NCBI GenBank assembly: GCA_016183615.1
Contig: JACPEG010000027.1
Span: 1 to 64,000 of the forward strand
DNA from: Betaproteobacteria bacterium
GTDB taxonomy: Bacteria; Pseudomonadota; Gammaproteobacteria; Burkholderiales; UBA6910
Length of the DNA stretch: 64,000 bases
Reading direction: 5' to 3'
The notes under the pieces were generated by a model. The model searched no databases. It had not been told where the DNA came from and worked only from the letters and a program-made list of their open reading frames with translations. Made by a program: the position numbers and the translations under genes. Shown in pieces: positions 1 through 64,000 of this stretch. Numbering within the stretch: position 1 is the stretch's first letter; each line of letters starts with the position of its first letter.

Positions 1-183
1 ACCAAGATGGTGACCGCGATTCCCGAGGACATCCTCTCCAGCAAGATCCTGCCCCAGATTCCCGTCGGCCGGCTGGGCCGTCCGGAAGAGATCGCGGGCC
101 TGGTGGCCTACCTGGCCTCCGATGAAGCCGCCTTCATCACCGGCGCCAATATCTCCATCAACGGCGGGCAGCACATGTATTAG
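1..183 (+). CDS. phaB: acetoacetyl-CoA reductase, C-terminal end (partial)
   Basis: Only the last 60 codons are inside the window; the gene begins upstream. The frame stays open from base 1 to a TAG at 181-183. The residues match the C-terminal end of short-chain dehydrogenases of the PhaB/FabG type: a [20 protein letters not shown] helix, then FITG and a final NGGQHMY. That ending is typical of PHB-pathway NADPH-dependent acetoacetyl-CoA reductases, which make (R)-3-hydroxybutyryl-CoA for the polymer synthase. The phasin and PhaR genes directly downstream support this over the fatty-acid enzyme FabG. The catalytic Ser-Tyr-Lys region is outside the window, so the assignment rests on the tail and the neighbourhood. 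Confidence 0.8.
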
Positions 184-189
184 CGGTCC

Positions 190-239
190 GTAGGAGCGGC
201 TTCAGCCGGGATTTGAGTCGCGGATAAATCCGCTCCTAC
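190..239. repeat. REP-like palindromic intergenic repeat
   Basis: GTAGGAGCGG (190-199) is the exact inverse complement of CCGCTCCTAC (230-239), enclosing about 30 bases that include a smaller GGCTTCAGCC fold. It lies directly after the phaB stop codon. A related element with the same GTAGGAG/CTCCTAC ends occurs at 39745-39798. Such repeats are common between genes in beta- and gammaproteobacteria and are often mobilised by REP-associated tyrosine transposases; none of those enzymes is in this window. Confidence 0.7.
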
Positions 240-250
240 AGACAAAAAAA

Positions 251-274
251 GCCCCAGCGGTTGCCCGCTGGGGC
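251..274 (-). terminator. intrinsic terminator of the phasin gene
   Basis: GCCCCAGCGG (251-260) pairs perfectly with CCGCTGGGGC (265-274) across a 4-base loop. Read on the minus strand the hairpin is followed by seven T residues (complement of 244-250). It sits about 50 bases past the phasin stop codon, as expected for a Rho-independent terminator of that gene. Confidence 0.85.
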
Positions 275-327
275 TGTAAGGCCTTTATCTAAGGAGGAGG
301 ACCTTAGGATAAAGGAGGAGGATTCGG

Positions 328-882
328 TTACTTGCCGCGGGTGCCCTTGGTGGCGCCCTTCACGGCCTCGGCGGTCGCCTGGGTGGTGGCCTTGACGCTC
401 GCTTCGGCGAGGCCCGCCATCTGCTTCCCGGCCTTGGTCATGCTGTCCACCGCGGCCGCGGTGGCCGCCATCATGGACTTCACGGCCGCCACGGCGAAAT
501 CGGCGCCGGGAGGAACCTGGGCCCCGGCCTTGTCCATGGCGCCGGCCACGCCTTGGTTGAACGTCTCCAGGCGTTCTTCCAGGAGCTGGGTCAGCTCGGC
601 CTGGGTCTGGGACGCAACCTCATAGACGTTGCGCGAGTAGGCGATCGCGTTTTCCACGCTGTGCTCCGCGAGCTGGGTCCGGAGAGCCAACACTTCCTGC
701 GGGTCCTTGGCTTCGAGCAGCGCCTTGGCGTTCTTGGCATTGTCATCCAGCGCGGCCTTGGCGGCTTCGAGCTGCAGCTTCACCAGCCGCTCGGCACTGT
801 CCATGGAAACCTTGGCAAACCGCAGCGCAGTCTCAATGCTGCTCTTGTTCATCTCGGCAAACTGTTCGGGAACCTTGACCAT
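328..882 (-). CDS. phaP: phasin family protein
   Basis: A 184-residue, mostly helical, Ala/Lys/Glu-rich protein with few aromatic residues, as in phasins that coat polyhydroxybutyrate granules. The N-terminal part has the typical amphipathic phasin pattern, with FAEMNKSSIETALRFAKV near residues 8-25, then long helices and an Ala-rich C-terminal tail ending in basic residues (KGTRGK). The ATG at 882 follows a good ribosome binding site, AGGAGG on the minus strand, at about 6 bases. It is transcribed divergently from phaR with a 195-base regulatory gap that holds two possible PhaR sites, and it ends at a clear terminator. Phasin expression is normally repressed by PhaR until polymer is present. 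Confidence 0.9.
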   Translation of the reverse strand: MVKVPEQFAEMNKSSIETALRFAKVSMDSAERLVKLQLEAAKAALDDNAKNAKALLEAKDPQEVLALRTQLAEHSVENAIAYSRNVYEVASQTQAELTQLLEERLETFNQGVAGAMDKAGAQVPPGADFAVAAVKSMMAATAAAVDSMTKAGKQMAGLAEASVKATTQATAEAVKGATKGTRGK

Positions 883-935
883 GACAACCTCCTGTATTCA
901 GATTTGAGCCCCGCGGGAGCTCGGGTATTTAATTG

Positions 936-1000
936 TGCATCGCAACACAACCATTCTAAACAGGCTGAATTTCCGCGTCAAGGAATTTTGGTGCAATGCA
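936..1000. promoter_or_regulatory. two TGCN3GCA sites, candidate PhaR operators
   Basis: TGCATCGCA (936-944) and TGCAATGCA (992-1000) share the palindromic form TGC-N3-GCA and lie 56 bases apart in the gap between the divergent phasin and phaR genes. PhaR repressors are known to bind TGC/GCA dyads at phasin and phaR promoters. The assignment here is by position and motif only. Confidence 0.4.
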
Positions 1001-1050
1001 AAAACCGCAGTTCTGAATAGCGAATCCTATGTTTGTTCAAAGAGTTAGTG

Positions 1051-1070
1051 TATACTAGATTGAAGGAGGT
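1051..1070 (+). promoter_or_regulatory. phaR -10 box and ribosome binding site
   Basis: TATACT at 1051-1056 resembles a sigma-70 -10 box, though no convincing -35 lies 16-18 bases upstream. GAAGGAGGT at 1062-1070 is a near-perfect Shine-Dalgarno sequence 7 bases before the ATG at 1078. It fixes the phaR start there rather than at the in-frame TTG at 1033. Confidence 0.55.
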
Positions 1071-1077
1071 TGAGGCC

Positions 1078-1707
1078 ATGAACTCTGCGGCGCAAGCAAA
1101 ACCCGACGAACCGGCTGGAAACCCGTTGCGGATCATAAAGAAATATCCCAACCGGCGGCTCTATGACACCGCCACCAGCAGCTACATCACGCTGGCGGAC
1201 GTGAAGTCCCTGGTGCTCGAGCACGTCGAATTCAAGGTGATGGACGCCAAGACCAGCGAGGACCTCACCCGCAGCATCCTGCTGCAGATCATTCTCGAAG
1301 AGGAGTCGGGCGGCGTGCCCATGTTCTCCAGCGACATGCTGTCCCAGATCATCCGCTTCTACGGCCACGCCATGCAGGGCATGATGGGGGCGTACCTGGA
1401 AAAGAACATCCACACCTTCATCGACATGCAGAAGCGGCTCCAGGAGCAGTCGCGCAACATGTACGGCGACAATCCCATGCTCAATTCCGAAGCCTGGTCC
1501 CAATTCCTCAAGATCCAGGGCCCCGCGATGCAGGGGCTCATGGGCAACTACCTGGAGCAGAGCGCCAAGATGTTCCTGGAGATGCAGCAGCAGCTCCAGA
1601 AGCAGACCCGCAACCTTTTCAGCGGCTTTCCCTTCCCGAACTTCGGCCAGGAGGGACAGGGCTCCGAAGCGCCTTCCCCCGGCCCGGGAGGCGAGGAAAA
1701 GAAGTAG
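1078..1707 (+). CDS. phaR: polyhydroxyalkanoate synthesis repressor PhaR
   Basis: A 209-residue DNA-binding regulator of PHB granule genes. The N-terminal PHB/PHA accumulation regulator domain is plain: [20 protein letters not shown] around residues 19-38, then the LVLEH and [11 protein letters not shown] segments. A Gln/Met-rich C-terminal region contains two related stretches ([14 protein letters not shown] and [14 protein letters not shown]), which bind the polymer or granule surface in this family. The start at 1078 is set by GAAGGAGGT at 1062. PhaR represses phasin and itself and is released from DNA when it binds nascent polymer, consistent with its divergent position next to phaP. Confidence 0.93.
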
Positions 1708-1721
1708 CCGCGCCCCCGAGC

Positions 1722-3110
1722 TTGTCCGCCTCCTCCCGCAAGTCAGCGCGCCCGCCGCGAGTGGGATTCGTTTCCCTCGGCTGCCCCAAGGCGCTGGTCG
1801 ATTCCGAACAAGTTCTCACCAGGCTCAGGGCCGAGGGCTATGACATCGCGCCCAGCTACGATGGCGCCGACCTGGTGGTGGTGAATACCTGCGGTTTCAT
1901 CGATGCCGCCGTCCAGGAATCCCTGGACGCCATCGGCGAAGCGCTGGAGGAAAACGGCCGGGTCGTCGTCACCGGCTGCCTGGGCGCCAAGGGCGACGTG
2001 GTCAAACAGGCCCATCCCAGGGTCCTGGCGGTCACCGGTCCCCATGCTCCCGATGACGTCATGCAGGCGGTGCACCGACACCTGCCCCGGCCTCACGATC
2101 CGTTCACCAGCCTCGTTCCGCCCCAGGGCATTCGCCTCACGCCCCGGCACTACGCCTACCTGAAGATCTCCGAGGGCTGCAACCACCGCTGCACCTTCTG
2201 CATCATCCCTTCGATGCGCGGCGACCTGGTGAGCCGGTCCTTCGGGGAGGTCATGCAGGAAGCGGAAAGCCTGGTACGGGCGGGCGTGAGGGAGCTGCTG
2301 GTGATCGCCCAGGACACCAGCGCCTATGGAGTGGACCTGAAATACCGGGGCGATACCTGGCGCGGCCGCCAAGTGAGGACGCGCATGACGGACCTGGCCC
2401 GCGCCCTCGGGGATCTCGGGGCCTGGGTGCGGCTGCATTACGTTTATCCCTATCCCCACGTGGATGAGGTGATCCCGCTCATGGCGGAGGGAAAGATCCT
2501 TCCCTATCTGGATGTGCCGTTCCAGCACGCCAGTCCCCGCATCCTCAGGGCCATGAAGCGCCCGGCCAGCTCCGAAAACAACCTGGCACGCGTCCGGGCG
2601 TGGCGGAAAGTCTGCCCCGATCTCACGCTGCGCAGCACCTTCATCGTGGGCTTTCCCGGGGAGACCGAGGCCGAGTTCGAGGAGCTGCTCGGGTTCCTGG
2701 AGGCGGCGCAGCTCGACCGGGTGGGTTGTTTCGCCTACTCGCCGGTGGAGGGGGCCGCCGCCAACGCGCTGGCGAACCCGGTGCCGGAGGAAGTGAAGGA
2801 AGAACGCCGCGCCCGGTTCATGGCGCTGCAGGAAAAAATCAGCGCCGCGCGACTGGCGAGAAAGGTCGGCAAGACGGTCGAAGTCATCGTCGACCACATC
2901 ACCGAGGACGCGGTGATCGGCAGAAGCCACGCCGATGCGCCCGAGATTGACGGTGCGGTTTACCTGGAGGGCGAGCCCGGCGGCATGGTGCCGGGGGATA
3001 TCGTGAAGGCGGAGGTACTGCGCGCCACCGCCCACGACCTGTGGGCGAAGCCTGTCGAGAAATCCCGGGGGGGCCGAAAGGTCATACCGGTCCGGGTCGC
3101 GCAGGGGTGA
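1722..3110 (+). CDS. rimO: ribosomal protein uS12 (Asp89) methylthiotransferase RimO
   Basis: A radical-SAM methylthiotransferase of 462 residues that adds a methylthio group to the conserved aspartate of ribosomal protein uS12. The N-terminal UPF0004 domain holds the three cysteines of the auxiliary [4Fe-4S] cluster in [17 protein letters not shown] and TGCLGA. The radical-SAM core has CNHRCTFC near residue 152, and a C-terminal TRAM domain follows. [10 protein letters not shown] separates RimO from the tRNA enzyme MiaB. The likely start is the TTG at 1722, 14 codons before the [10 protein letters not shown] segment; a GTG at 1761 is the only close alternative. There is no strong ribosome binding site. 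It begins 14 bases after phaR and may be co-transcribed with it. Confidence 0.95.
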
Positions 3111-3182
3111 ACAGTAAACGGTGAACCGAACCGGCTGCCCTGCGCCGGCAAGCACCGTCTGTTTACTGTTTACTGTTCACCG
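3106..3182. repeat. hairpin with microsatellite-like arms (GTGAACAGTAAAC type)
   Basis: The left arm at 3106-3126 reads GTGAACAGTAAACGGTGAAC; the right arm at 3161-3182 reads GTTTACTGTTTACTGTTCAC, its inverse complement with unit-level variation. The arms are built of 7-base near-repeats (RGTRAAC). The element overlaps the rimO stop codon and ends at the stop of the convergent small gene. A second element of the same family lies at 60098-60188, also between convergent genes. Confidence 0.7.
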
Positions 3183-3183
3183 C

Positions 3184-3606
3184 TTATTTTTTCTCATTCC
3201 CCCTGGGAGTCTTCGGGGCCTTGGGCGGCTCGGTAAAGGTCTTGGTCTGGGTCGTGAAGAAATCCCCCATCTGCTTGAACAAATCCAGTGCCGCCGGATT
3301 GATGAAGGGATTCTGCGGGATTCCCGGGCTCGCGCCAAAGCTCCGCGCAAAAAAATCCGCCATGCTCGCGCCCGCCTGCTGGGTGGCGTAGAGCTGGTTG
3401 AAGGTCTGCATCATGGCCGCGTAGCTGGTACCGATGCGCCCCATCTCCCGGATGGTCGCGACGAACAGGTCCACCTCCCCGCCGCTCGCCAGGTTATTGA
3501 TCTTGAGGATAAGCTCCCGCCGCTGTTCCCAGGGGTCGTTGCTATTGGCGAGATAGGAGCGCATCTCCCGCAGCAGGGAATCGATTTCCGGCGTCAGTTC
3601 GGACAT
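3184..3606 (-). CDS. hypothetical protein next to the PHB genes
   Basis: A 140-residue soluble protein that I do not recognise. It has no signal peptide or membrane segment. The N-terminal half is predicted helical (TPEIDSLLREMRSYL), the middle has GGEVDLFVATIREMG, and the tail is a Pro/Lys-rich KAPKTPRGNEKK. Helices such as AALDLFKQMGDFFTTQTK recall granule-associated or phasin-like proteins, and it lies one gene away from phaR, but this is only a suggestion. The ATG at 3606 follows GAGAGCGCACCC with no strong ribosome binding site. It converges on rimO and is separated by 57 bases from the helicase gene upstream. Confidence 0.6.
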   Translation of the reverse strand: MSELTPEIDSLLREMRSYLANSNDPWEQRRELILKINNLASGGEVDLFVATIREMGRIGTSYAAMMQTFNQLYATQQAGASMADFFARSFGASPGIPQNPFINPAALDLFKQMGDFFTTQTKTFTEPPKAPKTPRGNEKK

Positions 3607-3662
3607 GGGTGCGCTCTCACAGGATGGCTTGCCGCTAGCATAGCCCCATTCCGGGAAGCGGG

Positions 3663-5615
3663 CTACTCGGCTGCGGCGGCCGCATTTCCGGCCGTATTGA
3701 AGAAACTCTCCACTTCCTCCAGGCTGCGGGTGCGGCGCATGGGTGGGAGGCTTCTCCAGATGAGCTTTCCGTAGGCCTTGGTCACGATGCGCGGATCGCA
3801 GATCATGAGCACGCCGCGGTCGGTCTCGTCGCGAATGAGCCTGCCGGCGCCCTGCTTCAGGGTGATCACCGCTTCCGGCAGCTGGTATTCCATGAACGCA
3901 TTCCTTCCCGCCCGGTTGAGCGCGTCGATGCGCGCCGCGAGCACCGGGTCGTCGGGCGGCGAGAAAGGCAGGCGGTCGATGACCACCAGGGAAAGCGCCT
4001 CGCCGCGCACGTCAACGCCTTCCCAGAAGGAGTGGCTTCCCACCAGCACCGCGTCGCCGAGGTCCCGGAAGCGGTTGAGCATGTCGCTGCGGGGCCCCTG
4101 GCCCTGGAGCAGCAGGGGATGGTCGAGCCCTTCTTCGGCAAAGGCGTCCCGCAACAGCCCGTAGGCCTGTTCCATGGCCCTCAGACTGGTGAACAGCAGG
4201 AACGCCCGGCCCCGGCTCGCCCGCAACACCGGCAACGCGGCGCGGACCACCGCGGAAGTGAACTCCGGCGTATTGGGTTCCGGCAGTCCTTCCGGAACAT
4301 AAAGCAGCCCCTGGTTCCCGTAATCGAAGGGGCTCTCCCAGCACACGGTGGCCGCAGCCTCCAATCCCATTTCCCGGCAGTAATGGGAAAAATCGCCCTT
4401 CACGGCGAGCGTGGCCGAGGTGAACACCCAGGTCCGGGGATGGCCTTCGAGCTGCTTGCGGAAAATATCCGCGACCGACAGCGGGGTCGCGTTGAACTGG
4501 ACCGAGTGGCCGAATACCTCGACCCAGCGCACATACCCGTCATCGGCATCGCAGGCTTTCCAGCGCTCCAGCCGGTCTTTGAGCCCGGCGCTGCGTCCCC
4601 AGCAATGGGCAAGCCCGTCGGAGCGCTCGGCCTGGAATTCCAGCAGGCTGGCGAGATTTTCCAGGCGTTCCAGGACCGCGGCCAGGGCAACGCCGAAGCG
4701 CTCATCCCGGCGCAGTGCCGCCAGGGTGTGGCGCGCGACCCCGTTCCGGAAGGCGAGCCGCAGATCCCGGGCGGCCTTGTCGAGGGCCGATGCGGCATCG
4801 GGAAGAGGCGCGAAATCCTTCGCCGACACCATGGCCTCCATCCGGGTATCCCGGGCGAGATCCAGGAGCTGGGCGGTGGAGACCGACTCGCCGAAGAACA
4901 GGCTCGCCGTATCGGGAAGCTGGTGCGCTTCGTCGAAGATCACCGTGTTGCAGGCCGGGAGCAGCTCCGCGACCCCTTCGTCCCGCAGCATCACGTCGGC
5001 GAAGAAAAGATGGTGGTTCACCACCACCACCTCCGCCTCCAGCGCCTGCTGGCGGGCCTTCATCACGAAGCAGTCCTTGTAATACGGACAGCCGGAACCC
5101 AGACAGTTCTCGCGGGTCGAGGTGACCATCGGCCAGACACCGGCGTTCTCCGGCACCTCGGCGAGGCCCGCCCTGTCCCCGGTCTTCGACACCGCGGTGT
5201 AGCGCTCGATGAGGTGCAGATAGCCCGCGTCTTCCCGGGCGGCAAAGCGGCCGTCCTTCGCCGCTCGATCCAGATGGTAGTGGCACACGTAATTGGCCCG
5301 CCCCTTGAGCAGCGCCACGGTCACCGGTGCTTTCAGCGCCTCGCGCACGGAGGGAATGTCGCGATTGAAAAGCTGGTCCTGCAGGGTCTTGGTGCCCGTG
5401 GAAATGATCGCCTTGCCGCCGCAGGTGAGTGCGGGCACCAGGTAGGCAAAGGTCTTCCCGGTACCGGTGCCTGCCTCGGCCACCAGCATGCCATGGCGTT
5501 CCATGGCCTCGCCGATGGCCCGGGCCATCTCCACCTGCTGGGCTCTCAGGCGATAGCCCGGGACCGCCCGGGCCAGCGGTCCTGATTCGGAAAATATCGC
5601 ATCGAGATCGTGCAT
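3663..5615 (-). CDS. yoaA: ATP-dependent DNA helicase YoaA (DinG/XPD family)
   Basis: A 650-residue superfamily 2 helicase with an iron-sulfur cluster, of the DinG/YoaA group that acts in DNA repair and tolerance of replication blocks. Visible motifs in order: the Q-like RAQQVEMARAI, Walker A EAGTGTGKTF near residue 46, motif Ia STGTKTLQDQLF, and cluster cysteines in NYVCHYH followed by NCLGSGCPYYKDCF. Next come Walker B VIFDEAHQLPD and the C-terminal motif VI QGAGRLIRDETDRG. Length and order match YoaA rather than the longer DinG with an exonuclease domain. The ATG at 5615 is preferred because MHDLDAIF is the usual family N-terminus. Confidence 0.92.
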   Translation of the reverse strand: MHDLDAIFSESGPLARAVPGYRLRAQQVEMARAIGEAMERHGMLVAEAGTGTGKTFAYLVPALTCGGKAIISTGTKTLQDQLFNRDIPSVREALKAPVTVALLKGRANYVCHYHLDRAAKDGRFAAREDAGYLHLIERYTAVSKTGDRAGLAEVPENAGVWPMVTSTRENCLGSGCPYYKDCFVMKARQQALEAEVVVVNHHLFFADVMLRDEGVAELLPACNTVIFDEAHQLPDTASLFFGESVSTAQLLDLARDTRMEAMVSAKDFAPLPDAASALDKAARDLRLAFRNGVARHTLAALRRDERFGVALAAVLERLENLASLLEFQAERSDGLAHCWGRSAGLKDRLERWKACDADDGYVRWVEVFGHSVQFNATPLSVADIFRKQLEGHPRTWVFTSATLAVKGDFSHYCREMGLEAAATVCWESPFDYGNQGLLYVPEGLPEPNTPEFTSAVVRAALPVLRASRGRAFLLFTSLRAMEQAYGLLRDAFAEEGLDHPLLLQGQGPRSDMLNRFRDLGDAVLVGSHSFWEGVDVRGEALSLVVIDRLPFSPPDDPVLAARIDALNRAGRNAFMEYQLPEAVITLKQGAGRLIRDETDRGVLMICDPRIVTKAYGKLIWRSLPPMRRTRSLEEVESFFNTAGNAAAAAE

Positions 5616-5658
5616 CGTGAGATTTTACCCTCGGTTGCGCCCCGAACTGGCGGCCCCC

Positions 5659-6624
5659 TCAGCGCGAACCGGGCTTGCGACGTCCCTTCCCGACGGCACC
5701 GGATTTCGCCGGCTCGATCGCCTTGCGGATCAGGGCCGCTCCCTGTTCCAGCAGGAAGCCCTTGAATGCGGCGGCCACCGGCGGCAGCCGCTTGGCCCGC
5801 CGATGCACCACGTACCAGCTGCGCATGACCGGAAATCCTTCAACGTTCAACTCCACGATCTGGCCGACACGAAGCTCGATCCCCAGCGCGAACAGCGGCA
5901 GAAAGCCGATTCCCATGCCCGCAATGACGGCCTGCTTGATGGTCTCCAGACTCTCGATCTCCATCACGATGTTGGGCTTGATGCCGAAGCCATGGAAGGC
6001 CTCGTCCATGGCGAACCGGGTATCGGTGCCCTTCTCCCGGACGATGAAGCGCTCCTCGGCGAGCCGGGCACAGGCGATGCGACGCTGCCCGGCAAGCGGG
6101 TGGTCCGCCGGGGCCACGATCACGTACGGGTGGGGAGCGAACGGCTCGGAAACCGTATCGAGCCCCTCCGGCGGGCGGCCGATGATGGCCAGGTCGGTGG
6201 TGTTTTCGGCGAGCGCCCGCAACACGTCCTGGCGATTGTGCACCGTGAGCTTCACGGTCACGTTGGGATGGGCCCGGCAGAACTCCGAGAGCAGCCGCGG
6301 TATGAAATAAATGCCCCCGCTGATCACCGCGACGTTGAGGCGGCCACCGGACACGCCCTTCAGTGCGTCGATCGCCTCTTCCACCTCCTGGAACTGCTGA
6401 ATGATATTCCGGCTGAAATCGAGCATTTCGTGGCCGGCTGCCGTGAGATAGATCCTCTTGCCAAGCTGCTCGAACAGCGGCAGCCCCACATGGGTCTCCA
6501 GTTCCTTCACCTGCTTGGAGACGGCGGGCTGGGTGAGGTGCAGCTCCTCGGCGGCCCGGGAAAAGCTCAGGCAGCGGGCCACCGCCTCGAAGATCTTGAG
6601 TTGGCGCAGGGTCGCGTGTTTCAT
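5659..6624 (-). CDS. LysR-family transcriptional regulator, CbbR-like
   Basis: A 321-residue LysR-type regulator. The N-terminal winged helix-turn-helix is very close to CbbR regulators of Calvin-cycle operons (LRQLKIFEAVARCLSFSRAAEELHLTQPAVSKQV, residues 6-39). A periplasmic-binding-protein-like effector domain follows from about residue 90. The tail is basic (GKGRRKPGSR). No RuBisCO or other Calvin-cycle gene is in the window, so it may control genes elsewhere or may be a CbbR paralogue. It is divergent from a small Cys-rich gene at 7020 across a 395-base region with palindromes and a hairpin repeat. The specific effector cannot be read from the sequence. Confidence 0.85.
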   Translation of the reverse strand: MKHATLRQLKIFEAVARCLSFSRAAEELHLTQPAVSKQVKELETHVGLPLFEQLGKRIYLTAAGHEMLDFSRNIIQQFQEVEEAIDALKGVSGGRLNVAVISGGIYFIPRLLSEFCRAHPNVTVKLTVHNRQDVLRALAENTTDLAIIGRPPEGLDTVSEPFAPHPYVIVAPADHPLAGQRRIACARLAEERFIVREKGTDTRFAMDEAFHGFGIKPNIVMEIESLETIKQAVIAGMGIGFLPLFALGIELRVGQIVELNVEGFPVMRSWYVVHRRAKRLPPVAAAFKGFLLEQGAALIRKAIEPAKSGAVGKGRRKPGSR

Positions 6625-6640
6625 CCAAAAAGCCTGATCT

Positions 6641-6774
6641 CAACCACGGGGAACACGGGGAGCACGGGGGAAATCAATGTGTTGCTGATGCGTCTTGACC
6701 TACCCGATGGATGGCGCCCGGTGTTTCCCCGTCGGGTCGTTCTCCCTCGTTTTCCCCCGTGCTCCCCGTGGTTG
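6641..6774. repeat. long inverted repeat of CACGGGGA units
   Basis: The left arm (6641-6673) carries three iterations of an ACGGGGA-like unit: CAACCACGGGG, AACACGGGG and AGCACGGGGG. The right arm (6751-6774) is the inverse complement with two iterations. About 77 bases lie between. Arms made of 8-10 base near-tandem units define a class of intergenic hairpins also seen here at 3106 and 11688. It takes up the LysR-proximal half of the 395-base gene-free region 6625-7019; the rest holds the palindromes listed next. Confidence 0.75.
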
Positions 6775-6882
6775 ACTATGTTTTTCAGGTTCATTCGAAT
6801 TTCAGCCGGACCTTCAAGCGTTCACCGGCCCTCGCAAGGGTTTCTGCGAGGGTCCGGTGCAACGCCTGCCACCGCCCTCTCC

Positions 6883-6904
6883 ATAACCTCAAGGTTATTA
6901 TAAT
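6883..6904 (+). promoter_or_regulatory. palindrome abutting a TATAAT box upstream of the 7020 gene
   Basis: ATAACCTCAAGGTTAT (6883-6898) is a perfect 7-2-7 dyad immediately followed by TATAAT (6899-6904). A dyad in the -35/-10 spacer is the arrangement used by MerR-type activators. An adjacent LysR-type site is also possible because the CbbR-like gene is divergent. A second palindrome, CCTTCCATGGAAGG, lies at 6951-6964. No good -35 is visible. Confidence 0.4.
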
Positions 6905-7019
6905 GATAAAAAACTTTCCATTGTTGTTATACGGTGGTTTCCGTACCATGCCTTCCATGGAAGGTGATCAGAGCGTCCGCTGCGGCGGGCGATGCGGATA
7001 ACGATCTGGAGGACGCACC

Positions 7020-7352
7020 ATGAAGACCGAGCAGATTCCGTTGCAAAGCGCCGTCCTGGAAGACGGCGACATTCAGTGCCAAGCCTACAACATGGCGTTT
7101 CAGCGCCTGGGCCTGAAATGGCACTGGGACGCCGGGACCTTCGCCGAACTGGCGCAGACCGCCGACGAAAAGGAGCGCATCCGCGTCTACATCCGGACCT
7201 GCCAGGCCCACCTGCTCAAGGTCTACGACGCGAACGCGCTGAGCGACCTCATCTACTCCGAGAAGTGCCGCTGCCAGGAAGATCTGTGCCGCTGCCACGG
7301 CACCGGCGCCGCACCCCAGTGGGCATGGGACGAGGAATGCCTGGCTGCCTGA
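7020..7352 (+). CDS. small cysteine-rich hypothetical protein
   Basis: A 110-residue soluble protein of unknown family. The ATG at 7020 has GGAGG about 7 bases upstream, so the start is secure. The protein is acidic and helical with several Trp and Gln residues (LGLKWHWDAGTF). It carries a compact Cys/His cluster, KCRCQEDLCRCHGTG around residues 82-96, that could bind a metal or a cluster. A strong terminator follows at 7449-7485. It stands alone between a palindromic promoter region and that terminator, which suggests a monocistronic regulated unit, possibly controlled by the divergent LysR regulator. No function is proposed. Confidence 0.65.
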   Translation: MKTEQIPLQSAVLEDGDIQCQAYNMAFQRLGLKWHWDAGTFAELAQTADEKERIRVYIRTCQAHLLKVYDANALSDLIYSEKCRCQEDLCRCHGTGAAPQWAWDEECLAA

Positions 7353-7448
7353 AGACCGACCGTTGCGCGAGTACCCGGAGGGCATGACTACCGCCGCACC
7401 CCACCGGCTTTTCTCTTCGTAACGCCTCTGCGATTTGCTCGCGGTGAA

Positions 7449-7485
7449 GGCCGAAGCGCTCAAGCGCTTCGGCCTCGTCTTTTTT
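7449..7485 (+). terminator. intrinsic terminator after the 7020 gene
   Basis: GGCCGAAGCGCT (7449-7460) pairs perfectly with AGCGCTTCGGCC (7463-7474), followed by TCGTC and six T residues to 7485. It lies about 100 bases after the upstream stop codon. It is the main feature of the 359-base gene-free stretch 7353-7711, which otherwise shows only a possible -10 box (TATACT, 7613-7618) for the next gene. Confidence 0.85.
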
Positions 7486-7711
7486 GAAACGACGGTATTG
7501 CGCCCTGGGCATCCGGCCCGGCCGGGCGCGGGACGTTCCGGGCAATATCCGCAACGCCAGCCTAGAGTGGCCCGCCCGAAGGGCGGCCGAGGCCCGGGAG
7601 CGGAACGTTTGCTATACTTTCGCTGCACGGCAGGGTGCCGGTTCCTGCACCGGCACGTCATGTCGCGACATTCCCGGCAGCCTGGCGCCGACCGGGAACC
7701 CGGGAGGGCGC

Positions 7712-7993
7712 ATGAAGTACCGCATCAGCAATCACAAGACCCGGATCAGCATCCGCATTGAGGACGTGAGCGGCTGCAACGAGGAGGTACTCGACAGCCT
7801 GCGCAACTGCCAGCAGGGGAACTGTTCCTGCCCCACGGCCGAATACGGGAAACTGCGCGGAATCCAGGTCGTTGCCAACGGCGACGGCGTCTCTATCACG
7901 CTGGAATCCAGCTCGGGCGAGCAACTGGATGCCGCCGCGATCGAGAAGTGCCTCCAGTACACGCTGAAGCGAAGCGAAAAGAACAAGGGATAG
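7712..7993 (+). CDS. small hypothetical protein
   Basis: A 93-residue protein with no signal peptide or membrane segment. The ATG at 7712 is chosen because CGGGAGGG lies just before it and an upstream -10-like TATACT at 7613 fits. The open frame extends further upstream, but that part looks non-coding. The fold looks alpha/beta: basic beta-strands (YRISNHKTRISIRI), a Cys-containing helix with a CQQGNCSCP cluster near residues 33-41, then beta-strands and a Lys-rich end. The cysteine cluster might bind metal. I do not recognise the family and no functional neighbour helps. Confidence 0.6.
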   Translation: MKYRISNHKTRISIRIEDVSGCNEEVLDSLRNCQQGNCSCPTAEYGKLRGIQVVANGDGVSITLESSSGEQLDAAAIEKCLQYTLKRSEKNKG

Positions 7994-8025
7994 ACAGGCA
8001 ACGTCCTGCCGGGACAAAAGGTGCC

Positions 8026-8091
8026 GTGGGCAATGCCGCGTGGATCAAGAATCTGTTCGAGCGCATTGACGCCGAGGAGCGGTCCGCCTGA
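8026..8091 (+). other. possible remnant of an NTF2-like (SnoaL) gene
   Basis: A GTG-initiated 21-codon frame reads VGNAAWIKNLFERIDAEERSA and stops. The WIKNLFERIDA stretch resembles the N-terminal helix of SnoaL/NTF2-like proteins, after which nothing of the fold remains. It may be a degraded fragment or chance. Confidence 0.2.
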
Positions 8092-8132
8092 TATGCGTCG
8101 CCATCGGCGACCGCCAATGAATCAGCACTGCG

Positions 8133-8762
8133 ATGGACAACCATCAGTTTCAGCCCACGCCGCTGCTAAGAATCCTGCTTATGGCCCAGGACAGCTCCAA
8201 GCCTGAATTCTGGGAAACCCGCTATCTCCAGAACTTCATGCCCTGGGACGCGGGATTCGTACCCCAAGCGCTGAAGCGCTTCGCCGTGGCACATCCGCCC
8301 GGCCGGGTGCTGCTTCCGGGCTGCGGCTCCGCCTACGAGGCCCGGTACCTGGCCGAAGTCGGGTGGGACGTCACGGCCATCGATTTCAGCCCGGCGGCGG
8401 TGGAGGCGGCCCAGCGCACACTGGGTCGCTACGCGGATCGCGTGCGGCTGGATGATTTTTTTCACTTCGCCTTCGACGTTCCCTTCGACGTGGTGTACGA
8501 GCGGGCCTTTCTGTGCGCCCTGCCCCGCAAGATGTGGCGGGCCTATGCCGAGCGGGTGGCCGAGGTGCTGGGACCCCGAGGGCTGCTCGCCGGGTACTTC
8601 TACTACCACGACGAGCAGCGGGGGCCGCCGTTCGGAACCAACGAGCAGGAATTGACAGAACTGATGGAAAAGTCGTTCGAGCGGATCGCCAACGAGTTCG
8701 TCACCGACTCCATCGACGTGTTCGTGGGAAAGGAGCGCTGGCAGGTGTGGCAGCGCAGGTAG
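8133..8762 (+). CDS. thiopurine S-methyltransferase-family SAM methyltransferase
   Basis: A 209-residue class I SAM-dependent methyltransferase of the TPMT family, whose bacterial members methylate sulfur, selenium or tellurium compounds and thiocyanate. Key parts are the family N-terminal FWETRY...PWDAG, the SAM-binding motif VLLPGCGSAYEARYLAE near residues 59-75, and the acidic loop AIDFSPAAVEAA. FDVVYERAFLCALP follows, where family members have the active-site face. Neither the ATG at 8133 nor the one at 8181 has a clear ribosome binding site; 8181 would give MAQDSSKPEFW, closer to family N-termini. The natural substrate cannot be read from the sequence. Confidence 0.8.
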   Translation: MDNHQFQPTPLLRILLMAQDSSKPEFWETRYLQNFMPWDAGFVPQALKRFAVAHPPGRVLLPGCGSAYEARYLAEVGWDVTAIDFSPAAVEAAQRTLGRYADRVRLDDFFHFAFDVPFDVVYERAFLCALPRKMWRAYAERVAEVLGPRGLLAGYFYYHDEQRGPPFGTNEQELTELMEKSFERIANEFVTDSIDVFVGKERWQVWQRR

Positions 8763-8771
8763 ACCCTCCCG

Positions 8772-9632
8772 CTACCTGATCTCTTCCACCTTCACCAGAA
8801 TCCGGCGCCGGTCGGCCGCGGTACCCGTGGTGCGCGAACCGATTGCCGAGGACTGGTCGGTCCGGTCCTGGACGATACCCCCCAGATCAATCCACTCTCC
8901 CAGCCGGCCCGAGGCCGTAGTCGCCAGGCGCTGCACATTCACGCTGCCGGGCCCTTGCGCACCCGGCGTTTCCCGCTGAGGACTGATCTCCAGGATCACC
9001 CGCTCGCCGTTGACCCGCGGAAGGACGTAAAACCCCGTGGACAGGTCGCGGAACTGGGTGCTTTCGACGACGCGCGTGCCATAGGGCGTCTGTACTACCG
9101 TGCGCTGCTGGACCGGCACCGACTGCCCTATCCGGATGAACGCCTGATTGCCCTCCAGCACCTGGATTTCCTGGGTGTTCCTTTCGCTTTCCCGGCCCTG
9201 GGTTTCGAGCACGCGCCCGCGCACCACATCATCGCTGCGCCGCCCTTCCACCGTGAGGCCCCGGCTGTCGCCGCTTCCGGGTACGATCACCCGGGCCTTG
9301 TTGCCGCCGGACACATCGGCGGAGATTTCCCCCGTCAACGCGTCCTCCGTGCGGTCTGCGTCCTGCCTCACGATGATGCGAAGACGGCGCGGCAGGGTAT
9401 CAATCGTGGCAAGCAGTTGCTTAATCTGGGCAAGATTGGCGGGGGTGGTGCGAATGATGAGCTGGCCCTGCATCCCGGTGACGGCGCCCTCCCGGTCCAG
9501 GAAGGGCTGCACGAGTGGAATCACTTCCTGCGCCGTGCGGTACTTGAGCGGCACCACCTCCAGCACCGTGGGGTCCGCCGCCGCCAGGAACGGTGTCAGG
9601 AGCAGAACCGCCCAAAAAAGGAATCTGGCCAT
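8772..9632 (-). CDS. short exported secretin-like protein
   Basis: A 286-residue protein with a Sec signal peptide (MARFLFWAVLLLTPFLAAA, residues 1-19). A secretin N-domain follows (VVPLKYRTAQEVIPLVQPFL and QLIIRTTPANLAQIKQLLATID, about 25-75). The C-terminal half resembles part of a secretin C-domain (FIRIGQSVPVQQ, IDLGGIVQDR). It is far shorter than true type II/IV secretins (600 or more residues) and lacks the full pore barrel, so it is probably a truncated or stand-alone homologue rather than a working outer-membrane channel. The start is set at 9632 because the upstream in-frame extension has no signal-peptide logic. It lies after hoxW in the same direction, separated by 62 bases. Confidence 0.65.
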   Translation of the reverse strand: MARFLFWAVLLLTPFLAAADPTVLEVVPLKYRTAQEVIPLVQPFLDREGAVTGMQGQLIIRTTPANLAQIKQLLATIDTLPRRLRIIVRQDADRTEDALTGEISADVSGGNKARVIVPGSGDSRGLTVEGRRSDDVVRGRVLETQGRESERNTQEIQVLEGNQAFIRIGQSVPVQQRTVVQTPYGTRVVESTQFRDLSTGFYVLPRVNGERVILEISPQRETPGAQGPGSVNVQRLATTASGRLGEWIDLGGIVQDRTDQSSAIGSRTTGTAADRRRILVKVEEIR

Positions 9633-9694
9633 GGTGCCCGCTGCAGGATGCCCAATGGGTCCTTTTATACCCGCCGGACCCGGGTGTAAAGAGG

Positions 9695-10210
9695 CTACCC
9701 GGTTCGACTGTCCCAAAGCTCCCGATGCGGATGCTCAAGCAGCCACTGGAGCAGCTCGCGGGCCTTGGCCATACGTTCCCGGGCGGCCGAACTCAGTCCG
9801 TCCCCCAGCCCGAAGCGCTCCCCCCGCACCGTAAGCACGTAGCTTGCGGGCGGCTCCTCGCCGAAGACCTGACGGTAGACATGGAGCAATCCTGCCGGCG
9901 TCACGGCATGGGTGGTATAGCTCAGATCCGGTTCGGCCCTCACCCTGCCGAACGCGAAAGGCGGCGGACAGGAGACGCTCGCGTCCAGGAACAGCACGAG
10001 GTCGCGTCCCTTCAGGTCCGTGACATGCTCCACCTGAAGCTGGAAATCCGCGATCAGTTCGGCCCGGAACGCATCCGGCTGCTGGGCGTTGAATTCCTCG
10101 GCAGCCTTGAGCAGCTCCGGTCCCAGGGCATCATCACCGCGGCTGGGATTACCGTAGGCGAATACCAGGACTTCGCGAGGCACGCTATGCGGCGCAACTG
10201 CTGTCGCCAT
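9695..10210 (-). CDS. hoxW: hydrogenase maturation protease HoxW
   Basis: A 171-residue endopeptidase of the HyaD/HybD/HoxW family that removes the C-terminal peptide of the hydrogenase large subunit once nickel is in place. The nickel-sensing motifs are present: GNPSRGDDALGP near residues 18-29 and the acidic LFLDAS strand. A conserved TTHAVTPAGLLHVYRQV helix follows. The ATG at 10210 lies inside the 3' end of hoxH, a 26-base overlap that suggests translational coupling. The substrate is presumably HoxH, whose C-terminal extension is intact just upstream. Confidence 0.85.
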   Translation of the reverse strand: MATAVAPHSVPREVLVFAYGNPSRGDDALGPELLKAAEEFNAQQPDAFRAELIADFQLQVEHVTDLKGRDLVLFLDASVSCPPPFAFGRVRAEPDLSYTTHAVTPAGLLHVYRQVFGEEPPASYVLTVRGERFGLGDGLSSAARERMAKARELLQWLLEHPHRELWDSRTG

Positions 10211-11675
10211 CCTTCGCCAGGCAATCGATCTGCCGCCCGGCGCCGTCCACCAGTTCCACTTCCAGCGGCATCTTGCCCAACGCATGGGTGGCGCAGGACA
10301 GGCAGGGGTCGTAGGCACGGATCGCCACTTCGATGTGATTGAGCAACCCCTCGGTGAGGTTCCGGCCGTCCAGGTACTGCATCGCGACCTGCCGCACCGC
10401 CTCGTTCATGGCCTGGTTGTTGTGGGTGGTGGAGACGATGAGGTTGGCGCGCACGACCTGGTCATCCTCGTTGATGCGGTAGTGATGAATGAGGGTGCCC
10501 CGCGGCGCCTCGATGACGCCCACGCCGCGCAGCGCCTTCTCGCCGCGGGTCACGAGATCGGTCCCCATCAGGTCATCGTCGTCCAGCAGCCCGGCGATGC
10601 CCTCGGCGGCGTGCAGCATTTCGATCATGCGCGCCCAGTGATACGCCAGGTTGGCCTGCCGCGCCGCCCCGCCGCCGAAAGCCAGGAACTCCCGCCGCTC
10701 GGCGTCGGCGAGCGGCGTCGGGATGAAATCGCAGTTGTTCATGCGGGCCAGCGGCCCCACCCGGTACCAGCCCTGCTCTTTGCCCCGCGAACGGATGAAC
10801 GGGAACTTCATGTAGGACCAGGTCTTCACTTCCTCGTGGATATAGTCCCAGTAATGCCCATAGTCCACGTGGTCGAATATGATCTGGCCGTGCTCGTCGC
10901 GGGCCCTCAAGCCCCCGTGGTAGAGGTCAAGCGCGCCGTCGTCGCGCGCCAGGCTCATGAAGCTGGAGCGGAAATGGCCGAAGCCGTTGTGAAACTCGGG
11001 GCGCTCGGTGTAAACCCGTTTGATCAGATTCACCGCATCCCGGCTCCAGGCGATCATCTGCGCGAGGTCCCTGCGCAGGTACTCGCGCTCCTCCGGGTTG
11101 AGGTTCTTGTTCACTCCCCCCGGGATGGCGCCGGTCCCGTGAATGCGTTTGCCGGCGGTGATGCGAATCACCTCCTGCCCGTACTTGCGCAGCAGCACGC
11201 CCCGCTTCGCAACGTCGGGAAAGGCCGCCGCCACGCCGACGACGTTGCGCTTCGCCACCTCGCTGTCGAAGCCAAACAGCAGGTCCGGCGAGGCCAGGTG
11301 GAAAAAGTGCAATGCATGGGACTGCAGGATCTGGCCCAGGTGCATGAGCCGCCGGAGTTTCTCGGCGGTCGGCGTGAGGTGCTTCGCGCCCACCAGCAGG
11401 TCCATGGCCTTGGAGGCGGCAAGATGGTGCGACACCGGGCAGATGCCGCACAGCCGCTGCACCAGCACCGGCACTTCCCAATAGGGCCGTCCCTGGATGA
11501 ACTTCTCGAAGCCTCTGAACTCCACGATGTGCAGCCGCGCCTGGTGCACCCGGTTGTCGTCATCCAGCAGCAGCGTCACCTTGCCGTGGCCCTCGACCCG
11601 GGACAGGGGCTCGATGGCGACGCGCTTCAGCTTCTCCGGGTTCGCGGCGGTTTCCAACGGGAATGTCATTTCCAA
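10185..11675 (-). CDS. hoxH: NAD-linked [NiFe] hydrogenase large subunit HoxH
   Basis: The catalytic subunit (496 residues) of a group 3d soluble bidirectional hydrogenase. The two cysteine pairs that hold the Ni-Fe-CO/CN site are present: RLCGICPVSHH (Cys76 and Cys79) and DPCLSCATH (Cys458 and Cys461). A 32-residue C-terminal extension after the last His is the substrate of the HoxW protease. It follows hoxY in the operon, but an inverted repeat (11688-11756) sits in the 90-base gap before it, which could affect the relative expression of the two subunits. The protein is cytoplasmic and works with HoxY as the hydrogenase module. Confidence 0.95.
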   Translation of the reverse strand: MEMTFPLETAANPEKLKRVAIEPLSRVEGHGKVTLLLDDDNRVHQARLHIVEFRGFEKFIQGRPYWEVPVLVQRLCGICPVSHHLAASKAMDLLVGAKHLTPTAEKLRRLMHLGQILQSHALHFFHLASPDLLFGFDSEVAKRNVVGVAAAFPDVAKRGVLLRKYGQEVIRITAGKRIHGTGAIPGGVNKNLNPEEREYLRRDLAQMIAWSRDAVNLIKRVYTERPEFHNGFGHFRSSFMSLARDDGALDLYHGGLRARDEHGQIIFDHVDYGHYWDYIHEEVKTWSYMKFPFIRSRGKEQGWYRVGPLARMNNCDFIPTPLADAERREFLAFGGGAARQANLAYHWARMIEMLHAAEGIAGLLDDDDLMGTDLVTRGEKALRGVGVIEAPRGTLIHHYRINEDDQVVRANLIVSTTHNNQAMNEAVRQVAMQYLDGRNLTEGLLNHIEVAIRAYDPCLSCATHALGKMPLEVELVDGAGRQIDCLAKDGDSSCAA

Positions 11676-11687
11676 GATCTCAAATCA

Positions 11688-11756
11688 GCCACAGATCACA
11701 GAGGACACAGAGTAAAGAGACGCTGCGATCTCTGTGCGCTCTGTGTCCTCTGTGGC
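11688..11756. repeat. inverted repeat of CACAGAGGA units between hoxY and hoxH
   Basis: The left arm GCCACAGATCACAGAGGACACAGAG (11688-11712, shown in full because it is the repeat itself only as units of CACAGAGG) is matched by the inverse complement at 11730-11756 with one extra unit. The arms are short near-tandem repeats of about 8 bases. It fills nearly the whole gap inside the hox operon and could form a stable mRNA hairpin there. Confidence 0.8.
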
Positions 11757-11765
11757 CCATGACGT

Positions 11766-12302
11766 TTAGTCGTAATGCAGCATCGTGTAATCGAGCCTCG
11801 GCTCCCGCCCTGCGGCCAGGTCGGTGAGCAGCCGCCAGATGGCGTCCGCCGGCGGCGGGCAGCCGGGGAGGAAATAATCCACCTTCACCACCTCGTAGAT
11901 GGGGTGCACCTTGTCGAAGGGCAGCGGCAGCTCGGGATCGTTGGGAACCACCCGCCCCTCGGTGCCCCCCTCGTACTGGTAGACCTCCTGGAAGCAGTCC
12001 CAGAGGTCGATGTTGTTGCGCATGGCGGGCACCCCGCCGTTGATGGCGCAGGCGCCGATGGCGACCAGGATCCTGCAGTTTCTGCGGAACTCCCGGAGCA
12101 CGTGCACGTTCTCGGCATTGCACACGCCGCCTTCCACGATGCCGATGTCGCAGGGCCCGCATCGCTTGATATCGGTGAGCGGCGAGCGGTCGAATTCCAC
12201 CGCCTCGACGAGACTGAACAGCCGCTCGTCGATGTCCAGGAACGACATGTGGCAGCCGAAGCAGCCGGCGAGCGAGGTGGTGGCGACCCTAAGTTTTGCC
12301 AT
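11766..12302 (-). CDS. hoxY: NAD-linked [NiFe] hydrogenase small subunit HoxY
   Basis: A 178-residue small subunit that carries the proximal iron-sulfur cluster and passes electrons from HoxH to HoxU/HoxF. The N-terminal AGCFGCHMSFLD (Cys14 and Cys17), a middle IGACAINGGVPA and the C-terminal LPGCPPPADAIW supply the four ligands of the proximal [4Fe-4S] cluster. No Tat signal is present, consistent with a cytoplasmic enzyme. The start overlaps the end of hoxU by 14 bases, indicating coupled translation. Confidence 0.95.
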   Translation of the reverse strand: MAKLRVATTSLAGCFGCHMSFLDIDERLFSLVEAVEFDRSPLTDIKRCGPCDIGIVEGGVCNAENVHVLREFRRNCRILVAIGACAINGGVPAMRNNIDLWDCFQEVYQYEGGTEGRVVPNDPELPLPFDKVHPIYEVVKVDYFLPGCPPPADAIWRLLTDLAAGREPRLDYTMLHYD

Positions 12303-13014
12303 GGCCTTGTCCGGTCACGTGGGTCCCGACTTCGCTGATGGGCGCCTGATCGTAGAGTCGTTTTCCGACCGGCACCCGGAACGCCGTGCCCTTGCGGATA
12401 ATCGCCCCCACGGGGCAGACCTGAACCGCCTTGTCGGTCGCCGCCAGGCCGGTATCACCGAGCCGGCCCGAATGGGAATTCACCACCAGCCGGGCCTGAA
12501 TGCCGCGTCCCGCGATGCCGAACACGTTTTTCCCGTCCACTTCGCGCGATGCGCGCACGCACAGCTCGCACAGGATGCAGCGATTGCGGTCCAGCAGCAC
12601 CTCCGGATGAGAAGCGTCCACCTCGCGCGGCGGATAGAAATGCTCGAAGTGGGGCGAGGTCATGTTCAGGAAATAGGCCACCGCCTGGAGCTGGCAGTTG
12701 CCGCTCCTTTCGCAGAACGGACAGAAATGGTTGCCCTCCACGAACAGCATCTGGGTAAGCGCCCGCCGCCCGTCGTTCAGCTCCGCCGTGTTGTTCTCCA
12801 CCACCATTCCCGGCTGCGCCCCGACGGTGCAGGAGGCCCCGTTGCGGCCATTCACCTTCACGGTACAGAGCTTGCAGCTGCCGTGGGGAGCGAACTCGGG
12901 ATGGTGGCACAGGTGCGGGATATAGACGCCCGCCGCCTCGGCCGCCTGCATGATGGTCTGCCCCGGCTCGAAGGCAACGGCCACTCCGTCGATGCTGATC
13001 GCGTTTCCGCTCAT
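12289..13014 (-). CDS. hoxU: NAD-linked hydrogenase diaphorase subunit HoxU
   Basis: A 241-residue iron-sulfur subunit homologous to the N-terminal part of complex I NuoG. An N-terminal plant-type [2Fe-2S] ferredoxin domain has CHHPEFAPHGSCKLC (about residues 36-50) with a further Cys near 62. A His-Cys3 cluster region follows (HFCPFCERSGNCQLQ, about 96-110), then a C-terminal segment with CILCELC (146-152) and a later CPVGA. It links HoxF to HoxY. The ATG at 13014 overlaps the hoxF stop by 4 bases. Confidence 0.95.
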   Translation of the reverse strand: MSGNAISIDGVAVAFEPGQTIMQAAEAAGVYIPHLCHHPEFAPHGSCKLCTVKVNGRNGASCTVGAQPGMVVENNTAELNDGRRALTQMLFVEGNHFCPFCERSGNCQLQAVAYFLNMTSPHFEHFYPPREVDASHPEVLLDRNRCILCELCVRASREVDGKNVFGIAGRGIQARLVVNSHSGRLGDTGLAATDKAVQVCPVGAIIRKGTAFRVPVGKRLYDQAPISEVGTHVTGQGHGKT

Positions 13015-14819
13015 GGCTCCTCGCCGATGTGGGCCCAGGGATCGTCGCGGCCGGTGATGCGGCGCGCGGTATCGAGCGCCCCGTCGAGATCGAAGCTCGG
13101 CTCGAATGCCAGCTCCTTGAGCTTCCTCTCGTAGGCATCGGGGAATTTCGCCATGGTGTCCACCACCGGATTGGCCGCCGTGTGCCCCAGCCCGCAGTGG
13201 CTCATGGTCTTGAGGATGCGGGAGAGATGCCGCATCTCGTCCATGTCGTAGGCGCTGCCGTGGCCGGCGTGAATCTTGTCCATGGTCTTCCTGAGCAGCG
13301 TCGTTCCCACCCGGCAGGGCGTACAGAAGCCGCAGGACTCGTGGGCGAAGAAGTGGCTGAAGTTGCGCGCCACCTCGAACATGTCCCGCTCCCGGCTGAA
13401 GACCATGAAGGCGCCCGCCGTCGGCAGGTCCTCGAAGGCGATCCTGCGGTCGAATTCCTTCCACGAAATGCAGCTGCCCGAAGGTCCCGAGATCTGCACC
13501 GCCTGCGGACTCGCGGCCCCGCAATCCCTGAGCACCTCGCGCACCGTGACGCCGAAGGGATATTCGTAAATGCCCGGCCGCTTCACGTCCCCGGACACCG
13601 ACAGAAGTTTCGTGCCGCTCGATTCAGCGGTTCCGATTCCGGCAAACCAGTCCCCGCCGTGTTTCGCGATCAGCGCCGAGCAGGCGAAGGTCTCCACGTT
13701 GTCCACCGCGGTGGGCTCGCCGAGATAGCCGTGGGTATCCGGATACGGGGGGCGGTTCCTGGGCTGGCCGCGCTTGCCTTCCAGGGACTCGATGAGGGCG
13801 GATTCCTCGCCGCAGATGTAGGCCCCGGCTCCCAGGTGAATCTCGATGTCGAAATCGAAACCTTTCTCCCCCAGGATGTTGCTCCCCAGCAGGTTGGCGC
13901 GGCGACGCGCCTCCAGCGCCGCCTCCAGCCGTTCCAGCAGGTATCGGTACTCGCCTCGCAGGTACACCAGGCCCTTCGCTGCCCCGATCACCCGGGCGCA
14001 CACCGTCATGCCCTCGAACACCAGGTCGGCGTAGCTCGTGAGCAGCACCCGGTCCTTGAAGGTTCCCGGCTCGCCCTCGTCCGCATTGCATACCACGTAA
14101 CGGGTCTTGCCCGCGGCGCGGCTGCAGGAGGCCCACTTCACGGCCGTCGGGAAACCCGCGCCGCCCCGGCCCCGGAGTTTCGAGCGCTCCATTTCCTTCA
14201 GCGTCGCCGACGCGCCGCGCGCAATCACGGTCTCCAGCGCCGAGCCCGGCTCGAAAGGCTGGCCGAGCAGCACGCCGGGCTTGCGGATGTTGTCCCGGAC
14301 TTCGAACAGCATCGGCGGCCAGTCGGCGAGAGACTTCTTCGCTCGCATCAGTTCCACCATGAGATCGATGCGGTTCCTCGACAGCGCCGGGACCGCGTAG
14401 CCGTTCACCAGCGCCGCCGGGCCCTGGTCGCATATGCCGGTATCCGACGTATTCCACACGCTGACCAGCCCGTCTTCGGAGACCTTCCCCGGCTCGATCC
14501 AGAGCTTTTCGCACAGGTACTGCATCAGCTCCTTCTTGCCCTGCATGTGGTCGGTAATGTTGTCGGAAAGCAGGATCTCGTAGGCGCCGTGGGACTCCCG
14601 GCGGAAGAAGCTGTAGAAGCTCGCGACCCCTTCGACCCGGACCCGCGGGATCCCGAGGGCAGCGGCGAGCGCCGTCACCGCGTCATCGGAAACATGGCCC
14701 GCCCGCTCCTGAACCTCGCGCAGAATCTGCACCAGGCGGGTGGGATTCGCGCCGTGACGGGCAAGGATGGGTTTCAGAACTGAGTCAGGGTTATCCACGG
14801 CAGAACAGGTTTGAATCAT
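13011..14819 (-). CDS. hoxF: NAD-linked hydrogenase diaphorase subunit HoxF
   Basis: A 602-residue NAD(H)- and FMN-binding subunit. It fuses a NuoE-like N-terminal domain (about residues 1-140) to a NuoF-like domain. FMN/NAD-binding motifs are LRGRGGAGFPTAVKW (215-229) and CNADEGEPGTFKDR; the C-terminal [4Fe-4S] motif is ESCGFCTPCR. The NuoE-like part has only two cysteines (103 and 130) after residue 5, so the usual four-Cys [2Fe-2S] site seems absent, a degeneration also known in other HoxF proteins. It is the first gene of the operon, with an FNR-type site just upstream. The leader is very short and there is no strong ribosome binding site. Confidence 0.95.
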   Translation of the reverse strand: MIQTCSAVDNPDSVLKPILARHGANPTRLVQILREVQERAGHVSDDAVTALAAALGIPRVRVEGVASFYSFFRRESHGAYEILLSDNITDHMQGKKELMQYLCEKLWIEPGKVSEDGLVSVWNTSDTGICDQGPAALVNGYAVPALSRNRIDLMVELMRAKKSLADWPPMLFEVRDNIRKPGVLLGQPFEPGSALETVIARGASATLKEMERSKLRGRGGAGFPTAVKWASCSRAAGKTRYVVCNADEGEPGTFKDRVLLTSYADLVFEGMTVCARVIGAAKGLVYLRGEYRYLLERLEAALEARRRANLLGSNILGEKGFDFDIEIHLGAGAYICGEESALIESLEGKRGQPRNRPPYPDTHGYLGEPTAVDNVETFACSALIAKHGGDWFAGIGTAESSGTKLLSVSGDVKRPGIYEYPFGVTVREVLRDCGAASPQAVQISGPSGSCISWKEFDRRIAFEDLPTAGAFMVFSRERDMFEVARNFSHFFAHESCGFCTPCRVGTTLLRKTMDKIHAGHGSAYDMDEMRHLSRILKTMSHCGLGHTAANPVVDTMAKFPDAYERKLKELAFEPSFDLDGALDTARRITGRDDPWAHIGEEP

Positions 14820-14826
14820 CAGCCAG

Positions 14827-14875
14827 CCCGAAAAGCATATCCCGTACCACCGCCAGCCCGATTGATCCAGATCAA
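14827..14875 (-). promoter_or_regulatory. FNR/ANR-type box and promoter of the hox operon
   Basis: TTGATCCAGATCAA (14862-14875) is a perfect match to the FNR half-sites TTGAT-N4-ATCAA. On the minus strand a -10-like TATGCT lies at 14839-14834. If transcription starts near 14827, the box is centred at -41.5, the class II activator position. The hoxF ATG is at 14819. This indicates induction of the hydrogenase under oxygen limitation by an FNR-family regulator. Confidence 0.7.
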
Positions 14876-14944
14876 GCCGCCCCGCGCCTCAGCGCCCGCT
14901 TGCCGGCCTTGCTGCGGATTTTGCCGGCCGGATTTCCCAAAGCC

Positions 14945-14975
14945 GGGAAGCTCCCGCAATTTTCGGGAAAGCTCC
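14945..14975 (-). terminator. possible hairpin after the ubiB-like gene
   Basis: GGGAAGCTCCCG (14945-14956) and CGGGAAAGCTCC (14964-14975) form an imperfect stem just past the ubiB-like stop codon. No T run follows, so it may be a weak or Rho-assisted terminator. Confidence 0.3.
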
Positions 14976-14978
14976 GAC

Positions 14979-16667
14979 TTAATCCTTGCCTGAGCGCCAG
15001 ATGGAAAAAATGATCCAGAGGCTGTTGAAGAAGGCGATCACGAAGCCGAGCAGCCCAAACACGGTGAGGATGGGAATGCCGAGCAGCGTGGGCCCGCCCT
15101 GCACCGTCATGACGATGGACGAGCCGATCACCAGGGATGCCGTGAGAATGCCGATGGTGGCCCGGTCGATGGCGCGGTCGAGCAGATGGGCGAAATGGTC
15201 CAGGCGCTTGAGATCCAGGTCGATCTTGAACTTTCCCCGCCGCACTTCCTTCACCAGCCGCACCAGGTCCCGCGGCAGGTCGGTGATGACGGCCAGGGCA
15301 TCGCGCAGGCCGTGCTGGCCGCGCTTGGCCAGCGTGGACGGCGCGTAGCGGTGCAGGATCACCTGCTTCACGAAGGGGGTGATGTGCTCGATCATGCGGA
15401 ATTCCGGGTCCACCTGCCGCCCGTAGCCCTCCAGGGTGATGAGGGCCTTGAACAGCAGCGTCAGATCCGTGGGCACCACGATATAGTGCTCGCGCATCAC
15501 CGCGGTGATCTCGTTCAGCACCTGGCCGACGTTGATGTCCTTCAGCTGCACCCGGTCGTAGGTGATGAGGATGGAGGCGATGTCGGCGGCGAGCTTCTCC
15601 TCGTCCACCTGGGCCTCGCCCGTCCAGTCCAGCACCACTTCCATGATGCCCTGCTCGTCGCGGCGCGACAGCGCCGCCAGCAGGTCCACGATCTGGTTGC
15701 GGCGGTTCTCGGTGAGGTAGCCCACCATGCCAAAGTCGATCATGGCGATGCGGTTGCCCGGCAGGTAGAACACGTTTCCCGGGTGGGGATCGGCGTGGAA
15801 GAAGCCGTGGATCAGGATCATCTTCAGCACCGCGTCGCTGGCGCGCGTCGCGAGCACCTTGCGGTCGAGCCCCGCCTCGTCCACCGCCTTGAGATAGGTG
15901 CCGGGCACACCCTCGATGTATTCCTGGACATTCATCGCCTCGCTGGTCCATTCCCAGTACACCCGGGGCACCACGATATGGGGATCATCGGCGAAGTTGT
16001 CCCGGAAGCGGTCCACGTGGCGCGCCTCCACCGCGAGGTCCAGCTCGCGCCGCAGGGACTTGGCGAACTCGGCCACGATCTGCACCGGCTGGTAGCGGCG
16101 AAACTCGTGAATCTCCGATTCCAGCAGCCGCGCCAGGTGGCTCATGATGCGAAGGTCCGCCTCGATCTTCGGCCGAATGGCCGGGCGGCGCACCTTCAGC
16201 ACCACCGGCGTGCCGTCTTCGAGCCTGGCCCGGTGCACCTGGGCGATGGAGGCGGCAGCGTGGGCCTGGGGTTCGATGTCCCTGAACACGTCCCCCGGCG
16301 CGCAGCCCAGAGCGCGCTCCATTTCCGGAAGCAGCGTCTCGAACGGCACCGGAGGCACCGCGCTCTGAAGCTTCTCGAACTCGGCGATCCAGTGGGGCGG
16401 GAACAGATCGACCCGGGTGGCGAGCACCTGCCCCAGCTTGACGAAGGTGGGACCCAGCTCTTCGAGCGCCATGCGCACCCGCACCGCCGGCTCCAGGTGC
16501 CGGAGCTCGGTCGCCTCGTTCCAGCGCAGGATGCGCCCGGCGCGCTCCAGCAGGTTGCCGAGGCCGATGAGGCGCACCAAGTCGCCGCCGCCGTAGCGGA
16601 TGACGATGGAGGTGATGTCGTGCAGGCGCGAGAGGTCCCGCACCACGCTCAGGGTTTCAACCAGCAT
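14979..16667 (-). CDS. ABC1/UbiB-family atypical protein kinase
   Basis: A 562-residue member of the UbiB/ADCK family, which supports ubiquinone biosynthesis and is anchored in the inner membrane. Family motifs seen are the KxGQ region GPTFVKLGQVLATR (residues about 73-86), the Ala-rich nucleotide loop AAASIAQVHRA and the kinase Lys in VVLKVRRP. HGFFHADPHPGNV and the metal-binding MIDFGMVG follow. Two hydrophobic helices at the C-terminus (TIGILTASLVIGSSIVM and IPILTVFGLLGFVIAFF) match UbiB topology. It is not next to other ubi genes here, so the specific quinone role is by family only. Confidence 0.88.
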   Translation of the reverse strand: MLVETLSVVRDLSRLHDITSIVIRYGGGDLVRLIGLGNLLERAGRILRWNEATELRHLEPAVRVRMALEELGPTFVKLGQVLATRVDLFPPHWIAEFEKLQSAVPPVPFETLLPEMERALGCAPGDVFRDIEPQAHAAASIAQVHRARLEDGTPVVLKVRRPAIRPKIEADLRIMSHLARLLESEIHEFRRYQPVQIVAEFAKSLRRELDLAVEARHVDRFRDNFADDPHIVVPRVYWEWTSEAMNVQEYIEGVPGTYLKAVDEAGLDRKVLATRASDAVLKMILIHGFFHADPHPGNVFYLPGNRIAMIDFGMVGYLTENRRNQIVDLLAALSRRDEQGIMEVVLDWTGEAQVDEEKLAADIASILITYDRVQLKDINVGQVLNEITAVMREHYIVVPTDLTLLFKALITLEGYGRQVDPEFRMIEHITPFVKQVILHRYAPSTLAKRGQHGLRDALAVITDLPRDLVRLVKEVRRGKFKIDLDLKRLDHFAHLLDRAIDRATIGILTASLVIGSSIVMTVQGGPTLLGIPILTVFGLLGFVIAFFNSLWIIFSIWRSGKD

Positions 16668-16714
16668 GACGGGCGACGGGGGTTGGCGGCACTCGACACC
16701 GCGGGCCGGATTCC

Positions 16715-17386
16715 CTATTCCTTCTTGCCTTCGCCCTTGCGCGGCTGCCTCAGGGCTTCGGCCAGCCCGGCGAGAAAGCCGCTCGCCGCGAGAGTGAAGC
16801 GGGCCGACAGCTCGCGGGCCGCCTCCAGGCTGGAGTACTTGCTCTCGAGGTAGGAGGTCGCCATGCGGTGGGTGAATTCGCTCATGGTGGCGGCCACCTT
16901 CGCCCCGGTGTCGGTGCCTGCCCGCTGGGCGTGGGACAGCAGCTCCTTCAACTCGGGCTTCATCTTGGCGCCCGCCGCCTCGGTCACCTGCGTGAGCGTC
17001 TGGATGAAGTCCTCTTCCAGCTTCTTCATGTTGGCGAGCGCCTGCTTGAGCTCGTTCTCCGAGAAGTCCTTGGTCTTGGTGGTGAGCTGCTTGAGGGCGA
17101 GATGCCCCGCTTCCGCGGCTTTCATCAGCGCCTCGTCCAAGCCCTTGATGGCCTCCGAGAGCGCCAGGCGCGTGTCGTTCGAGCGCTTCTCCGCGCCGAT
17201 CGTGATGCCCTCGGTCATGGCGCGCATGATGTTCTTCATCTCTTGCGGGTCCAGGCGCCGGCTCTGGATCGCCTGCAGCGTGAGGTCGCGCACCGAGGCG
17301 CGAATGTCCACGCTTTTCTGGACGGTTTCGCTGGCGGCCTGCTTCAGGCTTTCGTTGGACAGATCCTGGGGCTGCTGGTCGGTCAT
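16715..17386 (-). CDS. DUF6781-type helical protein
   Basis: A 223-residue cytoplasmic protein, almost wholly helical, rich in Ala, Lys, Glu and Gln, with coiled-coil-like stretches (NELKQALANMKKLEEDFIQTLTQ). It matches the general look of the uncharacterised DUF6781 family and also resembles phasins in composition. The start at 17386 has GGGAGGAGCC directly before the ATG. The gene ends 47 bases before the UbiB-like kinase in the same direction, so the two may be co-transcribed. No function is known to me. Confidence 0.65.
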   Translation of the reverse strand: MTDQQPQDLSNESLKQAASETVQKSVDIRASVRDLTLQAIQSRRLDPQEMKNIMRAMTEGITIGAEKRSNDTRLALSEAIKGLDEALMKAAEAGHLALKQLTTKTKDFSENELKQALANMKKLEEDFIQTLTQVTEAAGAKMKPELKELLSHAQRAGTDTGAKVAATMSEFTHRMATSYLESKYSSLEAARELSARFTLAASGFLAGLAEALRQPRKGEGKKE

Positions 17387-17502
17387 GGCTCCTCCCGATT
17401 GGCGATTGCAGAATGCGACACTCCGGCGCATTAAGCGGCGCGCCGGCGACGGCGAGTCCGCTTCAATTCGCGCCCGCTTACGACTTATTTTACCCTTTAA
17501 TC

Positions 17503-18471
17503 TTAGCGTGAACCGGACGGCCCCGCACCTGATTTCGGCTCTGTTCCTGCCGCCGGCCGCGCCGGATCGCCCCCTGGGACGGAATTTGAATTCATGAATT
17601 GCCGGATCCGGGAACGGATCGCCGGCAACGCTTCCTGTGCGGCCTTTTCTCCCTCCAGGATCGCCAGGTGCCGGCTCTCGAAATCGGTGGCGCCGATGAC
17701 TCCGGTGTTGGGACGGATCACCACGTCAGCAAGCGCGATCTCATGCCCGCTCAGGGACTGGCCCATGATGGAGAAGGTCTGAAGCAGTACATCGATGGTG
17801 TCCTTCACCTTGCCGTACCGGGGCTTGGCGCCGATGTCCACCGCAATCACGATGTCGGCGCCGAGGCTCTTCGCGACCTTCACCGGCACTGGGCTCGTGA
17901 GCCCTCCGTCCACGTACTCCCGCCCCGAGACATTGACCGGCTGGAATACCCCGGGGACGCTGCTGGAAGCGCGCACCGCCATCCCGGTATTGCCGCGCCG
18001 GAACACGATCATTTCCCCGGTCTGGAGATCGGTCGCGACCACCCCGAACAGCCGGGCCAGTTTCTCGATGGGCCGGTTGTTGACTGCCCGGTTGACGAAT
18101 TCCTGGAGCGACTCGCCCTTGATCACACCCCGGTTGGGCAGGCTCCAGTCGCTTACCGCAGACTCGTCCATCTGCAGGGCCAGCCGCTGGATCTCGAAGC
18201 CGCTGTGGCCGGCGGCATACAGCGCCCCCACCAGGCTTCCGGCGCTGGTTCCGACCACAATTTCCGGGACGATGCCCTGGGCCTCCAGCACCTTGAGCAC
18301 CCCGATGTGGGCAAACCCCCGCGCCGCGCCGCCGCCGAGGGCGACCGCAATCTTCGGGGGCTGGGGACTGGCGACGGGCTGGGGCGGGGCGGGCCTGGGT
18401 TCCGGAACGGTGGCGCAGCCGGACAGGGCGAGCGCGATCAGCAGGGCTGCGGTCTTGAGGAAACGGTTCAT
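17503..18471 (-). CDS. patatin-like phospholipase lipoprotein (RssA-like)
   Basis: A 322-residue lipoprotein with a patatin domain. The signal peptide ends in the lipobox ALSGC (Cys19). The patatin core shows the oxyanion motif GGGAARG (about residues 47-53), the nucleophile elbow GTSAG with its catalytic Ser, and the DGG motif (YVDGGLTSPVPV) with the catalytic Asp. The C-terminal tail is Pro/Gly-rich and probably disordered. Patatins are acyl hydrolases acting on phospholipids. The lipobox predicts anchoring to the periplasmic side of a membrane. The natural substrate is unknown. Confidence 0.85.
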   Translation of the reverse strand: MNRFLKTAALLIALALSGCATVPEPRPAPPQPVASPQPPKIAVALGGGAARGFAHIGVLKVLEAQGIVPEIVVGTSAGSLVGALYAAGHSGFEIQRLALQMDESAVSDWSLPNRGVIKGESLQEFVNRAVNNRPIEKLARLFGVVATDLQTGEMIVFRRGNTGMAVRASSSVPGVFQPVNVSGREYVDGGLTSPVPVKVAKSLGADIVIAVDIGAKPRYGKVKDTIDVLLQTFSIMGQSLSGHEIALADVVIRPNTGVIGATDFESRHLAILEGEKAAQEALPAIRSRIRQFMNSNSVPGGDPARPAAGTEPKSGAGPSGSR

Positions 18472-18587
18472 GGAAACGATGCTTGGCAGCGTAAAGCCGC
18501 TATTTTAGGGCATCCCGGTGGGCCTGTCGGCCGGAATGCCAACTTTTCCCGGGAGCCCGGGTCCAACGTGGAATCCGATACGGGGGA

Positions 18588-19289
18588 ATGGCGTTGCAGC
18601 ACCGGCTCATCGCAGTGATTCTGGGGCTCGCCGTCGGGCTGGCGACGGCCGCACGCGCGCAGGAACCATCCCGCAAGCAGCTGGAAGACTGGTTCAACGC
18701 CCCGCCCGAGAAGAGCGCGGCGAGCGTCAACGAGGGCGAACTGGTGTTTCTGGCGCAACCGCCCGGCAAGCCGGTTCACTATCACCGGAACGCGCTGGTC
18801 ATCCGCGAGGCGAGCCTGGACGACGGCTGGACCGAACTCACCCAGTGCCACGAGAACCTGGACGCGGTGCCCGCGGCCCAGATCCTGTTTCACCGCACCC
18901 GCACCACCGGCCTGCACATCATCTCCCACTCCGGGATCATCGACGCCTGGGTGGAGGGAAATTCGGTGCAGTTACGGGACATCTTCCCGGGTGCGAAGCT
19001 GTGCATCGGGGCCTTCAGCCAGGCCCTGCACGACAACGGCGACGGCACCTGGAGCCTGAGAAACGGGCCCTTCATGCGCAAGTTCCTGGACGGCTACTAT
19101 CCGATGCACGTGTCCATGACCGTGCGCCTGGAGAGCCCGGCGCTGCGCTTCGAGGGCATGCTGCCCGCGGCCCAGGAAGGGCTCCAGGTATCGAAGAACG
19201 GGCGCGAGGTGAGCTTCGACGCCTGGTTCGAGGGCCGGCTGGTGACGGAGATGCGGTTCTCGGCGGCTCCCGGAGGAGCCGCCAAATAG
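18588..19289 (+). CDS. exported hypothetical protein
   Basis: A 233-residue protein with a Sec signal peptide (LIAVILGLAVGLATAARAQ, cleavage near residue 25) and a mainly beta mature part. Nothing in it matches a family I recognise. Two cysteines (around residues 87 and 143) could form a disulfide in the periplasm. It is transcribed divergently from the patatin gene and convergently with bacterioferritin, whose stop is only 6 bases away, so it seems to stand alone. Confidence 0.65.
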   Translation: MALQHRLIAVILGLAVGLATAARAQEPSRKQLEDWFNAPPEKSAASVNEGELVFLAQPPGKPVHYHRNALVIREASLDDGWTELTQCHENLDAVPAAQILFHRTRTTGLHIISHSGIIDAWVEGNSVQLRDIFPGAKLCIGAFSQALHDNGDGTWSLRNGPFMRKFLDGYYPMHVSMTVRLESPALRFEGMLPAAQEGLQVSKNGREVSFDAWFEGRLVTEMRFSAAPGGAAK

Positions 19290-19295
19290 CGCCGC

Positions 19296-19760
19296 CTACA
19301 TCTGGGACTGCTGGTAGTTCTGCAGCCCCACCTTGCCGATGAGATCGAGCTGGATTTCCAGCCAGTCGATGTGCTCTTCCTCGCCCTGCTGGATGTCCTC
19401 GAACAGCTCGCGGCTCACGTAGTCGCTACCGGACTCGCAGTAGGCGATGGCCTCCTTCAGCACCGCGTGGTTCGCCATCTCCAGCTGGAGATCGCATTTC
19501 AGGATCTCCTCGACGTTCTCGCCGATGAGCAGCTTGCCGATGTCCTGCAGGTTGGGCAGCCCCTCCAGGAACAGGATGCGCTCGATCAGCCGGTCGGCAT
19601 GTTTCATCTCGTCCACCGACTCCTTGAACTCATGCTCGTCCAGCTTCTTGAGACCCCAGTTCTTGCACATCCGGGCGTGCAGGAAATACTGGTTGATGGC
19701 GGTGAGCTCGTTGGTGAGGACCTGGTTGAGGTAGGTGATGACCTTCTTGTCGCCTTTCAT
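19296..19760 (-). CDS. bfr: bacterioferritin
   Basis: A 154-residue heme-containing ferritin that stores iron in a 24-mer shell. The ferroxidase residues lie in [15 protein letters not shown] (Glu18 region), [13 protein letters not shown] (Glu51, His54), Glu94 and EEEHIDWLE (Glu127, His130). Met52 is the heme ligand. The start has AAGGAGG 8 bases upstream. A TATAAT box at 19921-19916 predicts a leader of about 150 bases that contains one copy of the GGCTGGCT element. It borders the iron/heme island and probably works with Bfd (35059-35253), which reduces and releases its iron. Confidence 0.96.
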
Positions 19761-19800
19761 GTGCAGACCTCCTTAGGAAACGAACCACGCTTTGGGAGCT

Positions 19801-19840
19801 TGGCTGGCTATCCCGAAGGCATCGGGGAATGGCTGGCTGG
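19801..19840 (-). repeat. GGCTGGCT twin-repeat hairpin element, copy 1 (bfr leader)
   Basis: GGCTGGCT occurs at 19802-19809 and again at 19831-19838. Between them CCCGA and TCGGG can pair (inner stem of the segment 19810-19830). The element is 40-80 bases upstream of the bfr ATG and downstream of the predicted start site, so it would be transcribed. Related copies lie at 24233, 27804, 33748 (degenerate) and 33901. Confidence 0.6.
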
Positions 19841-19915
19841 GCCTGACAGGGGCCGGTAGCGGGCGCTCTTTGCGGACTGCGGCTCCGCCCCGGCAAGGCT
19901 GCTCTTGCAGTCTGC

Positions 19916-19921
19916 ATTATA
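19916..19921 (-). promoter_or_regulatory. bfr -10 box
   Basis: A perfect TATAAT on the minus strand, 156 bases upstream of the bfr ATG. The -35 (GCTTTG at 17-base spacing) is poor. It is the only consensus -10 in the 238-base gap 19761-19998. Confidence 0.5.
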
Positions 19922-19998
19922 GCCCATCGGATGGGGCCCAAAGCCTCGCCGGAATCATGCGGTTGCAATCCGCACAGCCTGACTGAACGAGAGCAGGC

Positions 19999-21117
19999 TC
20001 ATCTTGTTTCGGCCTCGGTACCGAAGCGCACGCGGCTCAGCTTCAGCGGCCGCACCGGCACACAGCAGCAGGCGAGTATCTCGCCGGCAGGCAGTGCCGC
20101 GGGAGCCTGCCGCAGCCAGCGCACCTCGCCCTTTTCGAGGCGCAGGCGGCAGTTGCCGCATTCCCCGCTGCGGCATTCCGCTGTAACGTCGATGCCGGCA
20201 GCTTCAAGGGCATGGAGCAAGGTCGGAGTCCCTTCGGATGACGCAATGCGCCGGCCGTCGATCTCCACCGGGTGATGCCAACCGCCGCCGGCATTGATGC
20301 CGAAGGATTCCCAATGCAGCCGCTCCGGGGCGACGCCGGCCTGGCGGAGCTGCCCGATCAGAACCTGCATCATTTCCTCGCGCGCGCAGAGATAGAAATC
20401 CGCCGCGGCGCTGCCGCCCTCGGCCAGGATACATTTGGCGTCGAGGCGTCCCCGCCAGCCGCTCCATGACGCCGCCGGCCGCGACAGGACCGGGTAGTAG
20501 CGGAACCAGGGTGCTTCTTCGGCCAGCGCACGGAATTCATCGGCCCAGGCCAGATCGGCCTCGAGGCGTGCCGCCTGGAACAGCACGACGCGCGGGCGCG
20601 CCCGCGCCGGCAAACACCCGATCCGGTGAACCATCGCGCGCATGGGTGTAATGCCGATGCCGCCGGCGACGAGAACCACGCGGCGCGCGTCCTGCAGATC
20701 CAGAACGAAAGCGCCCGCGGGCGGCGACACCTCCACCCCTGCCCCGGGCGTGAGCTGCGCGTGGAGGTGAGACGACATGCGGCCGCGGGTCTCGCGCCGG
20801 ATGCCCAGTTCGTAGGCCCGCGGCCGTGGCGACCATGCGGCGAGGGAATAGCCGCGCCTCAGGACACGCCCATCTACTTGAGCGCGCACGGCTACATGGC
20901 GTCCGGCCTGGAAGCGCGGCAGGCGCCGGCCGTCGGCCCGGGCCAGCCGCACGCGAAACAGATCAGGCGTGAGATCCACGCGTTCGGTCACCACGAGACG
21001 CAGGGGCGGGCGATTGGCGCGCCGCCGCGCGACGAGCAGCCGTATGCCGTCCCCTGTCATCGCCATCAGCGCAAGTGCAGCGGCCAGGAAGAAAGCCAGG
21101 AGAATGGCCGCGCCCAT
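19999..21117 (-). CDS. membrane-anchored ferredoxin-NAD(P)H oxidoreductase
   Basis: A 372-residue three-domain electron-transfer protein. One N-terminal transmembrane helix (MGAAILLAFFLAAALALMAM) precedes an FAD-binding barrel with RRGYSLAAW. An NAD(P)-binding domain follows with VAGGIGITPMRAM (about residues 139-151), and the C-terminal [2Fe-2S] domain has CRSGECGNC with a later Cys in ILACCC. This resembles phthalate-dioxygenase-reductase or CDP-6-deoxyglucose-reductase-type proteins. As last gene after the TonB-dependent receptor and PepSY protein, it may supply electrons for reducing imported ferric complexes (inference). The start at 21117 is chosen because it lies 15 bases after the PepSY gene end and begins with the membrane helix. 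Confidence 0.75.
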   Translation of the reverse strand: MGAAILLAFFLAAALALMAMTGDGIRLLVARRRANRPPLRLVVTERVDLTPDLFRVRLARADGRRLPRFQAGRHVAVRAQVDGRVLRRGYSLAAWSPRPRAYELGIRRETRGRMSSHLHAQLTPGAGVEVSPPAGAFVLDLQDARRVVLVAGGIGITPMRAMVHRIGCLPARARPRVVLFQAARLEADLAWADEFRALAEEAPWFRYYPVLSRPAASWSGWRGRLDAKCILAEGGSAAADFYLCAREEMMQVLIGQLRQAGVAPERLHWESFGINAGGGWHHPVEIDGRRIASSEGTPTLLHALEAAGIDVTAECRSGECGNCRLRLEKGEVRWLRQAPAALPAGEILACCCVPVRPLKLSRVRFGTEAETR

Positions 21118-21131
21118 CGGCACGGGGGCCC

Positions 21132-21914
21132 CTATTCGGCTGCCGGCGCCGCCGTCGCGGAGCTGGCCGGGCGGCCGGCTTGCAACATTTGAGACCGGCG
21201 CTGCTGGCTGCGCCACCACATGTAAACACCGGTCAGCGCCAGCAGCAGCATGGCGCCGCCCACCAGGTCTATCCAGATCCATTCGGCCTTCTTGCCAAGC
21301 AGGGCCTTGCCGGTGTGCAGATCCAGCACCAGCTTGCCCAGGGTCACGCGCGGCTGGGCGCGCGCGGGCAGCATGGCAAGTGCTGCGGCGACCTGCGGGT
21401 CCGCGCTCCAACTCGCGCCGCCGTCGCGGCTGACGACCACTCCTTGTTCCTTCAGTGTCGCCACCATGCCGCCACCGGCGGCGACGCCCACATGCCACAC
21501 TTCCTGGTCCAGGATGCGCCGCCAGTCCTCGCCGCGCCCGCGCCACAGGCCCTGCTTCGTGCCGACCAGGATCGCGCCTGCCGCTTCGGCCATGGATCGC
21601 ACTTCGACGTTGTTGAGGACTTCGACGGCCAGGGGTTGTCCATCCGGCAACACGCGATAAACGCCAAGCCGGGTGCCGATCCAGCGGCTGCCGTCCGCCG
21701 CAGTGAGCACGGCACGCGCCTCGGGCGGCTCCACCGCTCCGGGGCCGTAGCCGGGCAGCCACTCGGCCGTGACAGGTACCTTCCTCAAGCCCAGGCTCTT
21801 GTCGTGGGCGATCAGCACGGCAGTGAACGCGACCAGCAGTATGGGCAGCGCCAGCGCGAGGCTCACCCAGATGTGCCAATCTCGGGCGGTGAAGAGATTC
21901 TTCAGTTTGTTCAT
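21132..21914 (-). CDS. PepSY-associated transmembrane protein
   Basis: A 260-residue inner-membrane protein with a first helix near residues 15-35 (IWVSLALALPILLVAFTAVLI) and a last helix near 220-240 (WIDLVGGAMLLLALTGVYMWW). A periplasmic domain of about 180 residues with WD/YCF48-like beta motifs (GTRLGVYRV, GTKQGLWRG) lies between. PepSY-TM proteins often sit beside TonB-dependent receptors and act in reduction of ferric siderophores. The ATG at 21914 is backed by AAGGAG 7 bases upstream. It lies between the receptor and the oxidoreductase in one probable operon. Confidence 0.75.
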   Translation of the reverse strand: MNKLKNLFTARDWHIWVSLALALPILLVAFTAVLIAHDKSLGLRKVPVTAEWLPGYGPGAVEPPEARAVLTAADGSRWIGTRLGVYRVLPDGQPLAVEVLNNVEVRSMAEAAGAILVGTKQGLWRGRGEDWRRILDQEVWHVGVAAGGGMVATLKEQGVVVSRDGGASWSADPQVAAALAMLPARAQPRVTLGKLVLDLHTGKALLGKKAEWIWIDLVGGAMLLLALTGVYMWWRSQQRRSQMLQAGRPASSATAAPAAE

Positions 21915-22013
21915 GGGTTTCTCCTTGGGGTGAACACGCGTTTCAGCGCAAAAGACCATATAGGCGCGTCAGTCGCGCGCCGGCGCTGTCCGTCTCGCGA
22001 TCCATCGCGTTCC

Positions 22014-24200
22014 CTACAATTTGCCTTCCAGCGCCAGAAAGAAGCCGCGCCCGCCCTGCTCGATTTCCCGGGTAACGGTGGTCACCCCCTTGCTGTCGAT
22101 GGCGAACTTGTCCTTGTCCTTCTTCATGTCGAGCAGGTTGACCCCGGTCAAGCGCAGGCCGAAATTGCGATCCAGGCGCTTGTAGACGTATAGGTCAAGG
22201 AGCTTCTGCTCCGCCTCGAAGTCCTGGTTGGGGGCCGCGCCCGGGTCCTTGTTGAAGCGGGGAGTGAAGTTGTAGTTGCCGCCAAAGCTCGCGTCCCAGG
22301 CCAGGAGCTGGTAGTCGAAGCCGATGTTGTACACATAGGGCGGTTGATCCTTGACGTTGGTGGTCTGGCCGGTCGCGCTGTTCTCCAGGCGCGAATAGAG
22401 GCGGGTGGCGTTGGCGCGGAACATGAGCTCGGGCAGGCCGATCGCGTCCATGCGGGCGCGGGCGTCGAGTTCCACGCCCCAGACCCGCGCGTCGCCGACG
22501 TTGAAAGGCCGCTCCACGAAGCGCGCGCCTTCCAGCACGGTGCGCTTCTCGACCTTGTCGGTGATGTCGCGCACGAAGGCATTGGCGCCCAGCACGCCGC
22601 CGGATCGGGGCAGGAAGTTCTCCCAGGCGAGTTCCAGTCCCAGCGCCTTCTCGGGCTTCAAGTCCGGGTTGCCGGACTTGTCCGGGTCGGTGGCGGTTCC
22701 CGACTTGGTTTCGACGACCGAACTCAAGTCGTCGAACTTGGGGGGCTTCACGGTCTCGGTGAGGCTGGCGCGGAGATTGTTGCTGTGATTCACTCGCCAC
22801 AGGTAGTGCAGCGAAGGCGAGTTCGTCAGGTACTTGCCGCTGCGGCTCTGCCCGGCGCCATCGACGGAGCTCTGGGTGATGCGCTGGGAGCGCAGCCCCG
22901 GGGTCAGGAAATGGCCCTCGGCGATCTCGATTTCGTCCTGGAGGAACAGGACCCAGCGCTTCTCCGAGATGTCGAAGCGGTCGCCGCGGCCAGCGGCCTT
23001 GGTCACGCCGTTTTCCACGGTCTGCTTGTCGTCCTTGCGCGACTTGTCGAAGTACTCGATGCCGCCGCCGAGGCGGTGCGCCCCGAATGGCGACTTCAGG
23101 CGGGCGCCGGCAGAGGAGCCCTTTTCATCCACCGAACCTTTTTCCAGGGTGAGCTTGGTCTGCGCCCCGGCCGCGTTGAATTCGCGGGCGGTCTTTTCCT
23201 TATCCTCGGTTCCCGACTGCACCGCGGCGCGGAGGGAAAACTCGCCGCCACCGGCGAGCCGGGTTTTCCACTCGCCGCGCAGGCGGGTGATTTCCCGCTC
23301 CTTGTCCTCGATTTCCGTTTTCTTCCCATCGCCGGCGATGACGGCACCCGTGGCCGGCGGCGTAAGCTTGAACTTATCGGTGGTCTTGCGCTTGTTCTCA
23401 TCCACCCGGGACACGAAGGGGGTGAGGATGAGCTGGCTGCCGCCGCCCAGGTTGACGTTCAGGCGCGGGGCGAAGTCGAATCCGTCGGCCTTCAGGCGTT
23501 CGTCCTCGAATTCCTGTTTCCAGTCGGTGCGGGCGCCGGTAGCGGCGAATTTCTGCTCGTCCTTGGACTTGGTTTTCACCTCGCCTCGCTGGCCGATGGA
23601 GGCGTTGAGCAGCAGGCTGACGTCGCCGTAGCGGTTGCCGTACTGGCCCGAGAGGGTCCTGGTTTCGGCGTCGGCCGTCTGGCCGTTGGTCACCCCGTAG
23701 AGGGCGCGCGCGGAGGCGATGCGCCGCGAGGGGGCATCGCGCAGAACGATGTTGATGGTGCCCATCAGGCCCTCGTTGGGCAGGTCGGCGGTGGGGGCGC
23801 GGATAATTTCGATGCGCTCGATCATGTCGAGCGGCAGGCGGTCCACCTGGAGCTGGCGCTCCTTGGTGCCGGTGGGCACCGGCTCGCCGTCGATCAGGAT
23901 CTGGGTATAACCCTTGTCCAGCCCGCGCACCCGCACGTCCCGGGGCGATCCGGGCGGGCCGCTGAAAGTGACCCCGGGGAGCCGCCGCAGATAGTCGCCC
24001 ACGGTCATTTCGTTCATTTTGTCCAGTTCCTCGCGGCCATAGACCAGGCGGGTGGAGCGGGCATCCCTGCGGGCGTCGAAGTCGTCGCGCTCGGCGTTGA
24101 CCAGGACTACCGGCAGTTCTGATTCAGCGGCGGCGGCCAAAGCCGGGGTGAACCACAGGGCGAGGCACAAAGGTTTGAGTTTCAGGTGCTTGAGTTTCAT
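22014..24200 (-). CDS. TonB-dependent outer-membrane receptor
   Basis: A 728-residue receptor with signal peptide (LCLALWFTPALAAAAE), plug domain from about residue 40 (LPGVTFSGPPG, VRVRGLDKGYTQILIDGEPV, IERIEIIRAPTADLP) and a long beta-barrel ending in the terminal Leu-containing strand FFLALEGKL. The substrate is not clear. The barrel is unusually rich in charged Lys/Asp/Glu loops (KTKSKDEQK, DKEREITR). It follows exbD by 110 bases that hold one GGCTGGCT element, and it precedes the PepSY and reductase genes, which points to a ferric chelate taken up and then reduced. The start is set at the MKLKHLKL methionine. Confidence 0.9.
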   Translation of the reverse strand: MKLKHLKLKPLCLALWFTPALAAAAESELPVVLVNAERDDFDARRDARSTRLVYGREELDKMNEMTVGDYLRRLPGVTFSGPPGSPRDVRVRGLDKGYTQILIDGEPVPTGTKERQLQVDRLPLDMIERIEIIRAPTADLPNEGLMGTINIVLRDAPSRRIASARALYGVTNGQTADAETRTLSGQYGNRYGDVSLLLNASIGQRGEVKTKSKDEQKFAATGARTDWKQEFEDERLKADGFDFAPRLNVNLGGGSQLILTPFVSRVDENKRKTTDKFKLTPPATGAVIAGDGKKTEIEDKEREITRLRGEWKTRLAGGGEFSLRAAVQSGTEDKEKTAREFNAAGAQTKLTLEKGSVDEKGSSAGARLKSPFGAHRLGGGIEYFDKSRKDDKQTVENGVTKAAGRGDRFDISEKRWVLFLQDEIEIAEGHFLTPGLRSQRITQSSVDGAGQSRSGKYLTNSPSLHYLWRVNHSNNLRASLTETVKPPKFDDLSSVVETKSGTATDPDKSGNPDLKPEKALGLELAWENFLPRSGGVLGANAFVRDITDKVEKRTVLEGARFVERPFNVGDARVWGVELDARARMDAIGLPELMFRANATRLYSRLENSATGQTTNVKDQPPYVYNIGFDYQLLAWDASFGGNYNFTPRFNKDPGAAPNQDFEAEQKLLDLYVYKRLDRNFGLRLTGVNLLDMKKDKDKFAIDSKGVTTVTREIEQGGRGFFLALEGKL

Positions 24201-24232
24201 GTCACAGAGCATTTCCGTAAGGCATGGTTGCT

Positions 24233-24264
24233 GGCTGGCTGGTCGGCGGGGCCGCGGGCTGGCT
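24233..24264 (-). repeat. GGCTGGCT twin-repeat hairpin element, copy 2
   Basis: GGCTGGCT at 24233-24240 and 24257-24264, 24 bases apart, with CGGC (24244-24247) and GCCG (24251-24254) able to pair around a 3-base loop. It lies 33-64 bases upstream of the receptor start at 24200. Confidence 0.6.
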
Positions 24265-24309
24265 GGGTCGGTTTCAGGAATTGAGCAGGACGCGTCGACA
24301 GGTTCTACC

Positions 24310-24729
24310 TCAGCGCGTGTCGGGCAGCGTGACGAACCCCAGCTTCGCGATGCCCGCGTTCTGGGCCGCCGCCATCACTTCGGCGATTCGCTGGTAGCGG
24401 GTGTTGCGGTCGGCGCGCAGGTGCAGCTCCGGCTGCGGGGTCTTCTGCGCGGCCTGCGCGAGGTGCGCCGGCAGCGCCGCGTCCGCCACCGGCTCGTTGT
24501 TCCAGAACACCCGGCCTCGCTCGTCGATGGCAAGGTTGACGGTGTCCGGTTTTTCCGGGTTCACCTGGCTCTGGGCCTGGGGCAGGTCGATTTTCACCGC
24601 GTGGGTAAACAGGGGCGCGGTGACCATGAAGATGATGAGCAGCACCAGCATCACGTCCACCAGGGGCGTGGTGTTGATCTCGCTCATGAGGGGCGCCTCG
24701 CCCTCCTGGTTGAATCCGCCGAAGGCCAT
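24310..24729 (-). CDS. exbD: biopolymer transport protein ExbD
   Basis: A 139-residue energising protein of the TonB system. It has a short cytoplasmic N-terminus, one transmembrane helix around residues 24-42 (PLVDVMLVLLIIFMVTAPLF) with the essential membrane Asp, and a periplasmic domain. It works with ExbB as a proton-driven motor for TonB. It begins directly after the exbB stop codon (adjacent bases), so translation is coupled. The receptor downstream is a likely client. Confidence 0.93.
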   Translation of the reverse strand: MAFGGFNQEGEAPLMSEINTTPLVDVMLVLLIIFMVTAPLFTHAVKIDLPQAQSQVNPEKPDTVNLAIDERGRVFWNNEPVADAALPAHLAQAAQKTPQPELHLRADRNTRYQRIAEVMAAAQNAGIAKLGFVTLPDTR

Positions 24730-25488
24730 TCAGACGCCTCCCGCCGCGTGCGTTCGCAGGCTGGCGACGCTTGCGCCCGGGTGGTCCGCATGTCCGGGGC
24801 TTTGCAGCCTGGCGCCGGTGGTGAGATAGGCGTGAAGATCGTGGGCGAAGGCGTCGAGGTCGGCGAGCACCACGCGATTGGCCCGCACCAGGAAGTTGTA
24901 GGCGAGCACGGCGGGAATCGCCACCGCGAGGCCCAGGGCCGTCATGATCAGCGCCTCTCCCACCGGACCGGCGACCTTGTCGATCGTGGCCTGACCGGTG
25001 AATCCGATCCCGATGAGCGCGTGGTAGATCCCCCACACCGTGCCGAACAGACCGACGAAGGGCGCGGTGGAGCCGATCGAGGCCAGCACCGTGAGCCCGG
25101 CTTCGATCTCAGCCGTCGCGCGCCCGATGGCGCGCCGAATCGCACGCGTCACGAACTCCGAGAGGGCGAGCGTCGCGGCGAGCCTGTCCCCGACATGGCG
25201 TTGATGGTGGGCCACCGCGTCGGCGCCGGCGGCGGCGGTATGGGAAAAGGGGCTCTCCGGCGCGGCAAGCTGCATGTGGGCAATGGCCTCGGTCAGGCTC
25301 TCCGCGCTCCAGAACGCGTTCAGTGCCCGGTCTGCGCGGCGCCGGATGCGCCAGGCCTGCCAGGCCTTGGTCACGATGAGGTACCAGGTCGTCACCGACA
25401 TGGTGAGTAACAGCAACGCTGCAGACTTGCCGACGGCATCGGCCTGGGCCCAGAAACCGAGGATGCTCATGGATGTGGTTTGATGCAT
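24730..25488 (-). CDS. exbB: TonB-system proton channel subunit ExbB (intact copy)
   Basis: A 252-residue MotA/TolQ/ExbB protein with three transmembrane segments: one near residues 14-35, and two in the MotA/ExbB domain (LTVLASIGSTAPFVGLFGTVWGIYHAL and ALGLAVAIPAVLAYNFLV). The motif GLFGTVWGI is typical. The start at the MHQTTSM methionine matches the start in the truncated copy at 28014. The first 50 codons and 16 bases of upstream sequence are part of a 167-bp direct repeat also found behind tonB (27864-28030). The upstream bases encode the last three codons and stop of tonB, showing that this copy once followed tonB directly. Confidence 0.93.
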   Translation of the reverse strand: MHQTTSMSILGFWAQADAVGKSAALLLLTMSVTTWYLIVTKAWQAWRIRRRADRALNAFWSAESLTEAIAHMQLAAPESPFSHTAAAGADAVAHHQRHVGDRLAATLALSEFVTRAIRRAIGRATAEIEAGLTVLASIGSTAPFVGLFGTVWGIYHALIGIGFTGQATIDKVAGPVGEALIMTALGLAVAIPAVLAYNFLVRANRVVLADLDAFAHDLHAYLTTGARLQSPGHADHPGASVASLRTHAAGGV

Positions 25489-25504
25489 GGGATTAGCCTT
25501 CCAG
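25338..25504. repeat. 167-bp direct repeat, copy A (5' end of intact exbB)
   Basis: Identical to 27864-28030 except for one base (CCAGGCC here, CCACGCC there), at an offset of 2526 bases in the same orientation. It runs from the last three codons of tonB (CTGGAAGGCTAA on the minus strand) through codon 50 of exbB. Homology stops sharply at both ends. Confidence 0.95.
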
Positions 25505-25530
25505 CCTTTCATCCGGCCATTCCTCCTCAA

Positions 25531-25998
25531 TTAGCCTACTCGTGAAATATCGGGGCTAAATGTTCGTCCATGTTTGCCTGCGGTGACATGGATGGGCACG
25601 AGCAGCGCCAAGGCAAGGCCCAGCCCCTGATGGACCAGGCTCAGGGCATTGCGCCAGCCTTCATGAGGTGGGTAGTACAGGGTCAGGCCGGTAACGACGA
25701 GCGCCAGCAGTGTACCGGTCAGCGCGCCGCCGCTGACACGATTGCGCCGTGCCCGCCACGCGCCATGCTGATGGTGCGGGAAGAGGGTGCCCACCAGCCA
25801 TAGCAGGGCGTATGCCGAGATGGCGTGCAGCACCAGCAGACGGTGGCGCCAGGCACGGAGGGGGTTGGTGAAGTCGAGCGGGTCCAGACGCAGCCCCATG
25901 CCGATCCAGGCGATGCCGCTCAGCACGACGATGGCGAGCGCAGCGAAGATCAGCCGTCGCTGAAGGGGCGGAAGACGGATGTCCGGAAAGGCGCTCAT
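25531..25998 (-). CDS. inner-membrane protein, DUF4405/cytochrome b-like
   Basis: A 155-residue protein with four predicted transmembrane helices and several His residues in or near the helices (LVLHAISAYALLWLVGTLFPHHQHG, SLVHQGLGLALALLVPIHV). This is the pattern of small di-heme cytochrome b or ferric-reductase-like membrane proteins. It overlaps the FMN-binding gene start region by 4 bases and is presumably its membrane electron donor. It is the last gene of the inserted cassette, just before the intact exbB. Heme binding is inferred from the His positions. Confidence 0.7.
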   Translation of the reverse strand: MSAFPDIRLPPLQRRLIFAALAIVVLSGIAWIGMGLRLDPLDFTNPLRAWRHRLLVLHAISAYALLWLVGTLFPHHQHGAWRARRNRVSGGALTGTLLALVVTGLTLYYPPHEGWRNALSLVHQGLGLALALLVPIHVTAGKHGRTFSPDISRVG

Positions 25999-26513
25999 GT
26001 GCGGGCCACGGTGCCGACGACGTGGTTGTGGAACAGCAGGGCGAGCCGGGCTAGCCGGGTCAGCGCCCGCACCGAGAGGGTGGCGCCGGAGATGCCGTCG
26101 ATGCCCCGATCCAGCGTCTGACGCGCGGTGAGGCGCGCGCCGTCGAACTGGCGCGTAAAAGCGGGGCTTTTCACTTCCCAGCCTCGGCTTTCCCGATATA
26201 CCAGCACCCGTACCCGCTCCACAGCACCGTGGTCCACGCTGATGCCCACTGTGATGGGCAATTCCTTGCCGATCTCGTCCAGCACCCAGGCGGTGCGTTG
26301 CCCGATACGCCAATAGCGCACGCGCACGGCCGGATAGTCGTGTTCCAGAATGGCGCGCGCGGCCGGGCGCAGCTCACCCGCGAGCCAGAGGATCTCCGGC
26401 GCGGGCGGCTGCGTGAAGACCTCGCGCAGAAAGCGGTCGGTCTCCGCCTCCTGATCGGCGGCCCAGACCGGCGCGGCGAAGGCCAGAAGAAACAGGAGGC
26501 GAAAGACAAACAT
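25995..26513 (-). CDS. exported FMN-binding domain protein
   Basis: A 172-residue protein with a Sec signal peptide (FRLLFLLAFAAPVWA, cleavage near residue 18) and a C-terminal FMN-binding domain. It has the covalent flavinylation motif DGISGATLS (SGAT at residues 142-145), where the Thr receives FMN from an ApbE-type transferase. Such proteins act as periplasmic flavin electron carriers. With the overlapping downstream membrane protein it would form a transmembrane electron path to the periplasm, useful for ferric reduction. No apbE gene is visible in this window. It is part of the cassette splitting tonB from exbB. Confidence 0.8.
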   Translation of the reverse strand: MFVFRLLFLLAFAAPVWAADQEAETDRFLREVFTQPPAPEILWLAGELRPAARAILEHDYPAVRVRYWRIGQRTAWVLDEIGKELPITVGISVDHGAVERVRVLVYRESRGWEVKSPAFTRQFDGARLTARQTLDRGIDGISGATLSVRALTRLARLALLFHNHVVGTVART

Positions 26514-26514
26514 G

Positions 26515-27762
26515 CTAGAACTGGTAGCCGACGCCGACGTTGAAGCCGTCGAACTCGTCCTTGCCGTTGGGCGCGTTCTGCTTCTGGTAGTCCAGCTTGA
26601 CCACCACGTCGCGATGCGGCCAGAAGTTCACGCCCACGTCCGACTGGGCGAAGCGGCTGTCGGTAGCGTCGCCGGCCTGGTTGTCCCAGCGGCTGTGGCG
26701 CGCGAATACACCCCACTGCTCGGAGAGCTTGAAGGACGGCTCGACATACCAGCCTTTCTGCTTGTCGGCTCCCACGGCTTTCGGCCCGCTGCCTTCGAGA
26801 TCCCAGTTCGCGTAGAGCGCGCGCAAGCCGAATGCCCCTTTGTTGAGCACGGCGTGGGCTTCGTACAGCTTCGCACTGCCCGCGGTGGCGTCGGCGCTCT
26901 GGGTGATGTCGGATTGGTACTGCACCGTCCCCGCGAGTTCCAGGCCGGGCATGCCAGTCCATTTCAGGCGCGCGGTGTAGGCCGCGTCTTTCGCCTTGGC
27001 CTTGGCGACTTTCAGTCGGCCGTCACGCACCGCATAGTTCTTCGCGGCTGTCGTCTGCAGACCGCTGGTCACCGCGCCGTCCACGCTGAAGCCGTTGCCC
27101 AGGTTCGCGCTTAGACTTGCCCCCCCCTCCCACCACGTCGTGGGAATGATGTTGTTTTCGACCGGGTTGCGTTCGACGCCGTAAAACGTGGGCGGTTCGT
27201 GGGTTTCGTTCAGGATGCCGACCGGCATCAGGAACAGACCTGCCTTTGCCGACAAGCTGTCGGTCAGTCTGAAATCCAGGTAGGCCTGCTCCAGTTCGAC
27301 TTCCCCGGGACCCGAGGCGTCCTTAGTATCCTTGACCAGGACGTGCTCAATCTCCAGCTCGGATTGGAAGCGTACCTTGTCATTGAATTGATGCCCCATG
27401 AACAGCACGAAACGATGAAAATCCAGCTCGTCCTTGTTGCTGCCGCCGGGTTTGTTGTTTTTCAGCTTGTTCAAGTGCAGTTCGCCGTATCCGCCGAACT
27501 GGGTCTTCTCCGCCCAGGCGGCCTTCGCCGAGGGACCTTGGCTGACAATCTTTTCCACCTGTTCGCCAGTGGCTTCCACCTTCTGTTCGGCTTGTCGGAG
27601 TTGCCCCTTCAGAGTCTGGTTTTCTTTTTCCAGGCTGTTCAGCCGGGCTTCCAGCGCCTTTAGGCGCTCTTCCACGCTCATGTCGGCCTGCGCGGGTCCG
27701 GCAAGGCCGAGCAGCGCCGCCATGGCGGCTGACGCTACGATGCTTCGTTTTTCACTGATCAT
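26515..27762 (-). CDS. OprO/OprP-like outer-membrane porin with coiled coil
   Basis: A 415-residue outer-membrane protein. A signal peptide (residues 1-26) precedes a coiled coil (VEERLKALEARLNSLEKENQTLKGQLRQ, about 29-60). A 16-strand-type barrel ends in the terminal aromatic FNVGVGYQF. Coiled-coil N-termini are typical of trimeric phosphate-selective or carbohydrate porins and of some metal-related porins. The ATG at 27762 has AAGGAAA upstream. The open frame continues upstream into the truncated exbB, but that is not part of this gene. Context suggests import of a small iron-related solute, though phosphate or other anions are possible. Confidence 0.8.
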   Translation of the reverse strand: MISEKRSIVASAAMAALLGLAGPAQADMSVEERLKALEARLNSLEKENQTLKGQLRQAEQKVEATGEQVEKIVSQGPSAKAAWAEKTQFGGYGELHLNKLKNNKPGGSNKDELDFHRFVLFMGHQFNDKVRFQSELEIEHVLVKDTKDASGPGEVELEQAYLDFRLTDSLSAKAGLFLMPVGILNETHEPPTFYGVERNPVENNIIPTTWWEGGASLSANLGNGFSVDGAVTSGLQTTAAKNYAVRDGRLKVAKAKAKDAAYTARLKWTGMPGLELAGTVQYQSDITQSADATAGSAKLYEAHAVLNKGAFGLRALYANWDLEGSGPKAVGADKQKGWYVEPSFKLSEQWGVFARHSRWDNQAGDATDSRFAQSDVGVNFWPHRDVVVKLDYQKQNAPNGKDEFDGFNVGVGYQF

Positions 27763-27803
27763 TTGTCGTTTCCTTCGAAAAAAGCACATGAAACACAGGT
27801 TTT

Positions 27804-27839
27804 GGCTAGCTGCCGAAGGAAACTCCGGACTGGCTGGCT
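27804..27839 (-). repeat. GGCTGGCT twin-repeat hairpin element, copy 3
   Basis: GGCTAGCT at 27804-27811 and GGCTGGCT at 27832-27839. Between them CC-GGA (27813-14, 27818-20) can pair with TCC-GG (27824-28) around AAC, with a 3-base bulge. It lies 42-77 bases upstream of the porin start, and 25 bases from the edge of the 167-bp repeat. Confidence 0.5.
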
Positions 27840-27863
27840 GGAAAGGTGGGCAGGCGGAGCCAG

Positions 27864-28014
27864 GGCGCCGGATGCGCCAGGCCTGCCACGCCTTGGTCAC
27901 GATGAGGTACCAGGTCGTCACCGACATGGTGAGTAACAGCAACGCTGCAGACTTGCCGACGGCATCGGCCTGGGCCCAGAAACCGAGGATGCTCATGGAT
28001 GTGGTTTGATGCAT
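27864..28014 (-). pseudogene. exbB: truncated exbB (first 50 codons)
   Basis: The frame starting at the ATG at 28014 reads identically to intact ExbB for 50 residues (MHQTTSMSILGFW to AWRIRR, apart from the single base change). It then continues into unrelated Pro/Ala-rich sequence. Only the first transmembrane helix remains; the proton-channel helices are lost. It begins 4 bases after the tonB stop, the expected original spacing. It could still be translated as a short membrane peptide. Confidence 0.93.
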
Positions 28015-28030
28015 GGGATTAGCCTTCCAG
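27864..28030. repeat. 167-bp direct repeat, copy B (behind tonB)
   Basis: Second copy of the repeat at 25338-25504, differing by one base. This copy is contiguous with the complete tonB gene, so it holds the ancestral tonB-exbB junction. Confidence 0.95.
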
Positions 28031-28654
28031 AACGATGACCCAGCCTCCGACCGCTTGGTCCCCCTGTCGCGCGGGGACGAAGCGCCATTGCCCGACCGCC
28101 TCTTTGGCCGCCCGGTCGAGGCGCGCGGAGCTGCTCGATGTTCGGATTTCCACTTGCTGCGGGCGGCCGTCGGCGCCGACGAATACGCGCAGCAGCACCT
28201 TGCCCTGCTCGCCCAGGCGCCTTGAGAGCGCGGGGTACGGAGGCGCAGGATTCCGCAGGTAGGCGGCATCGAAGCGCGGCGGAACCAGCGGCGGCGGCGG
28301 CGCTCCGGCCGAAACGGCGGGAGCCGGGGGGACTGCCGCGGCCGGCGCCGGCTCGCGCACCGGCGTCTCGACGGTGATCGCATTCGCCACCGGTTCCGGC
28401 GCCCGAGGCGGCGCCACTGGTTGCGCCACCGCTCTGGGCTTGGGGTCGGAGCGTCGCGGCGGCGTGGGGGCTGGCGACGGCGGGAGCGGCCGGGCCGGCG
28501 TAATCAGGCTCACCATGATTGGCGCGATTGCCTGCCGCAACTCGGGACTCGCCTGCACCACCAGCACCAGCAGTAAGACATGCCCCCCCAGCACCGCACC
28601 AATCCGGCCGGCAAAACCGAGGGTGTCGTAGTTTCGGTTGGAGACTCGCGTCAT
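28019..28654 (-). CDS. tonB: energy transducer TonB
   Basis: A 211-residue TonB protein: N-terminal transmembrane helix (IGAVLGGHVLLLVLVV, about residues 18-33), Pro-rich periplasm-spanning region (about 50-125), and C-terminal domain with YPALSRRLGEQGKVLLRVFV, the classic TonB YP...GxV motif. It carries energy from ExbB/ExbD to the outer-membrane receptors. ATG 28654 is preferred to the GTG at 28663; neither has a strong ribosome binding site. It is followed 4 bases later by the truncated exbB, with intact exbB/exbD now 2.5 kb further on. Confidence 0.93.
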   Translation of the reverse strand: MTRVSNRNYDTLGFAGRIGAVLGGHVLLLVLVVQASPELRQAIAPIMVSLITPARPLPPSPAPTPPRRSDPKPRAVAQPVAPPRAPEPVANAITVETPVREPAPAAAVPPAPAVSAGAPPPPLVPPRFDAAYLRNPAPPYPALSRRLGEQGKVLLRVFVGADGRPQQVEIRTSSSSARLDRAAKEAVGQWRFVPARQGDQAVGGWVIVLEG

Positions 28655-28669
28655 CGGTCGCACCCGCTG

Positions 28670-28897
28670 TCAAAGTAGGCGCTCCGCGACGGGTATGGCG
28701 ATCACCGCGGCGAGCAGGGCGACGCTTGCCGCCGTGAGGGGGACCTGAATGCGGTGGAGCATGTGCTCGATCGCCTGGTCCGTGCCCGCGCCCCGGTCCC
28801 CCCGCCGGCGCATGATGGCCGGCGCCAGCAGGAATGTCAGCATCGTCAGCGCCGCCAGTCCGCCAACCGAAATTTCAATCCACCCTAAGCGTTCCAT
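28670..28897 (-). CDS. small two-helix membrane protein
   Basis: A 75-residue protein with two predicted transmembrane helices (ISVGGLAALTMLTFLLAPAIM and VPLTAASVALLAAVIAIPVAERLL) joined by a basic and acidic loop (RRRGDRGAGTDQAIEHML). It lies between the chelatase-like gene and tonB with gaps of 21 and 15 bases, so it is surely in the same transcript. No family was recognised. It could be a subunit or anchor of the iron-uptake machinery. Confidence 0.65.
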   Translation of the reverse strand: MERLGWIEISVGGLAALTMLTFLLAPAIMRRRGDRGAGTDQAIEHMLHRIQVPLTAASVALLAAVIAIPVAERLL

Positions 28898-28918
28898 CGC
28901 AATGTTCCCTTCCCCGGT

Positions 28919-30748
28919 TCATCTGGGAGCGGTGACGCCGGTCAATGCCGATACCGTATCCCGGGGAGCGTCCCTGCCAAGAGCGGCGACACCTGCCGAG
29001 ATCTGCCTTTCCACCCAGCGCGCAAACAACGGGTGCGGCGCAAACCCGCTGCCGAGCTCGAAATCGAGCCCTCTGAGGAACTCTTTTTCGGGGCCTTGGC
29101 CGGTGGTGCGGGCAGGAATGACGATGGCGCGGCCCTCTTCCCGCGCGGCTTCGGTCACCATCTCCTTGACCTTCGCGATCCAGGGCGCACGCTTCTCCGG
29201 CCAGTCTTCCCGCCACGTGGCGAAGCGGATGGCGCGGAACGCCGCTCCGCCGTTCGATCGCATGTGCGCGGTCATGGCTTCCAGGTTTTTTAGCCAATGC
29301 CCGTTCTTGGCGTCGTCCCCTGAGCCATGGGCCGTCAGGATCACGGTTTCCCGGCCTGGTTCCCGCGAAAGCTCCCGTGCGCGGTCGAGCAGGACCCTGG
29401 CAAACAGGGCATCCGCCTCCACCCCGCCTGCGCTGATCATCGGCAGGGACGAACGAATCCGCGCCGGCGATCCCGCCGTTCCGCCGTGTTGGCCGCCATG
29501 ATCGCCGCCTTGACCATGACTGTCGTCGTGGCCGTGGCCGCCGCCGTGGGACGCATGCGCCACCCGTGCTGGAGACCTTCCTTCCACGTCCAGCCCGATC
29601 ATGCGTTCGATTTCTTCCCGGAATGCGTCAGCAAGCCCGAACACGCGCACGATTACGACAGCCTGGGCGCCGCGCCGCTCCAGCCGGCGCACGGCGCGCT
29701 CGATCAGCGCCTGGTCGGCCATCGAGAACACGAATTCGATCTTGTAGCGCTGCGCCAGCGGCTCGACCGCCTGCCGCATGGTTTCATTCCAGTGGTAGTC
29801 GGAGCCATGGGCAAGAAAAATGACGCCGGTGTCCTCCGGCTTGAGCGCAAGGCTGCGGTTGGCTTCGCGGGACATCCACAGGGTTAGCGCCGCCGGGAAA
29901 TCCCCCGCCTCCGTTACGAGCTCGCTGCCCGCCGGAATCCGCCGCTTCAGATCGGCATCGAAGGACATCATCCCGTCCAGCTTCCTGCCGAAATGAAATG
30001 GCACAACCGCGACCCGCTCGCCGCCCGTGGCGGCATCCGCCAGCGCCCGTTCCGCCTCCCGCTGCCGCGCTTCGCGATCGGGAGCGGCGCGATCATGCCA
30101 GATCACGGTCCGCACGGCGCCGAAGCCGAAGCCTTGGGCCGCGTGCTCGGCCAGCCGCTGCCAGTCGCCCTCCATCCGGCTGCGGATCTCCTCGTCTGTC
30201 GCGCCGTACCCCACTACGATGACCCGCCTTCCGTTCGGATCCTCAATGGCGCGAAAGCGGTCAGCAAGCACCTCCACCGCCAGATAGCTTTCGCCAAAGG
30301 GCGGCGCAAACGTTACGGGAATCGGCGCCGTCACCCGGCGTCTGGACCGCCCCCGATCTTTGTCGGATGCGCTCTCCGACAACAGATTGCGCACCAGCGC
30401 GAGGCGCGGATCCGCCGCCGACATGAACAACGGCAACACCACTGCCCGGCGCGCGCCATTGCGGGCAAGCGTCTCAAGCGCCGGCCGAAGACTGTCGCGG
30501 GTGCGTTCATCGGTGGCGAACGCCAGGGCGGCATTGCGTCCCCCGGAAAACGCCTCGAACGCGTCCCGTATTTCCTCGTTGCCCTGGAAACCGCGGTCCG
30601 GCGCCACCACCAGGAAGCCCGCTTCCCCCTGAAATGCGGCGGCACCCGTGCCCGCCCGGGAGGCACTCCAGGCAGGCGCGGCGCTGGTCGCTTCTTCTCC
30701 CGCCATTACGGCAACGCATAACATTAAGACATTCGTCATTCGTTTCAT
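28919..30748 (-). CDS. exported multi-domain CbiX-like chelatase
   Basis: A 609-residue protein built from four sirohydrochlorin-chelatase-like (CbiX/CbiK) modules behind an N-terminal hydrophobic signal (NVLMLCVAVMAG). Modules 1 and 2 have degenerate active-site loops (VVAPDRG near residue 48 and VVGYGA near 179). Modules 3 and 4 keep the chelatase His in FLAHGSD (residues 311-317) and LTAHGSG (471-477). A His/Gly/Asp-rich linker at about 398-421 has at least seven His and could bind metal. Class II chelatases are normally cytoplasmic; here export plus the heme-receptor operon suggests metal removal from, or insertion into, a porphyrin in the periplasm (inference). The start at 30748 overlaps the previous gene by 4 bases (ATGA). 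Confidence 0.8.
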   Translation of the reverse strand: MKRMTNVLMLCVAVMAGEEATSAAPAWSASRAGTGAAAFQGEAGFLVVAPDRGFQGNEEIRDAFEAFSGGRNAALAFATDERTRDSLRPALETLARNGARRAVVLPLFMSAADPRLALVRNLLSESASDKDRGRSRRRVTAPIPVTFAPPFGESYLAVEVLADRFRAIEDPNGRRVIVVGYGATDEEIRSRMEGDWQRLAEHAAQGFGFGAVRTVIWHDRAAPDREARQREAERALADAATGGERVAVVPFHFGRKLDGMMSFDADLKRRIPAGSELVTEAGDFPAALTLWMSREANRSLALKPEDTGVIFLAHGSDYHWNETMRQAVEPLAQRYKIEFVFSMADQALIERAVRRLERRGAQAVVIVRVFGLADAFREEIERMIGLDVEGRSPARVAHASHGGGHGHDDSHGQGGDHGGQHGGTAGSPARIRSSLPMISAGGVEADALFARVLLDRARELSREPGRETVILTAHGSGDDAKNGHWLKNLEAMTAHMRSNGGAAFRAIRFATWREDWPEKRAPWIAKVKEMVTEAAREEGRAIVIPARTTGQGPEKEFLRGLDFELGSGFAPHPLFARWVERQISAGVAALGRDAPRDTVSALTGVTAPR

Positions 30749-31122
30749 AATGTTCCTCGTGTTTCCTGGTTGGTCAGCTGCTCCGGCTGGATAGGCAAAA
30801 GACGGTCGGCCGGCCTGGGCGCGGCAGGCGTACCGGTCGGCACCAATTGGACCTCCATTTGTTTCGGGGCGATGAAAGACGGCGATACCGTGCCGCTCGC
30901 GGCCAGCACAAAAGCGTCCGAGCGGGTCCACTCCCGGAAGCGCTCCAGGGACTCCCAGGCGCTGTACCGGATGTGCGACGGGAATTCCCCGCAGCCGCGT
31001 ACCAGGCATTGATGGTAGAAGCCGGACCTGCCTGCCATGATTGCGGCCAGCGTCCGGCATTGCGCCTCGAATGCCGCCCAATGTTCTTTCGCCACGAAAA
31101 ACCGCTCGGTCACGAGAATCAT
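30745..31122 (-). CDS. ABM-domain (antibiotic biosynthesis monooxygenase) protein
   Basis: A 125-residue protein with a dimeric alpha/beta-barrel ABM fold at the N-terminus (ILVTERFFVAKEHWAAFEAQCRTL, then YSAWESLERFREWTRSDAF). A Pro-rich C-terminal extension follows (GTPAAPRPADRLLPIQPEQL). Some ABM proteins degrade heme (IsdG/HmoB type), which would fit an operon with a heme receptor, but the key heme-ligand residues cannot be assigned by eye. The ATG at 31122 has GGAGG 7 bases upstream. It overlaps the chelatase-like gene by 4 bases. Confidence 0.75.
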   Translation of the reverse strand: MILVTERFFVAKEHWAAFEAQCRTLAAIMAGRSGFYHQCLVRGCGEFPSHIRYSAWESLERFREWTRSDAFVLAASGTVSPSFIAPKQMEVQLVPTGTPAAPRPADRLLPIQPEQLTNQETRGTL

Positions 31123-31166
31123 CGTTGTCCTCCGGATCTCTGGTTCATCGCTCGCGTCTCGGGACG

Positions 31167-31433
31167 TCATTGCAACAACGGAGTCGCAGTCGAAGAGCGC
31201 TCCACCTTGTGCATTTCATAAATCAGCCCGTACCACTCCACGATCAGCTTGCGGCACACCTGCCGCAGCATCGGCGAAACCGCGTCGCTGGGATAGTTGG
31301 CCAGGAACTCCAGTTGCTGGACCACCAGCCGCGCCTTGTAGGGGCAGTGGGTTGTGGCATGGTGGGTCATCAGGTGCAGCGCCGCAGCCACAATGACACC
31401 CGGGTCGGGCAGATCACGGCAGTTCATGGTCAT
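31167..31433 (-). CDS. small hypothetical protein of the heme operon
   Basis: An 88-residue soluble protein of unknown family, helical, with several His and Cys residues (ALHLMTHHATTHCPYKARL near residues 18-36). The ATG at 31433 follows GGGAGGT at 6 bases. It sits between the heme-receptor gene and the ABM gene with short gaps, so it belongs to the same operon. The HH...H.C cluster could bind heme or metal, but this is only a possibility. Confidence 0.65.
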   Translation of the reverse strand: MTMNCRDLPDPGVIVAAALHLMTHHATTHCPYKARLVVQQLEFLANYPSDAVSPMLRQVCRKLIVEWYGLIYEMHKVERSSTATPLLQ

Positions 31434-31453
31434 CTCCGTACCTCCCTTTGCAA

Positions 31454-33712
31454 TCAGAACTGGTACTCGAAGCTTGCGGCCACGTGCCGTCCCGGCTGGG
31501 AATAGAAGTCCACCCCCGCCGGGTCGCGGGAATCGGCCTGGCGGATGTCGCTCCACAGCCAGTACTTCCTGTCGAAGAGGTTGTTCACCGCCAGGACGAG
31601 TCGCGCCTGTTTGGCCGGCTTCCACCAGGCCGACAGGTCCACGACTCCGTAGCCCGGCGGGCGGAACCAGACCCCGCCGGTGACGTCCACCCGATCCTTG
31701 TCCGTTGCCGCTCGCAGCCGACCCTCGGCGCCCCAGGCGCCGGCGTCGCGGGAAAGCGCGACTGAAAGCCGGGCCGGCTCGATGCTGTTCAGCGGTTGCC
31801 CGCTGTCTTCATTGGTCCCCCGCGCATAAGCCAGCGCGCCCTCCAGCCGCCAGCCGGGAGTGAAGTCCCAGCCGCCGCGGACTTCCGCCCCGTAGATGCG
31901 CACCTTGCTCAGGTTCACGGACATGAAAGTGGTCCCGAGCCCGGCGATGCAGTTGGGATTCCCCGGGCAGGCGAGCCGCACTCTCTCGATGAAGTCCTGG
32001 TAGCGGTTGTCGAAGACGGCGATCTGGCCGCGCACCCCGGCGCGATTCAAGCGCAGCCCGACCTCCACGCCGGTGCTCGTCTCCGGCTTGAGGCTGGGGT
32101 TGGGACTGATTCCGTAGTTCTGGATGGGGTTGCGAAAGGTGCCGTTCACCTCCTCGTAGTTGGGCGCCCGAAAGCCGCGCACGATCTGGCCGTAGCCGGC
32201 AAGAGCTGGCGAAATCTGCCAAAGCGCGGCCAGCTTGGGCGATATCGCGCTGTCCGTCTGGGAGACGGCCTGCTTGCCGTTGGCGGTGAGCACAGCCTGG
32301 GCCAGGACGTCGACCTCGGGCTTGAGGCGGCGCCGATCGTAGCGCAGCCCCGGGGTGAGAGAGAGCCTGCCGCCAGCCAACCCGGCGATCTCATCCTGAA
32401 CGAACGCTCCCACCGTGTCGGTGACGCCGGTGGCGAAATCCCGCACGGGGAAGTTATCGCCGGCCAGGGACTTGAAGAAGGCGCCGGTGGTCAGGTTCCG
32501 CACCCGGGCATCGCGCAACTCCTCGGTGCGCAGCCGCGACAGATCGGCGCCGAAGGTGAGGAAATGGCTTGCACTCACTGCTTTTTCCAACTGGACACCA
32601 CCGCCGGTGGCGGTCTGCTCGAAAAAGAAGTCCTGTTCCACGGCGCAGTTGTTGCCGGAGCCGAACGAGGCCGAGCAGGTGGCGCTGGTATCGCTGCGGA
32701 CCTGCCGGTTGAAGTTCGCCGTGTCCGAGTCCTGGCGATAGAGGCGCACTGTGGCCCGGTCGTAAAAGCCGCTTCCCGGCTTGTGTTCCCATTCCAAGCT
32801 GCCCCGCACCCGCCGGCCATGATCGTCCCCGCTCGTGGCGGTGACCTTCGGCAGCGTCGATGACAGGCGCAAAACCTGGATATCGACATCCTGGTCGCGG
32901 CCTTCCAGCGCGAGGGCCACTTTGTGACCGGCGGCGGGCTTGAGCAGGAGCTTGGCCAGCAGCCCCCGATCGCGCAGGTCCTGCGGGTTGGGCTCGGTGC
33001 GGTTGGTGGCGACTGTATTTACGTCGCCGTGGTTGTCGAGTTCGGATGCGCCGGTCCGGGTGTAGCCCCACAGCCACTCCAGCGTCTCGCCCCGGCCCGC
33101 TCCGATCAGGGTTCCGGTGAAGCCTTCATTGACCCCGGCGTAACCTGCCCGGGCACGCGCTACAAACTTGTCTTTCCCCTGCAGCAGATCGGCTGGATCC
33201 AGGGTGAGGTAGCCCACCACGCCGCCGATGGCATCCGAGCCGTAGAGACTCGAGGCCGGCCCGCGCAGGATTTCCACGCGCTTCAGGAACTCCAGCGAGG
33301 CGGAAGGCGGCGCGCTCATGGTGAAGTTGGTCGGGCCGCCGCCGTCGCGGAAATCCGGCAGGCGGACCCCATCCACCATCTGGATGACACGGGTGTCCTC
33401 GATGCCGCGGATGTTGGGGCGGGTCGCGCCGAAGCGGCGCAGATCGCGGGAGAACACCATGTCCGGCTCGTCCTTGAAGAGATCGGCTTCGTCGGCCGGC
33501 AGGCGCGTATCGATCTCCTTGCGGCCAATGATGGTCACGGTGGCCGGCACCTTGTCCGCCTCCGTTTCGACGCGGGTGGCAGTGACCACCACATTCCTGA
33601 GGGTGGGGGTATCGGCCTCGGCCATGGCGCCGCTCGTCCAAGCGGCAATGGCAAGGGCAATACCAGCGGCGGGAAACGCCCGACGCGCGGGCAGCAGGGT
33701 CAAAGCAAGCAT
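31454..33712 (-). CDS. TonB-dependent heme/hemoglobin receptor
   Basis: A 752-residue receptor of the hemoglobin/transferrin/lactoferrin receptor type. A signal peptide (about residues 1-33) precedes a TonB box-like NVVVTATR segment, the plug (RPNIRGIEDTRVIQMVDGVRLPD, RVEILRGPASSLYGSDAIGGVV) and a barrel ending in SFEYQF. FRAPNYEEVNG followed by NPSLKPE corresponds to the FRAP/NPNL box of heme receptors, but the conserved His between the two halves is not present. The start is set at ATG 33712, with GGAG 9 bases upstream, rather than the TTG at 33742. A Fur-like site lies at 33804-33818 and a partial GGCTGGCT element at 33748. Confidence 0.9.
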   Translation of the reverse strand: MLALTLLPARRAFPAAGIALAIAAWTSGAMAEADTPTLRNVVVTATRVETEADKVPATVTIIGRKEIDTRLPADEADLFKDEPDMVFSRDLRRFGATRPNIRGIEDTRVIQMVDGVRLPDFRDGGGPTNFTMSAPPSASLEFLKRVEILRGPASSLYGSDAIGGVVGYLTLDPADLLQGKDKFVARARAGYAGVNEGFTGTLIGAGRGETLEWLWGYTRTGASELDNHGDVNTVATNRTEPNPQDLRDRGLLAKLLLKPAAGHKVALALEGRDQDVDIQVLRLSSTLPKVTATSGDDHGRRVRGSLEWEHKPGSGFYDRATVRLYRQDSDTANFNRQVRSDTSATCSASFGSGNNCAVEQDFFFEQTATGGGVQLEKAVSASHFLTFGADLSRLRTEELRDARVRNLTTGAFFKSLAGDNFPVRDFATGVTDTVGAFVQDEIAGLAGGRLSLTPGLRYDRRRLKPEVDVLAQAVLTANGKQAVSQTDSAISPKLAALWQISPALAGYGQIVRGFRAPNYEEVNGTFRNPIQNYGISPNPSLKPETSTGVEVGLRLNRAGVRGQIAVFDNRYQDFIERVRLACPGNPNCIAGLGTTFMSVNLSKVRIYGAEVRGGWDFTPGWRLEGALAYARGTNEDSGQPLNSIEPARLSVALSRDAGAWGAEGRLRAATDKDRVDVTGGVWFRPPGYGVVDLSAWWKPAKQARLVLAVNNLFDRKYWLWSDIRQADSRDPAGVDFYSQPGRHVAASFEYQF

Positions 33713-33747
33713 CGAAGGCAACTCCGTTGTTGAAATGTCCAAACATG

Positions 33748-33787
33748 GGCTGGCTGCCTAGGGCCGTGAGACCCCTGGGTCGCTGGC
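33748..33787 (-). repeat. degenerate GGCTGGCT element upstream of the heme receptor
   Basis: One intact GGCTGGCT (33748-33755) is followed by CCTAGGG...CCCCTGG, which can fold, and a poor second block (TCGCTGGCG). It lies 36-75 bases upstream of the receptor ATG, the same position as the better copies at other genes. Confidence 0.3.
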
Positions 33788-33803
33788 GTATAAACGTTAC
33801 TTG

Positions 33804-33818
33804 ACGAGAATCATTCGT
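33804..33818 (-). promoter_or_regulatory. Fur-box-like site upstream of the heme receptor
   Basis: GAGAATCATTCGT (33806-33818) matches about 8 of 12 informative positions of GATAATnATTATC. It is 92-106 bases upstream of the receptor start. A minus-strand TTATAC at 33793-33788 could be the -10 box. Confidence 0.45.
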
Positions 33819-33900
33819 TTTGCCGGTCAACCGGAAGGTTGCGCATCGGCGAATTGAATTGAAAGTCAAAAAAAAGCCAGCCCGCAAAAATGACATGCTT

Positions 33901-33932
33901 GGCTGGCTGTTTCCGGATGGAAATGGCTGGCT
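33901..33932 (-). repeat. GGCTGGCT twin-repeat hairpin element, copy 4
   Basis: GGCTGGCT at 33901-33908 and 33925-33932, 24 bases apart, enclosing the perfect hairpin TTTCC-GGAT-GGAAA (33910-33923). It lies between hemP and the heme receptor. With copy 1 it shares the longer edge GCTTGGCTGGCT. Confidence 0.65.
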
Positions 33933-33995
33933 GGCGGACCCGTGCGGGCTCAAGAGGCGGGTCCCCAATTCATGATTCGACTATGCGCGCATGAT

Positions 33996-34193
33996 TCAAG
34001 CTGTCAGTATCAGCTTGCCCTTGCCGGTCAAGCGCAGTCGGTATTCCCTGCCCGCGTGCTCGATGACCACTTCATTGCCGCGGTCGAACAGCTCTGCGCT
34101 GGTCATGCGTCGCACCGGCAATCGCTGCGGCGCGCTTTTGGGCTGCTTGCCGTGCTTCGCGTTCCCGGCTTGCGCCGATTTGTTTTCCATCAT
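33996..34193 (-). CDS. hemP: hemin uptake protein HemP
   Basis: A 65-residue HemP/HmuP protein. The C-terminal half carries the family signature: a MTSAELF segment, then EVVIEHAGREYRLRLTGKGKLIL, with a basic, low-complexity N-terminus. In related bacteria HemP/HmuP is needed for heme utilisation and activates heme-receptor expression. It lies directly before the heme receptor on the same strand, separated by 283 bases with regulatory elements, which suits such a role. The second methionine is an equally possible start. Confidence 0.88.
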   Translation of the reverse strand: MMENKSAQAGNAKHGKQPKSAPQRLPVRRMTSAELFDRGNEVVIEHAGREYRLRLTGKGKLILTA

Positions 34194-34247
34194 TACGCTC
34201 CCTGGGCCCGCCCGTTATTGGGAATCCCGGGGCGGGCATCGATTACG

Positions 34248-35048
34248 CTATCGCTTCGCATCCGCCGCCAGGGTTTCCGGCCCGGCGGCGATTTGCCGGG
34301 ATCGCCGGTCCCGGAACCAGGCGTATAACAGCCAACCGGCCGGGATCAACACCATGCTATAGGTGAGCCACTGGCCGTAGGCGCCCTCCGGCCCATAGGG
34401 TTCCGTGGCGATGTGCCAGAATTCGTTGTCGAGCGGCAGGATGTCGGCCTCCGTGAACTCGTGGAACGAGTAGATAAACAGCTGCACCACGAAAACCGCC
34501 AGGAAAATTGCAGTCACCTGCAACAGCCGCGGCAAGTTCACCCGCTTGCCGTAGCGCGCCCAGCCCCAGGCCAATCCCGCGGCAGCGGCCACGCCGAGCG
34601 CTGCGCCCGCGAGCATGTCGCCGGTACCGGTGTTGAACAGCAATGCGCTCAGCATCAGCGCCGTCTCCATGCCTTCGCGGGTAATCATGAGCAGGGTGAA
34701 CGCAAAAACACCCAGCGCTGCGGCTCGCCCGTCTTTGCGCGCCTCGCCTTCCAGTCGCGTGGTGATTTCCGCTCGCAACCGCGGCGCTTTGCGCCACATG
34801 TAGACGATGAGCGAGGCCACCAGCACCGCGGCCACCAGCGCCAGCAGGCCCTCCCACAGGGGCTTGTTTTCCGCCTGGGCGAACAGCAAGCTCGCGCCGA
34901 TGCTGGCGACGACCGCTGCGCCGATGCCCCAGTACACGGCGCGGGCGAGATGGGCGCGGCCGGTCTTGTTGAGGTAGGCCAGCATGATGGCCACGATCAG
35001 AAAGGCCTCGATACCTTCCCGCAGAGTGATGACAAGAGTCGATAGCAT
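34248..35048 (-). CDS. FTR1-family iron permease
   Basis: A 266-residue inner-membrane protein with seven predicted helices. It has the two REGxE-type iron motifs of FTR1/EfeU permeases, REGIEAF at about residues 10-16 and REGMETA in the middle. It imports iron, usually after oxidation or reduction by partner proteins; no EfeO/EfeB-like partner is adjacent. It is preceded by bfd 10 bases upstream and is probably in the same Fur-controlled transcript with the DUF2325 gene. Confidence 0.9.
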   Translation of the reverse strand: MLSTLVITLREGIEAFLIVAIMLAYLNKTGRAHLARAVYWGIGAAVVASIGASLLFAQAENKPLWEGLLALVAAVLVASLIVYMWRKAPRLRAEITTRLEGEARKDGRAAALGVFAFTLLMITREGMETALMLSALLFNTGTGDMLAGAALGVAAAAGLAWGWARYGKRVNLPRLLQVTAIFLAVFVVQLFIYSFHEFTEADILPLDNEFWHIATEPYGPEGAYGQWLTYSMVLIPAGWLLYAWFRDRRSRQIAAGPETLAADAKR

Positions 35049-35058
35049 GGGAACCTCC

Positions 35059-35253
35059 CTAGGTTGCCGGTTGTAAACAGTGATTACCGGGGGCTGCCGC
35101 CTCCTTCAGTATCTCCTTGGCGAAGTGGGCGCATTTTCCGCACTGGGACGCGACCCCCAGGCATTCCTTCAACTCGCCCAAGGTCCTCACCCCGCACTGG
35201 GCGCAGTCGCGGACCTGCTTGTCGGTCACTCCGCGGCAGAGACATACGTACAT
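35059..35253 (-). CDS. bfd: bacterioferritin-associated ferredoxin
   Basis: A 64-residue [2Fe-2S] protein. The four ligands follow the Bfd pattern: CLCRGVT at the N-terminus (Cys4 and Cys6) and ASQCGKCAHFAKEIL (Cys38 and Cys41). It reduces the iron core of bacterioferritin to release Fe(II) under iron starvation. The start at 35253 has GAGGAA 8 bases upstream. Placement behind a Fur-boxed promoter fits its role, and the partner bfr is 15 kb away in this window. Confidence 0.92.
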   Translation of the reverse strand: MYVCLCRGVTDKQVRDCAQCGVRTLGELKECLGVASQCGKCAHFAKEILKEAAAPGNHCLQPAT

Positions 35254-35288
35254 GGTGTGTTCCTCAAACAGAAATCGAGCCCAAACAC

Positions 35289-35624
35289 CTAGCCCTTGCG
35301 AACACCATGGGGGCAGCCCTCGCACCCCTGCGCTGCCCGCGTGGCCACTCCGGCTAGGGATTGGATCAGGCACGAGGCGGAACGGCGGCATGCCACCACC
35401 CTGAGGCCGTGGCGCTTGCCCAGTTCCCGGAAGCTCTTCATCACGTTGTGGCCGAGGAAATCCGTGAAAAGGATCAGCAGATCAATGTCCCCGGGGGAGC
35501 CGTTAAGGCGCCGCTGGTGCGACGGGCTCCGGCCCGACACGTGCTCGACCACCGTTATTCCCAGGCTGCCTAGTAAATCCGGGATATTGCCCAACCGGTC
35601 CGCGCCGACGATCATCGCGTTCAC
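35289..35624 (-). CDS. DUF2325 domain protein
   Basis: A 111-residue protein of the DUF2325 family, small Rossmann-like proteins of unknown role (IVGADRLGNIPDLLGSLGITVVEHVSGR, then LLILFTDFLGHNVMKSFRELGKRH). The C-terminal part has Cys in CRRSASC and GCEGCPHG that may bind metal. The start is taken as the GTG at 35624 because AAGGGAGGG lies 5-6 bases before it; the ATG at 35615 is the alternative. It is first in a transcript with bfd and the FTR1 permease, read from a promoter with a Fur box. Confidence 0.75.
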   Translation of the reverse strand: MNAMIVGADRLGNIPDLLGSLGITVVEHVSGRSPSHQRRLNGSPGDIDLLILFTDFLGHNVMKSFRELGKRHGLRVVACRRSASCLIQSLAGVATRAAQGCEGCPHGVRKG

Positions 35625-35671
35625 ACTACCCTCCCTTGTTAAGAACACCTCTCATGTATCAGGCAATACAG

Positions 35672-35699
35672 ATGATAATAGTTCTTATTTGTAAGTCAA
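35672..35699 (-). promoter_or_regulatory. promoter with overlapping Fur box (DUF2325-bfd-ftr1)
   Basis: On the minus strand TTGACT (35699-35694) and TATCAT (35677-35672) are separated by 16 bases. TGATAATAGTTCTTA (35673-35687) matches 11-12 of 15 positions of the TGATAATnATTATCA Fur consensus and covers the -10 box. Repression by iron-loaded Fur is expected. Confidence 0.7.
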
Positions 35700-35756
35700 G
35701 CTATTTTTCTCAATTACGCATTTTCATGGTGTTAGACAAAGTCCATATTTTAGGCA

Positions 35757-35785
35757 TTGACTTTAAAAGTGAGAATTATTATCAT
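35757..35785 (+). promoter_or_regulatory. promoter with overlapping Fur box (fbpABC)
   Basis: TTGACT (35757-35762), a 17-base spacer and TATCAT (35780-35785) form a good sigma-70 promoter. TGAGAATTATTATCA (35770-35784) matches 14 of 15 positions of the 7-1-7 Fur consensus and covers the -10 box. The start site would be near 35792, 42 bases before the fbpA ATG. Confidence 0.85.
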
Positions 35786-35833
35786 CTTTTTCGTCGCAAC
35801 CCATTCTCTGGTTATTCCTGAAAGGAGTCTCTG

Positions 35834-36844
35834 ATGTCCCCGAAGCAGATTTTTCGCGCGGCGGCGCTGGCCGTGGCGGGCGCGTTTCTGAGCGGCCCGG
35901 CCGCCGCAGCCGAGGAGCTGGTGGTCTACTCGGCCCGCATCGAGCAGCTCATCAAGCCCATGTTCGACGCCTACACGAAGGAAACGGGCGTCAAGATCAC
36001 GTTCATCACCGATAAGGAGGGCGCCCTCATCGAACGCCTGAAAGCGGAAGGGCCCAATACCCCCGCCGACATGTTGATCACGGTGGATGCCGGCAACCTG
36101 TGGCAGGCCACCAACGAGGGGCTGCTGAAGCCGGTGCAATCGGAAGCGCTCGGGAAGAACGTGCCGGTCCACCTGAAGGATCCCCAGAACCGGTGGTTCG
36201 GCCTTTCGGTGCGCTCCCGCACGATTTTCTACAACACCCAGAAGGTGAAGCCCGCGGAGCTATCGAGCTACGAAGACCTGGCAAGCTCCAAATGGAAAGG
36301 CCGGCTCTGCCTGCGCACCTCCAAGAAGGTGTACAACCAGTCGCTGGTGGCCATGATGATCGCCGAGCACGGTGAGCCCAAGACCGAGCAGCTCGTGAAG
36401 GGCTGGGTGGCCAACCTTGCCACCGACCCCTTCCCCGACGACACCAAGATGCTGGAGGCGATCGCTGCCGGCCAGTGCGACGTGGGCATGGCGAACACCT
36501 ATTACTTCGGCCGGCTCGTGGCAAAAAAGCCCAATCTCCCGCTGGGCATCTTCTGGGCCAACCAGCAGGGCAGCGGCGTTCACGTGAACGTCTCGGGTGC
36601 GGGAATCACCAAGCACGCGAAGCATGACAAGGAAGCACTGAAGCTGCTGGAGTGGCTGTCTTCGGAGAAGGCCCAGAATCTGTTCGCCGATGTGAACATG
36701 GAGTTCCCGGTGAACGCCAGGGTGAAGCCCGACCCGGTGGTGGCAGCCTGGGGCAGCTTCAAGCAGAACCTGATCAATGTTGCGAAAGCGGGCGAGCTGC
36801 AGGCCGCCGCGGTGAAGCTCATGGACCGGGCGGGGTACAAGTGA
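35834..36844 (+). CDS. fbpA: ferric iron ABC transporter substrate-binding protein
   Basis: A 336-residue periplasmic binding protein of the FbpA/FutA/AfuA family. The signal peptide ends at AAAAEE (about residue 24), and the mature protein opens with LVVYSAR, the usual start of this family. The paired tyrosines that bind Fe(III) are in [10 protein letters not shown] (about residues 218-227). The ATG has AAAGGAG upstream. First gene of the fbpABC operon, under a strong Fur-controlled promoter. Two hairpins after its stop may let it be made in excess over the permease. Confidence 0.95.
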
Positions 36845-36845
36845 G

Positions 36846-36922
36846 GTTAAGGCCGTTAACCGAGTTAACGGCTTAACTCCGCGCGTTGGAGCGGACCCAC
36901 TTCCGGGCCGTTCAACGCGCGG
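36846..36922 (+). other. two tandem hairpins between fbpA and fbpB
   Basis: GTTAAGGCCGTTAAC (36846-36860) pairs with GTTAACGGCTTAAC (36864-36877) with one bulge, and CCGCGCGTTG (36879-36888) pairs exactly with CAACGCGCGG (36913-36922). Hairpins after a binding-protein gene commonly stabilise its mRNA or attenuate read-through into the permease gene. Confidence 0.65.
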
Positions 36923-36942
36923 CGATGCTCGAAGGTGAAGGG

Positions 36943-38616
36943 ATGACTAACGGCAGGATTGCAGGGCAGCGAACGGAGCTCCCGGCTTCGTATCCCTTCC
37001 TGCGTTTTTCATCCTTCGCGTCCTGGCGGCTCGTGCCTTTCGCCATGGCCGCCGTGGTGCTGATCCCGGTCGGGATCGTCCTCTCTTCATTCCTCAATCC
37101 GGCGACGGACATCTGGCAGCACCTGGTCGAAACCGTCCTCGCCGGCCTGCTCGTCAATACCTTCTGGCTCGTGCTGGGCGTCGCCCTCGGCACCCTGGTG
37201 CTCGGGGTCGGATTCGCCTGGCTCACCGCGGTATGCGAGTTTCCCGGGCGGCGGATGTTCACCTGGGCCCTGCTGCTGCCGCTCGCCATCCCGTCCTACG
37301 TGACGGCGTTCGTCTTCATCAGCCTGTTCGATTTCACCGGCCCGGTCCAGACCGCGCTGCGCGACTGGATCGGCCCCGATCTCTTCTGGTTCCCCAAGGC
37401 GCGAGGGCGCTTCGGTATTCTCACGGTGATGATCCTCGCCCTCTATCCCTACGTGTACCTGCTGGCCCGCAATGCCTTTCTCACCCAGGGCAAGCGGGTG
37501 CTGGAAGCCGGCCAGTCCCTGGGCCTCAACCAGGTGCAGGGGTTTTTCCGGGTGGCGCTGCCCATGGCCCGTCCGTGGATCGCCTCCGGCGTCATGCTCG
37601 CCCTCATGGAAACCCTGGCCGATTTCGGCACCGTCGCGGTGTTCAACTACGACACATTCACCACCGCCATCTACAAGGCCTGGTTCGGGATGTTTTCGCT
37701 CAGCGCCGCCTCCCAGCTCGCCTCCGTGCTCATCGTCATCGCCTTCGTGACCCTGATCGTCGAGCAACAGTCCCGCTCGCGCCAGCGCTTCCACGACACA
37801 CGCCTGTCGCCGCGCATGGAACGCATCGGGCTTTCCGGCTGGCGCGGATGGCTCGCCTGTACCCTCGCCGCCGCGGTGCTCATCGCAGGGTTCGTCCTGC
37901 CGGTGGGACAGCTCCTCGTGTGGTCCGCCGGCGTCGTGGTCCAGGACTTCGACCAGCGCTACCTGGGATTCCTCGGCCATTCGCTGCTGCTGTCGGGCGC
38001 AGCGGCGCTGATCACCGCCGCCATCGCGCTGCTGGTGGCCTACGCCGGCCGCCGTCACCACGACCCGGCGACCCGCGTCACCATCCGCATCGCCACCGTC
38101 GGTTATGCGCTTCCGGGCGCGGTTCTCGCGGTCGGGATTTTCATTCCGATCGCCTGGGTGGACCGCTGGGTGACGGGCGTCGCGGGCGGCGCTCTTGGCC
38201 TTCAGCCCGGATTCCTCATCCAGGGCACGGTGCTTGCGATGCTGGTCGCCTACGTGGCGCGCTTCCTCGCCGTCGGCCACAGCCCCGTGGACAGCGCCAT
38301 GCACCGCATCACCCGCAGCGTGGACGAGGCGGCCATGAGCCTCGGACTATCGGGCCTGCGCATGCTGCAGCGGGTGCACCTTCCCATCCTGCGCGGGGGA
38401 CTCCTCACCGCAGCCACGCTGGTGTTCGTGGACGTGATGAAGGAGATGCCCATCACCTTGATGACCCGCCCCTTCGGCTGGGACACCCTGGCGGTGCGCA
38501 TTTTCGAGCTTACCTCCGAGGGGGAATGGGAGCGGGCCGCGCTGCCTGCCGTGGCCTTGGTGCTGGCCGGGCTGGTTCCCATCATCCTGCTGGTCCGGCA
38601 ATCCGAGAAGGCCTGA
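36943..38616 (+). CDS. fbpB: ferric iron ABC transporter permease
   Basis: A 557-residue permease with two tandem binding-protein-dependent transport domains, about twelve transmembrane helices in total. Each half has an EAA-type loop: EAGQSLGLNQVQGFFRVALP in the first half and DEAAMSLGLSGLRMLQRVHLP in the second. This double length is typical of FbpB. ATG 36943 is preferred because GAAGGTGAAGGG precedes it; an upstream in-frame ATG at 36886 lies inside the hairpin zone. Confidence 0.93.
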   Translation: MTNGRIAGQRTELPASYPFLRFSSFASWRLVPFAMAAVVLIPVGIVLSSFLNPATDIWQHLVETVLAGLLVNTFWLVLGVALGTLVLGVGFAWLTAVCEFPGRRMFTWALLLPLAIPSYVTAFVFISLFDFTGPVQTALRDWIGPDLFWFPKARGRFGILTVMILALYPYVYLLARNAFLTQGKRVLEAGQSLGLNQVQGFFRVALPMARPWIASGVMLALMETLADFGTVAVFNYDTFTTAIYKAWFGMFSLSAASQLASVLIVIAFVTLIVEQQSRSRQRFHDTRLSPRMERIGLSGWRGWLACTLAAAVLIAGFVLPVGQLLVWSAGVVVQDFDQRYLGFLGHSLLLSGAAALITAAIALLVAYAGRRHHDPATRVTIRIATVGYALPGAVLAVGIFIPIAWVDRWVTGVAGGALGLQPGFLIQGTVLAMLVAYVARFLAVGHSPVDSAMHRITRSVDEAAMSLGLSGLRMLQRVHLPILRGGLLTAATLVFVDVMKEMPITLMTRPFGWDTLAVRIFELTSEGEWERAALPAVALVLAGLVPIILLVRQSEKA

Positions 38617-38661
38617 GCCCTCCCCTCCCGGTTTGCCGCGGCAGGCGGGTAAAATGCAGTC

Positions 38662-39750
38662 ATGGACGCTCCGTCCCAACTCCTGGAACTGCGGCGCATC
38701 AGCCACGCCTACGGCGAGCGCCAGGTGGTGAAGGATCTGTCGTTCTCCCTCGGGAAAGGCGCCATCGGCTGCCTGCTCGGGCAAAGCGGCTGCGGCAAGA
38801 CCACGGTGCTGCGTTGCATCGCCGGGTTCGAGCACATCGGGGACGGCGAGATCCGGCTGAACGGCCATCTCGTTTCGGGTAACGGATCCCATGTCCCGCC
38901 CGAGCAGCGGCGCGTCGGCATGGTATTCCAGGATTACGCCCTGTTTCCCCATCTCACGGTGGCAAGCAACGTGGCCTTCGGCCTTCACGGCATGGATAAG
39001 GCCGCGCGCGCCGGGCGCGTCGCGGAACTGCTGGGGGTGGTGGGCCTGGAAGGCGCCGCCGACAGCTATCCCCACCAGCTCTCCGGCGGCCAGCAGCAAA
39101 GGGTCGCGCTGGCCCGGGCCTTGGCGCCACGGCCCGATCTGTTGCTTCTCGATGAACCGTTCTCCAACCTGGACGTGGACCTGCGGGAGCGCCTGTCGCT
39201 GGAGGTGCGGGACATCCTGAAAAGTCAGAACGCCACGGCGATCCTGGTAACCCACGACCAGCATGAGGCGTTCGCGCTCGCGGACGAGGTGGGCATCATG
39301 CAGGACGGCGAGATCCAGCAATGGGACACGCCCTACAATCTCTACCACAAGCCGGTGAACCGCTTTGTCGCCGACTTCGTGGGCCAGGGCGTGTTCGTGG
39401 AGGGACGGGTGCTGAACCCGAGGCAGGTGGAAATCGAGCTGGGCATCCTCACCGGAGACATTCCCCATGAGTGCACCGCGGGCTGCCAGATCTGCGGTCG
39501 CGGCTGCCGGGTGGAAGTGCTGCTGAGGCCCGATGACATCGTGCACGACGACACCAGTGCCATGAAGGCGGAGGTGCTGAACAAGGCCTTCCGCGGCGCC
39601 GACATCCTCTACACCCTGCGCCTTCCGAGCGGGGCCAGGGCGTTTTCCCTGGTTCCGTCCCACCACAACCACGCGCTGGGGGAGAGAATCGGCATCCGTC
39701 TGGAAGCCGATCACGTGGTGGCGTTCAGGAAAGCCGCGCCCGGTCGGTAG
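38662..39750 (+). CDS. fbpC: ferric iron ABC transporter ATP-binding protein
   Basis: A 362-residue ATPase. Walker [10 protein letters not shown] (residues 40-48), Q-loop FQDYALFP, signature LSGGQQQR (140-147), Walker B LLLLDEPF and the switch His in VTHDQ are all present. The C-terminal regulatory domain contains a cysteine cluster C-x3-C-x2-C-x3-C (Cys271, 275, 278, 282) just before VLLRPDDI, which could bind iron or a cluster and gate transport (inference). It starts 45 bases after fbpB, with its frame clearly set by the family N-terminus. Confidence 0.94.
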
Positions 39751-39798
39751 GAGGGGATTTATCCCCGACAAAGGTCGCGAATGAATTCGCTCCTACCG
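39745..39798. repeat. REP-like palindromic repeat between fbpC and mltB
   Basis: CGGTAGGAG (39744-39753) is inverse complementary to CTCCTACCG (39790-39798). It resembles the element at 190-239 in its GTAGGAG ends and its TTTATCC / AATTCGCTCC internal words. It overlaps the stop codons of both convergent genes and may act as a bidirectional transcription end. Confidence 0.65.
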
Positions 39799-40818
39799 GG
39801 GTAAACGGATCCGCTCCCGGGCAAGCCGCACTTCCTCGCCGAGCTGAACCACGGCGAGCGCGTAGTAGTTGCTGCGGTTGTAGCGGGTGAGCACGTAGAA
39901 ATTGTCGTAAGCGAGCCAGTGTTCCGGCCCCGCCGCGGTGCTCACCGTGACCAGCGCCGCGCGGCGGTCCGCCGCCACCGCTTCCAGCGGCGTGATCCCC
40001 GCCCGCTCAAGTTCCTCCACGGTGAGTTGCGGCTTGACCTCTCCGTTCGCCGGGGCCTGGAAGCCGTCCCGCCCGGCCCGCGCCGAGCCCGCCACCGGCC
40101 CCTCCGGCTCCCATCCGAAAGCCTTCAGATAGTTGGCCACACTGCCGATGGCGTCGTCGCCGTTTCCCATCAGGTCTGTGTGCCCGTCGCCGTCGAAGTC
40201 CACCGCATAGCGCCGGTAGCTGGAGGGCATGAACTGGGGAATGCCGATGGCGCCGGCATAGGAGCCCTTGGCGCGCGTCGCGTCGAGCGGCAGCTCCCGC
40301 GCCAGCAGCAGGTACTCCTCCAGCTCGCGGCGGAAAAATTCCGCCCGCGGCGGATAATCGAACGCCAGCGTGGTGAGGGCGTCGATCACCCGGTAATTCC
40401 CGTTTCTCATCCCGTAAAACGTCTCCACGCCGATCAGGCCGACGACCACATGCTCGGGGACGCCATAGGTCCGGCGGGCGCGCGACAGGACTTCCGCATG
40501 GGCGTCCCAGAACCTGACGCCCTCCTGTATGCGCCGCGCATTCACGAAGTTGCGCCGGTACTGCTCCCAGGGCAAGGCGCTCGCGGGCGTGGATATGGCG
40601 CGAATCACTGCGGTGGAATGGCGGGCACCGGAGAAAACGTGTGCAAGCTCCCCGGCCTCGAAGCCGTGTTTCACCACCATCTCTCCGATGAATGCGCCGA
40701 CTTCGGGCCGCAAATCAGCTTCTTCCCCGGACGCGCGAACCGGCAAGACTGCCGCAAACCCCAGCAGGCCGGCTCCGAGCAGGCATCGCAGGAACAACCG
40801 CCGGTGGTTCAAGGCCAC
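39793..40818 (-). CDS. mltB: lytic murein transglycosylase B
   Basis: A 341-residue peptidoglycan hydrolase of the MltB/SltB family. The signal peptide covers about the first 30 residues (LFLRCLLGAGLLGFAAVLPVRASG). The catalytic Glu is in LIGVETFYGMRNG, followed by the substrate loop GAIGIPQFMPSSYRRYAVDFDGDG. No lipobox Cys is obvious (C12 is in RCLLGA), so it could be the soluble periplasmic form. It cleaves the glycan strand to 1,6-anhydro-muropeptides. Confidence 0.93.
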   Translation of the reverse strand: MALNHRRLFLRCLLGAGLLGFAAVLPVRASGEEADLRPEVGAFIGEMVVKHGFEAGELAHVFSGARHSTAVIRAISTPASALPWEQYRRNFVNARRIQEGVRFWDAHAEVLSRARRTYGVPEHVVVGLIGVETFYGMRNGNYRVIDALTTLAFDYPPRAEFFRRELEEYLLLARELPLDATRAKGSYAGAIGIPQFMPSSYRRYAVDFDGDGHTDLMGNGDDAIGSVANYLKAFGWEPEGPVAGSARAGRDGFQAPANGEVKPQLTVEELERAGITPLEAVAADRRAALVTVSTAAGPEHWLAYDNFYVLTRYNRSNYYALAVVQLGEEVRLARERIRLPR

Positions 40819-41049
40819 GGGTTCGAATTTCTGGAACGGGTCATCGTTTTCGCGATTCTAACCTGCCCCTGCGAGCCGTGGCTGCGCTCCGGCCGGAAAA
40901 CAGAACGAGCTTCCGCAGGGATTGGCCCGGCCAGACAGAATGATTAATCAGTTCATACTGTTATGAAAACCGCAATCGGCTCCCGAGCGAGCGAACACGA
41001 GGTTCTTTTGGGCGTGAAAAAGTACCGTGCCAAATCACCCGCCCGGTGC

Positions 41050-41084
41050 TATATTTTCCCAAGAAAATACAGATAATTATCATT
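41050..41084 (+). promoter_or_regulatory. promoter -10 and Fur-box-like site of the adhesin gene
   Basis: TATATT (41050-41055) is a plausible -10 box, and GATAATTATCATT (41072-41084) matches about 10 of 12 informative positions of GATAATnATTATC. The site lies downstream of the likely start point and 14 bases before the ATG, a position suited to iron-dependent repression. It is the only recognisable signal in the 280-base gap 40819-41098. Confidence 0.55.
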
Positions 41085-41098
41085 TCCCGGTGGAGACC

Positions 41099-44000
41099 AT
41101 GGGCGCGGCCCAGGGGTGCGAGAAAAGGCGTTGGCAGAGGAAGCTGCTCAGCGTTGCGATCGCGTCATGCTTTGTATCCGCTGGTGCATACGCGAATCCG
41201 ACGGGCCCTGCTGTAGTCGCCGGCCAGGCGAGTTTCGCGACCCAAGGTAACCTCCTCTCCATCACCAATTCCCCCAACAGCATCATCAACTGGCAAGGCT
41301 TCTCCATTGCCGGCAACGAAGTCACGCGCTTCATCCAGCAGTCTGCGTCCAGCGCCGTATTGAACCGCGTCGTCGGCATCGACCCGTCGACGATCCTCGG
41401 TACGCTGCAAAGCAATGGCAGGGTGGTTCTCGTCAACCCCAATGGCGTCTTTTTCGGCCAGGGGTCGGTGGTCGACGTGGCGGGGCTGGTGGTTTCCTCC
41501 CTGAACCTCTCCAATGCAGATTTCCTCGCCGGACGTTTCAGCTTCCCCGACACCCCGGGGGCGAAGGGAATCGAAAACCAGGGGACGATCACGACCCGGA
41601 CCGGGGGGCACGTCTACCTCGTTGCACCGGACATCAAGAACAGCGGCGTAATCACTGCGCCCGGCGGGGAGATCCTGCTCGCCGCAGGAAAGAGCGTTGA
41701 GCTTGTCGACGGCTTCACGCCGGACCTCAGGGTCCGGATCACCGCGCCCGACAACCAGGCCCTGAACCTGGGAAGCCTGGTCGCCCAGGGGGGCCGGGTC
41801 GGCATCTACGCGGGCCTCATCCGGCACAGCGGAACCGTCAGCGCCGATACCGCCGTGGTTGGGGAAAACGGCAAGATCATCCTCAAGGCGACCAGGGACG
41901 TGACGCTCGATGCGGCAAGCGTCGCGTCTGCCAACGGACCGCAGGGCGGCAGCGTCACCATCCAGTCGGAGACGGGCACCACGCTGGTCGCCGGAACGGT
42001 CGAAGCAAGAGGGTCCGAAGGCACGGGAGGGATCGTTCGGATTCTCGGCAATCTGGTCGGGCTGACCGACGGTGCCTCGGTCAACGCCTCCGGTGAATCC
42101 GGTGGCGGAACAGTGCTGATCGGCGGCGACTTCCAGGGGAAGAATCCCGAAGTTCAGAACGCCTGGCGCACGTATTTCGGGTCAGGCGCGTCCATAGTGG
42201 CCGATGCCATCGGAACCGGCGACGGCGGCAAGGTGATCGTGTGGTCGGACGATGCGACGCGCGCCTACGGCACGATCAGCGCGCGGGGCGGCGCCCAATC
42301 GGGCAACGGCGGGTTGGTCGAAGTTTCCGGCAAGCAGACGCTCGCATTTGACGCCCGCGTCGATGTCTCGGCGCCGCGCGGCGCCGCGGGAACGCTGCTG
42401 CTCGACCCGCAGGATATCGTCATCGACGACACGACGGGGATCAGCAACAGCCAGCTGAGTGCCGACACCCCGACGGCGGGCGATCCCAAGGGGTCCATAT
42501 ACTTCGCCGACGGCGGCACGATTACCTTCACCGTCACCGATGAAGCCCTCGAAGCCCAGACCGGCAACATCGTGCTCCAGGCGAACCGGGACATCACGGT
42601 GAACGCCGGGTTGAGCGACGGCGGCCTCGTCCTGACGAATCAAACCGGCGGCGAACGGGTGGTGCTCCAGGCGGGCCGGCACATCGAGATCAACTCCCCC
42701 TTGATTACCAACGGCGCCGCCATCTGGCTCGAGGCGGATTCTCCCCATTCCAACGGGTATCCCGCGACCACCGGCACCTCCGGCGCCAATGGGGCCGGCG
42801 CCGTGAGAATCGACGCAACGGTACGGTCTTTCGACACCGATCCCGCCACCGGCGGAAAGATCACGCTGATTGCCGGCAGCAACACGAGCGGCGGAACGAA
42901 CGGCGGTGGGTTTGAATTGGATGCCGACGTGAATGCGGGGGCGGGCGGCATCGATGTCGCCTTGTCCACACTGGGCACCGGCACCTTGGACTTTTTCATC
43001 GGTTCCCAGGGGCAGGCCCAGTTCACCAGCACCGATACCGGGCAGCTCAAGAGCACGGGGCAGCTGAAGATCGGAGAGGCCACGACAGCGGGTTCGGACG
43101 GTCTGGGCCCCATGGGCCTTAACGACCAGATCACGATCAAGGTCGACAGTCTGGCGATAGGCACCAGCGCGGGCGGCCCGGTGACCCTCGCCGATACCGC
43201 GGGGACGTCCCTGGTCCTGACGGCGGGAGACGGCGGGATCTCGGTGGAACGCCCGCTTTCCACCGATCAGCCGACCACTATCGACACCACCGGCGCGCTC
43301 ACCATCGAAGCGGCGTTGACAACGAATGACAACTCCCTGACGGTCTTTGCTGCGAGCATCAGTGGAACGGACTTCATCAACACCGGCGCGGGATCCTTCA
43401 CCTGTACGGGCACCGGATGTCCGGGCGGCACCCCAATAATCTGGGACGGCGAGGCCGGAGATTTGAACTGGTTCACGGACGCGAACTGGAGCGGTGACGT
43501 CGAACCGACCAGCGCGGATGCCGTCGAGATTCATAGCAGCACTGGCACGATCCTGATTTCCGGCGGCGACGCATCCGCCAAGAGCCTGATCGCAGAGGTG
43601 CCGTTCCAGATCTCCGGCACCGGGTCGCTGACGCTGGCCGACGCGTCGCAGTTCACCCAGAGCTTTGATCTTTCCGGCAGCCTGCTGGGCGCGGGCGCGG
43701 TCGCGGTGAGCGGCAGCCTCGGCAACCTCACCTGGAACGACGGCGGCGCAATGGGCCCCGGGGGGACTTTCACCCTTGGCGGGAGCAGTACCGGTACGCT
43801 AACCGGCACGCTGACCCTTGACCGATTGTTCCAGAACAGCGGCACGCTCACTCTTTCCGGTGTGACGATCAATGGCGCCGTTACCGGTTCCATCACCAAC
43901 GCCGCGACCCTCGTTGCCGCGACCGGTACGACAAACGAGATCAATGTAGCACTTAGCAATCCCACGAATTCGGTGATTCAGCTGCTGGGCTCCCTCACGG

Positions 44001-47000
44001 TAAGCAATTTCCCGGTCAATGCCGGCCAGATCACCATCGGGACCGGAGCCACTTTCAGCAGCAGCGGCGCCTCTCTCGAAAACACCAGCGCCGGCACCAT
44101 TGCGGTTGACGCCGGCGGCACCCTCAATCTCGGCAGCGGCACCTTCGATAACAGCGGCGTTGCGACCATTGACGGGGCGGCAAGCGTGGGCACGCTAACG
44201 CTCTCGGCCGGAACGGTGGGCGGCACCGGCGACCTCACTGTTTCAACCGACTTCAGTGAGGCGGGCGGGACCCTCGGCACGACATTGGCGAATTTGACTT
44301 TGAACAAGACCGGCAACCTAACCGTCGGCGCATCCGGTTTTACCGCGACCAACAGCGTCACCCTCATAGCGACCGGCGGCATCACGTTGGATGGCGCCGT
44401 CACCGCCAGCAGCGGCACTGGCGACGCGATCACTCTTTCGGGGACGAGCTTCACCAACAATGTCGGCGCACTTGCCCTGAGTCCCGGCTCCGGGCGGTGG
44501 CTCGTATACTCGGGAAACCCGGCGATTACCAATACCGTAAAAAATGGTTTGGTGGCTGATTTCAAGCGCTATAACTGCACATACGCGTCCGGCTGTCTTA
44601 CTCCAGGGACCTCTGTTCCCGGAACCGGTAACGGCTTCCTGTACAGCATTGCACCAACACTGGCAGTAACGGCTGATGCCAAGACCAAGACCTACGGAGA
44701 TGCTGATCCGAGTTTCACTTTCGGAACTTCCGGTTTCATAGACGGTGATACTGTTGCGTCCGCGCTGGCCGGCGGGCTCACCCGCGACGCGGGCGAAACC
44801 GTTGCCGGCGGTCCTTATGCTATCAACCAGGGCACCTTGGCCTCGCCGCTTGGCTATACCCTAAGCTACACCGGCAACGCCTTCACCATTGACCCGCGGG
44901 CGATCACGCTGGCGGCCGATGCGGCGAGCAAGACCTACGGCGATGCCGACCCGGCGCTCTCGGTGTCGATCAGCGCGGGCAGCCTGGGCAGCGTGACGGT
45001 CACCGACACGCTGGCCGAGGTGACGGGCACGGTGACCCGCGAGGCGGGCGAGACGGTGGCCGGGAGCCCCTACGACCTTCAGCTCGGGGCCGGGGCGAAG
45101 GCCGCCAACTACGCCATCACCTTCACCGCCGACAACAACGCCTTCACCATCACACCGGCCACGCTGACCTACGTTGCAAATGCCGCCAGTCGGGAGCGCG
45201 GCGATCCGAATCCCGCTTTCAGTGGAAACGTAATGGGGTTTGTAAACAATCCCAACCTTGGAATTGCCGACACGCAGGCAAACGCGACGAGCGGAATACT
45301 TGCCTTCACCAGCCCGGCCACGCAATCCTCGCTTGAAGGGCAATACGCGATCAATGGTTCAGGGCTGACGGCCAACAATGGCAACTATGTCTTCAGTCAG
45401 GCCCCGGGCAACGCCACGGCGCTCACGGTGACGGCCCCGGTGCACTTCACGTGGACATCGAGTACCGGCGGTTCATGGGACGCCGGCTCCAACTGGAACA
45501 AGGGCTTCGCACCGGTGACGGGAGCGATCGTGCAGATCCCGGACCTGACGGGCTCGGTAACGATCACCTACTCCGCCGGAACCTCCTCCGTCAACTCGGT
45601 CACGAGCTTTGAGGGGCTGATGCTCTCGGGCGGCACCTTGAACCTGGGCACGAGTGCCGCCGACGTGTCCACCTTCCATCCCGGCGCGCCGCTCACGCTT
45701 GCCGGCGGCAGCCTGGGCGGAGCCGGCACGATTAACGTCAGCGTGCTCAACTGGACTGCCGGAACCATGAGCGGCGCCGGAACGACCAACGTGAGCAGCA
45801 CGTTCGACCTGAGTGGCGCGGCGTCAAAGGTGCTCGACGCGCGCACGCTCAACATCGACGCTTCCGGCAGTGCCGCACTGGACGGCAGCGGCGGTTTGAC
45901 CTTCGCCAACGGCGCCGTGCTCACCAACGCCGGCACCCTCACGGCCACGGCTCCCGTCAGCGGCAGCGGAACCTTCAACAATGGCGGCAGCGCCACTTTT
46001 GGCGAAAGCTATGGCATATCGACCACGAACGTGTCCGGGGGGACCGTCACCTTCAACGGCGCGGCGAGCACCGGCACCCTGGCGCTCTCGGGGGGCACGG
46101 TGAACGGCACCGGGAGTCTGGCCGTCACCGCCGACTTCGATCAGACCGGCGGCTCTCTCGGCGCCACCTTTGGCGACCTGGCGCTCACCAGGAGCGGGAA
46201 CTTCACGGTCGGCAGCGTAACGGCGACCAACTCCGTATCGCTCACCGCCACCGGCGGGGCGCTCGTGGATGGAAATGGAGCCGGGGTCAACGTCACGGCC
46301 CCGAACGCAACCTTGACCGCGGCCAACGGCATCAATCTCGATACCCAGGTCGGCAATCTCACGGCCACCACCAGCGCCTCGGGTGATGTCGTGCTGCGTG
46401 AGACCGACGGGGCGACTGTGCTTGGCCTGACGGCCGCGGGGGGCAATGCCACGGTGACGAGCGCCGCCGGCAACCTCAATGTTGTCGGGACGATCAGCGT
46501 ATCCGGCGGCCTCCTGGAGCTTGATGCCGTGACCGGCAACCTGACGGTTTCCGCGGCCACCTCCGGGCCCTTCACCGTCAGCGCCCGCGATATCAGCCTT
46601 CACGGAACCACTATCAGGGTGCTGGGCAGCAACACGTCTTCCGGGACAACGTTGGTCACCGCCTCCCGCAACATGACGCTTTCGACCGATGTGGACATGC
46701 TGGTTGAGGGCGGCACGGCGACCGGCGGTGCAGTGGAAATATCAGGCGGACCGGGAACGTTCGCGGGGACGATCGGCGGGGATCTCACGATAAAGGGCGG
46801 CAGCGGGGACGGCGCTTCGGCGCTGGTGCACTACAATCCCGACATCGGTACCCTGTCTGCGCCGCTCGATATCGGGGGCAGCCTGATAATCTCCGGCGCC
46901 CCGGGGTCCGCGCCCGTGCTTGATTCGTCCGGCGCCGTTCTTTACGGAGCCAACGCGTTCGCAGCGCTCAAATCGGATTCCAGCGCAACGCTTTTCATCC

Positions 47001-47419
47001 GCTTTACCGATCCGGGCAGCAGCGGCTACGTCGTCAACGGAACCGGCGGCGCCATTGCCGACGGTCTCACGGGCATTTTTGCGGGGAATCTGTTCGCGGC
47101 GCCCGCGCCGGCCGTCCTCGAAACCAGCACTAACGTGGGAAATCTGGTGGTCGGCTTTGGAACGGGGCAATTGGTCAGGTCGTCGCCCGCCCTGATCCCT
47201 CCCGCGGTGGACGACACCGTAAATTTCATTACTCACGAAATCAACATTTCCCCGGCAGCCGATACCGGGCTCGTGCTCACGCCCGTCACCACGTCTTTGG
47301 TCCAGCCGTCCGTGATCGACGTTTACAGGGACTATGAAAGCGGAAGCACTTTGCTGCTAAGCGCGGCGGATGCCGAAGCCAGGCGCGAAAAGCTTCTCAA
47401 ACTGGAAAGCTGCAGGTAG
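41099..47419 (+). CDS. large two-partner-secretion adhesin (FHA-type TpsA)
   Basis: A 2106-residue exoprotein. A basic region and signal peptide (KRRWQRKLLSVAIASCFVSAGAYA) are followed by the TPS secretion domain with NWQGFSI and NPNGVFFGQ (about residues 60-125). Long Gly/Ser/Thr-rich beta-helix repeats come next, then three MBG-type modules (TYGDADPSF, TYGDADPAL, RGDPNPAF; roughly residues 1187-1440) and more beta-helix. The ATG at 41099 with GGTGGAG upstream is preferred to the GTG at 41027. A cognate TpsB transporter may be the gene at 56650-58404. The role would be surface adhesion; the Fur-like site suggests expression when iron is scarce. Confidence 0.88.
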   Translation: MGAAQGCEKRRWQRKLLSVAIASCFVSAGAYANPTGPAVVAGQASFATQGNLLSITNSPNSIINWQGFSIAGNEVTRFIQQSASSAVLNRVVGIDPSTILGTLQSNGRVVLVNPNGVFFGQGSVVDVAGLVVSSLNLSNADFLAGRFSFPDTPGAKGIENQGTITTRTGGHVYLVAPDIKNSGVITAPGGEILLAAGKSVELVDGFTPDLRVRITAPDNQALNLGSLVAQGGRVGIYAGLIRHSGTVSADTAVVGENGKIILKATRDVTLDAASVASANGPQGGSVTIQSETGTTLVAGTVEARGSEGTGGIVRILGNLVGLTDGASVNASGESGGGTVLIGGDFQGKNPEVQNAWRTYFGSGASIVADAIGTGDGGKVIVWSDDATRAYGTISARGGAQSGNGGLVEVSGKQTLAFDARVDVSAPRGAAGTLLLDPQDIVIDDTTGISNSQLSADTPTAGDPKGSIYFADGGTITFTVTDEALEAQTGNIVLQANRDITVNAGLSDGGLVLTNQTGGERVVLQAGRHIEINSPLITNGAAIWLEADSPHSNGYPATTGTSGANGAGAVRIDATVRSFDTDPATGGKITLIAGSNTSGGTNGGGFELDADVNAGAGGIDVALSTLGTGTLDFFIGSQGQAQFTSTDTGQLKSTGQLKIGEATTAGSDGLGPMGLNDQITIKVDSLAIGTSAGGPVTLADTAGTSLVLTAGDGGISVERPLSTDQPTTIDTTGALTIEAALTTNDNSLTVFAASISGTDFINTGAGSFTCTGTGCPGGTPIIWDGEAGDLNWFTDANWSGDVEPTSADAVEIHSSTGTILISGGDASAKSLIAEVPFQISGTGSLTLADASQFTQSFDLSGSLLGAGAVAVSGSLGNLTWNDGGAMGPGGTFTLGGSSTGTLTGTLTLDRLFQNSGTLTLSGVTINGAVTGSITNAATLVAATGTTNEINVALSNPTNSVIQLLGSLTVSNFPVNAGQITIGTGATFSSSGASLENTSAGTIAVDAGGTLNLGSGTFDNSGVATIDGAASVGTLTLSAGTVGGTGDLTVSTDFSEAGGTLGTTLANLTLNKTGNLTVGASGFTATNSVTLIATGGITLDGAVTASSGTGDAITLSGTSFTNNVGALALSPGSGRWLVYSGNPAITNTVKNGLVADFKRYNCTYASGCLTPGTSVPGTGNGFLYSIAPTLAVTADAKTKTYGDADPSFTFGTSGFIDGDTVASALAGGLTRDAGETVAGGPYAINQGTLASPLGYTLSYTGNAFTIDPRAITLAADAASKTYGDADPALSVSISAGSLGSVTVTDTLAEVTGTVTREAGETVAGSPYDLQLGAGAKAANYAITFTADNNAFTITPATLTYVANAASRERGDPNPAFSGNVMGFVNNPNLGIADTQANATSGILAFTSPATQSSLEGQYAINGSGLTANNGNYVFSQAPGNATALTVTAPVHFTWTSSTGGSWDAGSNWNKGFAPVTGAIVQIPDLTGSVTITYSAGTSSVNSVTSFEGLMLSGGTLNLGTSAADVSTFHPGAPLTLAGGSLGGAGTINVSVLNWTAGTMSGAGTTNVSSTFDLSGAASKVLDARTLNIDASGSAALDGSGGLTFANGAVLTNAGTLTATAPVSGSGTFNNGGSATFGESYGISTTNVSGGTVTFNGAASTGTLALSGGTVNGTGSLAVTADFDQTGGSLGATFGDLALTRSGNFTVGSVTATNSVSLTATGGALVDGNGAGVNVTAPNATLTAANGINLDTQVGNLTATTSASGDVVLRETDGATVLGLTAAGGNATVTSAAGNLNVVGTISVSGGLLELDAVTGNLTVSAATSGPFTVSARDISLHGTTIRVLGSNTSSGTTLVTASRNMTLSTDVDMLVEGGTATGGAVEISGGPGTFAGTIGGDLTIKGGSGDGASALVHYNPDIGTLSAPLDIGGSLIISGAPGSAPVLDSSGAVLYGANAFAALKSDSSATLFIRFTDPGSSGYVVNGTGGAIADGLTGIFAGNLFAAPAPAVLETSTNVGNLVVGFGTGQLVRSSPALIPPAVDDTVNFITHEINISPAADTGLVLTPVTTSLVQPSVIDVYRDYESGSTLLLSAADAEARREKLLKLESCR

Positions 47420-47498
47420 ATTGGTCCATCCGGGTCAATCCGCGCAGCGGGCACACCGAATCGCGGGTAAACGCCGCTGCGGCGTGGAGCGGTCTTTC

Positions 47499-47529
47499 AA
47501 AAAACGCCCCGATTCCAAGGCGCTTTTTT
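47499..47529. terminator. bidirectional terminator between the adhesin and tRNA-Ser
   Basis: AAAAAACGCC (47499-47508) pairs with GGCG-c-TTTTTT (47519-47529) with one bulge, giving a T run on either strand. It lies 80 bases after the adhesin stop and 11 bases after the 3' end of the tRNA on the other strand. A second short hairpin (ACGCCGC-T-GCGGCGT) is at 47471-47485. Confidence 0.75.
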
Positions 47530-47537
47530 CATCCGTG

Positions 47538-47632
<95 letters not shown>

Positions 47633-47738
47633 GGGTCGGCGCCATTTTAACATAGCCCACCGGGTGCTTTCCGCCGCCTCGCCAGACCGTTCCCGACATG
47701 GGAAAATGGGCCAGCCCGTTCCCCCCTTCGTCCCAAAA

Positions 47739-48947
47739 ATGCGCCATGTCGTCACCGGAATATGTGTGCTGTCGCTTGCGGGGTGCAGCGCAGGCGACAC
47801 GCCGGCACCACCTCCCCGGGATACCCGGGACCTGGTAATCATGACCGTCACCAGCCCGGTCACCTTCTACCAGGATTCCCAGGGACGCTACGCCGGGCTT
47901 GAACATGATCTCGCCCAGCTTTTCGCCCGGGAGCTGAAGCTCCGGCCGAGCTTCGTGCTGGCCCGGGAGGCAGCCCAGATTCTTCCGGCCCTCGCCAAAG
48001 GCAAAGGCCATTTCGCGGCGGCCGGCCTGCGCTGGCGGATCGCCCAGGGGCTCGATGCGGACGATCTGCTGGCCAAGGTGGCAGACGCCGCTATCGAATT
48101 CACGGTGGTGAATTCCAACCAGTTCGAGGTGGCGCGTAATTTTCATCCCAACCTGGGAGCGGCATTCTCCGTCGGGCCGCCGGTGCAAATCGCCTGGGCT
48201 TTCCCCCAGCACGCCCCGCCGCTGCTCCTGGATCAGGCGCGGGAATTCTTCGAGCGCATCCGGGGCAACGGCCTGCTGCAACGGCTGATCGACCGCTATT
48301 ACGGGCACGTGAAGCGGCTTTCCACGAACGATATCGAGCGCTTCCTGGAAAAGACGCAATCGGTGCTGCCGAAATATCGCGCCCTGTTCCAGCGGGCCGA
48401 GGAGCTGACGGCAATCGACTGGCGACTGCTGGCGGCGCTGGGCTACCAGGAGTCCCAGTGGAATCCGCTCGCCCCCTCGCCTACCAATGTTCGCGGCCTG
48501 ATGATGCTCTCCGAGGATACCGCCGACCGGCTGCGGGTCAGCGACCGGCTGGATGCCCGCCAAAGCATTCTGGCAGGCTCCCGCTACCTGCAGGAGCTGA
48601 GGGATCAGCTTCCCGCGACCGTCCAGGAGCCGGATCGCACCTGGCTGGCGCTAGCCGCCTACAACCTGGGATTCGGTCACCTGCGGGGCGGACGGGCTCT
48701 CGCCAGGGTACGGAAGCTGAACCCGGACACCTGGCCCGACATGAAAAAGATGCTGCCGCTGCTGTCCCGGCCGGAGTACGCTGCACGGCTGAAAAGCGGC
48801 GCGGCCCGCGGCGGCGAGGCGGTCATCATGACCGAGAACATCCGCACCTATTACGACATCCTCGCCCGGCTGGAGCCGGCGTACAAGCCGGTGTTCCCCC
48901 GGCTCGGCGCGAGCGTTGGCAACGTGTCTACGCTGAAAGCCGATTGA
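47739..48947 (+). CDS. mltF: membrane-bound lytic transglycosylase MltF with internal deletion
   Basis: A 402-residue lipoprotein (lipobox LSLAGC) with an N-terminal substrate-binding-protein-like domain and a C-terminal SLT domain. Catalytic Glu is in LGYQESQWNPLA, with later LMMLSEDTADRL and AAYNLGFGHL motifs. Compared with the family (about 450-500 residues), a stretch of about 60-70 residues is missing in frame: FAAAGLRWRIA runs straight into DADDLLAKVADAAIEFTVVNS near base 48040. The SLT domain looks whole, so enzyme activity may persist without proper regulation. ATG 47739 is chosen for the short n-region before the lipobox; an ATG at 47706 is possible. Confidence 0.85.
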   Translation: MRHVVTGICVLSLAGCSAGDTPAPPPRDTRDLVIMTVTSPVTFYQDSQGRYAGLEHDLAQLFARELKLRPSFVLAREAAQILPALAKGKGHFAAAGLRWRIAQGLDADDLLAKVADAAIEFTVVNSNQFEVARNFHPNLGAAFSVGPPVQIAWAFPQHAPPLLLDQAREFFERIRGNGLLQRLIDRYYGHVKRLSTNDIERFLEKTQSVLPKYRALFQRAEELTAIDWRLLAALGYQESQWNPLAPSPTNVRGLMMLSEDTADRLRVSDRLDARQSILAGSRYLQELRDQLPATVQEPDRTWLALAAYNLGFGHLRGGRALARVRKLNPDTWPDMKKMLPLLSRPEYAARLKSGAARGGEAVIMTENIRTYYDILARLEPAYKPVFPRLGASVGNVSTLKAD

Positions 48948-48949
48948 CC

Positions 48950-49065
48950 CTCGTAGGGTGCAACCGCGAAGCGGGTTGCACCAAGGTAACCCAACCGGCG
49001 GTACCCACGGTGCGGTTCCGGCTCCAACCGATACGGCGGAACCAGCTTCGCCGTTCCGCCCTACG
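48950..49065. repeat. GTAGGGTGCAACC-type intergenic repeat
   Basis: GGTGCAACCGC-GAA-GCGGGTTGCACC (48957-48982) is a near-perfect hairpin, and a second one involves GGTGCGGTTCCG and CGGAACCAGCTTCGCCGTTCCGCC further right, ending in CCTACGGG that mirrors CGTAGGG at the left end. Repeats of this GTAGGGTGC...GCACC form are widespread between proteobacterial genes. The rest of the 255-base gap 48948-49202 shows nothing else. Confidence 0.65.
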
Positions 49066-49202
49066 GGCCGGGCATCGCACAAGCCATCGGCGTGCCCCGT
49101 CGGGCTTCGGACCGATCGCGGCCAGAGCACCGAGCACGCAGGCGCAATCAACGCAGCACATTGCCGCATACGCCTTGATCGGTGTTGCGGGCGTAGTCGC
49201 CG

Positions 49203-50507
<1,305 letters not shown>

Positions 50508-51827
50508 CTAGGATTTCTTGTTTCGCTTCGCTTGCTCGTCGAGCTCCCGCAGGTGGGCGAGCTTCTCGCCGATCTTCCCCTCCAGGCCGCGGGGCGTGGG
50601 CCGGTAGAAGCTCACCGGCGGCAGGCCCTCGGGAAAGTAATTCTCGCCGGCGGCGTAGGCTTCCGGCTCGTCGTGGGCGTAGCGGTATTCGCTGCCGTAA
50701 CCCAGTTCCTTCATTAACCTGGTGGGCGCGTTCCTCAGGTGTTCCGGCACCCGCCGCGACTGGTCCGAGGCGACGAAGGAACGGGCGCTATTATACGCGA
50801 CGTAGGCAGCATTGCTTTTCGGGGCGCAAGCCATGTAGATCGCGGCCTGGGCGAGCGCAAGCTCTCCCTCCGGTGTGCCCAGCCGCTCGTAGGTCTCGCA
50901 GGCATCGAGCCCGAGCTGCAACGCCCGCGGGTCGGCAAGCCCGATGTCCTCCACTGCCATGCGGATCAGGCGGCGCCCGATGTAGAGGGGATCGGCGCCG
51001 CCATCCAGCATGCGCACCAGCCAGTAGAGCGCCGCGTCGGGATTCGAGCCCCGCACCGATTTGTGGAGCGCCGAAATCTGGTCGTAGAACTCGTCGCCCC
51101 CCTTGTCGAAGCGCCGTCCGCCTTTCGCCAGCGCCTGCCTGGCGAACTCCGCGTCGATGCGGCTTGCCCCCGCGGTCTGCGCCGCGGTCCGGATTTGCTC
51201 CAGCAGATTGAGGAGCCGCCGCGCATCGCCGTCCGCATAGCCGATGAGGAGCCCGCGCGCCGGCTCCTCGAATTCGAGATCCGGCAGGGCCTCGCCGCGC
51301 GCCCGGTCGAAAAGAATCCTGAGCTCCTCCTCGGAAAGCGCGGTCAGGACATAGACCTGGGCCCGGGACAGCAGCGCGCTGTTGACCTCGAACGAGGGAT
51401 TCTCGGTGGTCGCCCCGATGAAAGTCACCAGCCCCTGTTCCACGAACGGCAGGAACGCGTCCTGCTGGGCCTTGTTGAAGCGGTGCACCTCGTCCACGAA
51501 CAGGATGGTGGCGCGGCCCGTCTGCTGCAGCGTAAGCTCCGCGCGGGTGATGGCGTCGCGAATGTCCTTGACCCCCGAGAGCACGGCCGAAAGCGCGATG
51601 AACTCCGCATCGAAGGCCCGCGCCATGAGGCGGGCGAGCGTAGTCTTGCCGGAGCCGGGCGGACCCCACAGGATCATGGAGTGCAATTTCCGCGATTCGA
51701 ACGCGAGCCGCAGGGGCTTGCCCTCCCCCAGCAGGTGGGATTGCCCCACCACGTCCTCCAGCCGCCGGGGCCGCAGCCGCTCGGCGAGGGGCGCTTCCGG
51801 CTCCCGTCTGGCGAAGAGATCAGTCAC
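50508..51827 (-). CDS. rarA: replication-associated recombination protein RarA (MgsA)
   Basis: A 439-residue AAA+ ATPase that acts at stalled replication forks. Walker A is GPPGSGKTT, Walker B FVDEVHRFNKAQQD, sensor 1 GATTENPSFEVN, and the arginine-finger/sensor 2 region is in YADGDARRLLNLLE. The C-terminal tetramerisation domain has SVRGSNPDAALYWLVRML. The start is the GTG at 51827, giving the usual [21 protein letters not shown]-terminus; it overlaps lolA by 8 bases. It lies between lolA and serS, an arrangement conserved in many proteobacteria. Confidence 0.95.
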   Translation of the reverse strand: MTDLFARREPEAPLAERLRPRRLEDVVGQSHLLGEGKPLRLAFESRKLHSMILWGPPGSGKTTLARLMARAFDAEFIALSAVLSGVKDIRDAITRAELTLQQTGRATILFVDEVHRFNKAQQDAFLPFVEQGLVTFIGATTENPSFEVNSALLSRAQVYVLTALSEEELRILFDRARGEALPDLEFEEPARGLLIGYADGDARRLLNLLEQIRTAAQTAGASRIDAEFARQALAKGGRRFDKGGDEFYDQISALHKSVRGSNPDAALYWLVRMLDGGADPLYIGRRLIRMAVEDIGLADPRALQLGLDACETYERLGTPEGELALAQAAIYMACAPKSNAAYVAYNSARSFVASDQSRRVPEHLRNAPTRLMKELGYGSEYRYAHDEPEAYAAGENYFPEGLPPVSFYRPTPRGLEGKIGEKLAHLRELDEQAKRNKKS

Positions 51828-52485
51828 TAATGACGTCCGCCCCCTTGGGCGGAGCGAACCGGAACAGTTCGGGCGCGAGGCGGGGGTTGCGCTCGACCCC
51901 CGAGAACCGCAGCACCGTGGTCTGCCCGAAGGCGTCGCGCAGCTCCATGGCGGCAAGCGCCGACTGGACGTTGAATCCCAGGCGCAGGCGCTCGAAGCTT
52001 CCCTCCCGGGACTTGGGCGTGGCCTCAAGCCACTCCAGGCCTTCCTGGATGCCGAGTTCGCTCAAATTGAAGTTTTTCTCGATTTCATTGTCCCCCGAGA
52101 GCAGCGCCGCCGGACTGGAGCCGATCGCCCGATCGAGCCTTCTCACGGTGACCTGTTTCAGTTCCTTGTCGTACACCCAGAGCCGGGCGCCGTCGCCGAC
52201 GATCAATTGCTCGTAGGGCTTGTCGTAGCTCCAGCGGAACTTCCCCGGCCGCACGAACTGGAAGGTGCCGCTCGCGGTCTGCACCGGCTTCAGGTTGCGG
52301 TCGAGGACGGTCTGGCTGAATTCGGCCTTCGCCGCCTGGGTGGAGCGCACGAAGTTCTTGAGCTTCTCGATGGCCGCGGCGTGCACCGGGCCGGAAAGCA
52401 ATCCGATGCATGCCATGGCCAGAAGCGCCGCGCGGCGGGCAGCGTTTTGCCATCCGCGCTTCCGCCCCGCGCCCTCCGCGTTCAT
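51820..52485 (-). CDS. lolA: outer-membrane lipoprotein carrier protein LolA
   Basis: A 221-residue periplasmic chaperone that takes lipoproteins from LolCDE to LolB. The signal peptide ends at GPVHAAA (about residue 37). The mature part matches Lol[45 protein letters not shown] and VRRLDRAI. The ATG at 52485 overlaps the ftsK stop by 4 bases. The 3' end overlaps rarA by 8 bases, so the run ftsK-lolA-rarA-serS is tightly packed. Confidence 0.95.
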
Positions 52486-54752
52486 CCCTCGTCCCGCGCC
52501 GGCACCAGCACCTCGCGGTTGCCGTTGGCCTGCATGCTGGAAACCAGTCCCGCCCGCTCCATCTGCTCGATCAGCCGCGCCGCCCGGTTGTAGCCGATGC
52601 GCAGGTGCCGCTGCACCAGGGAAATCGAGGCGCGCCGGGATTTCACCACGATTTGCACCGCCTGGTCGTACAGGGGATCCGATTCGTCCCCGGCGCCGCC
52701 GAGATCGCCGCCCATGGCATCCTCTTCCTGGGACTCGAGAACCCCCTCCAGGTACTGGGGCTGGCCCTGGTTCTTGAGGTATTGCACCACGCGGTGTACC
52801 TCCTGATCCGACACGAAGGCGCCGTGGACCCGCTGCAGGTAGCCCACGCCCGGCGGCAGGTACAGCATGTCGCCCTGGCCCAGCAGCGCCTCCGCGCCCA
52901 TATGGTCGAGGATGGTGCGGGAGTCCACCCGGGAGGCCACCTGGAACGCGACCCGGGCCGGGATGTTGGCCTTGATCAGGCCGGTGATCACGTCCACCGA
53001 GGGCCGCTGGGTGGCAAGGATCAGATGTACCCCCGCCGCCCGCGCCTTCTGGGCCAGCCGCGCAATGAGTTCCTCGACCCGTTTCCCGGCCACCATCATG
53101 AGGTCCGCCAGCTCGTCGATCACGACCACGAGGTAAGGAATCTCCTCCAGCGGCTCCGGCGTCTCGGGCGTGAGGCTTGCCGGGTTGGAAATGGGTTGGC
53201 CCGATTTCTTTGCCTCCCTGATCTTCTGGTTGAGGCCGGCCAGGTTCCTCACCCCGAGCGCCGACATGATGCGGTAGCGCCGGTCCATCTCCGCCGTGCA
53301 CCATTGCAGCGCGTTAGCGGCCTGCTTCATGTCCGTCACCACCGGAGTCAGCAAGTGCGGGATGCCCTCGTACACCGAGAGCTCCAGCATTTTTGGATCC
53401 ACCAGGATGAAGCGCGCCTCGCTCGGCGCGGCCTTGTAGATGAGCGACAGGATCATGCCGTTGATGGCCACCGACTTGCCGGAGCCCGTAGTGCCCGCCA
53501 CCAGCACGTGGGGCATCCGCTCCAGGTTCGCCACCACCGGATAGCCGGCGATATCCTTGCCCATGGCGATGGTGAGCGGCGATCCGGTGCTGGCATACAC
53601 CTGGGAGCTCAGGATCTCCGACAGCCGCACGATCTGGCGCTTGGGATTGGGGATTTCCAGCCCCATGCAGGTCTTGCCCGGGATCGTCTCCACCACGCGA
53701 ATGGACACCACCGAAAGCGCCCGGGCCAGGTCCTTCATCAGGTTCACGATCTGGCTGCCCTTTACGCCGACCGCAGGCTCGATCTCGTAGCGGGTGATGA
53801 CCGGCCCGGGCTGGGCCGCGACTACCTTCACTTCCACGCCGAAATCCATGAGCTTGCGCTCGATGAGGCGCGAGGTGTACTCGAGGGTTTCCGCCGACAG
53901 CACCTCGACGCCTTCGCCCGGCTGATCGAGAAGATGCAGCGGCGGCAGGGGCGAGTCCGGCAGATCCTGGAACAGAGGCGCCTGCTTTTCCTTCTCCACC
54001 CGGATCGACTTGGGAATCTGTACCACCTGGGGCTCGATGCGAATGGGTTCGTGGGTCTCCAGGCGCTTCTTCTCCTCGTCCACGAATTCCTCACGCCGGG
54101 AGAGGGCCTCCGCGCCGGCGCGCCGGTCCTGCCACTCGCCGATGCGCCGCGCAACGAACAGCCACCCGGCCTCCAGGGCACCACCAAGCGCCTCGACAAA
54201 GCGGATCCAGGAAAGCCCCGTGAACAGGCTGATGCCGATCGCGATCAGCGCCACCAGGACCAGCGTCGCACCGGTGAACCCCGTGACCTTGGCGAGCGCC
54301 CCGCCCCCCACTGCGCCCATCATGCCCCCGGGGGCCAGAGGCAGCGCCGCCTGGAGGGAGTAAAGCCGCAGCGATTCCAGGCCGCTGCTGGCGAGGAGCA
54401 ATACCACGAACCCGATGACCGATACCGCGAATGAGCGCCGGTCGAGAAACATCACGTTCTCGATGCGCCTGTAGCCCCAGAGACAGGCAAACAGCAGAAA
54501 CGCCACCCACCACCACGCCGAAACCCCGAACGCGTAGAGCAGGATATCGGAGATCCACGCGCCGAACCTGCCCCCGGCGTTATGAATCTCGGCCTGGGCG
54601 CCGCTGTGGGACCAGGCGGGATCGGCGCGGTCATAGGTGACGAGGACCAGAACCAGGTAGAGGGCCGCGGCGACCAGGGCGATCCAGCGCGATTCCCTGA
54701 GCAGGGCGGCGAGCCGCGGCGACAGGGGATTGCCCCCCGCCTTGTCCGCCAT
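52482..54752 (-). CDS. ftsK: DNA translocase FtsK
   Basis: A 756-residue septal DNA pump. Four N-terminal transmembrane helices (about residues 20-180) are followed by a short linker and the RecA-like motor with Walker [11 protein letters not shown] and Walker [15 protein letters not shown] gamma winged-helix domain (about the last 65 residues: [22 protein letters not shown]) reads KOPS sites. The start is uncertain: a TATAAT box at 54804-54799 excludes the far upstream ATGs, leaving 54773 or 54752; 54752 is chosen for the [14 protein letters not shown]-terminus. It coordinates chromosome segregation with division. Confidence 0.93.
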
Positions 54753-54798
54753 CGGTTTTTCTGCGAAAAGCATTCTGGGGAGTGGCTTAACGGTCCCC

Positions 54799-54820
54799 AT
54801 TATAACGCACTTCGAGTGCG
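54799..54820 (-). promoter_or_regulatory. ftsK promoter with palindrome in the spacer
   Basis: Minus-strand TATAAT at 54804-54799 lies directly after the perfect dyad CGCACT-TCG-AGTGCG (54806-54820). A dyad filling the spacer between -10 and -35 is a likely repressor or activator site. It does not match the LexA or FNR consensus. The -35 is weak. Confidence 0.5.
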
Positions 54821-54856
54821 CCATTTTCCGTTAAAGTTCAACCCCCTAAAACACAA

Positions 54857-54877
54857 GCCCCGCCTGTGCGGCGGGGC
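54857..54877 (-). terminator. terminator of the FecR-domain gene
   Basis: GCCCCGCC (54857-54864) and GGCGGGGC (54870-54877) form a perfect 8-bp stem with a 5-base loop, 34 bases after the stop codon. The following minus-strand bases (TTGTGTTTTAG) are T-rich. Confidence 0.75.
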
Positions 54878-54910
54878 CCCTGCGCTACTGCCCGAGAATC
54901 GGATTCGATT

Positions 54911-55657
54911 CTAACGCACTACGCATTCCGCCGGCTGGCCCTGACGGATTCCCGCGCCCTCGAAGATGCTCAGGACAAAGGGCAGTTCCTTCAGGTTCAA
55001 GCCGGGGTCGGCCGGCAACAGGACAGGAGCGGTCCGCGCATCCCGGACGAAGCCGAACTGTCCTTCTCCGATGATCTGGGAACCTGCGTCGTTGGTGAGA
55101 ATGTAGCTCCCGGTATAGGTCGTGTGATACAGCCCCTTTTCCACTTTGTCGCTGGTGCTGGTCACCCCTGCGCAATCCACCGAGCAGTCGAGCGTATCGC
55201 CGGAAGAACCGCGGATGCCGATCGTCGCGGTGGCGGTAGAGATTTTGTACGCTTCCTGGTCTCCGCGCTTCCCGATCAGGCCGGTTACCGTCCGCAGTCC
55301 GCCCTTGAGCAGTCGAAAATTCGCAACATCGGATTGTGGAGCTTCCTTGTTGAAGCGGAACAGCTCGACCTTCATCTTGGTATTCGGCCGCATCGTCATC
55401 TGGCTGCCGTCAGTAAAATTGATCTGGGCAAAGCTGTCCTTCTCGGTCGAGAGCAAATCGCCCGGCAGAACATCCGACTTCTGTGCCAGGATTTTCACGC
55501 TCCCGTCAGGCTTCTGCGCCGAAAGCGTTCCGCTGAGGTGCGTCACCTTGCCGTTGGCAAAGGCTACTCCGGCGGCGGCCGCAAGGACGCCGAACATGAT
55601 CCATTTCCCGGTCTTTTCAACGGCGCGCGTCACGTCTGCCAACCTTTCCGGCCGCAT
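54911..55657 (-). CDS. FecR-domain exported protein
   Basis: A 248-residue protein with a hydrophobic N-terminal segment (FGVLAAAAGVAFA) and a FecR-type beta domain (VLPGDLLSTEKDSFAQINFTDGSQMTMRPNTKMKVE, then LLKGGLRTVTGLIGK and ISTATATIGIRGSSGD). Stand-alone FecR proteins of this type often occur with CHASE2, adenylate cyclase or two-partner-secretion genes. No ECF sigma factor is nearby, so it is not a FecIR pair. Downstream on the strand is a Crp-type regulator and TpsB, suggesting a surface-protein locus. The start could also be the ATG at 55597. Confidence 0.8.
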   Translation of the reverse strand: MRPERLADVTRAVEKTGKWIMFGVLAAAAGVAFANGKVTHLSGTLSAQKPDGSVKILAQKSDVLPGDLLSTEKDSFAQINFTDGSQMTMRPNTKMKVELFRFNKEAPQSDVANFRLLKGGLRTVTGLIGKRGDQEAYKISTATATIGIRGSSGDTLDCSVDCAGVTSTSDKVEKGLYHTTYTGSYILTNDAGSQIIGEGQFGFVRDARTAPVLLPADPGLNLKELPFVLSIFEGAGIRQGQPAECVVR

Positions 55658-55820
55658 GCAGAGAAGCCAATCCCCGGCTGGGCGGCGCCCGAAATGACCA
55701 CTTTTTTCCCTTAGAATCACAATGATCCCAAACCCCCGGGGAAGCGATTAGGCCAACCGGCGATCGACCGGGGGAGTTTCGCTTGCAACATAGATTTCAT
55801 TACCAGATTTGAGGCCGGGT

Positions 55821-59511
<3,691 letters not shown>

Positions 59512-59537
59512 CGATCTTCAGGACCGGAGTCGAGTCC

Positions 59538-60097
59538 ATGGCCAAGGGCAGCCGGCGCGGAACCCCGGGCCGTACCGGCCGGGCAGCCGACGACGACCGC
59601 AAAGCATTCCTGGAAGCGATTGCGGGCACCGCTCCCCTCCCCGATCACGGGCGCGTGGAGCATTCCCGCACGCCCCCGGGCCCGATTCCCCAGCAGACTC
59701 TCAGGGACGAGCAGCAGGCGCTGCGCGATTCCCTTTCCGATCATTACCCTGACGCGGAGCTCGAAAGCGGCGAAGCGCTGGTTTTCCTCAGGCCGGGCCT
59801 GCCTGGGCAGGTATTGAAGAAGCTGCGGCGCGGACACTGGGTGATCCAGGACGAACTGGATCTGCACGGCCTCAACCGCGAAACTGCCCGTGCGCAGCTT
59901 GCGGCGTTTCTCAACGAAACGGTAAAGCACGGCCTGCGCTGCGTACGGGTGATTCACGGCAAGGGGATGGGCTCGAAATACCGCGAGCCGGTGCTGAAAA
60001 ATCTGGTGAGAAACTGGCTGGCCCAGCGCGATGACGTGCTGGCCTTTTGCCAGGCACGGCCGGCGGACGGCGGAGGCGGGGCGGTGGTGGTACTTCT

Positions 60098-60116
<19 letters not shown>
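59538..60116 (+). CDS. Smr-domain protein (endonuclease-like)
   Basis: A 192-residue protein with a C-terminal Smr domain: ELDLHGLNRETARAQLAAFL (about residues 111-130) and VIHGKGMGSK with the LDLH and HGxG motifs of nicking endonucleases related to MutS2. The N-terminal third is basic and probably disordered. It matches the stand-alone SmrA/SmrB group (SmrB is a ribosome-collision nuclease in E. coli). The ATG at 59538 has GGAG 8 bases upstream. It follows trxB closely in the same direction. Confidence 0.88.
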
Positions 60117-60640
<524 letters not shown>

Positions 60641-62245
60641 CTAAAACTCGTCCCGGTACCGGGACGTGATGGGGAACCGCCAATCCTTGCCGAAGCCCCG
60701 CGGCGTGATGCGGATGCCCACCGGAGCCTGGCGCCGCTTGTACTCGCTCACCCGGATCAGCTTGACCACCCGCCTCACGTCCGCCTCGTGAAATCCCTTG
60801 GCCACAATTTCCGGCACCGAGAGGTCCTTCTCCATGTAGGCCTCCATGATGGCGTCCAGCACCTCGTAGGGCGGCAGCGAGTCCTGGTCGGTCTGGTTGG
60901 GTCTGAGCTCGGCGGAGGGCGGCCGCGTGATCACCCGCTCCGGGATCACCGGCGAGAGGCTGTTGCGATAGCGGGAGAGCCGGTACACCATGGTCTTGGC
61001 GATGTCCTTGATCACCGCGAAGCCCCCGGCCATGTCGCCGTAGAGCGTCGCGTAGCCTGCCGCCATCTCCGACTTGTTGCCGGTGGTGAGCACGATGGAA
61101 CCGTACTTGTTGGACAGCGCCATCATCAGGGTGCCGCGGATGCGGGCCTGCAGGTTCTCCTCCGTGGTGTCCCGGGGCAGGCCCTTGAATTCCGCGGCCA
61201 GGGTCCCGAGGAAAGACTCGAATATCGGCCGGATCGGAAATTCCGTATAGCGCACGCCCAGCATCTTCGCCATGCTGCGCGCGTCCTCCACGCTGATGTC
61301 GGACGTATACTGGGACGGCATCATCACCACCCGCACCCTGTCCGCACCAAGCGCGTCCACCGCCACCGCCAGGGTGAGGGCTGAATCAATGCCGCCCGAG
61401 AGGCCGATCAGCACCCCGGGGAAGCCGTTCTTGCCCACGTAGTCCCGCACCCCGAGGCACAGGGCATCGTAAATGTCGGCCTCGATCGGACGTTCCGCGG
61501 CGATCTCTCCGGGCTGCGGCACGCCCTCCACCAGGTCCACGACGCCAAGCGTTTCGCGGAACGCGGGGAACTGGTGGGTGAGTTCTCCCTGGCCGTTCAT
61601 CACGAACGAGGCACCATCGAACACCAGCTCGTCCTGGCCCCCTACCAGGTTGCAGTAGACGATGGGCATCCCGGTCCGGCCAATGCGCTGAAGAATGGTT
61701 TCGTAGCGGGTCGCCTGCTTGTTCATGTGGTAGGGCGAGGCATTCAGCACCAGCAGCACCTGGGCCCCCGCCTCCCGCGCCCGCTCGGCCGCGCCTTCGC
61801 CCCAGATGTCCGCGCAGATATTGAGGCCGAAGCGCACTCCGCTCTCCTCGAACACGCAGGCCTCGGCTCCCGGCTCGAAATAGCGCTCCTCGTCGAACAC
61901 GGTGTAATTGGGAAGCCGGTGCTTGTGGTAGCTGGCGGCGATTTTGCCGTCGCGCAGCACCGAGGCCGCGTTGTAGCGGTTGCCGTCCACTTCCCGGGGA
62001 TGCCCCACCACCAGCGTCACGTCCCGGACCTGCGCGGCGAGGTCCTCCAGCGCCCGGTCGCAGGCCCAGTAAAATCCGGTGCGCAGCAGCAGGTCTTCCG
62101 GCGGATAGCCCGACAGCGCCAGTTCCGGCGCCACCACCAGATTCGCCCCCGAAGCCTTCGCGCGATCCGCGAACTCCAGGATCTTCCCGGCATTGCCGGA
62201 AAGATCGCCGACGGTGCAGTTGATTTGGGCCAGCGCAATCTTCAT
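60641..62245 (-). CDS. nadE: glutamine-dependent NAD+ synthase
   Basis: A 534-residue two-domain enzyme for the last step of NAD synthesis. The N-terminal nitrilase-like amidase has its Glu-Lys-Cys triad in PELALSGYPPEDLL, KHRLPNYTVFDE and NICADIWGE. The C-terminal synthetase has the PP-loop GLSGGIDSALTLAVAVD and the downstream TTGNKSEMAAGYATLYGD. Of two adjacent start ATGs (62248 and 62245) the second gives the common MKIALAQINCTVGD. It is upstream of glnB on the same strand. Confidence 0.96.
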   Translation of the reverse strand: MKIALAQINCTVGDLSGNAGKILEFADRAKASGANLVVAPELALSGYPPEDLLLRTGFYWACDRALEDLAAQVRDVTLVVGHPREVDGNRYNAASVLRDGKIAASYHKHRLPNYTVFDEERYFEPGAEACVFEESGVRFGLNICADIWGEGAAERAREAGAQVLLVLNASPYHMNKQATRYETILQRIGRTGMPIVYCNLVGGQDELVFDGASFVMNGQGELTHQFPAFRETLGVVDLVEGVPQPGEIAAERPIEADIYDALCLGVRDYVGKNGFPGVLIGLSGGIDSALTLAVAVDALGADRVRVVMMPSQYTSDISVEDARSMAKMLGVRYTEFPIRPIFESFLGTLAAEFKGLPRDTTEENLQARIRGTLMMALSNKYGSIVLTTGNKSEMAAGYATLYGDMAGGFAVIKDIAKTMVYRLSRYRNSLSPVIPERVITRPPSAELRPNQTDQDSLPPYEVLDAIMEAYMEKDLSVPEIVAKGFHEADVRRVVKLIRVSEYKRRQAPVGIRITPRGFGKDWRFPITSRYRDEF

Positions 62246-62332
62246 CATGGCAGGATGCGTTTTTGGTCCCGATCATCATAGCAGAAACGGTGCCGCCTCC
62301 CGCGCGCCGCCTGCGTTTCCGGCACAGCCTGC

Positions 62333-63469
62333 GTGTCCGCCGATATCCGCGTTGAAGACCGAATTCAGGCGATTCCCGCCGCAGCCTGGAACGGGCTCGC
62401 CGGCGGCAACCCGTTTCTCAGCCACGGGTTTCTTTCGGCATTGGAGGAAACCGGCTGCGTCGGACCAGGGAGCGGCTGGAATCCGCGCTTCCTCGCCCTC
62501 TGGCGCGAGGGGAGTCTCGCCGGGGCCATGCCGCTTTACCTCAAGGCCCACTCCTACGGGGAATACGTGTTCGACTGGGCCTGGGCCGACGCTTACAGCC
62601 GCCATGGCCTGCGCTACTACCCGAAGCTGGTCTGCTCTGTTCCCTTCACGCCGGTTTCCGGGCGGCGCCTGCTGGCGGCCACGGCCGGCGACCGCCGTCT
62701 GCTGCTCAAGACGGCCCTGGGGCTTGCCGGAAAGCTCGAAGCCTCATCGCTGCACATCCTGTTCCCGACCGGGAATGAAGCGGAGGAAATGCGCTCCCAG
62801 GGCCTGCTGCTGCGGCACGGCGTGCAGTTCCACTGGTCGAACGCCGGGTTCGCGAGCTTCGAGAATTACCTCACGGCCATGAGCCACGCCAAGCGCAAGA
62901 ACATCCGCCAGGAGCGGCGGAAGGTGGCGGACGCGGGTATCACTTTCGCATGGCGCAGCGGCCGCGAGATCACCGAGAGCGACTGGGCCTTCTTCACCCG
63001 CTGCTACGAGCGCACCTACCGCCGCCACCGATCCACGCCCTATCTCAACCTGGCGTTTTTCCTGCGCCTCGGCGCCGCCCTGCCCGAAAATGTTCTGCTG
63101 TGCCTGGGCTATCGCCAGAGCCGGCCGGTCGCCGCGGCCCTGCATCTGAGATGGCGGGACACGCTTTACGGCCGCTACTGGGGGGCCACCGAATACCATC
63201 CGGGGCTGCACTTCGAGACCTGCTACTACCAGGCCATCGAGTACTGCATTGCCCACGGCATCCGGCGCTTCGAAGGCGGTGCCCAGGGCGAGCACAAGCT
63301 CGCCCGCGGATTCCTTCCGGAGCGAACCTGGTCCGCCCACTGGCTCGCCCACCCCGGATTCGCCGCGGCCGTGGACGACTACCTGCAGCGCGAGGCGCGG
63401 GGCGTTGCCCAGTACATCGACGAGCTCAACGAAGCGGCGCCCTACAAGGCGCCGGCCGGGCCACCGTGA
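62333..63469 (+). CDS. peptidogalycan/GNAT-like (FemAB-related) protein
   Basis: A 378-residue protein of the DUF482 family, related to GNAT/FemAB acyltransferases. Recognisable parts are NPFLSHGFLSALEETGC at the N-terminus, YGEYVFDWAWADAY, and the C-terminal YWGATEYHPGLHFETCYYQAIEYCI with GAQGEHKLARGFLP. These last segments are highly conserved in the family. The substrate is not known. The start is a GTG at 62333; no better ATG gives the family N-terminus. It overlaps the first codon of the broken sfsA by 4 bases, indicating a former operon. Confidence 0.82.
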   Translation: MSADIRVEDRIQAIPAAAWNGLAGGNPFLSHGFLSALEETGCVGPGSGWNPRFLALWREGSLAGAMPLYLKAHSYGEYVFDWAWADAYSRHGLRYYPKLVCSVPFTPVSGRRLLAATAGDRRLLLKTALGLAGKLEASSLHILFPTGNEAEEMRSQGLLLRHGVQFHWSNAGFASFENYLTAMSHAKRKNIRQERRKVADAGITFAWRSGREITESDWAFFTRCYERTYRRHRSTPYLNLAFFLRLGAALPENVLLCLGYRQSRPVAAALHLRWRDTLYGRYWGATEYHPGLHFETCYYQAIEYCIAHGIRRFEGGAQGEHKLARGFLPERTWSAHWLAHPGFAAAVDDYLQREARGVAQYIDELNEAAPYKAPAGPP

Positions 63470-63754
63470 AGTTTCCGTCTCCGCTGCCGGAGGGCCGGCT
63501 GCTTCGCCGCTATCAGCGCTTTCTGGCGGATGTGGAAACTGCCGGGGGCGCAGTCGGGACACCGGGCCGTGTTGTGCTTCTGCGTGCAGCGCGGTGATGT
63601 CGCCGCAGTGCGTCCGGCCGACGCCATCGATCCGGTGTACGGGAGGACGCTGCGCGAAGCGCTGGCCCGCGGGGTGGAGGCGATGGCGTGGCGGGCCATC
63701 GTCTCGCCGCGGGAAATCGTGCTTCGGGACCCCCTGCCCGTATTCTGCCCTTGA
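63466..63754 (+). pseudogene. sfsA: sfsA, internally deleted and frameshifted
   Basis: The first 25 codons from GTG 63466 read as a normal SfsA start (MKFPSPLPEGRLLRRYQRFLADVE). After about base 63540 the frame shifts, and the reading frame 1 base over shows the SfsA C-terminus (SGHRAVLCFCVQRGDV...DPVYGRTLREALARGVEAMAW...LPVF) ending at 63754. About 140 residues of the roughly 235-residue family are lost, including the nuclease-like core. SfsA is a non-essential DNA-binding/nuclease-fold protein. The gene is surely inactive. Confidence 0.88.
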
Positions 63755-63772
63755 GAAAACGTCGCCGAAGCC

Positions 63773-63828
63773 AGCGGCCTGTCGGACTTAGGATCGCGCA
63801 TGGGTGACTCTAGGTCCGACAGGCTGCT
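63773..63828. repeat. inverted repeat GCCTGTCGGACTTA / TAGGTCCGACAGGC
   Basis: GCCTGTCGGACTTA (63777-63790) and TAGGTCCGACAGGC (63811-63824) are inverse complements with one mismatch, with further partial pairing to 63773 and 63828. It overlaps the stop codon of the last gene and probably serves as its transcription end. The same word occurs as a dispersed repeat in many proteobacteria. Confidence 0.7.
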
Positions 63829-64000
63829 AGGGCTTCATTTTCTCCTGCTGCATGGCGCCCTTCATCTGTTCGTCCTTTTTCATGGCGCCTTTTTTCATGT
63901 CCTCCTTCATCATGCCTTCCTTCTTCATGCCGCCGGCCATGGGCTCCTTCATCTTCATGGGCTTCTTGCCCTTGGTTGCCCGCCTGGCCATGTCTGCCGG
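63827..64000 (-). CDS. pentapeptide MXKDX-repeat protein, C-terminal end (partial)
   Basis: The window ends inside this gene; 57 C-terminal residues are visible. They are built of Met/Lys/Asp/Glu units such as MKKEG, MMKED, MKKGA, MKKDE, MKGAM and end in QQEKMKP. This fits the MXKDX-repeat family, small exported Met/Lys-rich proteins of unknown role, sometimes linked to copper or other metal handling through Met residues. The signal peptide would lie beyond the window. Confidence 0.75.
   Translation of the reverse strand, partial: PADMARRATKGKKPMKMKEPMAGGMKKEGMMKEDMKKGAMKKDEQMKGAMQQEKMKP

Follow-up and report, generated by a model that had tools for sequence, protein, structure and literature searches.

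The window, a stretch of 64,000 nucleotides analysed here as a whole, contains a tonB-exbB-exbD operon split by three additional genes and surrounded by a hemP/heme-receptor/FTR1/ferritin cluster. On the minus strand the order of transcription is tonB, a 50-codon exbB fragment (exbB'), a porin, an FMN-binding protein, a cytochrome b561-type protein, exbB, exbD and a TonB-dependent receptor. The features are as follows.

33996..34193, minus strand: hemP (HemP/HmuP-family regulator; PF10636, E 6.6e-16)
31454..33742, minus strand: heme/hemoglobin-type TonB-dependent receptor 2 (TIGR01785 and TIGR01786 above cut-off)
28019..28663, minus strand: tonB, complete (TonB_C, PF03544, E 1.6e-17)
27864..28030, minus strand: repeat copy B, holding the end of tonB, the 4-nt spacer and the truncated exbB' of 50 codons (sequence comparison)
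25505..27863, minus strand: inserted DNA, 2359 bp (2526 bp counting one repeat copy)
26515..27762, minus strand: outer-membrane porin (Porin_O_P, PF07396, E 1e-8)
25995..26513, minus strand: FMN-binding-domain protein (FMN_bind, PF04205, E 4.4e-8)
25531..25998, minus strand: cytochrome b561-type membrane protein (Ni_hydr_CYTB, PF01292, E 3.4e-9)
25505..25530, minus strand: 26-nt tail from the b561 stop to copy A, with GAGGAGG and, in the exbB frame, an ATG (25512) (read directly)
25338..25504, minus strand: repeat copy A, opening the intact exbB (sequence comparison)
24730..25488, minus strand: exbB, complete (MotA_ExbB, PF01618, E 9.6e-32), with its native ATG at 25488 and a possible new start at 25512
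24310..24729, minus strand: exbD (ExbD, PF02472, E 3.1e-34)
22014..24212, minus strand: TonB-dependent receptor 1 (profile match), with two CCAGCCAGCC copies just upstream (24233-24266)

A first-pass annotation had placed a porin, an FMN-binding protein and a small membrane protein between the repeats. Pfam matches were obtained for all three, the third being a cytochrome b561/Ni-hydrogenase cytochrome b protein. The FMN-binding protein contains DGISGATLS, which we take to resemble the ApbE flavinylation motif, and a single gene for ApbE is found elsewhere in the genome. A separate, unannotated 152-aa protein with no Pfam match is encoded at 31167-31625; by eye it resembles the product of the gene next after b561 in locus L046 (from about 10265 onwards).

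The repeat pair and the uninterrupted operon

The two direct repeats (25338-25504 and 27864-28030) are identical at 166 of 167 positions and lie 2526 bp apart, start to start, as the first-pass annotation had described. Their single mismatch, AAG-GCC versus AAG-GCG, is synonymous and falls within exbB. Each copy holds the last three codons of tonB, the stop, the 4-nt spacer and 50 codons of exbB. This agrees with the span that had been annotated, as does the finding that copy B is joined to a whole tonB and leaves a truncated exbB while copy A opens the intact gene; the cassette, given earlier as 2.36 kb, measured 2359 bp. A window-wide search for repeats of at least 50 bp returned this pair alone, and a genome search found no further copies of the 167-bp sequence anywhere in the 3.74-Mb draft, which excludes a chance origin.

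G003, a relative within the same family, has its genes arranged as hemP, tonB, exbB, exbD and receptor; its exbB ATG follows the tonB stop after 3 nt, and tonB lies directly before exbB in other members of the order too. Since the module is absent from G003 and only 3 nt part its tonB from its exbB, the contiguous state is the ancestral one; this comparison for an uninterrupted target is at the level of the family. Removal of 2526 bp in silico gave an intact tonB, 4 nt and an intact exbB, and the ExbB product was identical whichever repeat copy was kept, bearing out the proposal that exchange between the repeats would restore tonB-exbB. The earlier reading as an insertion into tonB-exbB-exbD with duplication of the junction was upheld by the uninterrupted operon of G003 and by the siting of the module elsewhere in other genomes, the two things to which comparison with related genomes had been directed. 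No related genome was found to have the same order with two unrelated full exbB genes.

At the downstream edge of the inserted DNA, exbB should still be translatable because the repeat includes its native start site. The sequence TTGAGGAGGAATGGCCGGATGAAAGG comprises a Shine-Dalgarno sequence and an ATG in the exbB frame, beside the native start and adding eight residues, and the 26-nt tail may thus have given exbB an additional start in its own frame, together with another Shine-Dalgarno sequence. At the upstream edge the truncated exbB' (from 28014) has no stop, and its frame continues through the leader into the porin; by rough reckoning such an open frame has about one chance in ten of arising, and it may mean nothing.

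The module in other genomes

Of 56 loci from named genomes, most had the porin and FMN_bind genes as a pair. The third gene was of the b561 type in the nearest eight loci, all from Betaproteobacteria, and encoded a PepSY protein in many others. Among 200 sampled genomes of the order, 23 (including that of the window) had the porin at E<=1e-40; it is absent from the same-family genomes G002 and G003. None of the 56 named-genome loci had tonB or exbB beside the module on the same strand, and the placement of the module between tonB and exbB was not seen in the other loci examined.

Three loci (L093, L095 and L099; two from Akkermansiaceae and one from an unassigned bacterium) had exbB/exbD on the opposite strand near the porin/FMN-binding module, and two of them had tonB as well, so that a recurring functional link to TonB may exist.

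Sequence trees placed the host genome and the module differently. In the rpoB tree the genome grouped with its family (G001/G003). In the porin+FMN tree the window fell in a clade with HGW-Betaproteobacteria-14 (78.7% identity) and Gallionellaceae (support 0.99), against only 54% identity to the family member G001. This conflict points to horizontal acquisition of the module from a Gallionellaceae-like betaproteobacterial lineage. Within that clade the grouping of the window with HGW-Betaproteobacteria-14 had a low branch support of 0.48. For the b561 protein, identity to the nearest relatives was only 59% and the tree was poorly resolved, which counts against this explanation.

Origin of the insertion

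The gene insertion is clear, and events of this kind are already known. In E. coli, a single crossover integrates circles whose homologous segment has been shortened, with duplications of 109-950 bp as the outcome; such events were seen together with homology-facilitated illegitimate recombination (PMC3240628). Like those insertions, the locus described here has a short direct target duplication, of 167 bp, associated with foreign DNA; the target repeat stands on both sides of that DNA and an uninterrupted target is present in a relative (at family level). It differs from them in being natural and unselected, and here we infer the donor circle. An illegitimate join between the module and a 167-bp tonB-exbB fragment would first have arisen in a small, non-replicating circle, which would then have integrated at the tonB/exbB junction by a single crossover of the RecA type, duplicating the 167 bp. 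The module would have arrived with its own leader, including the HPRE-like element treated below. Taken together, we judge it fairly probable that a Gallionellaceae-like module was inserted into a contiguous tonB-exbB-exbD with duplication of 167 bp, most likely through single crossover of a circle, and that it is transcribed from outside and has a reductive function.

The near identity of the repeats had been read in the first-pass annotation as the sign of a recent or gene-converted event. This holds for the duplication (or for a later gene conversion) but not for the arrival of the module, which the repeats do not date since its nearest sampled relative differs by 21% at the protein level and its GC content is unremarkable. 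Foreign base composition was considered as a sign of recency and set aside, both GC and GC3 of the module being within the range of its neighbors.

The same sequence would result if a larger tandem duplication, covering tonB-exbB and a nearby module acquired earlier, had been trimmed by deletions with no circle involved. Bacteria are known to form tandem duplications, and also small duplications that lack repeats at their flanks (PMC3784515), and the unremarkable GC content suggests that the module may have been resident in the genome for a while. However, this history requires a nearby module and two independent join points; the window holds no remnant of a larger duplication, and the module was found nowhere else in the genome. 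We regard it as rather unlikely. An artefact of assembly or binning, with the tonB-exbB sequence serving to link two strain variants or two contigs, has to be weighed because the genome is a draft of 63 contigs and about 94% complete. It is improbable: there is a one-base difference between the repeat copies, the join is deep within a long contig, the module suits a coding operon and has signals that make sense on either side, and contamination amounts to 0.79%. The compact gene cassette between direct repeats might suggest that a long target duplication was made by a dedicated mobile element or a site-specific system, but this is highly improbable given that a profile search found no recombinase or integrase gene among the three cassette genes, that there are no terminal inverted repeats at the edges of the inserted DNA (as a transposon or integron cassette would lead one to look for), and that the module occurs elsewhere without these repeats. 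A plasmid or phage source was also considered, but the cassette matched no phage and had no plasmid as a close match. We thus found no evidence for a self-mobile cassette.

The porin leader, transcription and predicted function

The leader of the porin gene contains a candidate HmuP-responsive element (HPRE), and related repeats occur elsewhere in the window.

33903-33934, minus strand: HPRE-like CAGCCAGCC repeats in the hemP-heme receptor gap
27804..27841, minus strand: HPRE-like element in the porin leader, made up of CCAGCCAGCC, 20 nt and AGCTAGCC, with a degenerate second half
27768..27823, minus strand (within 27763-27863): perfect 10-bp stem between the spacer of the HPRE and the Shine-Dalgarno region of the porin, weakly supported statistically (7/500 shuffles as good)
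24231-24266, minus strand: HPRE-like CAGCCAGCC repeats upstream of receptor 1, with two CCAGCCAGCC copies
19804-19840, minus strand: HPRE-like CAGCCAGCC repeats preceding a ferritin-like gene

The window holds five copies of CCAGCCAGCC where 0.34 would be expected, and none of 100 shuffles reached five. All five are on the coding strand and upstream of iron-related genes: one before the ferritin-like gene, two before receptor 1, one before the cassette porin and one in the gap between hemP and the heme receptor. A strict bipartite form of the motif had four matches genome-wide (two of them overlapping), at three places that are all in this window, while the reversed control pattern had no match in the genome; the porin copy, with its degenerate second half, is not among the strict matches. 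An HPRE-like element was present upstream of the porin in seven of the eight betaproteobacterial relatives and in 10 of 54 loci overall, compared with 1.5% of random windows and none of the controls. As this is far above background, the element very likely travelled with the module.

The CAGCCAGCC element of the porin leader matches the HPRE as it is given in PMC9131926 (citing Amarelle 2019), where it is described for heme receptors. As in the HemP/HmuP regulon outlined there, CAGCCAGCC-type repeats lie shortly upstream of the starts of iron and heme genes, including in the hemP-heme receptor gap, and hemP is in the genome. The locus differs from that account in having the repeats also before the porin/FMN-binding module and a ferritin-like gene and not before receptors alone. 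What is new here is the putative HPRE-like element carried by the cassette in the porin leader.

A conserved hairpin hiding the porin Shine-Dalgarno region was considered and rejected, since 7 of 500 shuffles matched the stem and no conserved stem was established in relatives; Rfam gave no match in the leaders. In the hemP-heme receptor gap (33867-33908, minus strand) the second half of the HPRE makes up the 5' arm of a stem that looks like a terminator and is followed by a T run, an arrangement that would be compatible with antitermination through a bound regulator. The overlap of HPRE and terminator was not kept as a general rule, as it was seen only in the window among the loci compared.

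A Fur-box-like sequence, judged by eye, lies upstream of the porin in loci L047 and L048. The cassette, unlike these, lacks a Fur-box-like promoter region, and the best Fur-like matches of the window are near 35765 (14/19 positions), ahead of the DUF2325, BFD, FTR1 and hemP genes. Lacking such a region, the cassette is probably transcribed from outside, and the surrounding iron/heme operon is the probable source.

We drew the function of the module from its domain content and from papers on flavinylated iron reductases (PMC8238504, PMC11334425), which describe flavinylation-associated reductase clusters pairing an FMN-binding protein with a membrane cytochrome or a PepSY protein. The module resembles these in having an exported FMN-binding protein (FMN_bind) beside a membrane electron-transfer protein of the cytochrome type, an iron context and ApbE encoded elsewhere in the genome. 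It differs in its partners, which are a b561-type protein and a porin of the Porin_O_P type; neither paper uses the word porin in its main text, and a literature search on porin together with FMN-binding and PepSY found nothing. From these domains the three genes probably serve iron or heme reduction: substrate would enter through the porin, and the flavinylated protein, fed through b561, would reduce periplasmic ferric iron or heme.

The locus appears to be a case of operon invasion caught in nature, in which a module from another lineage splits a conserved and tightly coupled pair while both genes stay intact, and the insertion is exactly reversible on paper. Its leader motif would connect a porin/flavoprotein module that is so far uncharacterised with the regulation of heme and iron. 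It is possible, if somewhat doubtful, that the module is a portable iron/heme reduction unit controlled by HemP via the HPRE in its own mRNA leader. If this is true, the HemP regulon would reach beyond outer-membrane receptors, and such a unit could enter foreign operons yet keep its own post-transcriptional control.
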